Below are positions 1 through 64,000 of a stretch of 64,000 bases of DNA, in pieces. This DNA comes from Crambe crambe (taxonomy: Eukaryota; Porifera; Demospongiae; Poecilosclerida; Crambeidae), in contig OZ004585.1 of the NCBI GenBank assembly GCA_963924555.1, positions 3,671,488-3,735,487 on the forward strand. The letters run 5' to 3'. Position 1 is the stretch's first letter. The number at the start of each line of letters is the position of its first letter. The translations under genes and the position numbers were made by a program. The notes below the pieces were generated by a model. It had not been told where the DNA came from and searched no databases. It worked only from the letters and a program-made list of their open reading frames with translations.

Positions 1-320
1 CTAATCTATCTCTCTAGCTCTTCACATCTAGCTCAACTCGGGGAATTTAGATTCCCTAACCCATCTACTGGTCTGCATCCTTGACCTCCAAGTATAGCTG
101 GCTGATAAATCATCATACTCAAGAAACTAAAATAAGATAGGAATGTTCTGTATATCCAACCAACAATCCCTACATATACGTCACACATAGCTGTAAGCTA
201 TGTATATTGCACTAGTGTATATATATGATTATTGGCTGCCTGGATATACAGAAGAAAGATTAATCCCTACCCTTGTTTGCTTAGCAATGGTCATCCCTCA
301 TTTCACTTTTTCCTGGTAAT
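1..320. repeat. Partial copy of the MYND-upstream fold-back repeat
   Basis: The sequence matches 31690-32235 and 60150-60690: the 'ccatctac.ggt' stretch, the 'cctccaa' stretch, the 'caacaatccctacata' core, the second arm with 'ggatatacagaa' and 'ggtcatccct'. Most of the first palindrome arm is missing here, so this is a deleted copy that starts before the window. Confidence 0.7.
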
Positions 321-2218
321 CATTGTATAATTATTTTCTGTTGTATGTTTTGACCTCAGGAATTACACATGTCCACAATACAATCAGAATGGACATAGCT
401 GCTTTCTCATATAGAGGTGTTAGGCTCATCAGTAGCTTGACTTATATCTAAGTGCTTGTGGTAAGCAATGCATCACAGCCTCCTATATATGTAGCACTTA
501 CATGCTGGCAGATTGTTGTGCTTGGTTATCTAAGTGCTTTGAGGTAAGCATTACAGTTTCATATTAGCATAAGTCGCCAATTATTAACCATACTTTGCCC
601 CTCGCACCATATCTCTCATTGATGGTCATCAAAATCTCCATAGGAAAGATAATTTCATCCTCTATAACATCATATAAATTATTTTTCTCACAATTGGATA
701 GAAATTTTGCTATGCTGAATCTACTACGTCAACTAAAACATCATTAATCGACCACCAATACCTATTTTCAACCACCCGTTGAAAATATAAAAAATATAAT
801 ATCAATCATCGTCCGTTCCATTCTTTCTTTCAGTTTTGCTCAGGGCCCTTAAAAAGATACTTTTATACTATTCTATATGCTATAAAATATATCATCATAA
901 CAAATTTTATAAAAAATGAACGAAGCATTCTACCATAAACTGCTTCACAATTTAACGGTGGAATGGAACTGCTGCAGAAGCTCTCCTTTTTGTTGGATTC
1001 AGGTGATACTTTTCAGACACAGTCTTCATTGGTCTGTGTTACATATTCTACAGAATCCAGTCATAATCTATCCATACAGTCCCCACTAAACAAGCACCAA
1101 ATTCGACTCTAAGTCGATAGCTTTCATACCTTTCAAGCGATCTTCCGGAGCCATGATGATAGGTAACATGAGCTAGTAACTTACTTTCATACTGCAGTTG
1201 ATAAATACTTGCTGTTGAAGTCCTGTTTTCTCTCTAGAGCTTGTATGTTTTTCCCATATATTTTTCAATGCAGCCATTTTCTTAGACTCCATTTACGTTT
1301 GTTTACTACCGCAGACTTTCCATATACTAAGAATAGGTGCTGGTCGATAATCGGCGACTTACGCTATACAGCTACACACCGTCTAAAGTATAAGCCTAAG
1401 GAGTTGAAGCACGGAGCCTTCAGCTACTTTACTTGCTGCTGGCTCACTGTCAAATCCTAAAAGATACAAAAGTTGCCTAGTGGATGTGCATTTGGCTGTA
1501 GGTGTGAAGCTGAAGTGTCAGTATGGAGATAAAGGCTGGCCATGGACTCAAGGAGTCAACTTTTGCTAAGCCACTATGATTGAGGTATGATTAAAACACG
1601 ATGATTATGTTATAAAATCCTCCAGGGGCACAGCCACACAGACTAGGTGTTCACAAGAACCTAGGACTTATAAAGAATTCTGCAGGCAGATCAGACAAGT
1701 TTAAAGAACAAAAGCTACTTGAAACTTGCCAACTAACAATCAGCAGCTCCAATACTATTTGCTGCTAAGCGCATGCAGTCGTTGCATATCACCAGACCTC
1801 ATGTTGTGCACTCGGGGCTGGCAATTGAAGTAGCCCCCCACCCACATGAGTGCCTTCCATGTACCCTGGGTAAGGCTAAAACACTTAGCAACAATAGGCT
1901 AGAGCTTGATTAGTGTTTTGTCTAGAGGGCCACACTAAGTTACATGCTGACCCTGAAGTGTAAATACCCTAGTAAAATAATAAATGCCTTATATGGATGT
2001 TATTTACAATTATAGCCTTAATGAGGTCAGGTCTTTCATTTAGGAGTGTCCCTTTGGATAATCAAAACCATGTAAAGCCTAATGAGTGGTGGCCGAAATA
2101 CCCAAAATAATGCCGAAATAGTGCCAAAATGGCCACTGTGGGCATGTGAATCTTCCATAAAAGTTTCAACAGTCTCTCAAAGGCATTTACTATGGTTACT
2201 ATGGTTATGAATACTCAC
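321..2218. other. Non-coding stretch, no gene recognised
   Basis: No ORF with recognisable homology. A short piece near 440-560 ('aagtgcttgtggtaagca') resembles the repeat at 57990-58260. A 83-codon open frame at 1209-1460 has no motif or splice context and is not called. Confidence 0.5.
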
Positions 2219-2509
2219 CATAAAGGAAGTTTTCAATCTGCTGACTTAGCCCTTCTAAATTTAACTCCTTCAGTTCATTGAGTAGTGACTTCCAAGTCGA
2301 AGGAAAACGGGTCCTTCCAGACTCCCATTCATGTACGACCTTCTCGACATGCTCCAGAGAATTTGTGTAAATATAGCTGATTCTAACTCCAGTGTGTATC
2401 ATAAGTTGATTGTGGATTGCCTTGAGTGATGTTATTATATGGACTCCTGCATACTCCAGTTTGGAGAGTGCAGACATCCTAAAAGGACCATCAAGGTCAA
2501 ACGGGGACA
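2219..2509 (-). CDS. Internal exon with a Death-like domain
   Basis: The 291-nt open exon on the minus strand has a 'cattcccacag' acceptor just before it and a 'gtgagt' donor just after it (rc of 2213-2218). It starts with the last two bases of a codon and ends one base into a codon. Its last 45 or so residues, with 'VVHEWESGR', 'STWKSLLNELKELNL' and 'GLSQQIENFL', match the last helices of Death domains as found in sponge proteins, which mediate homotypic adaptor contacts in innate immune or apoptotic signalling. The front half of the exon shows no domain I recognise. Partner exons were not found on either side, so the full protein is unknown. It could be a pseudo-exon, but the two clean splice sites argue against that. 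Confidence 0.65.
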
Positions 2510-5499
2510 CTGTGGGAATGGGAAAGCAAAAGAAGCATACTAATACTCTGATAAATGACTGATTATAAACATGTAGAGAAGGAACCTCACACTATACAGC
2601 TAGTTTACAAATACATATCCTTAAAATAAGTGGTCAGACATACACCCATGCTTGGTTGCAATATCTCTACAACTATCTGCAGCAGGATCTTCTAACAAGC
2701 ACAGGACTATGAAGTGCTCAAGTAGTACTACACACAGCAAAGATGAAGGAAAGTGATTCTTACTAAGGTTATGAGCAATTTCATTTTCACGATAAAAGGC
2801 ATTCTATCTCAATGATCGCTGACAGGCAATCACTGATTTTTGCTCTATTACTTTTATCCTAGTCTCCTACAAAACTACGTTTAGCTTTTGTTGATTTAAA
2901 CTATCATACAAATCAACATAATTTTACTCATCTTACAACTTACTAGCAGCAAACAACATATGGGCCCAATCCCATACTTGGTTCCTGAGTTAGAGTAGCT
3001 AGAACTGTAGAACCAATATAAAAAACTGCCCAGTAACATTATTGCTAGCCACGCCTCCTTAATAATTGTGTGCGCGAGCGAAAACCATACTAATCTCAGG
3101 CTATAACCTTTGATTGCGCCAAATTGCTACTACACTGTTCTTATAGCAAAGTAGCTATTATTGTATGCAATAGCCAATAGCAAACAATCCTGTATACAAT
3201 AATTTACAAGTGCATAGCTATTATTAAAGGGGTTCTTGTTGCTGAAGGGGGAGTGAAGTAGGGATCTAAGTTGGGTGATACAGGTGTGGTTATTGAAATT
3301 AGGAGGACTAAGAGTGATAGGAACAGTAAAATTAATGGCTATCCCTACTTTATTTTTTATTAGAAGAAATTTTTTGCACTCATAGCAATAGGATTAATAG
3401 TTAAATCTACTTTTGTATGCCTCAAATTCAAATAAAGTCCTAGTCATGTAGCCATGAAAGCTTTGTACACAGTATAGGCTTTCTGCTTGGGAAAGCTGGC
3501 TACATTTGGTACCTTGTTGAGTGCCAGCTAGGTGAGAAACTGGTCCACTGACTTTTAATAGTGCATATCCAAGTGTGAATAGAATAAAATGTGAACAGAG
3601 CAATAATATCAACAGGTTTAGAGAGGGTCACATAATATGTATAGTTGCCTGCCAGGCAAAGTGGGTTGGGGCACTACAGTGCACGTACCATTTAGAACCC
3701 CCCACTACACCCCTGCACTGCACATGTACACACATCAGATACTTCTATTTTCAAGATCATACAGTACTGTAATACATACATAAAAGCAGCCATTGCATGA
3801 CTTGGTGATGATAGCAATTTTGTCATATGGCAACTTTTTAAAAACGTAGCTACAGTTCAGAGGTGCATTACTGTGCACAAAACCTTTGAAACCCACTTCT
3901 GATTAACCACACCCTCTTTGTTATGTCCAGCAGATGGCAAGGGGTAGTACAGGGTAGAAGTGAGAAGGCATTCAGTTTGAGACATTGATGGAATTGGTGG
4001 TGAAATGAACACACTGGACAAAGAAACACCCACAAGTTCAATCAAGATGTGCATTATAAAGGCACGCCCGTACCCAGAGGTTTTAGAATGGGGTCTGAAA
4101 GTATCTGCGTGTTAGCATGGAAAAATTTTCCAGGCCACGTCCACTTTTACATAACCACACCCATTTTTTGATTGCCTGGCCCACTTCAACAATGACTCAA
4201 GTTATATTTTGCTAGCTGCAGCTGCAATTGTTGCTATGAAGTATGAAGATTATGAGTAGATGGCCACTTCACTACACTAACTTCTTCACAATCCACCACA
4301 GTCTACGCTAAGAGCAAGGTACAAAGGTTACAACTTGTGGGAAAAAGGCTTGTATTAAGCAATAGGACATGTTTTGCTCATTCAATATGTATATATATTT
4401 TATATCGTAACTTTCATTCTATCATTCAATAACAAAATACTTGATCTAGCTATAACCTATGCTGCTTAAACTTGAATAGTCCATTGAAAAATGAGGCAAT
4501 TCTAGAGGTGAATTGACTCGAGGGCGGTAACTTGGGTTGACTGTGCAAGTAAAGTTGCAGCAAACGCTTTCCTGATCTTGACTCTTTGCTTAAAGGTAGT
4601 CATGCTTCATATTTCAACATACCTTTGAAACTTTTCAGTATCATACTTCGTGCTTCAAGATACACGGTCACAAATAGTGACAAAAACACCATTTTTTAAC
4701 CATGAACTGGCATACTCAAAACTAACTTCAAATCTTTTATAGCTCTAGATTAGACCCACTAGTATCACTGCATACTATAGTTGGCCCTCTATGACTAATG
4801 GCTTTAGGCTTATAACGTCCTTGCTACACGGCCCTCTTCTTATCCGTCCATTTTCCTAATTTTCAGTAGACTGTGCAGTAGCACTTCATTTTTGGATGAA
4901 ATCATCCCTGACCTCAAAACTATACCATGGTAACTCCTACCTGTCCAGAATTAGAGATATATCAACTGGTTTTCAGGCTCATCTCTTCCCAAAACATTGC
5001 TTAGAAACATCATTGGTGGGTGTGGCACAGTGATGACACTGCGAATTTCTCGGTGTGCCATATTCCTTTATTGTTCATGACTCAGATAATTTTAGGGACA
5101 GAACTCTAGGCACAGTCAGAGTTATAGCTAGCATAAGGCTAAAACTGACCTTTTCTGGACAATAGGCTTTGACCTACTTCTCGATCGAGCAAATGATATT
5201 CACGTGCGCTCGATCAAATGATATTCACGTGCTCGCGCTTAAAAAATTTTTTCCCTTCGTTTTGAAAAGGGGAACCCCCCAAACTCCCCCTGGCTACAGG
5301 CCTGCAAGGCACATGTACTGATATGATTAGACCCATTGCTACATCTCCTACCAATCAAATGAATGAATTTTGACCCTGGTATCCAAGCAATATTTTGAAC
5401 TACACAAGCAAAGCAGTGAAAATACTATCTGCTTTCAACTCCTCAGTGTATTGTTGAGACCATGTACGTAAGTGGTGGTTTAGGAATAAAGAAAAAAAA
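2510..5499. other. Non-coding stretch with small repeats
   Basis: No coding exon recognised. It holds a weak inverted repeat at 3160-3225 ('agctattattgtat...') and a direct duplication at 5180-5233, where 'atgatattcacgtg' occurs twice about 27 bases apart. Open frames at 3394-3612, 3575-3772 and 3857-4054 overlap on opposite strands and lack motifs. Confidence 0.5.
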
Positions 5500-5732
5500 A
5501 TTTATTCTAAGAATCAAAAAAATTCAGCAACAAGAGAGTTAAGTGACCCCTTACACATCACCAATATTATCAAGCTACGAGCTAACTATTCCTACTTCAT
5601 TTCCATGACAGGCCAAAGTAGATATAAAGGGAGTGAAATAGCTCGTAGCTTGGTAATAATATTGGTGATGGGTTAGGGGTTACTTGACTATCTTGTTGCT
5701 AAACTTTATTGAATCGCACACAGCCATCCCTA
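5500..5732. mobile_element. Fold-back MITE, family A copy 1
   Basis: The two halves are inverted copies. 'gtgaccccttacacatcacc' with 'gagctaactattcc' on the left pairs with 'ggtgatgggttaggggttac' and 'gaaatagctcgtagc' on the right. The ends carry 'attcagcaacaag' and 'cttgttgctaaac'. A second copy lies at 59405-59643 and shares the 'gcacacagccatcc' terminus. It has no coding capacity. Confidence 0.75.
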
Positions 5733-5988
5733 GCTACTTTTCTTTTTTAATATTTATCCCACGCGTGCATGTGCAGCAAGGGGTAAAGCAATCAGTTGGG
5801 TGTCGATATATATATACCGTACTGGTGCATTATTAGGCGCATTCTGCTTATAAGCATACGTTTTTTGTTAGGCACATGTTTCTTTAACAGTTCTAATACC
5901 GCAATGTTAAGTGCACCTTGACCTTTGACCCTAATAGCCACGTGGCAATCAAAAACAGCTGTATCATTTATCATTTCCGTGCATACGT

Positions 5989-7293
5989 ATGGCTGAACAA
6001 AGAACGCCAAGTTTTACTCCTGGACCTACCAAGAAAAAAGGCAGAAAAATTACACTAGGGATGAAAAGCTGAACTTGTACAGGATGTGCCAACACTTCAA
6101 TATCAATTCAAAAAATGTACTTTGGTGGATCAAAGATGAAGGGAAGATTAAAGAAAGCAAGAGAGGAAAGCGAAATAAGAAAATAAGCAAAAACTTACTA
6201 GATCTAGTTTGTGTTGGTAAGGGAGTCAAAGTCAAAGGATGGTGGTTCAAAAGTTGTGCCGGGCAAATTCTAGATTCTACGCATCCTGATAATACCTTCA
6301 AGTATTCGCTAGAATGGTTTACCTGTTTTAAAACTCGCTACAAAATAAGTCTTAGGAGAGCTACTAACACTGCTCAGAAAGTGCCTCAAGATAAAGAAGC
6401 AGCTATCCAGGAGTTTCACAGACAAATTCGTGAAGTCCAGGCTCCAAGTGAGGGGGATGGTCCACAGGAAGAGCGGTTTAAACTTTGTCAAATTGCAAAT
6501 GTTGATCAGACTCCCCTCCCCTTTTCATTTACAGATGGTCCAACCTATGAAACTACAAATTCTTCCATGGTCTGGGTTCGGGGCCAGGCATCAGGGCTGG
6601 AGAAGCGTCAGTGCACTGCGCAACTCACAATTTTTGCTGATGGTGAACCAAGAGTGAAGCCTCTTCTGATCTTTAGAGGGAAAGGCAAACGGATAGGTTT
6701 ACGGGAACGACTTCAGTACTATAGACGAGTATCTGTGCAGTTTCAGAGCAATGCTTGGTGTGACGGAGTGATGATGGAATGAATTCCTGGAAACCCCATG
6801 TCAAAGAAGAGTCACTCCTTGTGTTCTACACAAGGCTCAAAAGACAGACCAAATACAGTCCATACTGCGAGAAGAGTGTGACATCACTCCAATTTTTGTT
6901 CCAGCCGGCTGTACTAGCATCATCCAACCACTGGACATGTTTCAATGCTCCTTTTAAGAAGAAGGTGGAGTCAGCAGCGATGCAGCATATATACAAGAAA
7001 ACCTGGAGCAGTACCTCAATGGCAAGCTTACTGCTGGAGAAAGGCGCAAAGTGGGTAGGTCAAGCTTGGGAAGAGCTGGCACAAATAGAGAAATGATAGT
7101 GAGGGCCTTCAAAAAATGTGGTATATCTGTGGCAGCAGATGGTTCGGAAGATTACGAAATTAACCTCAAGGAACTGGAAGATTATGAAACACCAATATTG
7201 GAGAACACAGACACCGATGAAGACCCATTTCCAGATCTAAGTGATGATGATAATGATGTTAATTTTACTGAAGATTTAAGCAGTGAGGACTGA
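5989..7293 (+). pseudogene. pogo/Tigger-type DDE transposase, frameshifted
   Basis: Reading starts at ATG 5989. It changes frame near 6060 ('GDEKLNLYRMC' resumes) and again several times between 6780 and 7060. The N-terminal part is lysine-rich and fits a pogo HTH/CENP-B-type DNA-binding region. The catalytic core shows 'NVDQTP' (first Asp) near 6500, 'FADGEPRVKPLLIFRGKGK', 'NAWCDGVMME', and later 'FVPAGCTSIIQPLDM', a pogo-family signature. The second catalytic Asp, expected before 'HKAQKTD', is missing: the text reads 'VLHKAQKTD'. The C-terminus is acidic, as in Tigger proteins. An 'aataaa' lies at 7337-7342. This copy should be catalytically dead. Confidence 0.8.
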
Positions 7294-7336
7294 AGTAATT
7301 TTTACCAGTCCATTTACATGTACCAGTTCATTATCT

Positions 7337-7342
7337 AATAAA
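7337..7342 (+). terminator. Poly(A) signal of the pogo transposase
   Basis: A canonical 'aataaa' hexamer lies 44 bases after the transposase stop and before the convergent minus-strand ORF. Confidence 0.5.
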
Positions 7343-7397
7343 AGTTGAATGTATAAATATTTATTATAAATTGATTAGTACTGGGTTTTTTTTCTTC

Positions 7398-7712
7398 CTA
7401 GTATATTAATTTCTTGGCCTTCTTGATGTACTTTGGCTTGCCAGTGAGAGTGTACAGGCATGGAACTTCTAACCCACAGCCAAACCTTCTGTGTCCAGTT
7501 ATCTCAGCAGTGATTGTTCCATTATGTCTTAAAAAGAAGAAGAAAACTCTGGATAGCTCACAAGGTGCATGGCCAACTATTGCACATATCAATACAGCAT
7601 GAGGATCGTGTTCATTTCCATCTTCTGGACTCATAGATAAAATTTGTCCAACGAAGGGTGATGCCCTCGAATAATGCTCTCCATTTGAAACGAGAAAGTC
7701 TTTCTCTTCCAT
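7398..7712 (-). CDS. HIRAN-like domain protein inside the pogo element
   Basis: The 104-residue ORF begins at ATG 7712. It contains 'EHDPHAVLI', 'IVGHAPCELSRVF', 'FLRHNGTITAEITGHRR' and 'GLEVPCLYTLTG'. This order (DpxAV, vGHxPrelS, FLrxGG.I, vTGxrR, GLEvPC) is that of a HIRAN-like domain repeated in many invertebrate genomes. HIRAN domains in HLTF/RAD5 bind DNA ends. It ends 105 bp from the transposase stop, in convergent orientation, and its start is 146 bp from the right TIR, so it looks like a second gene of the element. A 'FFFFF' run from an A-rich tract may be replication slippage. The family call is from memory of motif order. Confidence 0.5.
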   Translation of the reverse strand: MEEKDFLVSNGEHYSRASPFVGQILSMSPEDGNEHDPHAVLICAIVGHAPCELSRVFFFFLRHNGTITAEITGHRRFGCGLEVPCLYTLTGKPKYIKKAKKLIY

Positions 7713-7858
7713 GATTTCTACCGCTGCACGTTCGGCTCAAAATGAAGCACACTCAACGCGCATGTGCAGATAAAAAACTCAATAATAAAGTGCATCTCAG
7801 TTATAAGCGGTGGTTTTCTTCCCATGGAGATATAGGCACATACGCCAGTATGGTATAT

Positions 7859-8129
7859 GCCAAAAATTTCGAAAAACCACCTAAACTGCATAAATCATCA
7901 CTATTGCGATGGCAGAAGACTTACCTCTCAAATATAGCTCCACAACAGTAGTCTAACTTGGCAAACTGCCTTCATTGCCAAACAGAGATCACAAGTTCTT
8001 ATTAAACGTATGTAATTTGCTCCGTACCTACTACAAAATTTATACGGCATGCAAAATTTGCACGGGGTTATGAAATCTACAATTGCTCTTGTTTTTGTTC
8101 ATCACCTTTTTTGATATTATTTTATTATA
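7859..8129. other. Non-coding spacer
   Basis: No gene or repeat relation seen. The open frame at 7742-7951 crosses the right TIR of the pogo element and is not called. Confidence 0.4.
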
Positions 8130-8788
8130 GGCAACTGGATGTTGTGATCCTGCTATCCAAGTTGAAGTTCATATATTGTAGCTATGTAGTTCAATGGAGG
8201 TTTCATCACAATATTGTATGAGCTGAAATGAATCTGATCTGGAAGGACATGCTATCTAGCTATAAGATTGCCATTGACCTAATTTTGTATATAATTTTTA
8301 AGGCCTTTACTGATATGTACCTGATATACTATTGCATCAAGGCTTGATTCATAACCAGACTAGTGCCTAGGGTTTACGCTCTAAACATCAAGAGACCAAC
8401 ATCAAGAGAGAGTAGTCTGGCAGCCAACCCTTCATAAACTGTTAATATTTTTATTAATGCGCACTACCATTTAACGTCATAATTAGACTTCCACAAGTGC
8501 ACAAGTCCAAGTATTACATGTCATCAGACCCTTCCCTTCACTCACAATTGGTAAAGGTCGGCTGCGCCAGACTAGAGAGAAAGCTAATTCACTTGTCTAT
8601 TGTGAGGTCAAGGTCCAAGAATCACGTGTACAGGCATAAACATATCTGCCATGTTGTAGGTTGAAAGCTAGCAAGTTGGAAAATGACATACTATTTTTGT
8701 AGTTAAAGGTAAAGGATTATAGTGCGGTCAATTTTGAGTAGTGTGGTATAAAAATTTTAGCATTTTGAATGAACCATTTCTGAAATAA

Positions 8789-8822
<34 letters not shown>

Positions 8823-8866
8823 GACCAGATAAAAACGGCAATTTTAGAAGTCACTGTAAAATGAAA
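8130..8866 (+). repeat. Dispersed repeat ending at a start codon, copy 1
   Basis: Most of this stretch recurs inverted at 57373-57833 and 59193-59272. Shared blocks include 'ggcaactggatg', 'gaatctgatctgg', 'tgcatcaaggcttgattcat', 'cagactagtgcctagggttt', 'ggttgaaagctagcaag' and 'tttctgaaataag'. Similarity stops at 'ctgtaaaatga', within the ATG of the gene at 8861. It probably carries the 5' leader or promoter of that gene. Confidence 0.7.
8787..8820 (+). repeat. (GAT)n microsatellite in a putative 5' leader
   Basis: About ten tandem 'gat/atg' units. The inverted copy near 57415-57425 has only about three, so the array expanded after the two copies separated. Confidence 0.9.
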
Positions 8867-9259
8867 CTGCTTTGTCTTCTGCTCTTCATACTTGGTCTTA
8901 GCTGTTCTGCCTTCAAGTTAGGAGTAAGTATTAGTCCAATGGGGTGATCCGTGCCATCCCTACTTAGAGAGTACTATCATACTCTCTCCTAATACCTATA
9001 ATCCATTTAGGCCTCTGTCAAAATGCTTGTGGGGTCAAAGCACATGCACTTTGTAGCCTTGTCCCCAAGGCCTCCTTTTAATTATGATTGTGGAGGGCCT
9101 TGTACACAAGGTCACTGGCAACTTAATTGGACGTGGGCAGTGCACAAGAGCATTATGACCCTGCCAATGTATTTGGGCTACTTGGACTGGAGACTACTTG
9201 ATCAACTCAAGGCACCAGATGTTAATAAGAACTTCTGCTGTTTCGCTAGAACAAAATGA
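8861..9259 (+). CDS. Candidate two-exon small secreted protein
   Basis: Exon 1 (8861-8923) starts at ATG and encodes 'MKLLCLLLFILGLSCSAF', a textbook signal peptide. It ends in 'gga' and is followed by a 'gtaagt' donor at 8924-8929. A 'ccatttag' acceptor ends at 9010. Exon 2 (9011-9259) continues in phase 0 to a stop, giving about 103 residues in all. The mature part has Cys in 'YDCGGPC' and 'NFCCF' and several Trp, with no family I recognise. Part of exon 2 ('gtgggcagtgcacaagagca') resembles the repeat at 28866-28900 and 60955-61000, so it may be exonised transposon sequence. Function is unknown; it could be a non-coding coincidence. Confidence 0.45.
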
Positions 9260-9440
9260 TCTAATTCGCTACAACCATACAACCAAGGATTTACTGAAGA
9301 ATTCTGATGCCAATCTATCTACATGATAAATGGATGAACAAGATCTAGACTACTTGATAGCTTACTAGCTAATGATAAAGCAGCTCCAATACTATCTGCT
9401 ACAAGGCTAGTAAAGCGTAGAAAGGTTCCATAGAATATGT
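9260..9440. other. Spacer before the RecQ/MULE element
   Basis: No coding signal. It contains the left flank of the large element; no clear target-site duplication was found against the right flank after 16383. Confidence 0.4.
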
Positions 9441-9790
9441 CACTAAATGGTAAAAATTCCTACTATATATAGGGAAGATTTAGTGACAAATTGTACTGAA
9501 TCTCTCCTAATAATATAGGGAAGATTTAGTGCCAGGTGCACTAAATCTCTCCTATAATAATATAGGGAGGATTTAGTGCCAGGTGCACTAAATCTCTCCT
9601 AAAATAATATAGGGAAGCTTTAGTGCAAGGTGCACTAAATCTCTCCTATAATAATATAGGAGAGATTTAGTGCAAGGTGCACTAAATCTCTCCTATAGTA
9701 ATATAGGGAAGATTTAGTGCAAGGTGCACTAAATCTCTCTTATGATAATATAGGGAGGATTTAGTGCCAGGTGCACTAAATCTCCTATGA
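9441..9790. repeat. Left subterminal array of palindromic 47-bp units
   Basis: About seven tandem units of the form 'tatagggaagatttagtgc' + 'aaggtgcactaaatctctcc' + 'tataataa'. Each unit reads nearly the same on both strands. Units differ by single bases. A degenerate extra unit ('ttttagtgcacaggcactaaa') lies near 10001-10022. Such arrays usually serve as transposase-binding sites in MULE-type ends. Confidence 0.9.
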
Positions 9791-10254
9791 TTCAAGCTAA
9801 TAAGTCTCCAATTTCATCCCCCTGTACTTATGTATCTGCTCATGCGTTAGTACTTGTAGAACCCACAACACCTATGATGTCACATAAAGTGTGGAATGTA
9901 GTAAGCACTCATGTGCTCACATACATATCAATTTTTATATGTACAGATTACATGCATCCAATAAGGGATATTCAGTCACTACATATCATAGCAGGAGGGT
10001 TTTAGTGCACAGGCACTAAATAAAAAATTCGTAAAAAAGTAGCTGGAGCCTCAGACTGAGAGAACTATTCACTCAGCCTTCTATTACTGTTTCTGACTGA
10101 TCATGAGACAATTGAAAGTGAAAATAAAAGTGAAAGTATTGACTACAGGGTAGATTAATTGTGTGCAAACAGTCAGCCTGAGACTGTCACTTAAGGGCAT
10201 CTAGCTTCTGTTATAAAAGTAAGGCCTGCCATCAATAATCAAGAGTTTAGCAAG

Positions 10255-12945
10255 ATGGAAATTGATGAAGCAGATTTAGGTGATAATATGGATCAAAGTG
10301 ATGAAAAAACCCCAGATTTAAATGATGAAGGTATGTGTACTCATATCTATCATTTACTTGAACAAGCTTATTTGCATATTGTAGAACCAATAGAGTGTGA
10401 AAACTGTGGCGATCAAGCCACAGTTTTTTGTGAGCAGTGCAATAGTCACCACTGCAAGCAGTGTTCTAGTTTAAGGCACAAACATGTCACAAGAAAAAAT
10501 CACACTATCAAGAATCTACGTGATCAGAAGAAAGGTAATTCAATGGTCTGTTTTTAAAATAGAAACTATAGTCTAAATCATGCATAAATTCTTTGCTCAG
10601 TATTTTCAACATGGTTCATGGCATAATGGCAAAAAAATTTAATATTGCACATCTTCATTCCTGGCAAACAAATGCAATAGCTGCTGCTCTTAATGGCACA
10701 GGAAAGAGCATGTGTTATACTATACCTCCTCTTTATGATAACAAGACTGCCATCGTTATATCTCCAACAATCAGCTTAAGGACTGATCAAGTGAAGAAAT
10801 TATACTAGGTTCAGCACAGAGTAAGGATGTCACTCAACAGATGCAAAACAATGAATTCCGTATAATCTTCTCTACTCCGGAATCATTCTATGACACCAAA
10901 AAAAGAAGTCCCCGCCAAGTGTTTATGGAGATGGCAAACAGGGGGGAAATCTGCTTGATAGCCATTGACGAAGCCCATCTAATCATTAGCTGGCAGTCAT
11001 TCAGGTTAGTGGCTAATGGTCACATATCTGAGTTTCAAATGTATCATAATTATTTGTACAGACCTGAATATGGTTATCTTAGTGAGCTGGGTTCCCTATT
11101 CTCTAACATACCCCTCATGGCTTTAACAGCTACTGCCACCCCCTACATTCGAGATCAGCTTATCGATATCCTGAGAAATCCAATCAAAGAAATCAGCAGT
11201 GTAAACCGACCTAATATTGCATTGCATGCATATGAGCTAACAAAATTAGCACAAAATGGTTAGTGGTTAATTAAAGCTTTGGTAGCTTATACAACTAGTC
11301 TTGATGTACATATATTTCTGTATAGTGTCTTCAGCTTTCACTGTATGTAGCTGCCTGCTACCAACTTATTGAGTTAACATCTTAGGAGTAGCCTATCAGC
11401 TATAATTAACCTCTGAGTCAAAACTTTATTATTCACCATACAGTGATATACAGAAATGTGTATTATATCAAGTATAGCGTGCACTTATCACTGGAATATG
11501 GCAAGTTACTTCACTCGTAGGCTATATATTTTACTTGCCTTCAGCTCATAAAAGTACGGCCATGTGCCCTACTCGAACTTGTGAAATTACTTACCATATT
11601 CCACTCTGACTCGTGTAATAAGATAGTATTACATACCTATGTAAGTACTCAATCCAAGTTGCCGATCATCTTGGACAGCTAATTGGAACCAGCAGAACAA
11701 TTGTGTACACCGATTTTGTGAAGGATGTAGCACCTTTGGATATAGCTCTACGTGAGAAGGGAATAAAAAGTTGGAGCTACCATGGCAAGAACATGTCTAC
11801 ACATGACAAGGTGAAAGCTGTGGATAACTGGTGTCCTGAGGACTCAAATATCCAGGTAGAATATCACTATCTTTATAATTATAATGAATGCTAAATAATC
11901 GGTATTGTTGAATACTTAGGTCATGGTGTGCACAACTGCATTTGGGATGGGAGTTGATGTGCCCAATGTAGATGTCATTATCAGGATTGAATGTCCCTCA
12001 TCACTCGAAGAGTTAGTCCAGGAATTTGGGAGGGCTGGTAGAGATGGTCGCAAAGCAAAAGGTCAGCTTAATGTGTGTTACACAACATGTATATAATATA
12101 TTGTATTGTAGGAATTTTGCTTTTCAATGAAAGTGATCTACAGCATGCACTGTATTGGTGCAAGGACAAAAGTCAAGAATACGAGCACAGATTATTAAGT
12201 GATTTCCAAGCTGTCTGATTTTCCTAAACCAAACCAGATTTAATTGATGTTTTTATGTTCTTTTAATTTAGCAAATCATTATGGCAAATGCAGACGAAGC
12301 ATTATTTTGGAACATTTTGATGAGGATTTGCCTGAGAATCAAGTGGAAGTATTAGATGAATGCTGTGATGTGTGCTCCCAGTCAAGCTCAGTTGAAATGG
12401 TGGATTGTTCACATGAGATGAAATCCATTATTCAAGCAGTCAAGGACAGACCCAACAAAGGAGAAAAGAAGGTAATGTGACATCTGTAGTGTGAATTCAT
12501 AATATCCACAGATAGCAGAGTGGTTACGTGGCTATGCTGGTAGTTCATCAGTGAGGAATTTCAGTGATGAGTCTTCATCTATCAGTGAGGAGTCATCTCT
12601 TGGTGTTGGAGCTCATCTCCATCTGACAGAGACAGAATGGAGATTACGTGTCCGCCAAGCATGGCTGATAGGGCTTCTTGAACGAACCATGCAGCTTGGC
12701 TTTGGTTATGGTCGTATCAAGAACATGATTTTCAACTCATACAGTCTCACAGAAGCTGGACAAAAGTATGCAGCAGAATCACATTCTGTTGAACTGCCAA
12801 AGCTCAGAAGCAACATGAAGTCTGCTCGAGTTCAGACTGACAGCTCTCCAGATGCTACCAAACACACCAGACAGAGCAAAGGGACACATCTTCTCCCTGT
12901 CCTTACTAAATTTCTCTCTTCCAAGGATATATATAACTGGTACAT
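10255..12945 (+). pseudogene. B-box + RecQ-family helicase (transposon-borne), decayed
   Basis: Exon 1 encodes a B-box-like zinc finger (10396-10506: 'CENCGDQATVFCEQC', 'HCKQC', two distal His). The helicase follows: 'GTGKSMCY' (motif I) near 10694-10717, DEAH at 10967-10978, 'ALTATATP' near 11120, 'TTAFGMGVDVP' near 11940, 'QEFGRAGRDG' (motif VI) at 12019-12048, a RecQ zinc-binding part ('CRRSIILEHF', 'DECCDVCSQ') and an RQC-like winged helix ending in 'SYSLTEAGQKYA'. Introns are short: 11005-11061 splits the RecQ 'SFR|PEY' motif, and others lie at 12061-12111 and 12471-12511. Decay shows as roughly ten residues missing just before the P-loop and a frameshift near 10803. 11264-11640 is a longer intron or insertion. 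The reading may continue into the transposase. Confidence 0.8.
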
Positions 12946-12977
12946 AATTGAATAAAATGAGGATTATCACTTTCCAG

Positions 12978-14113
12978 GAAAATTTCGCTTACCATATCCT
13001 CATCGTCTTGGATTTGTGCCTGACATAACCACCCTCTCATTCTATGTCAAGGATGATGAACACTTTCTGTTCAATGACATACAGATATAGGCAAAGGCAA
13101 ATCAAGAGCTGCACGAAAGGTGCTTCTATCAGTGGATGGGAAGGAAGAAGAACTCTACTACCGTATAGCACCATGTGGAGGAGCTAAATATTGTTCAATT
13201 GAAGGTTGTTCCTTCACTATATCCACTAGGGAACACCGAGGATGCCCAGATCACCCAGATTCTCACATGACTCTTCAAGAATGTCAAGTGGAGTTCGTTT
13301 ATGTCTGGCCTGAAAAAGATGAAGACAAGAGGAGGTGGCTGTCAGGTATACTTAGAAGAGGGACCATGGAAGCAGATAATCTCCACAATCACCCTCTCCA
13401 TGGCTCTACCAAAGTACCATCTAAAGTAGTACATGATATTCAACAAGCTTTAAAACTAGATCCAACTCTAAAGACACATGATCTTATGACTGGTGAGTAT
13501 CCGATATTACAAGCTAGATTTTCATCTAGTGAACACATCTGCAGGTAAAGGAATGCCATACATGCCAGCAGCTGCTTCACTCTCAGCAGCACACAAAGGA
13601 CGGATTCAGAACATCAGAGCTGCTACCCTCAGAGAAACTAAAGAAGAAAGAAAACCTGGAGTTGTTAAGATGAAAGTGTTTGCTACTATAAAAGCCAGGA
13701 AGGAGCACTTGGGATACTCAGGTATGAAGCATGTTGTTTTGGATATTATAAACAGCTTCCATGCACCTTGCTTCTATTGAAGCCCTCACACATGTTATAT
13801 ATCTTTCAGAACATATGGAAGAGTATTTTGAACTTGGGCATGAATACATTTGTGATTACTCCCTCAATCCTTCTTACACATGGGTCTTGGCAATGAGTCC
13901 AATAATGGCTGGCATTTTGAGCAAAGCAGAATGTGTTGAAGTGGATGCAACATTTAGAGCTTCAATTGAACTGGAATATCTACTCAATGTTGTTTGCTTT
14001 GACTATGACTCTCTTTTATGTAAGTTTTTCAATACACAACAGGAATTCATACAGGATTTTGGGATTGGAGGGGGGAGGCATGCAGGGCTTAATAAATGTA
14101 TATCTATAATTTC

Positions 14114-14155
<42 letters not shown>

Positions 14156-15170
14156 GGAGGGGCCCTATTACACAAATGTGAAAATTTACCCCTTCAGGGA
14201 CTGTGGTCGCTCAAGTTAGGATGAATAAGCTGGACCTACACACATGCATTTAATGCTATTTTCAGAAAAAATGAAGGAAAAGCATCCCACCTTTGGAGTT
14301 GGAAAAACCTTGAAGGGAATCATAACAAATTGGTCAGACACACAGTTACATGGGCTCAGAGATGCAATAGGAGAGGAGACTACCAGTCAAGTGGTGAAAG
14401 GATGTCAGGTTAGGGAGACAATACACGTTAAGTAGAAAATGTAATGTCTTTTATGTTTATAGGTCCACTTCCAGCATTCAGTGAAACGTGTTAGCGACAA
14501 AATTAACAAAGGCTCGTCCACCAAGGCATACAAAGCATTCACAACTATCGCCTATGCAATACCTGCGGCCAAGACCAAGAAAGATGTAGAGTCCTTATTT
14601 TGAGTTCTGTCTGGAACTGAGCCACTCTCAGTAGCAATCAGTGTCTTCCCCAATCCATCAACATTGAAGGAATACGAGTCTGAGCACAAAATGGAAAATT
14701 GGGAGCAGTGTTCGCATTGGTGTGAGTGGTGGATGCGACCAAACCACCTCAGTAAGACAACACTAGCTACAGTATGTATATGAAAAGCATAAGGTGGTCT
14801 TATATTTTTAATAGTGATGTTATGTGGATGCCACTCATCTATAGATCGTCAGCAATTTGAAGAACTCCCAACTTCTACAAACGCTGTTGAATCATATAAT
14901 CGTTTTGGCAAACATACACACCGACAGCCTCTCAAGGTAGCCATGATGGCCACTTACAAAGAGGACATGGCCAAATCCCTGGAAATCATGGCCAGAAGAC
15001 AGGGTCTCACAACCAGCTATGAAAATCAGTCAACTAGTGCACGTGCCAAGCGTTCAGCCCAACAAAATCGTGCCCGCCAGAAACGTCTCAGAAGTGAGAA
15101 TGATGATCCTGAAGGACCCCCAGATACAAAGAGAAAGTTTTTTCCAGGTAGCTATTTTCATACCATGGTC
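12978..15170 (+). pseudogene. MULE-type transposase with zinc finger, decayed
   Basis: Spliced exons read: 'YPHRLGFVPDITTLSFYVKD' (12978-13085), a frameshift, then a zinc-finger part with 'CSIEGCSF' and 'CPDHPDSH' and a WRKY/FLYWCH-like 'NLHNHPLHG' (13110-13490). The DDE core follows, with 'VEVDATFRASIE' (first Asp codon 13944-13946), 'KTLKGIITNWSD', 'VVKGCQVHFQHSVKRV' across an intron near 14408-14461, and 'LPTSTNAVESYNRFGK'. The tail is basic. Introns are GT-AG: 13492-13545, 13722-13809 and one of about 240 bp holding a (tta)n run. Frame breaks near 13085 and 14266 and an in-frame stop near 14600 make it non-functional. An approximately 38-bp intron ('gtacat...ttccag') before 12978 could join it to the helicase as one long polypeptide. 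Confidence 0.75.
14115..14156 (+). repeat. (tta)n microsatellite in a transposase intron
   Basis: About thirteen 'tta' units. They produce a spurious poly-leucine frame; the run lies between the 'gtaagt' donor near 14020 and the next exon. Confidence 0.9.
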
Positions 15171-15249
15171 TAATTTCAATATTAGCTGCACATTTTCCAT
15201 GCATTATTTTAGACATGTATCAACAGGTATGTACTGTGTACACATGTAG

Positions 15250-16014
15250 GTGACACACCAGGTAGATCTACAAGCAAAAAACTAAGCCTCAGAAACAATG
15301 ATTCAAATTCCTCTGGTAAGTACCTGCTCAGTGATTAATGTGATGCCAACGTAACTATACGGTTCAGCATACGTATCTTTGCTTTATGTTTGCTCTTTCT
15401 TTATCAATTCCTAACAGCTCAAATGATTACAGATGACTGTCCATCACCAGAATATAAATGGTGGGTCAAGGAACTGGGCCTTCAGGAGTCTGAAAAATCC
15501 AAACTCAAAAACGGAGAGACTTACACATGAGTGCAGTAATTGCACTCTTCAATCGACAGTTTGAGGCTATATATGCCAAAGATGCTACAAACGATCATAT
15601 TCCAGAAGCCAGATAAAGTGAGCGGGGCTTTGGACGATCACATTCAAATTCACTTCACCAATGGCCATTGGGTGGTGTCTCAACTATACGAAGGGACAGT
15701 GAACCTATATGACAGTCTTAATGCTACTACGATTTCCGCTAACCTATCTGAGCAAATACAAGCCCTTTACTTCTGGTTGTGGTAGTGTCAGTCTCATCCC
15801 AGTCCAGAAACAGCCAAATGTGACAGATTGTGGACTATATGCCATAGCTAATGCCACATCATTAGCATATGGGGAGGCTCCTGAAAAGAATTTGTATGAC
15901 GAGAAAGAAATGCGGGACCACCTACTCTCCTGCTTTGAAGCAATGGTTCTCATTCCATTCCCCACTAAAAGTAGAAGTAGAAGGAAGACTAAATTAATCG
16001 TACTGTGTATTTAG
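15250..16014 (+). pseudogene. Ulp1-type (C48) cysteine protease, decayed
   Basis: The last gene of the RecQ/MULE element. The catalytic order of C48 proteases is visible: His in 'NGHWVVSQLYEG' (His codon 15666-15668), Asp in 'VNLYDSLNA', and Cys in 'NVTDCGLYAIANATSLAYG' (Cys codon 15829-15831). Upstream pieces 'CPSPEYKWWVKELGLQE' and 'SAVIALFNRQFEAIYA' fit the N-terminal part of the fold. Ulp1 proteases cleave SUMO-like proteins; transposon-borne versions are thought to help the transposase. Frames change near 15530, 15600 and 15770, so this copy is inactive. The stop at 16012-16014 lies about 75 bp before the right array. Confidence 0.75.
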
Positions 16015-16087
16015 TATTAGTGACATTAATTATTAATTTGAATGCATAGTGTATTGCTTCAGGTTTAAAGTACCCCCTGTCATTAAA

Positions 16088-16383
16088 TAGGTGCACCTTG
16101 CACTAAAGCTTCCCTATATTATTGTAGGAGAGATTTAGTGCACCTGGCACTAAATCCTCCCTATATATTATTGTAGGAGAGATTTAGTGCACCTGGCACT
16201 AAAGCTTCCCTATATTATTATAGGAGAGATTTAGTGCACCTGGCACTAAAGCTTCCCTATATATTGTAGGATAGATTTAACATTAATAATAGTGCTGTGT
16301 TCCACTAGTAATATAGGAGAAAGTTAGTGCCACATGTCACTAAATCTCCCCTATATATTATAGGGATTTATTTCATTTAGTGA
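16088..16383. repeat. Right subterminal array of palindromic units
   Basis: About five units, inverted relative to the left array: 'ggagagatttagtgcacct' + 'ggcactaaa.cttccctata'. The outermost part 'gtcactaaatctcccctata' through 'catttagtg' pairs with the left terminus. Confidence 0.9.
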
Positions 16384-16721
16384 AAGTTTATATATGCCCG
16401 CGTAGAAATACTCGAATTTAGTGGCAGCTCAATGCCCCTTCTTTCTCAGGCCTGGCCATGTGTTTATGCATGGTCGTAGCACCTGTTCGTCATGGTGACA
16501 TATGCGATAAAAATGTGTTTCCTTGGACACACCCATGCTATGGGTTTCTATGGTTCTTGCAATATTTTCGCGTACCAGCCCCTCCACAATCATAATTAAG
16601 AGGGCCTGGGAATGAGGCTATGCACCTTGAACATGACCTACATAATTATTATATATCTCAAATTTGACTCCCTAGTGTAAGTGGCCACTTACTTACTTAG
16701 TAATAACTTCACTCAACTTAC
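16384..16721. other. Spacer between the transposon and the kelch gene
   Basis: No gene. Downstream exons of the kelch gene, if any, would lie here or further left, but none was recognised. Confidence 0.4.
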
Positions 16722-17774
16722 CAATTAATGTTGCCTTGAAAACTTTGCGACTAAACAGATCAAATTCTGCTCTTCCACCTATCACAACAAGTTCTCCTGT
16801 TGATATGACAGTGCAGGCAGTACAATCAAGTTCAATAGGCAAGTTCCCCACATGCAGCCAGGGTTGCGTAAGGGATGAGTAGGCATGGATCTTAGAGGAG
16901 GTGGAAGAGGAGAAAGCATATCCCCCTACTGACACAAGGTGATGATGAAATGTCACACAACTTGACCATTTGAGAGGGGAACTAAATGTTTTCCATAGAG
17001 TTTCAGAGTCAAATGTTCGGTCGTTAGTTTGCAAGGAGGATAGGAGTGAGTCTAATTTGCAGTAAAATACAGAGTCATTCTGTCCATTTCCTCCCATGAA
17101 GTATAAGCACCCATCATGGATAGCGCATTTCATATAATAGCATGGCTGTGGTAGAGACTGCACATTTGACCACTTCCCCTTTTCCGATAAAACCTCCACT
17201 GTATCTACCTCCCCATGTACTCCCACACCACCTGCAACTACAATGCACTGTGTACTTCCAGTGTTGATAGCTGATGAAGCATAACGTTTCGTTAGCATTG
17301 GAGGTATTAGAGATGACTTCCATTTGCTTGATACACTTTTCCCCCATACTTTATTGGTGATCCCATCAGAATCCTCTCCACCAATAAGTACCAGTCGGGA
17401 GTGGTAGGTGGTGAGAGCATATCCACTGGTGGGTGTCTCCAATACAGACCAAGAGTTCAGATCAGTAGAAACAAACAACTTATTATAATAGGATATGTCA
17501 CTTCCTCCCACATAAATTTTGCCATGTACTGATACACACTGGGCATCACTTATACGGATTGGAAATTCACAGCACTCTTTGAAGTGGAATGTGACTAGAG
17601 GGTGGGAGATATCAACCTGCAAAAACACAAGTGGTATGAGAACAAGTGATTTCAGGTTGCAATACAGAACAGCAAAACCAACATTTACACAGCCTCCTTT
17701 CAAGTAGCCCAACTCCAAAGCCATTTGAAAGGCGGTTATGTAAATTTTGGTTTTGCTGTCACGTTGCAAGATCA
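16722..17774 (-). CDS. Six-blade kelch-repeat protein (partial, two exons)
   Basis: Two minus-strand exons. The first is 17774-17689, after a 'gattgcag' acceptor and ending at a 'gtaaat' donor. The second is 17616-16722, after 'ttttgcag' and ending at a 'gtaagt' donor at 16721-16716. Without splicing the frame stays open for 360 codons to a stop at 16693. Six kelch strands with the double Gly are visible: 'KIYVGGSD', 'RLVLIGGED', 'CIVVAGGVG', 'CLYFMGGNG', 'HLVSVGGYA' and 'ELVVIGGRA'. This suits a six-bladed propeller, a protein-binding scaffold. Exon 1 begins two bases into a codon, so 5' exons are missing. In sponges such propellers are often fused to signalling or ubiquitin-ligase domains, but that part is not visible here. 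The third-to-last kelch blade is preceded by a 'DSLLSSLQ' linker. Confidence 0.75.
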
Positions 17775-18773
17775 CTGCAATCTGCTGTAGACTAATTAAG
17801 TTTAATATAATTATTAAGCTTTATGGCCTAGACTCTAAAAATTATGCACATGTGAAAGGGTTACATCCACCACACAGCCAGTAGCAATTAGAATGCTTTG
17901 ATTTCAGCCTAACAATGTCTAGTCGATACTCTACAGTGTTCCGGAAAAAGTTTTATTCTGGAAAGAAGGCAAGATATCCAGCTACGTACTATAGTGCATC
18001 ATGTTGTATTCCCAACCATTACCTACTCTATCTGAAAGGCATGAGACTACAAGGTGAGCTCTGCGACTAGCATAGCTAGCTTGAGTGTTTCTATTTGCTT
18101 CTACTGCACTGATGATAATTCGAAATGACTTTGCACTGCTAACGAGATCCAGTCATGACTCTTGCCTGCATAGGCAAGTCACATGACCTATCACGATTAT
18201 TATCATTATACACAAAACCAAAACATAGTCTTATTAAATACCAAGAATAGGAAAAGGTATTTTCAGCCATGCAGACTCTTCAGCACTTAGCAGCAATTAA
18301 AGCAGCTGGGTGGGAGGCAGTGACCGTCATCTATGCAGTGACAGTCATGCTGCAGGGTGCCAACTGATTTCTAGAAAACCATGTGGATAGTAAACTGATT
18401 CCCTTTTCCTCTACATTTTCTATGCCAGTATACTTGGTTTGGAGTGTATGGAAGTGTGACTGATAAGTGAAGACTTTATTCTAAAACCATATACATTCCA
18501 CTAGTCCAAGTTGTCTAACTTAGAGGCCGCTATACACAGTGTGCATGTGCATGTAATAAACTAGTCTTGATATCTAATGGTATAGAGTCTTTTCACCACA
18601 TGATCCTGCTGAAAGCTGACTTCTTCAGATACCACTTATAAGTTAGGTATAGGCAGTTACAAGTTATGCAGTGAATTGGGCTAAACCTGCAGCAGAAGTT
18701 ATTCTTCTGTTGCAGCTAGTTGTTAATAAGTACGTATCCTTGGTACGAGAAGTCACTCCTTATGTGACATAAT
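17775..18773. other. Non-coding stretch upstream of the kelch exons
   Basis: No exon recognised that would supply the N-terminus of the kelch protein. Confidence 0.4.
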
Positions 18774-18912
18774 AGTTAGACAACAAGACCAAGGGATCTA
18801 CGGTCTATTTAGAAACCTGAGAGCCCTAGCGTCCCAAGCGCAGCGAGGGAGCTACTAAGGGCCCGAGGGTTTCTAAACAGACCGTAGATCCCGTTGGTCG
18901 AGGTGTCTAACT
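18774..18912. mobile_element. Fold-back MITE, family C copy 1
   Basis: Arms of about 45 bp: 'agttagac...gatctacggtct.tttagaaacc' pairs with 'ggtttctaaacagaccgtagatc...gtctaact'. The loop holds 'aagcgcagcgaggg'. The start 'agttaga' and the loop resemble the element at 25620-25734. Confidence 0.75.
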
Positions 18913-19532
18913 TATTTAGACTATGGCCAATCACTGGAGTTGTTTAACTTACCTCAACAAGCACTTGGAAACAATAACCATGGTTTTTAAATGCAACAAA
19001 CATGAATCAGAGCACCAATAACCGTGGCCACCACGATGCATTGCTAGAATTGGACCAATTGGAATGACCATCTTTACCGGGTTTTCATCCTACGACCTAG
19101 GGCAAGTGAATTCTAAGTGCCATAAGGCATGATTCTAAGAATAGAATTCACCAAATGGGCCAATGAGATTCCTTGATTGTGACTAGCTATAGTCTAAATA
19201 TCAGCTATACACCAGGGGCAGGTATGGATGTGTGTCACATGACATTTGAAAATGCTGCACTCATTGTCATGGATATTGTATTTAATAAAAATGCACTTGC
19301 AATTTGGATGACTCTACTAGCAGAGGTGTAGCAGTATTTTTGTGCATTGGTCAGGCAAATAGTCTCGCTAGTCAGGCTCTCCCCCATAATACCTGTAACC
19401 TGAGTGGTATGAAGAATCTGGTCGCAGCTAGTTGGCAAGAATATCTATACTAGCCGCTACTGAAGTGCAAATTGGCACACAGCCAATGGTATACGAGTTT
19501 AATATCACTATCATGCATGTTTAGGCCATACC
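18913..19532. other. Non-coding stretch
   Basis: Nothing recognised. The minus-strand open frame at 19235-19438 has no motif. Confidence 0.4.
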
Positions 19533-19803
19533 TATGTTTCGCGGCGAACTGGCTTTTGATGTGGGTATAAATGAAAATGATAATGATTCTCGTTATCATG
19601 GTAACATGAATTATTAAGAGCACAAAAATTTACTCCTTGGTTAGTCATATTGTTGGCCTGCCTAGTGGCAGGTTGTTTGCCTCACTTAGCTGTCACATTG
19701 AGCCAAGCTAAATTTGCCGTTTTGGGTGACTGGTGAGAGTTTAACCTTTATCATTTTCATTTTAAAATTGAAAAAATTGGGTGGGTAGGGCCCGCGAAAC
19801 ATA
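19533..19803. mobile_element. Possible small TIR element
   Basis: Short inverted ends only: 'tatgtttcgcgg' at 19533-19544 and 'ccgcgaaacata' at 19792-19803. There is no coding content. The short TIR makes this weak. Confidence 0.4.
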
Positions 19804-19978
19804 TAGCTAATAAAATTGGTATGGTCTTAGACAGCTACTGTTCTCATTGTACAATGAGTTACCTCATCACGCTTTTCCATTTCTCCGACTCAAATTCCCG
19901 CGAGCCACCAAGCTGCTGCCACGCCGGCCAAAGACTACACGACACCGCAGGGCGGCCCGGCCGGCCTAGCCTCTTTCT

Positions 19979-20015
19979 CAGTCTAATCGCCAGCGTTGGC
20001 GAGGCCCATAGGGCT
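19979..20015. repeat. 37-bp sequence whose inverse forms the centre of the giant palindrome
   Basis: Identical, in inverse orientation, to 22164-22200. It begins 'cagtctaatcgccagcg', nearly the same as the start of the left arm ('cagtctaatcgccagtgg'). The following 'aatac' is also shared with the centre. Confidence 0.85.
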
Positions 20016-20512
20016 AATACAGTCTAATCGCCAGTGGACGTAATTAATTACCACGTATTAGCGATGACGTCATAAATTGTAGTCGAAAAACAGAAATTGT
20101 GCGGGTGTTTTGTATGGACTGTAACTGCCTCTTAGAAGCCGAAGAAGCAATATGGAGAGCACTTTCTGCTAAAGATGAAACCTAGGTAAGTATTACTGCA
20201 CAGTAAACATTGTTGCAAGCTATAAACAGGCAGAAAATTCAGCTATATGTTGCCTCTGTTGCTTGGCTAGTTTCATCACGTCATAGTGTTTCTTGCTAGA
20301 ATTTTCGTTCCTAGCAGTGGACACTTCAGATTCTAGCTGGATCCTGTGTAGCATTGCTTGTATAATATACAGTAGCAATTTTGTGGATGTAAGTATTGCA
20401 AAATGCAAATGTCACACCCATTCATCCTGTCTTTCATTTAGTTCATGTTCTTCATCACTCTCTATATTATCTCCTATCAATTCTTCGTTCTGTTTCTGAA
20501 GTCCATCAATGT

Positions 20513-21206
20513 TTACAGCTCCATCACTGCTTCAGGATGATTGAGACTGTTGTCATAGCTATTTAAACAGTTGACACACTTGCATCCTGGTCCACATTTG
20601 TATGCTTGTCAATTTTCAGCCACACCCATTGAAACAAAATCCTGAACTCTTGCCATGTTTTCAGGAACGTCTAAGACACTTTGGACTTTTCCATCCAACC
20701 ATTTCCAGCTATATAGGTAAATGTATGTGTGTCAGTGAGCTAGAAATCGAATCTTAATTACATTTCTCAAACAGCTAACTTACCTGGAAGATCAATGTCG
20801 TTGGAAGTTGCATGATGCCACATCTGTAATACCACAGGGAGCGATTCCAGTGGAGCTTTAGAGCTTCGGTAGAGGGCATGGTCATGTCTGCTCACTCCCA
20901 CACTGTTCTCCTGATGATAGTGCAAGTCATGGAGAGACTCTGATTTCATTGAATAAAAGAGGGTGATTGGTGAAGATTGGATAAATATACTCTAAAATAT
21001 CCACAGCCAACAAGTCGGAGGGAAGGGGAGGCAGGATCTGCTGTCACTTGTCCTAGTGAACCACACAGTGTTTCATTATTGATGAAGGAGAAAAATGATA
21101 GAATGTAGAGAGAAAACTGGTATTCCCGATCCCATGAAAAAGGAGTACAGACATTAAGTGTGGTAGTAGCTCTTCTGTGATAGTGTTCAAAGAGAGATAA
21201 GGGCAT
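20513..21206 (-). pseudogene. Cys-rich-tail gene fragment, left arm copy
   Basis: The mirror copy of the fragment at 23156-23849, with the same frames on the minus strand (21206-20946, then 20949-20767, donor, and a last exon ending in a stop at 20513-20515). See that entry for the motifs. One residue differs ('FRVYLSNL' here). Confidence 0.55.
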
Positions 21207-22163
21207 TCTGATTCAGGAACCTATAGCATCTTTAGGATGAAAATCTTACTCCCAGGAAACATAATAGTATCAAACGTATGTGATACACATCTGTACCTAT
21301 CAAGAGAGAATATCAACCTTATCTGGGGTTGGCCTGGGGTATTAAAAGATTGGTGGTGCTGTATGTCAGTTTTTTACAGTTCTGAATACAATAAATTGTT
21401 TCTGTTCGTAGCTACCTGCTTGGTTGGGCAGCCATCAAGGATGGAAATTTTTAATGTTAGCTAAGGGTTTTCCTTTTGATTTGCTTCATGGAAGCCTGGC
21501 AGAGGTATCCGTGTCTGAAAGTATCCCATGATGATTAATAGTCAATCAATATTTTTAAGTGTGTATCTGAATGATCACTGCTTACAGAGTGACATGGTCC
21601 ATGGGCAAGGGTTGTCATTGCTATAGTGTGTGTATAGCTATAGTAAAAGATTTGGATGGACTACTGCTAGCTAATAGCTAATACCAACACACCATTCTTA
21701 TTCAGTAGGCCATTATATTCAATGAACAGTATAGCTTCAAGCTATGAGTAGCATTCAAAGGCTCTATAAAGCAAAGGCTGTATTACAGACATGCACTAAT
21801 GGACAGTTAATTTTATTACGCATAACATGCCACTTATAATAGGAGGAGCTCTACATACCTTCGAAGTAGTGGCAGGAAGTGTGAAATACAAATGTCACAG
21901 CCCACAACACGATTGATTATCACAACATCAAAGACCACAAAAATGTAGCAGCTGCTTCGCGCGTGCAGCTGCATTTGCTATTAAAATTATAGTGGAGTTA
22001 GTACCGTGCAAGGTGCAGCTACAGGCAGCTTTATGCCTTCTGTAAAGGGAAAATCTCGGCACTACAACTAAAAGAAGTGAATTTGACCACAAATACTCTC
22101 TCCGGATACTTCCGTAAACTGGTGAGTGATAAAAGTGCGTGTCTGTGCAATTAAAGTTGTATT

Positions 22164-22200
22164 AGCCCTATGGGCCTCGCCAACGCTGGCGATTAGACTG
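22164..22200. repeat. Palindrome centre (37 bp)
   Basis: The only non-symmetric part of the giant inverted repeat. It is the exact reverse complement of 19979-20015, just outside the left arm, and holds a small hairpin 'cgccaacgctggcg'. Confidence 0.85.
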
Positions 22201-23155
22201 AATACAACTTTAATTGCACAGACACGCACTTTTATCACTCACCAGTTTACGGAAGTATCCGGAGAGTGTTTGTGGTCAAATTCACTTCCTTTAGTTGTAG
22301 TGCCGAGATTTTCCCTTTACAGAAGGCATAAAGCTGCCTGTAGCTGCACCTTGCACGGTACTAACTCCACTATAATTTTAATAGCAAATGCAGCTGCACG
22401 TGCGAAGCAGCTGCTACATTTTTGTGGTCTTTGATATTGTGATAATCAATCGTGTTGTGGGCTGTGACATTTGTATTTCACACTTCCTGCCACTACTTCG
22501 AAGGTATGTAGAGCTCCTCCTATTATAAGTGGCATGTTATGCGTAATAAAATTAACTGTCCATTAGTGCATGTCTGTAATACAGCCTTTGCTTTATAGAG
22601 CCTTTGAATGCTACTCATAGCTTGAAGCTATACTGTTCATTGAATATAATGGCCTACTGAATAAGAATGGTGTGTTGGTATTAGCTATTAGCTAGCAGTA
22701 GTCCATCCAAATCTTTTACTATAGCTATACACACACTATAGCAATGACAACCCTTGCCCATGGACCATGTCACTCTGTAAGCAGTGATCATTCAGATACA
22801 CACTTAAAAATATTGATTGACTATTAATCATCATGGGATACTTTCAGACACGGATACCTCTGCCAGGCTTCCATGAAGCAAATCAAAAGGAAAACCCTTA
22901 GCTAACATTAAAAATTTCCATCCTTGATGGCTGCCCAACCAAGCAGGTAGCTACGAACAGAAACAATTTATTGTATTCAGAACTGTAAAAAACTGACATA
23001 CAGCACCACCAATCTTTTAATACCCCAGGCCAACCCCAGATAAAGTTGATATTCTCTCTTGATAGGTACAGATGTGTATCACATACGTTTGATACTATTA
23101 TGTTTCCTGGGAGTAAGATTTTCATCCTAAAGATGCTATAGGTTCCTGAATCAGA

Positions 23156-23849
23156 ATGCCCTTATCTCTCTTTGAACACTATCACAGAAGAGCTACTACC
23201 ACACTTAATGTCTGTACTCCTTTTTCATGGGATCGGGAATACCAGTTTTCTCTCTACATTCTATCATTTTTCTCCTTCATCAATAATGAAACACTGTGTG
23301 GTTCACTAGGACAAGTGACAGTAGATCCTGCCTCCCCTTCCCTCCGACTTGTTGGCTGTGGATATTTTAGAGTAATTTTATCCAATCTTCACCAATCACC
23401 CTCTTTTATTCAATGAAATCAGAGTCTCTCCATGACTTGCACTATCATCAGGAGAACAGTGTGGGAGTGAGCAGACATGACCATGCCCTCTACCGAAGCT
23501 CTAAAGCTCCACTGGAATCGCTCCCTGTGGTATTACAGATGTGGCATCATGCAACTTCCAACGACATTGATCTTCCAGGTAAGTTAGCTGTTTGAGAAAT
23601 GTAATTAAGATTCGATTTCTAGCTCACTGACACACATACATTTACCTATATAGCTGGAAATGGTTGGATGGAAAAGTCCAAAGTGTCTTAGACGTTCCTG
23701 AAAACATGGCAAGAGTTCAGGATTTTGTTTCAATGGGTGTGGCTGAAAATTGACAAGCATACAAATGTGGACCAGGATGCAAGTGTGTCAACTGTTTAAA
23801 TAGCTATGACAACAGTCTCAATCATCCTGAAGCAGTGATGGAGCTGTAA
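23156..23849 (+). pseudogene. Cys-rich-tail gene fragment, right arm copy
   Basis: An 86-residue frame ('SLFEHYHRR', 'FINNETLCGS', 'DPASPSLRLVGCG') runs into a second overlapping frame ('YRSSKAPLESLPVVLQMWHH') that ends at a 'gtaagt' donor near 23579. After an intron with a 'ctatatag' acceptor (23653) the last exon reads 'WKWLDGKVQSVLDVPENMA', one in-frame stop, then 'YKCGPGCKCVNCLN' to a stop at 23847-23849. A 'PENM...CGPGC.C.NC.N' tail occurs at the C-terminus of transposon-like genes repeated in cnidarian and sponge genomes; the exact family is not known to me. Stop and frame overlap mark it as decayed. Confidence 0.55.
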
Positions 23850-24346
23850 ACATTGATGGACTTCAGAAACAGAACGAAGAATTGATAGGAGATAATAATT
23901 ATAGAGAGTGATGAAGAACATGAACTAAATGAAAGACAGGATGAATGGGTGTGACATTTGCATTTTGCAATACTTACATCCACAAAATTGCTACTGTATA
24001 TTATACAAGCAATACTACACAGGATCCAGCTAGAATCTGAAGTGTCCACTGCTAGGAACGAAAATTCTAGCAAGAAACACTATGACGTGATGAAACTAGC
24101 CAAGCAACAGAGGCAACATATAGCTGAATTTTCTGCCTGTTTATAGCTTGCAACAATGTTTACTGTGCAGTAATACTTACCTAGGTTTCATCTTTAGCAG
24201 AAAGTGCTCTCCATATTGCTTCTTCGGCTTCTAAGAGGCAGTTACAGTCCATACAAAACACCCGCACAATTTCTGTTTTTCGACTACAATTTATGACGTC
24301 ATCGCTAATACGTGGTAATTAATTACGTCCACTGGCGATTAGACTG

Positions 24347-24900
24347 TTCTGGGCGGGCGCGCGTGCCCTAGTCTGGCGCGCGCCAGACTAGTTTTTTTGT
24401 TGTTGTTTTTGCTCTGTCAATCCGTCTCCAATAGTCTGGTAGTTGAAGCTATAAAAAGGGGTGAACCCGGAAAAAAATCGAAGAAAGCCGATTTTGGTAC
24501 CATTAGAAAGCAAATTTTTTGTAGAATAACATCCAAAATCTTCCTCGGGGAAGCGTTTTTATGCAAAATAATATTATCATTAATTTTGGTGTCTGGCATT
24601 TTCTATAAGTTCCCAAAAATGTGATATCCGAAAAAAAATCATAAGAAATGTAGCTAATACAAAATTTGACTCAAAAATTAAATTGGGTTATTGTATTATA
24701 GCTATAATAATAATAATATAATGTTGGCTCTCATATGAATTCGGAAATATCTATGTCAGTATCGTCATAAACAGTTTCTTCAGCTTTCTCCCCTGCAATC
24801 GCCACATGCTGTGACACACTTTAATCCATGCTTACGACATGTACGTACGTACATACCTACGCCTGGGGCATTTTGGAGTGTAGACCTAGATATGTAATAG
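24347..24900. other. Non-coding stretch with a perfect palindrome
   Basis: Contains 'ctagtctggcgcgcgccagactag' in two halves at 24369-24392. The half 'tagtctggcg' recurs at 54031 and, inverted, at 8573, 48190 and 55703, so it looks like the terminus of a common element family. Nothing coding recognised. Confidence 0.55.
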
Positions 24901-25614
24901 CATAGACTATAGAGGTTCCAGAATGGACTGGAAATGATTAATTACATCCGCCTTGCGGTGTTCCGTATATTTATGGTAATACTTACCGGATATTGTATTC
25001 TGGGCCGGCTGTTTCCATCAATTAATTAACTGTCTAGTGAATTTCTACAACCAAATATGTACCCCAAATGGATAAAAACAATACCATGCAACACTGCAAA
25101 CTTTATATGAACTGCTTATATTACAGTATGAGCTGGATTGGTTAAACTTGGTCCTAGAAAATTACACAAAGCAGGTATACTATTTGACAAAGAAAGGTGT
25201 AGTAGTTAGTAATAATGTAGTAGAAAGTTGATATGTATCTTTTAAAACAATTTACTAACATGTACTTCAAGTCCTCAACCACATTAACTATGGATGATAG
25301 AACTACTTCAGGAGATAAAATTACACAAAGTATTTATATGCAATTTTAACTGCTAGAGACACTTTAACTCGAGTTTTGCTCTGATAATAATCCCAGGGTC
25401 TTGGCATCTTGTAGTATAGTCTCCCTGGCAGAGTCCAGCCTCTTCATAGCCACTTACAAGCTTGTACGGTTAACCACTAAAGTGATCTTTCCTGTTCATG
25501 GAGATACAGCTGCAGCGCAATAGGCGCAACACGGATATCACACGACCGGAAGTGCTTGTTAATATTAATTTAATAGGCGTTTCCAGTCCATGTAGGAACC
25601 TATTATAGTCTATG
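24901..25614. mobile_element. CATAGA-family TIR element with 7-bp TSD (714 bp)
   Basis: The left end 'catagactatagaggttcc' and 'tggactggaaa' pairs with the right end 'tttccagtcca', 'ggaacctattatagtctatg'. It is flanked by the direct repeat 'gtaatag' at 24894-24900 and 25615-25621. No ORF of note, so non-autonomous. It shares its end signature with 26456-27565 and 46577-48143. Confidence 0.85.
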
Positions 25615-25619
25615 GTAAT

Positions 25620-25734
25620 AGTTAGAACACGGTAGTCTGGTGATTATGGCCAATAAACAACCGAATCCAAGGGCGCAGCCCGAGGATAAGGTTGTTTATT
25701 TGGCCATAATCACCAGGACTACCGTGTTCTAACT
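25620..25734. mobile_element. Fold-back MITE, family C copy 2
   Basis: Arms of about 43 bp: 'agttagaacacggtagtc' with 'ggtgattatggcc' and 'ataaacaacc' pair with 'ggttgtttat', 'ggccataatcacc' and 'gactaccgtgttctaact'. Loop 'aagggcgcagcccgagg'. It abuts the CATAGA element. Confidence 0.85.
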
Positions 25735-26448
25735 GTTATATATCCCCAGGGCGCACGATTTCATTGGTCGGTCTGTAGCTAGAGCGTAGCTACCCCTTAG
25801 TTACGAAACAAAACGAAGACTCCTGCCATGGCTTGTCCCTGTCCTGTGATGTGCCGTTGTTCAGACGCCAACTCTAGCCTCGCGCTCTCAAGCAAGACTA
25901 CGAACTACGAGGCTCCTCCCATGCCCACCACACCCAGCTATTAACGACCCACGTTTTGTGTTTGCTAGCGACAGCGAAGCTAGCGGAAGGTATGACGCCA
26001 AATACCAATGGGCCTTAGAAATAATTTCTTCTTGTGGAAAATTGCAAAAAAAAATGAAGTTTCCTTGTGACCCAGCACCAGATGACTTCTTCATTTTCCA
26101 ACAATCAGCTATAAACTACCCAGAGACAGAAATAGATTCTTTAGTAACAATGTTATAGACTGATCGTTAACTTCATAATCATCTTCTTCCAACAGTCAGC
26201 TATAAACTACCAACATAATACAGAGACAGAAATAAACTCTTTAGTAATAGCTAGGTAATGACAATGATCATTATCTCATAGATTATCTTCATTATCATCT
26301 TCTTCCAACAGTCAGCTTCAGAAAACCTAAAACTGTTGTTATTCATAGCCTGGAGAACAGTGCGTTTATGAGTCATAACGCACTTTACCCTAAGGAAGGG
26401 AATTTATGACAGTAAGAGCACTTTTCTCTATGGGAGTAAATGTATTAG
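25735..26448. other. Non-coding stretch with diverged direct repeats
   Basis: 'caacartcagctataaactac' followed by 'agagacagaaata.a.tcttt' occurs at about 26099 and 26192 and begins again at 26307, a diverged repeat of about 90-115 bp. A frame at 25958-26158 without ATG is open, but no homology is recognised. Confidence 0.5.
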
Positions 26449-26455
26449 GTGGGAT

Positions 26456-27565
26456 CATAGATATAAGAGGTTTTACGGGATTGGAAACGCCCAATGAACT
26501 GCACAACCGTGGCGCGTTGACAGATGCGCACGCGCATGCAGCATTAATTATATTAATAGTTGTGAAAAGAGATCAATATTCACTCCTTTCAAGGCAGTTA
26601 AAGTGATATTCTGCCCCTACAGCTCACAGAATAGTACAAGTAAGCTAAGGGGAAGGTATTGAAGAAGTGAAGAGTCAGAGAGTTGAAGTTGGAGAGTCTG
26701 AGGAAGGAAGTTATTAATTATTCATAACTTTTTCCCTTGTAATTGTAACTATGAGTACCTATCATTGCTCATTATACATTAATTTTATGTGATTGATTTG
26801 AAAGAAAGGCCAGAATGACTTTTGGTATTAAAATTAGACATAAATTCATTATTATTATAGCTAAATAATTTTGCCCCAAAGTTATCCGCCAGTTTCTGCT
26901 CAGTTCTCCCTCATCAACATTATTGCAATACTTCCAGCTTTTGGCTGTTGGGTTTTGACACCATCCACCTCAAGAATTCGGCTCAGTCAGCTGTCCTGTG
27001 GACCCTATGGATATTAGGGGGGAAATATAGTAAGCTTGCCATCTCCATAGGATGACTATTGTATAGAAAACGAATGCACCAATTCCATTTACTGTTCTAT
27101 CCTTTCCCTGAAATCACTAATACAGTTGCAATATTGTTAATCTATTTCTTGGGAGAGGGATTACAGTTTTAACACCACTTGGAAATGCTAGAGACAATAT
27201 ATGTCAGCTAATACAAAAACCAACATTACTATTCCATGTAGCTAAAGTTTACATGCCTTTTGATCAGAAAATGGGCAACAGCAATTGATTCCATCAAGCG
27301 TGAGAGGGATTACAGTCCCATTAACCACTACAGTAGTATTTGTAGGAATAAACTTGAAAATCTGAGCTGAAATTTATTTCATACAGTAAATCTATGCCCT
27401 AGTGTATTATAGTATCATTGGCATAAGTCTTACCTCACGGATCTTGTCAGAACAGCAACTTTGACAAAAGTGCTATGTCATTCAGCTGTCAACGCGCCTC
27501 GGTTGTTAATGTTAGCTAGTTGCTAACGAGAGCACGTGATCCGTTTCCAATCCCGTATATCTATG
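26456..27565. mobile_element. CATAGA-family TIR element with 7-bp TSD (1.1 kb)
   Basis: The left end 'catagatata', 'cgggattggaaacg' and inner 'caaccgtggcgcgttgacag' pairs with 'ctgtcaacgcgcctcggttg', 'cgtttccaatcccg' and 'tatatctatg'. It is flanked by 'gtgggat' at 26449-26455 and 27566-27572. It has no recognisable gene and is probably mobilised in trans. Confidence 0.85.
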
Positions 27566-27924
27566 GTGGGATATATATACTTACAATTTCAATGAGTCAT
27601 GACCTGAGAGTCAGCTCGCTCGCTGCAATTACATTACAATTCTGGAATTCCCCAGGGAAAATCCCTGGGAAAATTCCTGAGGAAGTAATAGAATAACAAA
27701 CCAAATGAACATGTCAAGCAATCTTGAAAAAAATTTTTTCTATAAACCCAGTAGCTAGGGAGAGTCACTCAATGGACTAAGCACTTACTATAGGCCAGTC
27801 TGAAGAGAGAAAATCAACTCGAGGTGAAGAGTGCATTAAGCATGCAGCATGTATGTGACAGTCCCAGATAGAAATTGAAGTAGCTTAAAGGGTAACTGCA
27901 ATGAAGAAATCATTTATCAGTTTA
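27566..27924. other. Non-coding stretch
   Basis: Holds a small inverted repeat 'ggaattccccagggaaaatccctgg' in two halves near 27645-27672. A similar piece occurs at 55794-55820. No gene seen. Confidence 0.4.
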
Positions 27925-28305
27925 TTACAAAGTCCATGCCTCTGATCAAAGGTGAGATATCTTTCACTGCATACAAGATGTAAAAACAGGCTGAGCTGAT
28001 GGCCAATCTAGTATGCTGTAGGTAGGGGCCTAAAAGACTTACTGGAGTATGTGAGAGCTGTCTTAGACATACTGGAACACGTGTGAACTATACAGCATAA
28101 AAGCTAGGGGGCTAGCTGGCTTGACAGCTTGTATGCTTAGTTTGATAAGTAGGTATGCTGCCTTGTGCTGTATAGCTCACACATGCTCCAGTAAGTCTAT
28201 TTGAGCCCCCTACCTACAGCATGATAAGTTGATCATCAGCTTGTTTCTACATTTGAAGTGATTCAGTTCTTTGGATATCTCACCTTTGGTTATAGGCATG
28301 AACTT
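27925..28305. mobile_element. Fold-back MITE with about 130-bp arms
   Basis: 'caaaggtgagatatc', 'atgctgtaggtagggg' and 'gacttactggagtatgtg' on the left pair with 'cacacatgctccagtaagtc', 'ccccctacctacagcat' and 'gatatctcacctttgg' on the right. No coding content. Confidence 0.8.
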
Positions 28306-29280
28306 CAAATTTTGGTATAACTTTTAGCATACTCTAAGATTATTTATGCAAGGTTTGGAGGGAATACACTGAACCATGTGTGAAATACAGACTCCAGCAT
28401 TAATTTTGTAACAGGATGTAAATGAAATGGCCAACTTCTACTATTTTCTCAGTGAGACTTCTTCCCAGTAATGTAGGTATGCAAAACAACCCAAAAATGT
28501 AATAAACTGAGAAATGTTTTTTCCCTATAATTGGCAATTTTCTCAAGTATGCTTTGTTCGTGTGACCTTGAAAGTGAAAGCCAAAATGGATGAGACCGTA
28601 ACCTTAGATGATAATTATAGTAACTGTATTAGTTCCTAGTTAATTGGCCCACACATGTAACATGTTCTCTCTTCTAATTATACTAGTTTAGAGGAGAAAC
28701 ACAAGTTGTCAAAGAAAAACAGACGTGGCTAAGTAAGAATTTACAAAAAGGGGGTTGCAACCCCCTAAACCCCACCCCTGGATCCAGCCCTGAAGTATTA
28801 GCTAATGAATTTTGAAGTCGGTTGTCCAAAAAAATTTTTTTCACAGTTCGCACATGATGTAGTGTATGGGCAGGGCACGAGAGCACTTTGATCCTGCCAA
28901 TTCTGGTTTAAGCCAAGTGTACAGGTGTGAGGTCGAGATTGCACCTTTTCCTGAGAAGTTTATTTTTTATGTTTGACCTTCCAATTGATTGCTATGCTTT
29001 TTAACTGCACATGCGCACTTTGACCTTCAGCTGTTATGACATTGTACTGCCAGACAGATCATCTATTATATATCATGGAATCATGGAATACAATACCTTC
29101 CACAATTAGTATGCACCTTCACTTATACTTCATGCATGACAATATCCAAGTAGCAATCAAAAAAATGACTACTACCAGATCTGCATATTTTTAGTGTACC
29201 TTGCATATTAGCTTGCTAGAATTTTCATTCGGAACTGTGGGCATGAGTGTAACAAATAATTAACAGGTAGGTAATCACAT
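28306..29280. repeat. Interspersed repeat fragments
   Basis: 28855-28995 ('gggcagggcacgagagcac', 'gcaccttttcctgagaagtt', 'ccttccaattgattgc') matches parts of 60955-61100 (partly inverted) and 43195-43260. The rest shows nothing recognisable. No gene. Confidence 0.55.
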
Positions 29281-29284
29281 ACTA

Positions 29285-29352
29285 ATTTGGGTATAATTGG
29301 ATGAGGAACTCTCATGCAATTTTAGACAGTACTGAATGCAATTATACCCAAA
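29285..29352. repeat. Short hairpin
   Basis: 'tttgggtataattg' at about 29286 pairs with 'caattatacccaaa' at about 29339, with about 40 bases between. Confidence 0.6.
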
Positions 29353-29710
29353 TTGCAGAAAAAGCCTGTGATTGCCTATTAATACTTGTATCAGCCAGGC
29401 AGCTGCATGTAGGAAGCTGTTCATGTGGACCTGTAATGCTTGCCACAAGACTTCAGCCTAGCAGTGGCCTACTAGGCCAACAATCCACTTAGACAAACCT
29501 AGCACCTACAATCAAGCTTGCCTACAATCTTCAGAAATGTCGTTACTAGGTTAGTCTGCATAGTAGGTAGGAGTGAAATTATGAACTATGAGGATTAATT
29601 TCACGTGAACTAATGAAGGTAAATGTACTACTACATATAATTAAAGTGGAATTTTTTGCCCAGCTATAATAATAATAATAATAATATTGCATTTTGCATT
29701 TTGCATACAG

Positions 29711-30144
29711 AGATTTTCGGGAATCTGTAATTGCTGGACTGGACCAGTACTGGACTCCAAAATGTAGCCACGAAAATTAAATTTTTGCCTATCAATCTAA
29801 CTTACCTCAATCCTTGTCTTGCTTTTCAAAGTCTCAAGCATGGCTATAATCTCTATGCTCGACGAAAAATGGACCGGAGAGATTATGCACTTTTCTGGAT
29901 CAGCCTCCTAAATTAAAGCTGTATGTGCTTCATTACCAGTGGTCTAGCTGGGCTGATCCAGAAAGTTCATCATCAGGTCTGGGATCGATCCAGAAAAGTG
30001 CTAGTAATAAGAGTTACTTAAGCACATGGAGTTCTACGAAAGGAAAGAAGTAGATTAATGGCTACAGCTTTAGGAAAAGCAAGACAAGGACTGAGGCAAT
30101 TAGGCAAAGTCCAGTCCAGCGATTACAGACTCCCGAGATTTTCA
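29711..30144. mobile_element. TIR element, about 430 bp
   Basis: Left end 'gattttcgggaatctgtaat' and 'tgctggactgga' pairs with right end 'tccagtccagc' and 'gattacagactcccgag'. Further inside, 'acttttctggatcagc' pairs with 'gctgatccagaaagt', so much of it folds back. A (taa)n run lies just before it at 29666-29686. Confidence 0.75.
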
Positions 30145-30303
30145 GGTTGTTTGTGGTAGTTGGAGCTAGAGGCTAAAGTAGCTAATGGAATTAGCCATTG
30201 TTTTGATGAAAATAGTTTAAATAGTTATCCACTTATTTGTATATGCACCAAACCTCCCATGATTTGATGGGTTTGTAATCTCTAAGTAAATGTCTCCATT
30301 CAT

Positions 30304-30366
30304 CAGGGAAAGGACAACGTTTCTTTGCCAACTGGCTTTGGCAAAAGTATTTGGCTCAGGTTCTTT
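30304..30366 (+). pseudogene. RecQ-type P-loop fragment
   Basis: One frame reads 'GKDNVSLPTGFGKSIWLR', the Walker A region of the invertebrate RecQ-like genes that spread with transposons ('lPTGfGKS'). No other helicase motif in frame; only this block survives. It may belong to an element similar to 54031-54472. Confidence 0.45.
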
Positions 30367-31012
30367 TTCCAATGCAATCATAAGTGTAGGGTGACTGATA
30401 GTTGCATCATCATTTTATCTTCGACCTGGCTAAAAGTCTGAAGGGGAATGGTGTAGCTACTCTGTAGAGGCTGTGGGCTGGCCTAGTGAGTCTCACTATA
30501 AGGGAGAGTGGCTTTATGGATAAGACTTTTCTTGCAACTAGGAGTTTTAGAAGTGCCAGTCTTGTCTTTTCTCCAGAAGCATAAAAAATTATCAACACTG
30601 TACTGTCTTTTTGTGCATGTGCGCTCATAGATCTGTGACGTCACACACACCGTCATAAAGTGTAATAAGCGGGAATTTTGCACATGTGGGAATAGTGGGT
30701 ACCAGGCTCTAATTCCTGCCTACGCTAAGAGGCTACTGCTGAGCCTGTACAACCAATGGAACAAAATTAAAAGTCCTGGCATTTAGTGTAACTATGTAAA
30801 CTGTTTTCATTAAAACAATAATGGCTAATTTCATTAGTTACTAATGTAAACTTTAGATCCCGGTTGCTATGTGGTTGCTATGTGTATTAAATCAGTGTGT
30901 GCACTAATTTTGTAGGAGTGCACTAATTCTGTAGGAGTGCACTAATTTTTGCATCCCCAGGCTATGATTGTTTATGCTGAATGCTGTAAGACAGCTTGAA
31001 CAAGTTGTTGAA
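30367..31012. other. Non-coding stretch with a short tandem repeat
   Basis: Three tandem copies of about 20 bases ('gtgcactaatt.tgtaggag') at 30899-30953. Opposite-strand frames at 30410-30683 have no motif. Confidence 0.5.
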
Positions 31013-31173
31013 GTTCTGCCTTTTATGCTGGCTACTATACTCTCTGAAAAGCTTGTTGGGTTTGAATATCATGTTTCATTATAAACATGCAACGTGGTCA
31101 ATGAATAACATTAAATTCCACGTTTCAAACCCAACAAGCTTTTCTGAGAGGAGCTAGTATAAAAGACGGAACA
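31013..31173. mobile_element. Fold-back MITE with about 52-bp arms
   Basis: 'gttctgccttttatgctggc' and 'gaaaagcttgttgggtttga' pair with 'tcaaacccaacaagctttt' and 'gctagtataaaagacggaac'. The loop is about 50 bases. Confidence 0.75.
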
Positions 31174-31489
31174 TTCTAGTGGGTCTACAGCAAGCTGGTG
31201 TTTCACACACTGCCTTCTTTGATTTTCGGACTGGGCAGGCACAAAATACTTATCCGGATTTATAGATAGCTATAACAGGAGCATCAGCAGGTATGTGGAC
31301 TATTCTTGCTGCCATTTCACAACTCAAGAAAGAAGTGGAGACACAACAATTAGCTAGCTAATAGCAAACCAAACAGTACTGATGTTTGTAACTATGGACT
31401 ACAGTAGCTACGCGCATGCGCAATGGGATCTAAAATAGATAAAGCATGTGCACTCGGTTTCTGGTAATGCAAATTGAGATTTCGATACA

Positions 31490-32237
31490 TACGTCATATC
31501 TCTTGAACCACTCAAGCTATGATTTCTAGATAAATCCACTCCATATTTACCAGCTACAATCTTTTGTACTTGTTGATCTTCGAAATAGTCGAACATTACG
31601 GAGCACAGTACTCAACTAACTTATTAGTGGAAGCCATTTTTATCGATAATGCGCATGTGCACAAAATTGATATCTAATTATTTATAATATTACTCAGCTA
31701 TAGCTATCTCTAGCTCGGTTCTAGATCTGGCTCAACTCAAGGATTTCTGGTTCATCGATCCATCTACCGGTATTTAACTGCATCCTAGACCTCCAACTTC
31801 CAAATAACATACAGCTCACTGATAAAATAATCATTCAGCTATATATATTTTTTCATCTGTCCCTGCATAGCTACACATAAAGAATGAACTCCTGTATGTG
31901 TTGTATACATAAATAGAGAGAAAAAATGACCAGGAAAAGTGAGGGGAATAAACATATCTGTGAAATGAAAAAAAGATGTAGGAATGACCATTGCTCAAAA
32001 AAGTAAGGAAACAAGGGTAGGGATGAAGGATGGAAATGGGATCAATCTTTGTTCTGTATATCCAGCCAACAATCCCTACATACACGTAGTAGTGCAGTAA
32101 TGTTAGGTTATTGTCTGCATGGATATACAGAACAAAGATTGATCCCATTTCCATCCTTCATCCTTACCCTTGTTTCCTTACTTTATTGAGCAGTGGTCAT
32201 CTCTACATCTTTTTTCATTTCACAGAAATGTCTTTCC
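31490..32237. repeat. MYND-upstream repeat with a 290-bp palindrome
   Basis: The first part ('tctcttgaaccactcaagct', 'ccactccatatttaccagct', 'attagtggaagccat') matches 59935-60085. The second, 31945-32237, is a palindrome: 'gatgtaggaatgaccattgc', 'gaaggatggaaatgggatca' and 'gttctgtatatcc' against their complements. A full version with its own TIRs lies at 59740-60873. It ends about 170 bp before the MYND gene. Confidence 0.8.
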
Positions 32238-32392
32238 CTCATATAGTAGGTGCTATGGCTTATCTAAGTGAATTATTGGCCTAGTAGGCCTCTGCCAAGT
32301 ATTTTGTCGAAATAGGTTCACATTAACAGCTTCCTACATGAGTAATCTTAATAGGCAATCACTTGCAATTTGGATACTAATAATAACAATAC

Positions 32393-32403
32393 TTTTTTTG
32401 TAG
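32393..32403 (+). promoter_or_regulatory. 3' splice site of a 5'-leader intron
   Basis: A 'tttttttgtag' acceptor sits seven bases before the MYND gene ATG. The paralogue at 62322 has a matching 'ctttttatag' followed by the same 'attaagc' leader. Both genes therefore probably have an intron in the 5' leader. Confidence 0.6.
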
Positions 32404-32410
32404 ATTAAGC

Positions 32411-35400
32411 ATGGATTCTATTAACGAAGCCAAGAAAGAATGTAACACTATGGCACCAACATTTCCTTTGGCTCGGATCTGTTACTTGGAATTCTATCGA
32501 GCGTATTATCCGTTTGGAAATATTCCTGCTGAGGACTTGCTAGAAAGCTGTGCAGATATTTTACAACCTTCTGTTTTAGTTCTTGGATGTAATGACTTAC
32601 GTTCTTGCTTTTATACCCTTTGGAAAAATTTTGATTCTTCAATTTCCACTGCTCCCAGGAAATTTGATGGTGCTTTTTTCACTTTAAATGATTACAGTGC
32701 TGCAATACTTGCTAGAAACATAGTTTTCTTACATTTATGCCTTCAACTTCCAGATGACCGTGCAGAGAAAAAGAACTGGCTGTGTGCAATGTGGGCTATT
32801 TGGTACTGCCATGAACTGTATCCTCATCACGTTGATATTTTGGATATCTCCATGAAAACATTGCTTACTTTTTCAGAATCTACAGAACGTTGGTGTAGGG
32901 AGGACAACCCACTTCATCAACTTGTACGATTTACTTCTTCTGTTTGCTTATCCGAAGTTGCTGATGTGTGGACGATGTGGCTGAATAAAGGCATCTCGGT
33001 TAGGAACATGCATGAATCTAGAAATCGATTGATGAGCAGGACAATCAATGATATTTCAGAGCACAGCATTTACCTTTCCAAAGGTCACACTTGTGTTCAT
33101 GGTGATGAAGACAAAGTACTAGCAAGAAAGGGTGCTGCTCGGGCACCTGAGGTACGGTCTTACCTCGAAGTTGGAAGGTGCTATGCTGAGCATGTTGTCA
33201 ACTTAGATTTACCAGAGAAATCTAAAAGTAAAGTCAATCCAACTATGTATGAAAGGCAAGATGGAGAGTATACTTGCCATTATGGCCTTATTCCATTTGA
33301 ATGTTACTACAACACCATAGAATTTTCTTCACATTTTATGAAATCCAATGGAGTAGCCATACCCTATGATGTTATTGTTCCTTCAGCAAGCTTTAAATCA
33401 AAGCCTTTTCTAGCCAATAGCTTCCAACAATTTTCCATGTGGATACAATCTTCTAGTAGAGTTCTGAAGGACAAAGAAATTACCATTTCATTCACTTTTG
33501 ACTCTCAAGATGCTATTACTTTCTGCCAACAGCAACTACAACAGAATTGGAAGCAGTTTTCACACAGCTTGACTGAAGAAGATAAATGCACATTGTACAA
33601 GTATGACATTATTACTACTTCTAATTTGATGGATCACGTTAGTCCTTTAAATTTGGTCTTAGCTTGTGTTCCACTATTGGAGGATGGTGGTCTTTTGACT
33701 ACCACGACCATGTGTTGTAAACATTGCACTAATACTGGAGAGGAATTACTTAACCTCTGCTTTGGATTCAACAGTGAGCTATTCCCAGTCATCTTGGGGG
33801 TACGTTGTATTAGTCACGAAGGTAGTAACTGTTCAAACTCTGTTATGATCAAACCATCTCCCCCTGATATATCTCATACGTTGAAGTGTCTCCCACATGT
33901 TAGAACTTTTGCATGGGTAAAAGTATCTAATGCACAAAAGCTAATATCCTCTCAATTACCTTGTGTAGAGGATGGTAACATAACAGAAGCTTTAGTAAAC
34001 CTGGTTGGGTCGTGCACTTATGCACTGCTGAACTATGGTCCTGGGGATAGCAAGAATATCTTAAGTCACAATGGCATTGAAACTGCAATGGGCATTTTAG
34101 ATCAGTTTATATGCCTTTCTGGTAAGGCAACTGCTGGCTACTCCTATTGGGAGCCTTTGTGCACTGCACTAAAACGTGTGGTCACTCCATTTCTTCATTG
34201 CCTTCAAACACAACTCCTACTCCATGACATTCATGCTCATTTGACTATTTCTGAAGAAAACTGTCCTGTTTGTCAAAAGGAACCATTAGCAAGTACACTT
34301 GGCTTTTTTGGTGCCAAGATTAACAAAAAGGTTATTTCGGGAGGGACTCCTTTCTTTGTAGCTTTTCTTCATCAACATTCATCCAAGGATTCTACTTTCC
34401 TGCAGAATGAAGCTTTAGAAGGCAGAGATGTCCATGTGTTTGACTGTTTTGATGTTATTTCTTCCACTGATATTCTTCAGCTGAAATTCTTTGCTCCATT
34501 AATGTTTGTACAGAAGGCATACCGGGTGACAATAACAATGGTTCATAGAACAAATCACCTTAATCATCTTACAACTGTTCTTTCTGTTAAACTGAAGGAT
34601 ATACAAACACCATGGACACAGTATGCTTTTTGCCCAATTGAAAAGCCCTCTCAGCCCGCCTCAATTCTTTTTGGAACAGTAACTTCACATATTTGTGATG
34701 GTTATAAATCCGAAACTGAGATGTGCCTTTCCAAAGCAACATTAGAAGCTCTTTCAACTGCTAGATTGAACACGGACAGAATTTCTTCTCATGTAGTCAG
34801 GCTGTACTGCAATTCCTTGAGTTTTCAATTGAGCTTCAGTTATCCAATCGATCATGACTCATTGAAAATAAAGTTTTCTAAACCCAAAGGTTTTTTGACT
34901 GTATCCTGTCAACGACAGCGTTATAGTTTGGAGGAAGAGAGGCCTTGTTTTATTGTGAGTCCAGACCATCACTTGTCTATTGTCCCAGCTAGTTTGAATA
35001 TGGAAGTGATGCTTTCACAATCATATATGCAAATGACAGAGGAGGAGAGTCACCTCCTTAAAACATTACACCCCACTCAGCTTTCTCCAGCCTTGATGGT
35101 CAAGCAATTCTTACAAACCTTCTTTGAGTGTGCAATGAGCAATTCTTTCTTTACTATCCCCTTTCCAAAGAAGAATATTCATTGCCTCATTGTAGTTAAT
35201 GAAATTTTATTTGACTATCAGCACAAAACCCCTGCTATTGATCTAGCCTTTTGTTTTGTAGATGATTTTGATCGGTTAGACATTATGAACAAGTGGGAGA
35301 GTGTTTCACATTCTTCAAAAGTACGATCACTACCACTGAATCAAGCAGGATTGGAATTTTTAAAGAAAATCTTGGCATACTTTTCACGACGAACAAATGG

Positions 35401-35740
35401 TACATTGCTCAGTGCTGGTAGCACAAGCAAATATGCTATCCTTCAGAAATTCCAACTTGATCATGCTTTTACTCGATGTGTTCTTTACCTTCTCCTATGT
35501 GATCCTGATGTAAAGTTATATGCATCAGGTGACCCTTTTGGGTTGACAACTGCAGACCTTTTACCTAAAACAGGTGGTATTTGTTGTGCTTGCTGCAACA
35601 AACTTACTTTCACGGCCAAGAAATGTGGAAGGTGTGTACAAGTGAACTACTGCAGTAAACGATGCCAAATTAAGGACTGGAAATCACACAAGAGTCAGTG
35701 CATACAGGCTGCTAAGCACAAAGCAACGTGCACCAAGTAA
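32411..35740 (+). CDS. DUF4470 + MYND zinc-finger protein, intact
   Basis: A single uninterrupted 1109-codon ORF. Residues about 33-112 look like DUF4470: 'YPFGNIPAEDLL', 'VLVLGCNDLRSCFYTLW', 'FFTLNDYSAAILARNIVFL', the N-terminal fold also found in the dynein assembly factor DNAAF3. The C-terminal finger has the MYND pattern: Cys 1058-1062, Cys1072, Cys1075, 'NYCSKRC' (1079-1085), His1093 and Cys1097. MYND fingers bind proline-rich peptides. The 900-residue middle has no domain I recognise. No signal peptide or membrane segment. The start is set by conservation of the leader and ATG with the copy at 62322. Two relatives lie in this window (43985-45592, 62322 to the end), so it belongs to a local family. 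Biochemical role unknown. Confidence 0.85.
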   Translation: MDSINEAKKECNTMAPTFPLARICYLEFYRAYYPFGNIPAEDLLESCADILQPSVLVLGCNDLRSCFYTLWKNFDSSISTAPRKFDGAFFTLNDYSAAILARNIVFLHLCLQLPDDRAEKKNWLCAMWAIWYCHELYPHHVDILDISMKTLLTFSESTERWCREDNPLHQLVRFTSSVCLSEVADVWTMWLNKGISVRNMHESRNRLMSRTINDISEHSIYLSKGHTCVHGDEDKVLARKGAARAPEVRSYLEVGRCYAEHVVNLDLPEKSKSKVNPTMYERQDGEYTCHYGLIPFECYYNTIEFSSHFMKSNGVAIPYDVIVPSASFKSKPFLANSFQQFSMWIQSSSRVLKDKEITISFTFDSQDAITFCQQQLQQNWKQFSHSLTEEDKCTLYKYDIITTSNLMDHVSPLNLVLACVPLLEDGGLLTTTTMCCKHCTNTGEELLNLCFGFNSELFPVILGVRCISHEGSNCSNSVMIKPSPPDISHTLKCLPHVRTFAWVKVSNAQKLISSQLPCVEDGNITEALVNLVGSCTYALLNYGPGDSKNILSHNGIETAMGILDQFICLSGKATAGYSYWEPLCTALKRVVTPFLHCLQTQLLLHDIHAHLTISEENCPVCQKEPLASTLGFFGAKINKKVISGGTPFFVAFLHQHSSKDSTFLQNEALEGRDVHVFDCFDVISSTDILQLKFFAPLMFVQKAYRVTITMVHRTNHLNHLTTVLSVKLKDIQTPWTQYAFCPIEKPSQPASILFGTVTSHICDGYKSETEMCLSKATLEALSTARLNTDRISSHVVRLYCNSLSFQLSFSYPIDHDSLKIKFSKPKGFLTVSCQRQRYSLEEERPCFIVSPDHHLSIVPASLNMEVMLSQSYMQMTEEESHLLKTLHPTQLSPALMVKQFLQTFFECAMSNSFFTIPFPKKNIHCLIVVNEILFDYQHKTPAIDLAFCFVDDFDRLDIMNKWESVSHSSKVRSLPLNQAGLEFLKKILAYFSRRTNGTLLSAGSTSKYAILQKFQLDHAFTRCVLYLLLCDPDVKLYASGDPFGLTTADLLPKTGGICCACCNKLTFTAKKCGRCVQVNYCSKRCQIKDWKSHKSQCIQAAKHKATCTK

Positions 35741-36564
35741 AATTAATTACTCCTGCATTTTCTTTTATAAGTAGCTGAGCAATAGTAAGGTAGCTATTTT
35801 TTGTATGCATTTGTGTTATTGTTGTTTTAGACCACATCAACTTAATTACTTGTTTATCATCCCCTAATTTTACTTTTAATTTTATTTCTACTGAGCATGC
35901 GCATGATGTTCTCTATTTGAAATTCAGGTGTGATTTTCGGTGTAATTTTAGTTTTGGCAGCTATTATGGTGTTTCAAATAAGGTGTGCAGCTGCTTCAGT
36001 TTTAGCTACAAGGGTTTAGGGAAGAGTAGCTACCCCATTTTCTGCTTGGCCAACACTGAAAGGGCCAAATACTGGAATAATTTCAGTGACTAAGTCTGGA
36101 TCTACAGAGTTGAGGGATTCCTATGAATATTTCAGAGAGCAAGTACTGGTTGGAAGAAGACTGGACACACTGAGATCTTATCTCAGCCTTGAAAAAACGC
36201 CTAAACGTGTAAGAAGGCTGCTCTACAGTAGCAATCTTCCAGGGAACACTTTTAGCTTCTGACAATATCTCAGCACCATAATTTCTGTGTAGCCGTGTTG
36301 ATTTTTAAGAGCAGAAGTTTTCCACTATCCAAACCGTCAACTCCTACGTGCACCTTTCGCCAATAGAAGCTTGAACCACTTTGATATGTTCAGCCGCAAC
36401 GAACAGAACAGATCTGCCTTCTCGTCAATGCTGCCACCCTGATCCCGACCCCGTTTAGTTGATCCATCAAGACGACGTTCCTTCGTCTAACTGCCAGCAC
36501 CTTAGAATGTGGGGGTGGGGCTGTACTGGCAATAGGGAGTGGTTGACTGACTGCATGTACTGCG
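35741..36564. repeat. 3' flank of the MYND gene and repeat fragments
   Basis: The first 70 bases are shared with the region after 45591 ('tttataagtagctgagcaat'), so they are the 3' UTR of the MYND family. 36285-36440 matches 46430-46570 ('cactatccaaaccgtcaact', 'agccgcaacga'). 36511-36564 is the left part of repeat X, continued at 41932. Confidence 0.6.
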
Positions 36565-36578
36565 CAAAATTTGACTTG

Positions 36579-36795
36579 TAGTATAGCTGGATAGCAAAAG
36601 TAATGTGCACTTTGCGATAAAAGCATGAAACTTTGCACATCAATTCTACACATATTTTTTGACATAGAACCATGACATTCAGGTAAATTTAGGTGTGAAT
36701 TTGCATACAAAAATAGCAAATTTCTGTATTAAATCTTGATATATCACTGTAATATACCCATTCTGGATATCATTTGAAAGGTCATGTTCTAAGGA
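36579..36795 (+). repeat. Left TIR of the multidomain element
   Basis: Pairs with the complement of 41715-41929; identity is moderate, with gaps. It starts 'tagtatagctgg'. Confidence 0.7.
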
Positions 36796-37069
36796 ACATC
36801 TTGAAACTTGAATCAAGATCATAGCTCATTTGGTTCCAAAGTTATGACCATTTTTATACCTTTAAATGTGTCAAAATCTGGTTAATTAGCTATATCTGTA
36901 TAGTGGTTTGTACTACTCCCCGCAGCTGCAGGTTTTTTCTTGCAGGCTGGCTATTTTGTGCTTCAAATAGAATTCAGTTGGCACACATGGTAAGTTATCT
37001 TTCAAACAGCTGTTTAATGGTTACTGAAAATGCTACTGCTGTATACAGGTGATAGAAGCTCTGTTGCCA

Positions 37070-40000
37070 TGGCAAAGCGGCATTCATTGGTAGATGCTTC
37101 TACACCTATGCCTCTCAAGAAACCTTGCATCACAGACTGGAGGTTTTGTGTCCTTTGTCAAAAAAACACTAAAGCAGGTTTGGAATGTCCAGCTAGGTCC
37201 TCCAAAGCACCTATTGGTAGTGGCTACAAATCACTAGCAGAGCACCTCATTCAGTTTCAGATGCATGATTGCATGCCACTTGATATAGATATTGAAAGGC
37301 TAGATGATGGAGATGGTATTGAAGCTACGATGATGAAGCATCACGCTTGCTGGCATAAAGCATGTCGCGTAAAATTTAACCAGACCAAGCTTGAGCGGCT
37401 GGAAAAAAGACGTGCAGATATGAAGAATGAGAGGGATAAGTCACAGCCTATGCAGACTCGTTCTAATAATGAGAGTGTGGTACTTAATGAGGACAGATGT
37501 TTCTTCTGTGATGAATCAGCTGGTTCTGCACGTCTACACAATGCTTCCACCTATGATATCGACAGGAAAGTTCGCAAATGTGCACTAGAGCTTGAAGATA
37601 CTTCTCTCTTAGCCAAATTGGCACCAGGTGACATGATTGCCCTTGAAGCAAAGTATCATGGTAGGTGTCTTGTAGCATTGTACAACAGAGCTAGATATGC
37701 CAGAACCATGCATATGACTGAGGATCATGCTGATCTTCATAGTATTGCATTTGCGGCATATATGGAAGATTTTCGGATGGAAGGGAGTGTTGCCCCAGTC
37801 TTCAAATTGGCTGACCTAGCACATTTGTACAAATTGCGTCTTGGGAGTTGTAGTTGAAGGCCGTGTTCATACATCAAGATTAAAACTGAGGTTGCTTTCT
37901 GTCTTTCCAGATCTTAGCGCACATCTACAGGGGAGAAATCTGATGCTTTCGTTCGATGATGATATTGGTGATGGTCTTAAGAAAGCTTGTGATCATGACA
38001 GTGATAATGATGCTATGCATTTGGCACAAGCAGCAAAAGTAGTAAGGAAAGAAATGTTCAGCCAAGCCTTTTCATTCAATGGTACATTCAGTGAAGAATC
38101 TTTGCAAAATGCTGTACCACAGTCATTACTCGCTCTTGTCAGTATGATTTTAGAAGGTCCCAACATAAAGCACCAAACTCAGCTTGTCGCTACAGCTAAT
38201 ACAAAAGCATCCCATTCCATTTCTCAGCTCCTGATGTTTAACAGTGTCAAACACACACGAGCTATGGATTCCTCTTCTACTGTTCGTCACAGCTCTGAGC
38301 GTGAAGCACCTGTTCCGATTAATGTAGCACTGAAAATCCATGCTGTCACACGTAGTAGGAACTTGATTGATGCGCTCTTTAGTCTAGGCTTGTGTATTTC
38401 TTATGACCGTCTTTTGAATTTGACATCTGATATAAGCAATGCAATCTGTGAACAATTTAGGGTAGATGGCATTGTGTGCCCCCCAAAGTTGCGTTGTGGT
38501 GTCTTTACATCAGCAGCAGTTGACAATATAGACTACAATCCTACTTCTTCTACAGCAAAGGATTCATTTCATGGCACTCATCCAGCATCTATCTAGTGTA
38601 TCTGAAGGACATGATCGTGGTGTGCAGATAATTCGTCGGACTGCTTCTCGGTCTGTTGTTCCTCTGCCCTTACACTACACAAATGTGCCACCAGCATCTA
38701 TCAAGACAAAGGAATTTACTGCACCTGCTGTTGGTAGTCCCTATTACTCTGCTGAACGTTGAAACGGCTAAAGAAGGAGAAACAGAGTGGCTTAATAAGG
38801 TTATGGCAGTTCTCACCAAAAGAGAAGTCGGACGTGATGGATTGGATCTCTTGGTCTGCATATCATGCAAGCATCCAAAAAACTGAAGTTCCACCTGCTG
38901 CAATTAATGCACTGTTACCACTATTCATGGATAGTGCACATTCAATAGCCATGATCAAACACTTTATGACTATCGTTCAAGCAGCTATTCAACATCTCAA
39001 CCCTGGCCAGGTTCCTATTCTTACTGCCGATCAACCACTGTTTGCCCTTGCTAAACAAATCCAATGGACTTGGCCAAATCAATTTGGAGAAAGCCTCTTT
39101 GTGATCATGTTTGGTGGCCTGCACATTGAAATGGCTATTTTGAAGGTAACACTAATGTTTAATTAAGGTCTGATGAATGTATGTCTTTATTATTGTAGGT
39201 ACTTGGAGACTGGCTAGATGGTAGTGGATGGATCAGTGCTCTGGTGCAGGCAAATATTGCAAGCACCGGCACAGCCAATTCGTTTATCAGTGTAAGCCAT
39301 GTGACAAAAACCAGACATGTCCACCAAGTGACAGTTGCGAGCATCCACATTTTACTACATCATGCTTATGCTGACTACAAGTCAGAAGAAACAAGTGTTT
39401 TGTCTTTGGAGCAATGGTGTGAACTCAGATCACAGCAGAGTGTCCATTTTTATTACTGGTTGAAAACTCTTGTACTGGAAACTTTGATGCTGCTGTATAT
39501 CAGATCTCTTCGTGAAGGCAACTTTCAACTGTACTTAGAATCCTTGACAAAGATTGTACCCTGGATGTTTGCATTTGATCACACGCACTACTCTAGGTGG
39601 TTACCAGTACACCTTTGGGATATGACCTTGCTTTCAGAAAAGCATCCTGGAATCTATGATGAATTTTGTGCAGGGAAATTTGTTGTTCATAAAACATCTA
39701 ACAAGTTCTCTGCCATGGCAATTGATCAATGTCACGAGCAGAACAATGCTATCATCAAAGAGTCAGGTGGGGCTGTTGGACTGATGACTAACCCAGGAGC
39801 ACTACGACGTTGGATGGTGGCAGGTCCAGAAGTTGTAAGGATGGTGAATGAGCTTGAAGCTTTACAATCATGTGATCAGATCACTGATCATAGGCACCAT
39901 GAACAATATCTAGGGGTCCAAACTTCCTTCTTGAAAGAAGCGAAGTCTTTGGTTGCTGTAATCGAAGAGATGGGAAACCCATTTTTGGAGCAAAGCAAAG

Positions 40001-41598
40001 ATCTTTTAGTTCTCGACACAAGGGATATTCTAGACCCATCTGTTGGAGAATCAGTGAGAAAGGCTGAAAAACTTGGTGAGAAACAATACCACAACTTTGT
40101 TGAAGAGAGGCTTATTACATGTGAGAAGCCTATTACTGATGTAATCCCCAAAAAATAAGTTGGTATTGCTCAGTCATCCGCCACCAAAGCCACCCTCAAA
40201 GCAGAAAATGCAAGTTACAGCTTTAAAAAAATGACTGTAATCTCTTTTCACGACTATATTGCATGTCAAACAAGATCAGGTGACTTAGAGACTTTTTTCA
40301 TGCATGAGAACCAGGCTGCTCCACCATCACTATCACTGGGAGGAAAATTCGCCTTGGTACCAAAGCTGACCTTCTGGATTGTCTTGGATTGGAAGAAATA
40401 CAATCCACAGTCACACCTGTTGTAGATGCCAAATTGCTTGATGGTGTGGCTGTAGTTCAGATGCTCAATCCTGGCACAGCCAGAACTTTTCAAGAATATT
40501 CAGACCTAGTGTTTCTTCCCTATGTCACAAATCAGCTAGCAACAGCCAAGAGAGTGGATATAGTGTGGGATGTATACATTCCAGATAGCTTGAAAGGCAC
40601 TACCAGGCAAAAGAGAGGAAAGGGCATCCGAAGGCGAGTGGCTCCAAGTACTCAAATCCCAAAAAAAAGGAAAGACTTTCTTCGTGTGGATGGGAATAAA
40701 ACAGAATTGTTCTAATTTTTATCACAACAGGCAATACATTTACCGATTGATGAAAGAAAGGTTATCTATGCAACTGATGGAAGAAATGTATTGACTACTA
40801 TGGATAATGCTGTCTTGACAAACCTTTCCCCTTGCTTACATGACACCTGCCTTTTTTTGCATGCAGCTGATGCTGTCAAGAAAGGTCACAGTGTGTGTGC
40901 ACAGTAGATACCGATGTTCTGGTGATTGGAATTGCATTGTTCAACCAAATCAATCCTGATGAGCTGTGGTTGGCATTCGGCACGGGCTCAAATTTCCGTT
41001 ACATCCCCATCCATGAGGTTATTAGTGGAATGAATCCCAGGAATTGTGCTGTTCTACCAGTTTTTCATGCATTTACAGGATGTGATACTGTCTCATCTTT
41101 TGGTGGAAGAGGAAAGAAGACAGCTTGGAAAATCTGGCAAGTTTTTCCTGACCTTACTGAAGCATTGGAACACCTTTTGATGGTGATTCTGTGATGTCTG
41201 CGTTGGAACAATTTGTAGTGTTACTATACGATTGAACTAGTGATCAAGTGAGTGTCAACAATGCTAGGAAGCAACTATTAACACAGAAGTCACGCAGCTT
41301 AGAGAACTTACCACCAACACAGGCTGCACTTGTACAGCATATCAAACGAGCAAGCTATCAAGCAAATTGCTGGAACAGAGCCCTGCATCTGGATCCTAGT
41401 CTTCCAAGCCCAATAGACTGGGGATGGCAAAAAGACAGTGTGGGATGGCAACCTTTGTGGACTACTCTGCCAGAAGCTTCTGAGTCTTGTCATGACCTCA
41501 TTCACTGTGGTTGCAAGAAAGGGTGTAGAGGGAAGTGTAAATGTTTGAAGGCTGCACTGAAGTGTACTCCACTTTGTTCTTGTTCAGGAACATGTTGA
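37070..41598 (+). pseudogene. Large metazoan transposon-like multidomain protein, frameshifted
   Basis: The ORF opens at ATG 37030 or 37069 and continues over eight or more frame changes. In order: a Cys/His cluster ('FCVLCQKNT', 'HHACWHKACRVKFN', 'RCFFCDESAG'), 'EAKYHGRCLVALYNRA', 'LADLAHLYKLRL', 'VEGRVHTSRLK', 'FGGLHIEMAILK', a 53-bp intron (39146-39198), 'LGDWLDGSGW', 'ALDHTHYxRWLP'-like 'AFDHTHYSRWLPVHLWDM', 'DQCHEQNNAIIKESGGAVGL', 'RVDIVWDVYIPDSLK', a PIN-like region with 'TVDTDVLVIGIALF' and 'HAFTGCDTVSSFGGRGK', and a Cys-rich tail ('HCGCKKGCRGKCKC', 'CTPLCSCSGTC'). The same order recurs in many uncharacterised cnidarian and sponge proteins. Frame breaks are near 37840, 38575, 38810, 40150, 40230, 40350, 40720, 40890 and 41200. 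Possible nuclease role by the Asp-bearing PIN-like motifs is inference. Confidence 0.75.
39146..39198 (+). other. 53-bp intron in the multidomain gene
   Basis: 'gaag|gtaacact' to 'ttattgtag|gtacttgg'. It keeps 'MAILK|VLGDWLDG' in frame across the junction and contains an in-frame stop, so it must be removed. Confidence 0.75.
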
Positions 41599-41663
41599 AC
41601 TGCTTAAACACAACTCACAACCTAATATTCCACTGATATAAATGTTATATTCATTAAATACCT

Positions 41664-41669
41664 AATAAA
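41664..41669 (+). terminator. Poly(A) signal of the multidomain gene
   Basis: 'aataaa' 66 bases after the stop, before the right TIR. Confidence 0.5.
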
Positions 41670-41714
41670 ACTTTTGAACAGAATGAAATATGGATATAAT
41701 ACAAGTACCAAATT

Positions 41715-41929
41715 ATTTGTTACATTGAGACCTTTAATTTGATACCCATATTGGTGGTAAAACAATTTTAACCATTAATTTACTCCTAGAGGTCACTAAA
41801 GGTCAAATTCTGAGGTGGTTCTATGTCCAAAAAATAACTTCATTATGTATAGAAACTACATACAAAGTTTCACGCTTTTATCATTAAATGCACATAACCT
41901 TTGATTTTTTAAGCTAAACAGCTATACTA
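41715..41929 (-). repeat. Right TIR of the multidomain element
   Basis: Inverse of 36579-36795; contains 'tggttctatgtcc', 'caaagtttcacgcttttatc' and ends 'agctatacta'. Confidence 0.7.
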
Positions 41930-41931
41930 TT

Positions 41932-42760
41932 ACCCTTCACCTCAGAAGAAGTTTTAAAGTCATAAGTTGTTCATAGCAGGTCCTGCAGGACCCTCCTCAG
42001 ATTTTGATATGCAAGAATATGACATCGAAGCGTGCATGATGCAACATAATTTATAGTTAGCAGCTTCATGAGGAAAATAGCTAATTAGCTAATGATGGAA
42101 ATGTAGCATGTAACTTGAATACCTGTCCAGTTAATTGTTGCGATGTCATAACTAATCTGCCTACTGAGTTGAGTGAGAACCTCATTCCCAGGCTCTAACT
42201 ATCTCTCTTACTTGCACTCTAGCCCTGTGTGAGAGTCATTTTGAGATACCCCCTTTTTATCTTTCTGCTATAACTTATAATTATTAGGGTTTTGTAAAAT
42301 CAGAAAATTCAGGACACCCAACTGTGGCTATAGTAGGGTTTACTGGACTGTCCTTAAACTCTGCCACTTCTGAAGATTCCTGCATGGTGAGCACGAAAAT
42401 GACTTAATAACACACTAGCTAACTAGTATTATCTCATTACTGTCCACAAATTCCTCAAGCAACTGTAAGTGTACGGTGTGCCAACCAAAGTCTCTATTAA
42501 CCAGTATTAATGATCCTTACCAAATTAGGAGCTGAACGAGCTAGGCTAATGCCACAGGCTTATTGCAATTCTATGAACTCTATGTGCCAGGGCCCTGTCC
42601 CCTGTTCCCACTCCTGTATAGCTGAGCCAGATCTTTGGTTTATTGTTGCATTACAATTCTGAAATTCCCTAGGGATCGCCACTCTTGTGTTTATTTTTAG
42701 CTCAGCTGGGAAATTACATAACTAGCCTCCAAATAGCTACAGTTGAAGACTTGCAACAGA
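41932..42760. repeat. Repeat X, copy 1 (right part)
   Basis: Continues 36511-36564 after the inserted element. It matches 53890-55870: 'tcagaagaagttttaaagtc', 'aggtcctgcagga', 'acacccaact.tggctatagt', 'gtccacaaattcctcaa', 'gccacaggcttattgca' and 'ctgttcccactcct'. Copy 2 is interrupted by two other elements. No coding content. Confidence 0.8.
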
Positions 42761-43040
42761 TTTTTTTAGCATCCTACTACAATGATATCACATGTCACCA
42801 CATTTCATTGATGTAGACTCTGTTGCAAGTTTTACTAAATCAATTGTACACTGTAAAAATGAAAGTGTGTACTGCACACTAAATTATTGTCTCAATACTG
42901 TGTGTGCATTGAAAAAAATGATGTGCAGTAAACACTTTCATTATACAGCAGATTGCAGTGATCTTGCTACATGACCATAGCTTCCTTTCATATGACTTTG
43001 AGTTGCCTGTATAATTGGAAGCTATAATAATTTTTCTATA
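42745..43040. repeat. Two small inverted repeats
   Basis: 'cttgcaacaga' (about 42750) pairs with 'tctgttgcaag' (about 42820). 'atgaaagtgtgtactgcacac' pairs imperfectly with 'tgcagtaaacactttcat' (42858-42945). Confidence 0.55.
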
Positions 43041-43044
43041 GCTA

Positions 43045-43440
43045 GCAAGCATTAGCTAGACTTCTGAGCTGCATTTGGCTTGAGCCAGAAAAAATGCTTT
43101 CATATCCAATGAAGTCAGTCCTACATACCATGGTTCTACCCTCACATGGTGTCACAGACCAGGCTTCCCAAAGCTCATTTAAAAGGATGGCATGGGGTTG
43201 AGGCCGTACCTTTTTTAGAGAAGTTATAATCAATTATTTGATCTTCCAATTGGTTGCCATGCATTTTACCCAGGGACAGATTATTTACTATTAGATCATG
43301 GAAATTGGGGCTGATAAAATTTATAAGGGGGCCTTCATGGGGAATTCATGGCCGTTAGATCATAGTGTGGGGGTGATTGCGGAATGGGGATGTGCAGTGT
43401 TGTCTAGTGCGTGTGGGATATGAAATCTCTGATTACTCTA
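43045..43440. repeat. Interspersed repeat shared with 60930-61225
   Basis: 'ataccatggttctaccctca', 'ggtgtcacagaccaggcttc' and 'ccttcatggggaa' followed by 'gtgggggtgattgc' occur in the same order at 61016-61215. No gene. Confidence 0.75.
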
Positions 43441-43780
43441 GTTAACTGAATTCATACCATCCCTTCAATTAGTATGTGGACCATTGTGCAAGGTAGCTAT
43501 GTATTCCATGAATGATCATCATTCAGAGTCAGCAGTGGCTGATATAGGGGAACTTCATGACTTTAAATGAAGGACCCCTTTTGCCCTTAATAAGTTGCTC
43601 ATACAGAGCGCTCAAGTGAATTTGTCAAGGCCATGAAGACCTTATGAGCAATAAATTATTGCAGCGATGAAATTCAAGTTGAAGTCTTCTGCTGTGGTAA
43701 TAGTGCCTTAAAAGTGATACAAGTGAAAGGAAAAAAATTTATGCTAAATAAAAAGGCCATGTAGGGTTAGTCTGTACTTT

Positions 43781-43975
43781 TACCTATAGCAGTTTCTGTG
43801 AACAAACATTAAAATTATGGCTGCCTTCAATAATAATCCCTACATCACTGCCTCCCACCAAGCCTTTAATTGTTCGTGTCAGTGTGAAAGTTCTGCTTGG
43901 TTTAGGCAGTGATGTAGGGATTATTATTGAAGGCAGCATAGTTTTGATGTTTGTTCAGAGAAACTGCTATAGGTA
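43781..43975. mobile_element. Fold-back MITE with about 75-bp arms
   Basis: 'tacctatagcagtttctgtg', 'gctgccttcaataataatcc' and 'ctacatcactgcc' pair with 'ggcagtgatgtagg', 'gattattattgaaggcagc' and 'aaactgctataggta'. It lies ten bases before the MYND pseudogene, so it may mark the truncation point. Confidence 0.8.
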
Positions 43976-43984
43976 CGGAGCTCT

Positions 43985-45592
43985 CAGCTCTCAATATGCA
44001 AGTGATGCTTTCACAATCATATATGCAAATGACAAGGGAGGAGAGTCACCTCCTTAAGAAATTATGCCCCACTCAGCTTCTCCAGCCTTGATGGTCAAGA
44101 GATTCTTGCAAACCTTCTTGAGTGTGCAATGAGCAATTCATTCTTTTCTATCCCCTTTCCAGAGAATATTCAATGTCTCATTGAAATTTTATTTGACTAT
44201 CAACACAAAACCCCTGCTATTGATCTAGCCTTTTGTTTTGTAGATGATTTTGATCGGTTAGACATAATGAAGAGGTGGGAAAGTGTTTCACATTCTTCGA
44301 AAGTACGATCACTACCACTGATTCAAGCAGGACTGGAATTTTTAAAGAAAGTCTTGGCACACTTTTCACAACGAACAAATGGTACATTGCTCAGTGAAGT
44401 TCCAACTTGATCATGCTTTTACTCGATGTGTTCTTTACCTTCTCCTATGTGATCCTAATGTAGAGTTATATGCATCAGCTTACGGTTTGGGGTTGACTAC
44501 TCCCAACTTTTTACCTAAACAGGTGACAAACTTACTTTCACAGCCAAGAAATGTGGAAGGTGTGTACAAGTGAACTACTGCAGTAAACGATGCCAAAGTA
44601 AGCACTGGAAATCATACAAGAGTTGGTGCATACAGGTTGCTAAGCATCAATGCACATTCTGCAAGGAAAGGTTGGTGTTTTCATAAAGAACACCAATTGC
44701 ACATGTGTGGGTATCCAGTATTGCAGCATGGATTGTCAGAGTAAACACTGGCCAGAACACCTTAAAACATGTGAAGATGTCAAGGCTGCAAAGATGACCA
44801 AAAGTCAGCCAAACCTGGATGTTCCTTTTGTCATCTTGTATGAAGAAGTGCACAAGGTGTGGACAAGTCCAATATTGTGATCGGGACTTTCAAAAAAAGC
44901 ACTGGTCTGAACAAAAAAAGGTGTGTATTGAGTCCCAAACAACCAGTGGGAAATTGCCAACTTCTTGCTCTTATTGCAACAAATCACCATTGGACTTGAG
45001 AAAGTGTACATGGTGTGGAAATGTTCAGTATTGTAATCACAACTGTCAGGCTAAAGATTGGCCAGAGCATAAGAAAGTTTGTACAGATGCAATGAAACTT
45101 CAATCATGTGATACCAGCAAGCATACTTCTAGTGATCATTTGCTGAAGTGTGCCTTTTGTAAGAAACTGTCAGATAATCTCAAGAATTGTTCAAGATGTG
45201 GAAAGGTTCAGTATTGTGATCAAGACTGCCAAATGAGGCATTGGCCTGAGCACAAGAAAGTTTGTGTGGAGTCTGTAAGCTTAAAGTTCAATGAGTTTTC
45301 ACAGAAATGTGCTTATTGCAAAAATGCTTCATTCACCCTCAAGAAGTGTACGAAATGTGCGGCTGTACAGTATTGCAGCCAAGACTGTCTGCAGAACCAT
45401 TTGCCCGAGCATAAAGTTGTCTGTAGGTACATTACAGAAATGAATGAAGTGTGCCAGCCCTCATGTGGATTTTATGGTTCGTGTCCAGAAAAACTATTTA
45501 GTTGCAAAAAAGTGTGGAAAGGTGGAGTATTGTGGAAGAGAATGTCAGTCTAAACACTGGAAGAAACAAAGCAATGTGCACATAGTAACATA
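43985..45592 (+). pseudogene. Truncated MYND paralogue with about seven tandem MYND fingers
   Basis: 43985-44640 is a copy of the end of the intact gene (34990-35700) with small deletions that break the frame; the first Cys pair of its own finger is deleted. Six more fingers follow: 'QYCSMDCQSKHWPEH', 'QYCDRDFQKKHWSEQ' (one Cys is Phe), 'QYCNHNCQAKDWPEHKKVC', 'QYCDQDCQMRHWPEHKKVC', 'QYCSQDCLQNHLPEHKVVC', and a frameshifted last one 'EYCGRECQSKHW'. An open frame 44819-45553 covers four of them. The 3' flank after 45592 matches that of the intact gene. The N-terminal DUF4470 part is absent. An 'aataaa' follows near 45664. Fingers 4 and 5 look complete, so an MYND-only protein from 44819 cannot be excluded. 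Confidence 0.75.
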
Positions 45593-46569
45593 ATTAGTCC
45601 GGCATTTCCTTTTGTAAGTAGCTAAGCAATAATAAGGTATAGCTATCACTTATGACTTTATTGGCAATAAATTTTCAATCATAGCTAGCTATTGCCAAGC
45701 AGCAAGTAAGGGAAGTAATATTGCTTAGTGTCACTGAAAAAATTTAGTAGCTACTGAGTGTGCTTAACTACTGATCTGAAGACCTGGTTTCTTAGTGGCC
45801 ACTGCCCAGTAGTACATCAACCACTTTAGTGTATCTAACTGGCTGACAGCAAAGGAGAGGATCCATTTCTGTCAATTGGATGTTACAATTAATTACCTAT
45901 CTATAGTTATAAGTAAGCTGTAACAACCAAAATAAATAATAAGCTATTAACATGAAAATTGGTAATATCTAATGAAAATTTCATAGTTAATCAACCTTAA
46001 TCACTTTTCAATAGTACTTTGAGTGCTTGTTTTGGATAGCTACCTATCTGAGCACTGTTTTCTAGCAACAATTAACATTCCCATTTGCATTTGCACTTAT
46101 CAACTCTGATGATCCATCATTCTGCTGGCACCCAACAATTTCATTTCGATTGGAAGCAGACCTTCCATAAGAGTTCATAAATTTCTTTACGTCCTTTTTC
46201 TAGTTGCATCATTAGCTAGCTAATACCGAAATAGCTAATTGAATGATGATAAATTCGGGGACTCAGCATTGACGAGTAATGGGCAGCTGAAATACTGCTA
46301 GAGAGAGGGGCCCAGGTTGAAGATGTGTGCTTAGTGTCTTGCATGTTCAAAAAAGGATACATCAAAATGGCTGAACTTTGTTGGAAGGGGAAGCTAATGT
46401 TAACACGCAAAGCAAATCTGGGTAGACAGGTGTAGCCATGTTGATAAGCGATTTTAAGAGCAAAGTTCTCCACTATCCAAACTGTCAACTCGTGCACCTA
46501 CGTAGCTCCAATAGAAGCTTAGCTAAACAACTTCTATGTCCATTTTCAGCCGCAACGAGATCTGTCTTC
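45593..46569. other. 3' flank and repeat fragments
   Basis: MYND-family 3' UTR to about 45660. 46430-46569 matches 36285-36440. No gene seen otherwise. Confidence 0.5.
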
Positions 46570-46576
46570 CTCCATC

Positions 46577-48143
46577 CATAGATACTATACTCCACCCCGG
46601 GATTGGAAACAGGAAAAGTTGCGCGCGAAAATAATTGTCGCTACGACAATAACCTAAAAAGCTAGGATAGCTAGCTCTGGCTTTAGAATGGCTTAGCATG
46701 CATATAAATAAAAATCATCATTAACAATACAACAAATTTACTAATAAATTATCACAGGTCTGTTGCTGAAGGCTGTCAATGCTTTACTAGCAGATGATTT
46801 TTTCAAATTAGATACTGAAGCTACAATAAGATCATAATAAAGAATGAAACCATCGTTTCAATATTTGAAACCAGACTATAACACTGCATGGTGCTAGGTA
46901 GCTGCATCAAATGAGAAGAATAAAACAAAATAAAAACAGAGAGCAAACATAGTCATGAAATGACCATGAATGATGAATGATGAAATGGAATGATTTGAAA
47001 TGGTTTCTGGAACATTTGATATACTAAATCCCACAGTAGCTAATTCACAATTCATAGGACTCATGCAGCTTGTGGTTGGGAAGCTCATTCCAAATCTTCA
47101 TAATTATACAGATGATTTTCTTGATGAGGATTCTTTGATTGAGGTGCTCGATCAACAGGTCTATAGCTATATTTTGGGTGCATTGAGAATGATCCACGTT
47201 GGTGGATAAATCCAAAAATTTGAGTCTTGTATGTAGCTAGAGCAGTGCCGGGCATCAACTTCTCTTCCAAGGTATGATGTAATGGAAAATGAGATAAGGA
47301 GAGGTGGTAAGTGCTTTTTTGGTGGTGATATAAGCCCATGCATTGATTGCTCTCTGCTGCCACTTATTTCTGTGAGCACTCAAGTGAAACTTCCTTCCAC
47401 TCAATGGCTAATATAAATAAATACATAGCCTAGCTATATAGCTTATGTAGCTACATGCACAATGCACAGCTATATAGTCATTGTTTAGTTAGGTATATGT
47501 CATGTTACTCAATTAGCTAAGTGGCATAGCTATAGCTGATCAATGTCAGTATATTAGCTATTATAATAATAATTATAGATCTTATAGATCTTAGCAAAAG
47601 TGCATCATTACAAGAGTACACCAAATCTTACATTGCTCAAGCGATAATCTAGTCCTAGCTTAGTATTTGCATGATGGAACTTTTCTTTTAATATTGTAGT
47701 ACTGATGTTCTTCCCCTGACCTATCATACCTCTAACTGAGCAAAATTAGATTATCATTGTGTAGCACACTTGTTATAAACAAGCTAAAGCGATATCCCAA
47801 TCCTAGTTGCAGCTGATTCATAAGAAATAATGCTCAACTGCTCTTTTTATGGACATTTTCACCTCAACAAGTTCTGTACATATAGCTATTTATTTCTTGA
47901 AGTGAGACCTGCTTTTGCTCTACTGAATGGATACTAAAGATTGACTATCTTTTTACCGTATAGATTCTATTATTCATGCACCTTATAGTAACGAAAAAAC
48001 CTCCGTTGCTACGGCTTGTTTGTTAACGACCGTTACTATACAACACGGAGTATCCACGCATGTTTTGTATGGAAAAATTTGGATGCGCAGATTTCGTTTC
48101 CAATCCTGGGGCGGAGTATAGTACTCCGGTTTGTGTATCTATG
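46577..48143. mobile_element. CATAGA-family TIR element with 7-bp TSD (1.57 kb)
   Basis: Left end 'catagatactatactccacc' and 'ccgggattggaaac' pairs with 'gtttccaatcctggggcgg', 'agtatagtact' and 'gtatctatg'. It is flanked by 'ctccatc' at 46570-46576 and 48144-48150. The inside has short open frames (47000-47209) without motifs. Confidence 0.85.
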
Positions 48144-48245
48144 CTCCATCTCGCGAGCTCATTCACGTCAATGGCACCTTAGGCGCAGCCTAGAGTGCGT
48201 GCGCCAGACTACTTAATGTATATGTTCCGCCCCAATGCTGAATTT

Positions 48246-48830
48246 GTCCCGTTACGTAACGGGACGCCCGTTATGTAACTGGATGCCCCGTTGCTGAATG
48301 CAGTAATTATGCCACGTAACTGGATGCCCTGTTGCTGAACTATCTTGTCCTGTAGCACAACGGGCCAGCTGGCCTGTTACACAACGGGTCAGTTGCCCTG
48401 TTGCACAATGGGTCGTTACCCTGTAGTCTCGCGAGCCAGAACGGGTCTGGCTTGCGAGACTGTAGCTACCCCGGCCTATACGGGTCGGCTGTCCCGTTAT
48501 TTAGTTAGCTGCCTGTCACCTCAATCACATCTGGTAACGTGGCTTCAGCTGCCCTGTTGTGCAACGGGTCAGCTGCCCTGTTGTGCAACGGGTCAGCTGC
48601 CCTATTGTGCAACGGGTCGCTACCCTGTAGTCTTGCGACTCAGAACGGGTCTGGTTCGCGAGACTATAGCTATCCTGGCCTATACAGGTCGGCTGTCCTG
48701 TTATTTAGTTAGCTGCCTGCATGTCATTTGAATCACATTTGCCCTGTTGGGTAACGGGCTTCAGCTGCCCTGTTGTGCAACGGGTCAGTTGCACTGTTGT
48801 ACAAGTTGTCCTGTTAATCAATGGTCAGTA
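48246..48830. repeat. Palindromic minisatellite with higher-order units
   Basis: The basic unit, about 22-23 bp, is 'cagctgccctgttgtgcaacgggt', whose core 'cccgttg..caacggg' is near-palindromic. About 12 units occur. Two larger units of about 200 bp repeat a fixed block: 'ctaccctgtagtct.gcga', 'cagaacgggtctgg', 'gcgagact.tagcta', 'ggcctata.gggtcggctg' and 'tatttagttagctgcctg'. No coding meaning; the long frame here is an artefact. Confidence 0.85.
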
Positions 48831-49165
48831 CACTATTGCTAGTCAGCTATCCTCAGGTCTTCAGTCTAACAGAGATAATGTACTTGTAGCTAACTAGCTA
48901 TAGCTATAATTAGCAAAAAACAAAACAAAACAAAACAAAAAAAAAACAACTGCAAGTTTATGATCACTAAAGTGATAAAGTTAATTTTCCACTGCTAATT
49001 TGATACTCAATTCTTGCCATGACCTACAGTATATTTAATTTACCTCAGGCATCAATATATCCATGGCATAGCTAATCAAATCTACACTCTTTAACTTCTT
49101 TAGTCATCTTATGAACTTTGTTAATAATTTTTATCACCTACAGAAGGATACTTATAAGGTCAATT
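48831..49165. other. Non-coding stretch with an A-rich run
   Basis: An '(caaaa)n' run at 48915-48950. Otherwise nothing recognised. Confidence 0.5.
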
Positions 49166-49252
49166 ATGAGGGTGGGGCAATTCCGTCATTTTTGATAATC
49201 TCTGACTAGGCCGACTGGAATATCACTGGTGTCGGAATTGCCCCACCCTCAT
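49166..49252. mobile_element. Small TIR hairpin
   Basis: Perfect 20-bp ends: 'atgagggtggggcaattccg' at 49166-49185 and its complement at 49233-49252. Confidence 0.8.
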
Positions 49253-49386
49253 GATTCCTTAGCTATACCTGCTTATAGCTTGTACGTTTATATTTGTTTC
49301 ACAGTCATATCTTTTGGGTCAAAAAAGAACAAATTTTAAAGCTAGCTATTACCCTGACGGCTGTTTACTGTCGTTTCACTTCACAT

Positions 49387-49562
49387 GGAACTTCCGTGGT
49401 TTTTTCGTGGGGCGTGGCAGGTGCTAGAGTGAAGCTATCTCTACGCTCTTAGCAGCAACTTGAAACTCTTGTTCTGAACTAGTTCTTGTGCCAGGGAAAG
49501 AGCGTGGAGATAGCGCCTCTCTATCACGAGCCACGCCCCACGGATATCTTCACGGAAGTTCC
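49387..49562. mobile_element. MITE family J copy 1
   Basis: Ends 'ggaacttccgtgg' and 'cacggaagttcc'; inside 'cgtggggcgtggcag' pairs loosely with 'gagccacgccccacg'. The same sequence with 'gagatagcgcctctct' recurs at 58776-58988. Confidence 0.8.
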
Positions 49563-49944
49563 AAGGGAAGTCGCCCACGCAGGAAACATTTCCTATGATG
49601 GCAACGGGCCTAGCAACCCAAATGATGTCACAAAAATGCACTATAGCTAGCACTAGCAACAGCCTCGTGGCTAATTAAGCAAAATAGAGCCCACCTCCAT
49701 GTAGACAAAGGCCTGTTCTTGATTTTTCCAAGAAGAAGCAAGGAAATCGGCCCAGCAAAGCCTGAAATATGCCGCTCTATTCATGCTACTATACCGCTAA
49801 GTGTATCAAGATCAGAAGCCCTTCTGGCATACTGAAAGATACTGAGTTGGAGCCCTTTTGGAGCTGTTACAAGATTTCTGGGAAGCTAGTTTGTGCTAAT
49901 TTTTCTGGATGCGCTACGAGGTCAGCAAAAATCAATTATAATCC
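49563..49944. other. Spacer before the LINE
   Basis: No homology seen; LINE reading begins only near 49945. Confidence 0.4.
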
Positions 49945-49949
49945 TTCTG

Positions 49950-50850
49950 TGCATTAATAAACAAATTCCCTCTAAATTAATATGCAAACATACGCAACTT
50001 GAATTACTAACAGTAGAAATCTACACTACTCCCATAGTAACCCTCTGTCTTATCTATAGACCCCCTAACACATCTGATGAGTCAGAACTACATTTACATT
50101 CCTACCTACAGGGACTGGCGAAAACTGACAACCTAATCATTCTAGGCGATTTCAACTATTCAGACATAAACTGGCTTTCTCTTTCAGCAAACCAAGTATC
50201 CTCCAATCAATTCGTAGATCTACTATTTAGAGAAGATCTAACTCAACTAGTTTTATCATCTACCCACTGCAAAGGAAATATCTTAGATCTCGTTATTACC
50301 AACACGGAGGACTCAACCAGTAATCTATGGATTGACTCCAACAGTAATCACTCTGACCATTTCCCAGTCCATCTCTCGGTGGTTAGGCCTTTGCCCGGAA
50401 AAAAACCTAAGGCTGGGGCCATCTTAATCCCCAACTACAACAAGGCTAACTTCGAGGATATGTGCAACTTCCTCTTAGATCATGACTTTAGCGAGTTCTA
50501 CGAGTCTGACAACATAGATGACCTTTGGTTTTACCTCAAAAATACGATCACTGATGCAGTTGACAAATTCGTACCAACAGTCCGCATCAGCAACAATAAT
50601 TTTCCAAAATGGTTTACTCCTGATATCAAACATCATATAAACAAATTGCGTTATTTCAGAAGAAAAGACCGTTTCAAGTCAACTACTCAGTCCAAATCAA
50701 AAATCAGACTAGAAGAAGAACTCTCCAGTCAGAAATATCTGAAGCTAGGTCACGCTGGGAGGAGAAATTAGTCAACGATTTCGCATCCTCTGACAGTAAC
50801 AAGATCTTCAGCTATCTAAGAAGTCTAGGAAGATCTACAACTTTCCCAAA
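49950..50850 (+). pseudogene. LINE apurinic-type endonuclease, truncated
   Basis: The readable part begins 'INKQIPSKLICKHTQLELL'. Motifs of APE endonucleases: 'LIYRPPNTSD', 'LILGDFNYSDINW' (about 50130-50168), 'THCKGNILDLVIT' and 'SNHSDHFPVHLSV' (about 50348-50385), which hold catalytic Asp, Asn and His. The first part of the domain (with the QETK-type Glu) is missing. A frame change near 50757 leads into the linker 'FASSDSNKIFSYLRSL' and then the RT frame. Confidence 0.8.
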
Positions 50851-50854
50851 TCCG

Positions 50855-52611
50855 ATGTACCTGGATTCTAGAGAGGGAAGCACTCCCCAAATGAAGGCCA
50901 AGCTATTCAATGAATACTTTCATTCAGTGTTCAACACTACGAGCTCCAGCACTACATCATCAGCCATACCATCCCAACTATTAGACACTCCCAGCCACAT
51001 CAACTTCAACTCTAGTGACACATTCAGAGCGCTTACCTCTTTGGATACCACCAAATCAATGGGAATCGACAAAATCTCACCAAAGGTTTTAAAACACTGT
51101 GCTATAGCACTTCACGAACCTATCAATCAATTGTTCCAGTTAAGTCTAGATAAGGGGTATTTACCACCTGAGTGGAAACAACACCTCATCATCGGATACT
51201 GAAGTCAGGTGACAGATCACTAATTGTAAACTACAGGCCAATATCTTTACTCCCCATCATATCCAAGCTGCTCGAAAAATTAATTCTTGACAAGATTACT
51301 GACTTTTTATCTACTAGCACCATCAACCCTACCCAATTTGGGTTCCTCAAGGGAAAGTCTACTATCCAGCAAATGCTCACCTTTACCAACGACATTATGT
51401 CAATCATAACATCAAAAGGTCAAGTGGATACCATTTACTTGGATTTTAGCAAAGCCTTCGACACTGTACCCCATCCAGAGCTGCTTTCTAAGCTAAGCAA
51501 CTATGGTATAACCGGTAAACTGTGGCAGTGGTTAAAGGAATACCTAACCAATAGATGGCATTGCACAGCAATAGACGGCAGTAAATCATCCTTCTTACCA
51601 GTTACATCAGGTGTTCCTCAAGGGAGTATCCTTGGGCCTTTCCTTTTCATACTATATCTAAACGACTTACCTCTCACCACCAAACATTCCAAAATCCTAA
51701 GCTTCGCTGACGACACTAAATGCTACCAAGTGATCAGAGGAATCTCTGATGTAGACCACCTTCAAGAGGACCTATACAATATAGGTACATGGGCATCTAA
51801 CTGGAAAATGTCATTCAATATCAACAAATTTGCATGCATCCAATTCTGCAACAAAGAACCAACCTGTGCAAACTATGCCATGAATGGCATTTCAATTCCA
51901 TGCAGCAGTCAGCACAAAGATTTAGGAATAATCCTAACCAACAACCTTTCTTGGGGCAAACATCATGAACATATCCTGGCCAAAGCCTATACCAAACTCA
52001 GTATGGTACGTCGTACTTTTGGTCCCTACACTTCAATCCAAACAAGGAAAAAGCTGTACACATCACTGATTCAATCCCAATTCCTATATGGGTCCCAATT
52101 GTGGAGACCTATGTTCATCAAAGATATAGTCACAATAGAACAACTACAACGCAGAGCCTCAAAGTTCATTTTACAAGACTATACTTCTGATTACAAATCT
52201 AGACTTAAATCTCTTCACCTGTTGCCGCTAATGATGTTGCTTGAGCTCAATGACATCATGTTTCTTGTTAATAATCTGAAAAATCCCTCCAATTCTTTCG
52301 ATATCTCCAATTACGTGTCATTCAGTTCTACTGCAACCAGGTCGGGTTCCCTCAAACTCACCCACTCAAGATCTATCTCCAACTCCCAAAGGCACTTCTA
52401 TTTTAACAGGTTGACTAGTTTATGGAACTCTCTGCCACCAATTGATTTAACCCTAGGTGCCCCAACCATCAAATATAAACTCAAAGTCTACTTTTGGTCA
52501 GTTTTTCTGAGTAGATTCGATGCCTACAACACTTGCACATTCCACATTGTCTGCCCTTGCCGAAGCTGCAAGTCAATTCCCAAGCCACCCAATTATAAAT
52601 ATGACATGTAA
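50855..52611 (+). pseudogene. LINE reverse transcriptase
   Basis: The frame is open from 50855 to 51202, shifts by one near 51190 ('LPPEWKQHLII' | 'ILKSGDRS'), then is open to 52611. RT motifs in order: 'VNYRPISLLPIISKLLEK', 'TQFGFLKGKSTIQQ', 'YLDFSKAFDTVPH' (catalytic Asp), 'GVPQGSILGPFLF', 'SFADDTKCY' (YADD box) and 'HKDLGIILTNNLSW'. A C-terminal 'LYGSQLWRP...RRASKFIL' and 'LHLLPL' block is typical of CR1/Jockey-type LINEs. A Cys-rich end 'VCPCRSCKS' follows. One frameshift disables this copy. Confidence 0.85.
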
Positions 52612-52623
52612 TCATTAACCAAT

Positions 52624-52765
52624 CTTTTTTTTTGTTATTTTTGTTTCTGTTTTTGTTTGCTTGTTTGTTTATTTTTGTTTCTGTTTTTGTTTGCTTGTTT
52701 GTTCGTATTTGTTTCTGTTTGTTTGCTTATTTGTTTGTTTGTTGTTGTTTGTTGTTTTTTTTTTT
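52624..52765 (+). repeat. T/G-rich simple repeat in LINE 3' UTR
   Basis: 'tttttgtttctgtttttg' with 'tttgcttgtttgtt' is duplicated. It gives spurious Phe/Val/Cys-rich frames. Confidence 0.85.
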
Positions 52766-52900
52766 AAAAATCCTCTCCTGGTCGCCAGGCCAGTCCTGGT
52801 TGACCTACAGCCTGTTCTAACTGCCTCATCTTCTCTACATGCTTTCTTAAACATCATCCTGTGCTGTTGCTGTAAATCATATAATAATAATAATAATAAC

Positions 52901-53790
52901 CTATGTACTTATTTGTAGGATTAATATTTAGGATTCTACTTTATTCTTCTCTCTAACAAGAGTTAGAAGGCCCATAGTTGGCCATATAAAGTATTCTACA
53001 ACTTAGTAGCAAGCACTAGCAGTCCTATATTTACGATATTTTACAGCTTAAGCCATCTATATCTCAGTCCTGACCCCTTCTCCTTCCAATGGCCACTCAT
53101 ATAAGTTGGTTTGAGAGTGGTTTGACAGTCCCCAGCCAAATACACCAAATGTTTGAGATTTAGTTCATATGTAGAAGGGCTGTAAAGAGCAAATAACCTT
53201 CCCTTCAAGTTATTTATAATGGCCACAGGTATTAGAAGAGAGACGAGAGGACGGGGGTACTATCGGACCAACTGGTGTCTGTCGGTGAGTCAAACACTGG
53301 TAAACTACTACCTGTGGCTGTTTAGGTTGTTTTCTCTCCGTTGCAGATTACTAACAGTCCTTAAAGATGAAATCTTACCACTAAAGACAGAATATTTTGC
53401 ATTTCTTTATGCAGGTGTAGTCATCAGGGAAAAAAGAGCACCAACTCAAACTAAAGAGAGACATGCATATTTACCTTCTGTCAATACAATTCTTATTAGC
53501 AAATGTCTTGAAGCACTTCCAGATTTGTTGTGAGCTCCAGCAAAGAGGAGGTGTTTGTAAATGTTTTATTTGTGACCCTTGTTCAGCTGCTGCTCAGTTC
53601 ATAATGGCTTTACCTGGAAATGTGCAGTTTCTACCTAAGTGACCTCTTAGGTTAATAGATGAGAATAGGGAGGAGTTATGGGCTACTCTTGTCCGGAATT
53701 AGTGATTCCTGGAATGTTTCTTGGAGAATCATTGATTTATCCATACCGGAAATAAATTAAAATGAATTGGGGGCTGGGCATGGGGTGGGG
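52901..53790. other. Non-coding stretch
   Basis: A frame at 53219-53533 contains a good 'gtgagt' donor (53285) and 'ccgttgcag' acceptor, but joining them meets a stop within six codons. No homology recognised. Confidence 0.45.
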
Positions 53791-53835
53791 GTAGTCTCGC
53801 GCGCGCCCGCCCCCCCATTATTAAGCGCACGAGAC
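53791..53835. repeat. GC-rich hairpin
   Basis: 'tagtctcgcgcgcgc' and 'gcgcacgagacta' flank a C-rich loop, next to the start of repeat X copy 2. A similar 'tagtctcgcgagcc' motif occurs inside the satellite at 48432. Confidence 0.5.
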
Positions 53836-54030
53836 TAGGGGTGGGGCTGCACTGGGAATAGGGAGTGGCTGTTTGTACTGCCCTAACCCCTTCATCTCAG
53901 AAGAAGTTTTAAAGTCAAGCGACCCGTAAGTGAGATAGTTATCAGGTAGTTCATAACAGGTCCTGCAGGACACTCCTCAGATAATTAATGAGGGAAATGT
54001 ATGCATACCTGTCCAGTGCTATGTCGTAAT

Positions 54031-54472
54031 TAGTCTGGCGTCGCCAGCCCAGCTTTTCTTCTTTTTTGGAAGAAAAATCTTCTGGTAGCTCTAGCATGTG
54101 TCGCCCGCGCGCGCAGCTATAGCTGCGTGCCAATCAGATTGCCCTATTCAGTCACGTGAAGTAGTATTAATGTTGGTGAGACACACCCACGATTTATTAG
54201 AGCTAGAGCTATGGAGAAGTAACCAAGAGCTCTGCTTAAAGAGATAGGAATACCTGGCCTGAAGCCTGAACGGCTGGAAGTTGTATCAGTGATTTTCAAG
54301 GGCGATGTGTTCGCAACTCTACCGACTGGCTTCGGAAAATTATTCAATGCATGTATATTGCTCTTTAATTATTTTTGAGAGAGCGCGCGGGCGTCACAAG
54401 TAGTTAATGCCAGACCACTTTTCTTCCCCCTCCCCCCCAAAAAGAAGAAAAGCTGGGCTGGTGACGCCAGAT
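54031..54472. mobile_element. TIR element carrying a RecQ fragment
   Basis: Ends of about 33 bp: 'tagtctggcgtcgccagccc' and 'agcttttcttcttttt' pair with 'aaaagaagaaaagct' and 'gggctggtgacgccagat'. The uninterrupted site is seen at 42136-42160 ('cataactaatctgcc'). The inside includes a readable RecQ P-loop segment, so it may be a deletion derivative of a RecQ-coding element. Confidence 0.8.
54232..54345 (+). pseudogene. RecQ-like motif 0/I fragment
   Basis: One frame reads 'LLKEIGIPGLKPERLEVVSV', then 'IFKGDVFATLPTGFGK', the Q-motif and Walker A of RecQ-like helicases (usual form: lkpeQ.eai..vl.gkDvf..lPTGfGKS). The Ser after Lys is Leu and no later motif follows. It lies inside the 442-bp TIR element. 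Confidence 0.6.
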
Positions 54473-55135
54473 GATCTGCATCATCATACAGCATCTAGGT
54501 CATTTTGAGGTAGCTACCACCCAATATTTTTCATCTTCCTGCTAACTTTATAGGATTTTGAAGAAAGTTCAGAGACACCCAACTACTGGCTATAGTAGGC
54601 TTAGTATTGGTTTACTGGACTGTCTGCCACTTCCAAAGATTCTGCAATAACCTGGCCAAACGTACCTGGTGAGCATGAAAATGACTTAAACAAATTTTAT
54701 ATTAGCTACTAGCTAACTAGCTAGTATCATTTCTGTCCACAAATTCCTCAAGTAACTGTAAGTGTACAGTGTGCCAACCAATGTGTCTAACTATTGACCA
54801 GTAATTAGATTGCAAGTAGCCCACTATGCATGCACAGCAAGGGGTTAAGCAATTGGTATAGCCAAAAATTTTAATAACTACATTTATTCGATACTTATTG
54901 TAGCATATTTAATACTTAAATGTTGATACTGCATTGCTGGCTCTGCCTCCAAGGCTATCACTTAATTCAATCCTGCCAAACAGATTGCATGTGCGTTAAA
55001 ATTAATGATTTAGGAGCTGAACAAGCTAAGCTAGTGCCACAGGCTTATTGCAGCAGGGCATTGAACTATATGAGGTCTAGGTATTGGATGGGCCAGGTCT
55101 GCTATCTAAAATATTGGGCCCCTGTCTTGGGGGCG

Positions 55136-55676
55136 GGGGGAAGGAGAAAGGGTCTGGTGACTCTAGCATATACGACTTGTGTCATTATATCATTTTTGAA
55201 CATTACATCATGGCAATCATAAACCGTGCACAAGTAATTTATGCGAACAGCAATAGTTAGAGAAAGGAGAATTCTTGGAGAATCTAAGAAGTGGGGATCA
55301 AGTGACAACAGCCTTGGAGTCACAACAGTGCGTGAATAGTATGTCCCATACACCTAACGCTCGCTCCCTTGCAGAAGCCCTAGCCTCGTAATGCCGTATA
55401 AGTCGATTGATCCGCCTGCTGATAACTTCTCATCTTACTCGAAACAGCTAGCTACAGCCACGATCGATCCCATCAAGGGCTTATCGAGTTGATCTTGATC
55501 CCATAGAAAAGCAAGGGGCAGGCTCCAAAAAGCGGATGATTTTAGAAACGCAAGTTTATGGCTATATCACATGATGGATCCAAGCAATCTGATTGGCACG
55601 TCGTTTTTCATGCGCGACACAAGTCGTATATGCTAGAGTCACCAGACCCTTTCTCCTTCCCCCCCCCGCCCCCAAG
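55136..55676. mobile_element. TIR element with about 57-bp perfect ends
   Basis: 'cttgggggcggggggaagga' with 'gaaagggtctggtgactcta' and 'gcatatacgacttgtgtc' pair with their complements at 55619-55676. The internal right part 'ccaagcaatctgattggcac' is related to 54113-54133. It includes no gene. Confidence 0.85.
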
Positions 55677-55875
55677 AAAAGGAAGGTAAAGGGTCGGCTA
55701 CGCCAGACTACCCCTGTCCCTCCTGTTCCCACTCCTATGTAGCAAAGTATAGGCTAAGCCATTCTTTATTAATTTTTATTGTTGCATTTTTTGGAATTCC
55801 CCAGGGAAAATCTCTGGGAAATTGCCACTCATGTGTTAATGAATATTTTTAGCTCAAATTACCCTACAAACAGCT

Positions 55876-56390
55876 GGCCTTGATTGCCAAGAACTAACAA
55901 TCTGCTTAAACACCAGACATAATTATTTCATCTGAAATATACTGTGACCAAGAGTTTTATACAAAAGCATAATTATTATTCCCTGGATATTCTTTGTTTA
56001 TAACAATTTGAGTCAACAAAGTCATTAGCATTGATTATAGCAACTTTTCTGCAACATTAATTCCTATAATTTTTTTTGCACAAAAGTGTGCATTGCTTGA
56101 ATTTTGATTAAAGTACTAGCTCTCTTCTTTAGTATAAGCTCTTTGTTACACTACAGCTGTGTAGTTCGGCTCAGGATTCTTCGTGCTAGGCCTATATTGG
56201 AAACTTGCATCACCTTTTCAAGCAGGTGCTATCGAATTGCCTTAGTCAAAAACTAATAGCAAAAGATCCGCCTCTAAATGCCGCTGTAACAGATGGCCAA
56301 AACAGAATTTTGATGACTAGCTATAAAGTCAGCATGTCCAAAGTCAATTTCAGAAACTATTTTTTTCTTATAGATTTTTAAAAACCTGTA
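55876..56390. other. Non-coding stretch
   Basis: No gene or repeat recognised. Confidence 0.4.
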
Positions 56391-56723
56391 AGGCCACACC
56401 AAGTCAATTATTAGTTTCTGGTCTTTCCCCTTTTAAATTAACATGCGGGCGGGCGGTAATTGCGACTATCATGGCTGCTGCAAGTTTGCAATCTTCCACG
56501 GTAGAAGGGTAGAATGTTCAGATATAACAGTTACGTTGATCAAAGGCATGGCTGGTGGAGCTAACTAGTACAACATTTCACAATAATTATTTCACACAAC
56601 ACGCACGAGGTCCTCTGTTCTTCTACTTCTTTTGCTACATATCATTATAGTCCTCAAATTCCCGCGAGCGCGATTAGCAGGCGGGCGGGGGACCAGAAAC
56701 TAATAATTGACTTGGTGTGGCCT
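56391..56723. mobile_element. MITE with 33-bp perfect TIRs
   Basis: 'aggccacaccaagtcaatta' with 'ttagtttctggtc' (56391-56423) is the exact complement of 56691-56723. Further in, 'gcgggcgggcg' recurs on both sides. No ORF; no clear target duplication. Confidence 0.9.
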
Positions 56724-57372
56724 AAAGTAAGAAAGAAGAATTAGCACCCAGGTTGTTCATAAAACCCAGCTGTACGGTTTTCTTCGCTCACGTCATGCTC
56801 ACTGACTTTAATTGGGGGGGATAGCAAAAAAATTTTCTGGCACTTCACACCTGGGTAGAGCACCTCCTTATCTTAAATCCTGGCTATGGCTATGGCAGGA
56901 TATAAAATAGTTAGAACATGGGTGCCATATGTGGCCACGCCCACTAACATCGACCTTAGACCTACTATTATTGAATGTTGCATCGTGCTACAAGTTGTGA
57001 GGTTGGTGATCTCAATCTAGCATAGTCTCGTAGGCCCCGCTAGCCAGTGACTGACAGGTTAGATACATGTAGTGAAGATTCTAACAAAGGGGGTGCTTGA
57101 GCACCCAGAGCACCCTCCCTGGCTACGTCACTGGCTAAGGTGAGTATAGACTAGGGTAGCTATGGTAAAGTAAACTTTACCATGATGTTTTAGCGGCCGT
57201 ATTTTCTTGTTTCCATGGAGATTAAACGTTATTTCCATGTAATATGACTCATCATGCCCGTCGTTCAAGACAACAGGCATTATGGCTTATAAACAACACC
57301 GTGGCCCTTCGATCTCGCTCACGCATGGGATATAAACAGTCTTATGACCTTTCACCCGTCATCCCTAGGTAT
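56724..57372. other. Non-coding stretch
   Basis: A short inverted pair 'gctagccagtgac' / 'gtcactggcta' at 57039-57137 may bound a small element. Otherwise nothing recognised. Confidence 0.4.
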
Positions 57373-58129
57373 CATTTTACAGCGACTTCTAAAATCACTG
57401 TATTCATTTGGTTGTTCATCATCAACTTATTTCAGAAATGGGTCATTCAAATGCTATAATTTTTATACCACACTACTCTGCACTATAATCCTTTACCTTT
57501 AAAGTAGCACATCATTTTCCAACTTGGCTAGCTTTCAGCCTACAATGTGGCAGACATTTTCATGCCCGCCCCCATACACTGATGGACCTCATAACTGACT
57601 AGCGTTATCTTGATGTTGGTTTCTCGATGCTCAGAGCGTAAACCCTAGGCACTAGTCTGGTTATGAATCAAGCCTTGATGCAATACTAATCAAGTATATC
57701 AGGTACATGCATAACACCAGTAAAAGCTGTAAAAGTTATATACAAAATAGGCAAATGGTAATTTTTATTATTATAAACTGTATAGATCAGCATTAGCCTT
57801 CCAGATCAGATTCATTTCGGCTCATACAATATTACTAGGGCAATGTTCAACATTCAGTTGACAGTGAGCGAGCAAGCAAGTATTCTTCAACAATTTTCAT
57901 TTGCTGTTGAGTATCTGTAGCAATGTGCAGCATTTGACAGTGAGCAATTAAAGTAGCTGATAGGCTTCAGTGCTTGATCATGTAAGTGGTGGCAGGCAGC
58001 TGCATACATGCTTACCTCAAAGCACTTAGATAAGCCTAGTGCCTACAAGCCGCTTAGATAAGCCTCTACCTACGCCTGGATATATATACTAGGGTATGTT
58101 CGTGTAACATATTGTGTAACATATTCAAT

Positions 58130-58700
58130 CGGTGAGAGAAGCAGTTGGTGAAAGTCATTTGTACTTTGACTTACTAAGATATTGCAGCTGCATACATAGG
58201 AGGCTGTATAATGCTTACCACAAGCACTTAGAAAGCCAAGCGCCTACAATCCACTTAGCACCTCTATGACAAAATGCTGTATAGAAAACAATAAGCTCAA
58301 GCTGTTTGTTCTAAGTGCTATGGGCATGTTTCATTTGTGGGGTCAAAGGTCAAACGAACGTGCGCATTATTAATTATGCCCGCTAGCTATTGACATACGT
58401 GTATATATATAACTAGGGTATGTGAAGCAGTTGGTGAAAGTCATTTGTACTTTGACTAAGCCTAAGATATTGCAGTGGTTGTGGCAGCTCCATACGCAGG
58501 AGGCTGTATAATGCTTACCACAAGCACTTAGAAAGCCATGCGCCTACAATCCACTTAGCGCCTCTGTGACAAAATGCTGTAGAAAGCATGTAATAAGTTC
58601 TAGCTACACTTGTTCTAAGTGCTATGGGCACGTTTTATTTGTGGGGTCAAAGATCAAACGAACGTGTGCGCATGCGTACTATTAACTATGCCCGCTAGCC
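58130..58700. repeat. Tandem duplication of about 290 bp
   Basis: 'gtgaaagtcatttgtacttt', 'ccacaagcacttagaaagcc', 'gtgctatgggca.gtttcat' and 'ggtcaaaggtcaaacgaacg' occur twice, at 58150-58400 and 58433-58690. An inverted partial third copy is at 59045-59165. Confidence 0.85.
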
Positions 58701-58775
58701 ATGACTTACGTATACATATATATATCTCGAGCTCCCGTTTACATGACCAGAGAGAGGCTCGCTTCTCTCGCCAAA

Positions 58776-58988
58776 TATACAGTTGATTTCACTTCACTTG
58801 GAACTTCCGTGGTTTTTTCGTGGGACGTGGCAGGTGATAGAGTGAAGCTATCTTTACACTCTTTGCAGCAACTAGAAGCTCTTGTTCTGAACTAGCTCTT
58901 GTGCAAAGAGTGTGGAGATAGCGCCTCTCTCTCACGAGCCACGCTCCACGGGTATATTCACGGAAGGGAAGTGAAATCAACTGTATAT
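58776..58988. mobile_element. MITE family J copy 2
   Basis: Ends 'atatacagttgatttcactt' and complement. The inside matches 49387-49562. It sits between two direct copies of 'tctcgagctcccgtt.acatg' with 'accagagag' (58724-58770 and 58987-59030). Confidence 0.8.
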
Positions 58989-59404
58989 CTCGAGCTCCCG
59001 TTGACATGACCAGAGAGTGGGTCGCTTTGCTTGCCAATAATACGCATCCGCATGTTCGTTTGACCTTTGACCCCACAAATGAAACATGCCCATAGCACTT
59101 AGAACAAACAGCTTGAGCTTATTGTTTTCTACAGCATTTTGTCATAGAGGTGCTAAGTGGATTGTACTCGCTTTGCTCACTCGCTGCAATGATGAAACCT
59201 ACAATGAACTACATACATAGCTACAATTAACTTGGATACCAGGATCACATCATCCAGTTGCCTATAATCACAAGCAAAGTGAGCTCCTCTCTATGGTGTA
59301 CAAACTGGATAGTGGTGATTCAAGCCCTGAGGATAAAATACTCGCCCTTCTGTGCTACGAGCACATAACTAGTAAAGAAATAGGTGTAAATTATTAAAGA
59401 AAAG

Positions 59405-59643
59405 TAGGGATGGTTCAAAAAGTTCAGTGACAAGAGAGTGAACTTCAGTCAAGTAACCCCTTACCCATGTATCACCAATATTACCAAACTATGAGCTAAC
59501 TATTCCCACTTCACTCCCATCTTGGCCTGTTCATGGGAGTGAAGTAAGAATAGTTAGCTCATAGTTTGGTGATAGGTAAGGGGTTACTTGACTGAAGTTG
59601 ACTCTCTTATTGCTGAACTTTTTTGAACTGCACACAGCCATCC
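59405..59643. mobile_element. Fold-back MITE, family A copy 2
   Basis: 'ggatggttcaaaaagttcag', 'gtaaccccttacccatg' and 'gagctaactattcccacttc' pair with 'gaagtaagaatagttagctc', 'aaggggttac' and 'gaacttttttgaactg...ccatcc'. Same family as 5500-5732. Confidence 0.8.
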
Positions 59644-59739
59644 ATACTTTTCTTTTTTTTCCTTTATCAGAGAGTGCGGTAGGACTCTTTATGTAGGGAT
59701 GACTCAGATGGCCGCGCGCGCCGCCTATCCAAAGTGAAA

Positions 59740-60873
59740 TTCTAGTTTCCCCACTTAGACCTATCAAAAGCTACTGTGAATGATTATCCAGCCTACTAGA
59801 GCCTACTACAATGTGCAGACCAAGTTTCAGGACCAGGGAGCTTACCGTTTCAGAAATACGGCAAGCAGGTAAATCACTGGATTCTTCTTCTCTATTATTA
59901 TTATTCTTCTTATCATTCTTCTTAGACAACCATATCTCTTGAACCACTCAAGCTACAGCTATGATTTCTGGATAAATCCACTCCAAATTCTACCAGCTAC
60001 GATCTTTTGCACTCGTTGATCCTCGAAAGAGTCGATGAAAAAGGAGACACTACGGAGCACAGCATTCGACTAATTCAATTAGTGGAAGCCATCTTTTCTA
60101 TAATACGCATGCGCATGTATTTGATATCCAATTATTCGAAATTATAATATTACTCAGCTATCTCTAGCTAGCTAGCTAGCTAGATAGTGATGATAGACTA
60201 CTGTATCAACTCAGGGATTTAGATTCACCAATCCATCTACCGGTAGACTCTATTTCAGCATCTTCTACCTCCAAGTATAGCTCAACAATAACACAACACC
60301 TTGACTTGTTGATAATCATTGGGCTGGTATGCTATTGCATACACATAGAAGAATAAACTCTATACATAGCTAAAACCATAAAAGAGGAAAAAAAAGACCA
60401 GGAACAAGTAAGGGAAAAAGCATTTCGTGAAATGAAAAAAGATGTAGGGATGACCACTGCTCAAAAAAGTAAGGAAACAAGAAGGATGGAAATGGGATCA
60501 ATCTTTATCCAACAATCCCTATATATACGTTGGGTAGCTTCAGATTATAGTGTAGTAATGTACGTATATGTATGGATTGTTGGCTGGATATACAGAACAA
60601 AGATTGATTCCATTTCCATCCTTCTTGTTTCCTTAGTTTTTTGAGCAGTGGTCATCCCTACATCTTTTTTTCATTTCACGAAATGCTTTTTCCCTTACTT
60701 GTAACAACATTGTCATTAATAGAGAAGGAGAAGAATCCAGCAACTTACCTGCTTGCCGTATCCCTGAACAGTAAGCTCCCTAGTCCTGGAACTTGGTCTG
60801 CACTTTGTATGCTCTAGTAGGCTGGATAATCATTCACAGTAGCTTTTAGTAAGTTTAAGTGGGGGAACCAGAG
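59740..60873. mobile_element. TIR element containing the MYND-upstream palindrome
   Basis: Outer inverted repeats of about 150 bp: 59740-59895 ('aaaagctactgtgaatgatt', 'atccagcctactagagc', 'acggcaagcaggtaa') and the complement at 60722-60873. Nested inside is a 300-bp palindrome (60402-60703) with 'gatgtagggatgaccactgc' and 'gaaggatggaaatgggatca'. The inner part also occurs at 31490-32237 and 1-320, without these TIRs. Confidence 0.8.
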
Positions 60874-61700
60874 TTTCACATGCGGAGTTCGCTTCATCTC
60901 TACATACTCTTTCTTAATAGCTAGCTTAGCTAGTCTCTGAGCTACACTTGACTTGAACCAGAATTGGCAGGGATCAAAAGTGCTCTCATGCCCTGCCCAT
61001 ACCCAGACAGTCCTATATACCATGGTTCTACCCTCACATGGTGTCACAGACCAGGCTTCCCAAAGGTGTGGGGTTGAGGCTGCACCTTTTCCTGAGAAGT
61101 TAATTATTATTATTATTATTTTTTTTTTTTTGGGGGGGGGGGGGGGTATTCAAAAATTTATAATAGAGGCCTTCATGGGGAAACTGTGGCTGTTAGACCA
61201 GAGCGTGGGGGTGATTGCAAGATGGGGATGTGCTCCCTCTTGTATAGAAAAATCCAGTGTCCAAAGACGGTATCAAGCTGTTTGAGTGTCTTAGATCGCT
61301 GTTGTCTTCTGTTTCACATCTATTTCCATGGACTCAAGAATGGCAGCAGTAGGGGTGGAAAAAGGCAGGAGTGACAGGTGTGATATTCCCAGTTTTTTTG
61401 TTCAATCTACAAAATCTAACTCTCCAATGATAGCTACTGACACAATAATGCATTATAATTATTGTTGATATTCTTGAAGCAACTTCAACATTATTACACA
61501 AAGCTCAAAATAGCCAAAATTAATACGCAAGCACTCGAGTGATATGCTGAATAAGAATGGAATAAGGACTTGCAAAATTTGTGAGATTTCTGAGTAGTAA
61601 AGCTATATTGGAGCGATGAAATTCAAGTTAAAATCTTCTGCTGCAGTAAAAGTTAATCATTATGTTTTATTGAATTTGTTTTGCAGATATACTGTATAGC
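60874..61700. repeat. Interspersed repeat and homopolymer runs
   Basis: 60930-61225 repeats 43045-43440. 61111-61146 is a run of about 16 T then about 14 G, prone to sequencing error. 61610-61650 matches 43665-43705 ('gcgatgaaattcaagtt'). No gene. Confidence 0.7.
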
Positions 61701-62191
61701 GGGTATATTTCGAGGGGTGAAAGTTTCGCGATTAGATCTTTTTGTCTTATTTCGCAGGGAAATCATTCGCGGTTTAGGAAAAAAACAACAACCTGGCCAG
61801 CGGCCATGTGCGTGTGTGCATGCACACAGAGCTATTAGCTAGCTAGCTGAAGCTTCGATGGCATGCAAGTCTAGACCATCTTTCATTTGAGACTACATTC
61901 TAGACAAGTTAAGTTTCTGGAATGCCTTAGTTAGTGAAGCGTTATATTGTGCAGCGATCCATAGATGTTCTGCTACTTCAAAGCCATCAGACTATCTGAT
62001 CATGTGGCTCTATTTTTCTTCAGCGAGGTGAATCTATTCGTTGTAGAGTCACAGACACATAAACTAGACGCAACTATTCTAGTGATTAGTCTGAGAGTCT
62101 GGATTTGCCTAAGTGATTCGCGTGGTTAAATATTCGCGGACGAAAGAGAAATTGTGATATCTGCGAAACTTTCGCCCCTCGAATTATACCC
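61701..62191. mobile_element. TIR element, about 490 bp
   Basis: 'gggtatatttcgaggggtga' and 'aagtttcgc' at the left pair with 'gcgaaactttcgcccctcga' and 'attataccc' at the right. 'ttcgcgg' motifs recur inside. It lies about 130 bp before the MYND gene at 62322. Confidence 0.8.
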
Positions 62192-62303
62192 TTTCATATG
62201 GACACCATGACTGGTAATTTAACCCCTGCGCATGCATGCACGGTGAACCCTCACTAATAAATTTACTTCATAAAAATAACAATACTTTTCATGTACCAAT
62301 GTA

Positions 62304-62314
62304 CCTTTTTATAG
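62304..62314 (+). promoter_or_regulatory. 3' splice site of a 5'-leader intron
   Basis: 'ctttttatag' followed by 'attaagc' and the ATG, as in the gene at 32411. Confidence 0.55.
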
Positions 62315-62321
62315 ATTAAGC

Positions 62322-64000
62322 ATGGATTCTATTAAAGAAATCAAGAAAGAATGTAGCACTATGGCACCAATATTTCCTTTGGCTCGGTTCTGCTACTTTG
62401 GACTCTATCGAGAGTATTATCCGTTTGGAAACACTCCTGCTGAGGACTTGCTAGAAAATTGTGCAGACATTTTACAACCTTCTGTTTTAGTTCTTGGATG
62501 TGGTGACTTACGTTCTTGCTTTTATACCCTTTGGAAAAATTTTGATTCTTCAATTTCCACTGCTCCCAGGAAATTTGATGGTGTTTTTTTCACTTTAAAT
62601 GATTACAATGCTGCAATACTTGCTAGAAACATAGTTTTCTTACATTTATGCCTTCAGCTTCCAGATGACTGTGCAGAGAAAAAGAACTGGCTGTGTGCAA
62701 TGTGGGCTATTTGGTACTGCCATGAACTGTATCCCCATCACCTCGATATCTTGGATGCCTCCCTGAAGACATTGCTTACTTTTTCAGAATCTACAGAACG
62801 TTGGTGTAGGAAGGACAACCCACTTCATCGGCTTGTACAATTTAATTCTCCTGTTTGCTTATCCGAAGTTGCTAATGTGTGGACGATGTGGCTGAATAAA
62901 GGAGTAAGCACTGTCTTGGTAAGGAACATGCATGAATCTAGAAATCAATTGCTGAGCCAGTCAATCGATGATATTTCAGAGTTCAGCATTAACTTTTCCA
63001 AATGTCACACTCGTATTCATGGTGATGAAGACGAAGTACTAGCAAGAAAGGGTGCTGCTCGGGCACCTGAGGTACGGACTTACCTTGAAATTGGAAGCTG
63101 CTATGCTGAGCATGTCGTTGACTTAGACTTACCAAAGAAATCAAGAAATAAAGTCAATCCAACTATGTATGAAAGGCAAGATGGAGTGTATACTTGCCAC
63201 TATGGCCTTATGCCATTTCAAGGTTACTACAACACCATAAAATTTTCTCCACATTTTATGAAATCCAATGGAGTAGCCATACCCTATGATGTTATTGTTC
63301 CTTCAGCAAGCTTTAAATCGAAGCCTTTTCTAGCCAATAGCTTCCAACAATTTTCTATGTGGATTCAATCTTCTAGTAGAGTTCTGAAGGACAAAGAAAT
63401 TACCATTTCATTCACTTTTGACTCTCAAGATGCTATTACTTTCTGCCAACAGCAAATACAACATAATTGGAAGCAGTTTTCACACAGCTTGACTGAAGAA
63501 GATAAATGCACATTGTACAAATATGATATTATTACCACTTCTAATTTGATGGATCACATTAGTCCTTCAAATTTGATCTTAGCTTGTGTTCCACTATTGG
63601 AGGATAGTGGTCTTTTAATTACCACGAGCATGTATTGTAAATATTGCACTAATACTGGAGAGGAATTACTGAACCTGTGCTTTGGATTTAACAGCGAGCT
63701 ATTCCCAGTCATCTTGGGGGTACGTTGTATTAGTCACGAAGGTAGCAACTGTTCAAACTCTGTTATGATTAACCCATCTCCCCCTGATATATCTCATACG
63801 TTGAAGTGTGATTTCCCACATGTTAGAACTTTTGCATGGGTAAAAGTATCTAATGCACAAAAGTTAATATCCTCTCAATTACCTTGTGTAGAGGATGGTA
63901 ACATAACAGAAGCTTTAGTAAGCATGGTTGGGTCGTGCACTTATGCACTGCTGAACTATGGTCCTGGGAGGAGCACGACTATCTTAAGTCACAATGGCAT
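62322..64000 (+). CDS. DUF4470 (+ MYND) protein, 5' part; runs off the window
   Basis: Open for 559 codons from ATG 62322 to the window end, collinear with the gene at 32411. DUF4470 motifs: 'YPFGNTPAEDLLENC', 'VLVLGCGDLRSCFYTLW' (here with the family-typical GCGD, where the other copy has GCND), 'FFTLNDYNAAILARNIVFL'. In-frame differences from the first copy include nine extra bases at 'KGVSTVLVRNM' and three near 63810 ('KCDFPHV'), so both reading frames are under constraint or recently split. The MYND finger would lie beyond the window. The leader ('attaagcATGG') is shared. Same strand as the other family members. Confidence 0.85.
   Translation, partial: MDSIKEIKKECSTMAPIFPLARFCYFGLYREYYPFGNTPAEDLLENCADILQPSVLVLGCGDLRSCFYTLWKNFDSSISTAPRKFDGVFFTLNDYNAAILARNIVFLHLCLQLPDDCAEKKNWLCAMWAIWYCHELYPHHLDILDASLKTLLTFSESTERWCRKDNPLHRLVQFNSPVCLSEVANVWTMWLNKGVSTVLVRNMHESRNQLLSQSIDDISEFSINFSKCHTRIHGDEDEVLARKGAARAPEVRTYLEIGSCYAEHVVDLDLPKKSRNKVNPTMYERQDGVYTCHYGLMPFQGYYNTIKFSPHFMKSNGVAIPYDVIVPSASFKSKPFLANSFQQFSMWIQSSSRVLKDKEITISFTFDSQDAITFCQQQIQHNWKQFSHSLTEEDKCTLYKYDIITTSNLMDHISPSNLILACVPLLEDSGLLITTSMYCKYCTNTGEELLNLCFGFNSELFPVILGVRCISHEGSNCSNSVMINPSPPDISHTLKCDFPHVRTFAWVKVSNAQKLISSQLPCVEDGNITEALVSMVGSCTYALLNYGPGRSTTILSHNG

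Follow-up and report, generated by a model that had tools for sequence, protein, structure and literature searches.

A decayed nuclease-encoding DNA transposon, probably of the AcademX branch, in the genome of the sponge Crambe crambe

Proteins of the Academ superfamily of DNA transposons contain a Cys-rich zinc motif, Cys8, and their nuclease is of the XPG type. AcademX is a branch of this superfamily in Repbase, with Kapitonov and Jurka 2010 and Kojima 2020 as the associated citations. In the passage of PMC10045372 that describes these elements, AcademX carries a nuclease and generates target duplications of 3 or 4 bp, and AcademH carries a helicase and generates duplications of 9 or 10 bp; the part of PMC10294476 that covers bivalves gives a mean Academ length of 5,565 bp. 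The fusion of a transposase with a DNA-repair-like nuclease is an arrangement already known from Academ, and what is new here is the link to DUF6589 and a duplication length that is specific to a clade.

The window, a stretch of 64,000 nucleotides from contig OZ004585.1 of Crambe crambe, contains a gene for a transposase, now broken, that belongs to an old DNA transposon with many related copies in this genome. The element begins at 36579, with TAGTATAGCTG, and not at 36565 as an earlier note had it, and finishes at 41929. Its boundaries and insertion site are as follows.

36579..41929, + strand: whole element, 5,351 bp, tips TAGTATAGCTG...CAGCTATACTA, from the inverted-repeat alignment and the empty-site comparison
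36579..36883, + strand: left terminal inverted repeat, from local alignment, its tip-proximal part best conserved
41619..41929, - strand: right terminal inverted repeat, from local alignment with the left end
36576..36578, no strand: candidate left target duplication, TTG, decayed
41930..41932, no strand: candidate right target duplication, TTA, decayed, one base unlike the left
53838..53982, + strand: paralogue of the insertion site that lacks the element, from flank matches

The proposal that this is a transposon with terminal inverted repeats is borne out by the ends themselves. Aligned locally, 36579-36883 and the reverse complement of 41619-41929 reach a score of 155, against a maximum of 96 in 1000 dinucleotide-preserving shuffles, which rules out a chance origin, and the similarity is strong at the tips and weak inward. 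Left ends like that of the window copy occur at 12 other places (in L030-L033 and L035-L042, compared by left ends only) with 75-93% identity, nine of them at 85-94% across 348-393 columns.

An empty site had also been claimed within the window, and both flanks are indeed joined there: 36512-36554 and 41933-42002 match 53838-53881 and 53888-53982, with no counterpart for the 10-20 bp of left flank that adjoin the tip. A cleaner empty paralogue (L034) lies on the same contig, ∼94 kb on, where the left flank (36183-36576) aligns at 1253-1657 and the right flank (41934-42400) at 1662-2202 of that locus, so that four bases separate the two; further paralogues of the site free of the insert are found at L043 and L044. 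The window copy has no exact target duplication (TTG/TTA), and L034 has TCG at the place of the left duplication. We could nevertheless position the decayed duplication because relatives carry exact 3-bp duplications there.

Those relatives are numerous, with at least 103 protein matches to the window gene in the same 143-Mb genome. We examined the ends of 23 loci (the window, L009-L028, L045, and L046). A pair of inverted sequences (E 0.01 or better, 19-300 bp) encloses the gene region in 16 of the 20 loci L009-L028; at that threshold L009, L018, L025, and L027 have no such pair. The outer inverted pairs of L012, of which the one checked was without a duplication, were set aside from the end analysis. 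Both ends could be resolved at 15 of the 23 loci, L009, L014, L016, L017, L018, L020, L021, and L025 being left out, and in five rows (L011, L013, L024, L026, L046) the end was shifted by 1-36 bases from the repeat match to the motif. All typed tips read TAGT...ACTA (10 loci) or CAGTC...GACTG (5 loci). An exact 3-bp target duplication flanks 6 of the 10 TAGT loci (∼0.16 expected), L011, L013, and L015 being among those without one, and an exact 4-bp duplication flanks all five CAGTC loci (∼0.02 expected). The tree of 11 typed rows separates seven TAGT from four CAGTC members by a single 100/100 branch. In contrast to AcademX as described, duplication length and tip motif divide by clade in this genome.

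Mobility is also visible in individual copies. L045 resembles L046 over its full length between the tips (97-99.8% across the four main blocks), and the two occupy different sites; short similar stretches occur outside their tips. The genome has 255 occurrences of one end motif and 58 of the other, and none of either reversed pattern, 17 tip pairs having been picked by hand from part of the 255 places. The window itself holds two copies of a non-autonomous element, 99.3% identical to each other.

19979..24346, no strand: non-autonomous element with CAGTC...CGCCA ends, as in the 4-bp clade, and TTCT flanks, interrupted by 20020..22200
20020..22200, no strand: second copy of the same element, nested within the first and oppositely oriented, with AATA flanks

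No relative was confirmed in viral contigs. Taken alone, the window copy, with its diverged ends and no exact duplication, could pass for a member of a host gene family whose flanks share inverted similarity by chance. That explanation has practically no probability left; it is refuted by the empty sites, the dispersal of more than 100 matches, the exact duplications of relatives, and hundreds of like tips.

Between its ends, the window copy retains the following coding pieces, in a gene order that recurs among its relatives in the same genome.

37075..37857, + strand: N-terminal Cys/His clusters, putatively zinc- or DNA-binding, from the open frame and relatives
37820..38593, + strand: next coding piece, in a different frame, with DNID (38522-38533), the candidate first catalytic D
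38756..39145, + strand: piece with the candidate second catalytic D (DQPL, 39029-39031) and a GGLH motif (39113-39124)
39199..40155, + strand: 319-aa piece with an insertion region containing HTHYSRWLPVH and the candidate catalytic E in DQCHEQNNA (39736-39738)
40308..40712, + strand: putative start of a FEN/EXO1-type nuclease, with VWD (40569-40571), K (40593-40595), and R (40614-40616)
40871..41191, + strand: putative second part of the nuclease, with TVDTDV (D at 40907-40909 and 40913-40915) and TGCDTVSSF (D at 41084-41086)
41236..41595, + strand: C-terminal part including a Cys-rich tail (∼41503-41595)

The C-terminal domain of the window-type protein appears to be a FEN/EXO1-type nuclease, judging from profile comparison. 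A profile of nine proteins (A1) picks out Exonuclease 1 among PDB entries, at E 3.9e-6 to 2.1e-4 (next match 0.39), and one of ten proteins (A3) finds it at 5.9e-6 to 3.4e-4 (next match 0.15), although the match is weak by segment (15.5 and 11.6 bits). Twelve columns of A1 are invariant (K, D, K, R, K, D, D, D, G, D, S, K). The region shares with the EXO1, FEN1, and XPG family the order of acidic residues, a K and an R behind VWD/VFD, and GCD followed by a GIGK-like motif; it differs in being fused behind a transposase, in its long insertions, and in the failure of the Pfam XPG models to match any of the nine members at E<=1. A single-sequence structure prediction for the 107-aa piece was uninformative (pLDDT 38). 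The earlier note had placed a PIN/FEN-type nuclease here, which agrees with the profile result and the invariant acidic residues across 40.5-41.2 kb; its further idea, that this nuclease takes the place of a DDE core, fits less well, since relatives keep DNxD...D...E ahead of it, within the stretch where DUF6589 matches.

This Pfam domain is detected in 8 of 11 aligned members at E<=1, six of them at E<0.001 and two above the Pfam cut-off, with L045 reaching 61.1 bits against a cut-off of 27. The window's own pieces give no DUF6589 match (E up to 10), and its link to the domain passes through relatives. Neither do the core segments of L016 and L013 match, while L013 as a whole frame does at E 0.002. 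None of the papers searched mentions DUF6589 by name, and an NCBIfam search gave nothing significant. All six rows that extend far enough keep the DN.D motif, 8 of 9 keep the second D, and every row keeps D...E, with no variation at D395 and E399 (numbered along the first sequence of A2); these residues are conserved between proteins that are ∼20% identical. The protein thus appears to combine a candidate D-D-E core with the C-terminal nuclease, and we infer catalysis by both sets of residues from their conservation.

One could instead suppose that the nuclease itself acts as the transposase, with no catalytic role for the D-D-E pattern upstream of it. The 12 invariant nuclease columns would fit such a PIN/FEN transposase, as would the absence of any PDB fold below E 0.037 for the DDE-core profile and the N that L011 has in place of the expected second D. 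We regard this as very improbable given the retention of D-D-E at such low identity, and a branch that is strongly DUF6589 (E down to 5.9e-46) and is paired with a helicase also speaks against it.

Across the genome, 39 of 81 DUF6589 loci have Helicase_C within 3 kb, and all 39 are convergent (0.56 expected). At window-type places the count is 0 of 74. Of these places, 72 were picked by hand from the 103 protein matches, most of the other 31 rows being fragments of a place already counted, and the remaining two, on C3, have neither helicase nor DUF6589 within 3 kb. The convergent helicase loci presumably represent AcademH, with which the relatives of the window element share the DUF6589 core. 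The window type itself differs from AcademH in its helicase count, and the duplications reported for that branch are of 9 or 10 bp.

Two other superfamilies could be dismissed. EnSpm/CACTA tips are CACTA...TAGTG, and those found here are TAGT...ACTA or CAGTC...GACTG; Kolobok duplicates TTAA, and the duplications here are varied, of 3 and 4 bp. The earlier note could not name the superfamily, which is probably nameable: an encoded nuclease and 3- or 4-bp duplications in relatives agree with the description of AcademX (PMC10045372), terminal inverted repeats and mobility are likewise as in AcademX, and the length of 5,351 bp falls in the usual Academ range (PMC10294476). The Cys-rich tail and the N-terminal Cys/His clusters of the window-type protein are candidates for the Cys8 motif. 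Since the division between nuclease and helicase in this genome mirrors the published one between AcademX and AcademH, the feature is most likely a decayed autonomous Academ-superfamily DNA transposon of the nuclease branch, as assigned from described features rather than reference sequences. Our confidence is tempered because Helicase_C has other sources, namely KolobokH and Helitron (PMC10799480), and because the window pieces lack a DUF6589 match. The element may, with low probability, belong to another superfamily, perhaps one without a name as yet, whose likeness to Academ is superficial, its nuclease and duplication length having arisen independently. Such a reading gains from those same helicase carriers and from a comparison made by description, in which the passage in PMC10045372 calls the enzyme a 'nuclease', with no XPG label. 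It loses from the DUF6589 core common to the helicase-paired branch of the same genome and from the match of the nuclease and both duplication lengths to the AcademX reports.

For this probable AcademX element, the observed ends, empty sites, duplications of relatives, and domain similarity would be compatible with the following mechanism. One large protein would comprise N-terminal zinc clusters, a DUF6589-like DDE core with an insertion ahead of its final E, then a FEN/EXO1-type nuclease, and at the C-terminus a Cys-rich cluster. It would bind the inverted ends, and its D-D-E core would excise the element and join it to the target at strand positions 3 bp apart, or 4 bp apart in the sister group, with gap filling by host repair producing the target duplication. 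The nuclease would most likely process flaps or hairpins at the element ends or the donor site. More speculatively, a single DUF6589 core may work with two alternative helpers in this genome, either a FEN/EXO1 nuclease fused to it or a helicase gene in convergent orientation. The helper, and not the DDE core, might then set donor-end processing and target-strand spacing. The nuclease would open flaps or hairpins as an integral part of the protein, and the one-base difference between 3 and 4 bp would have arisen once, where the two clades separated; we hold this scheme to be doubtful.

Because the nuclease-bearing and helicase-paired forms share one genome, the roles of the two helpers can be compared side by side. 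A mysterious-looking animal gene becomes a transposase, and DUF6589, a Pfam domain of unknown function, is tied to the Academ superfamily; if this is true, annotators could flag such genes as mobile elements.

The element was delimited by its inverted ends and by comparison with empty sites.

36579-41929 of the window, inverted-end DNA transposon with a broken multidomain gene

Aligned as an inverted repeat, its ends score 155, against a best score of 96 among 1000 shuffles. This copy is broken, because the reading frame keeps changing across the gene's open coding pieces, of which there are at least seven; elsewhere in the genome (143 Mb in 119 contigs searched, with the window on contig C8), relatives have long open frames of up to 1846 aa. 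A 53-bp GT...AG stretch at 39146-39198, which is either a small intron or an acquired insertion, breaks one coding piece that is uninterrupted in the related locus L010.

The earlier note had read this gene as a transposon with an empty-site paralogue in the window. The paralogue is borne out at 53838-53982, where the 10-20 bp of left flank adjoining the tip have no counterpart, and the transposon itself by the tips, empty sites, and duplications of its relatives. A genome search with the left flank led to the insertion-site paralogue L034, in which the match ends at 36576, two bases short of the tip, and the left flank is followed by four bases, CGCT, and then the right flank, with no element. 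Where L034 has CGCT, the window has the element tips, flanked by TTG at the left end and TTA at the right; TCG at this empty site could have given both through CpG decay. Two further paralogues (L043 and L044) are likewise without the insert. The flanks recur at several places on the same contig, which makes the region look like a cluster of local duplications. At 32387-35740 and 44798-45553 are MYND zinc-finger genes, one of them with DUF4470.

A 319-aa piece gave at least 103 matches in the genome. Of 23 loci inspected (L009-L028, L045, L046, and the window itself), 15 had both ends resolved; in 5 of the 15, the ends were placed at the tip motif, 1-36 bases away from where the repeat match had put them. 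TAGT tips occur in 10 of these rows, six of them with an exact 3-bp duplication (L010, L012, L019, L022, L023, and L024; ∼0.16 expected by chance) and four without (the window, TTG/TTA; L011, L013, and L015). The other five have CAGTC tips, and every one carries an exact 4-bp duplication (L026, L027, L028, L045, and L046; ∼0.02 expected). Relatives have inserted between duplicated 3- or 4-bp sites, and defined tips and empty sites are established as well. L045 and L046, at different genomic places, are 97-99.8% identical in four main blocks up to the tips; shorter similar stretches also lie outside them. In a maximum-likelihood tree of 13 rows (two untyped, long branches flagged, the window row spanning 20% of columns), a 100/100 branch separates seven TAGT from four CAGTC members.

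The motif CAGTCNNNNCGCCANCGT occurs 255 times in the genome and TAGTNNRGNNRATATGTGNA 58 times, versus 0 for either reversed pattern. From the CAGTCNNNNCGCCANCGT places listed, 17 tip pairs were selected, of which 12 span 1.42-1.44 kb; such short pairs are probably non-autonomous elements. The window holds a nested pair, 2.18 kb each, the inner 99.3% identical to the outer minus the inner.

19979-24346, outer, probable non-autonomous element, exact 4-bp duplication TTCT
20020-22200, inner copy of the same element, exact 4-bp duplication AATA

Other frames in the window that resemble mobile elements are LINE-like (49890-52611), with a reverse transcriptase at 51172-52608 (RVT_1, E 2.2e-32) preceded by a frame that is endonuclease-like by eye, and a 261-aa frame at 5997-6782 that resembles a pogo/Tigger-type transposase fragment by eye and has no Pfam match at E 0.001.

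Across nine proteins, eight of which share 18-46% identity with the first, the C-terminal part of the protein has twelve invariant columns. These include D, K, and R of VWD/VFD...K...R, the aspartate of EEAD (or of the motif equivalent to it), the two aspartates of DTD, and the glycine and aspartate of GCD. Against PDB chains, its profile finds only Exonuclease 1 significant (E 3.9e-6 to 2.1e-4; next 0.39), as does the profile from ten proteins (5.9e-6 to 3.4e-4; next 0.15); none of the Pfam XPG models matches at E ≤ 1. By sequence, this part is assigned to the FEN/XPG/EXO1 family, and its conserved residues presumably correspond to those of FEN1.

The suggestion that such a nuclease stands in place of a DDE core finds no support here. 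When eleven long frames and the window piece are aligned, DN[x]D is kept in all six rows reaching that region, and the second D (DQPLY, DAKVY, DEGVY) in 8 of 9, with N in L011; G..H follows, then an insertion, then D...E in all rows of the alignment over that region. At E ≤ 1, eight of the 11 members match Pfam DUF6589, six at E < 0.001 (L010, L024, L025, L026, L027, and L028) and two weakly (L022 and L011), whereas L016, L013, and the window piece gave no match. The Pfam cut-off is passed by L027, L028, and L045 (61.1 bits). This D-D-E region is thus a candidate transposase core. The zinc clusters and inverted ends would bring the element ends together, D-D-E chemistry would cut and join, and the nuclease may trim flaps or open hairpins.

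Genome-wide, the 110 DUF6589 matches form 81 loci; 14 bacterial and archaeal control genomes gave none. In 39 of the 81, Helicase_C lies 389-1269 bp away (0.56 expected), always on the opposite strand and 3′ side. Thirteen are places matching the window protein, none with a helicase as well, and 29 have neither partner in the lists compared; conversely, 0 of 74 window-type places have Helicase_C within 3 kb. Some convergent DUF6589-helicase loci (e.g., C3:7080171-7082212) are multicopy at equal scores (C3, C17, and C20) and are perhaps recent AcademH-type elements. A helicase alone is no proof of AcademH, since PMC10799480 traces such domains to AcademH, KolobokH, and Helitron alike. Academ, one of the DDE/D superfamilies, averages 5,565 bp in bivalves (PMC10294476), and PMC10045372 ties duplications of 9 or 10 bp to AcademH with its helicase and of 3 or 4 bp to AcademX with its nuclease. 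Because its domains, the helicase split, and the duplication lengths fit these descriptions, we place the element, with reservation, in the nuclease branch of Academ, a likeness to published descriptions rather than sequences, and the superfamily that the earlier note left nameless is probably a known one. The kind of element is already known; the gain is a useful domain assignment and a duplication length that splits cleanly by clade.
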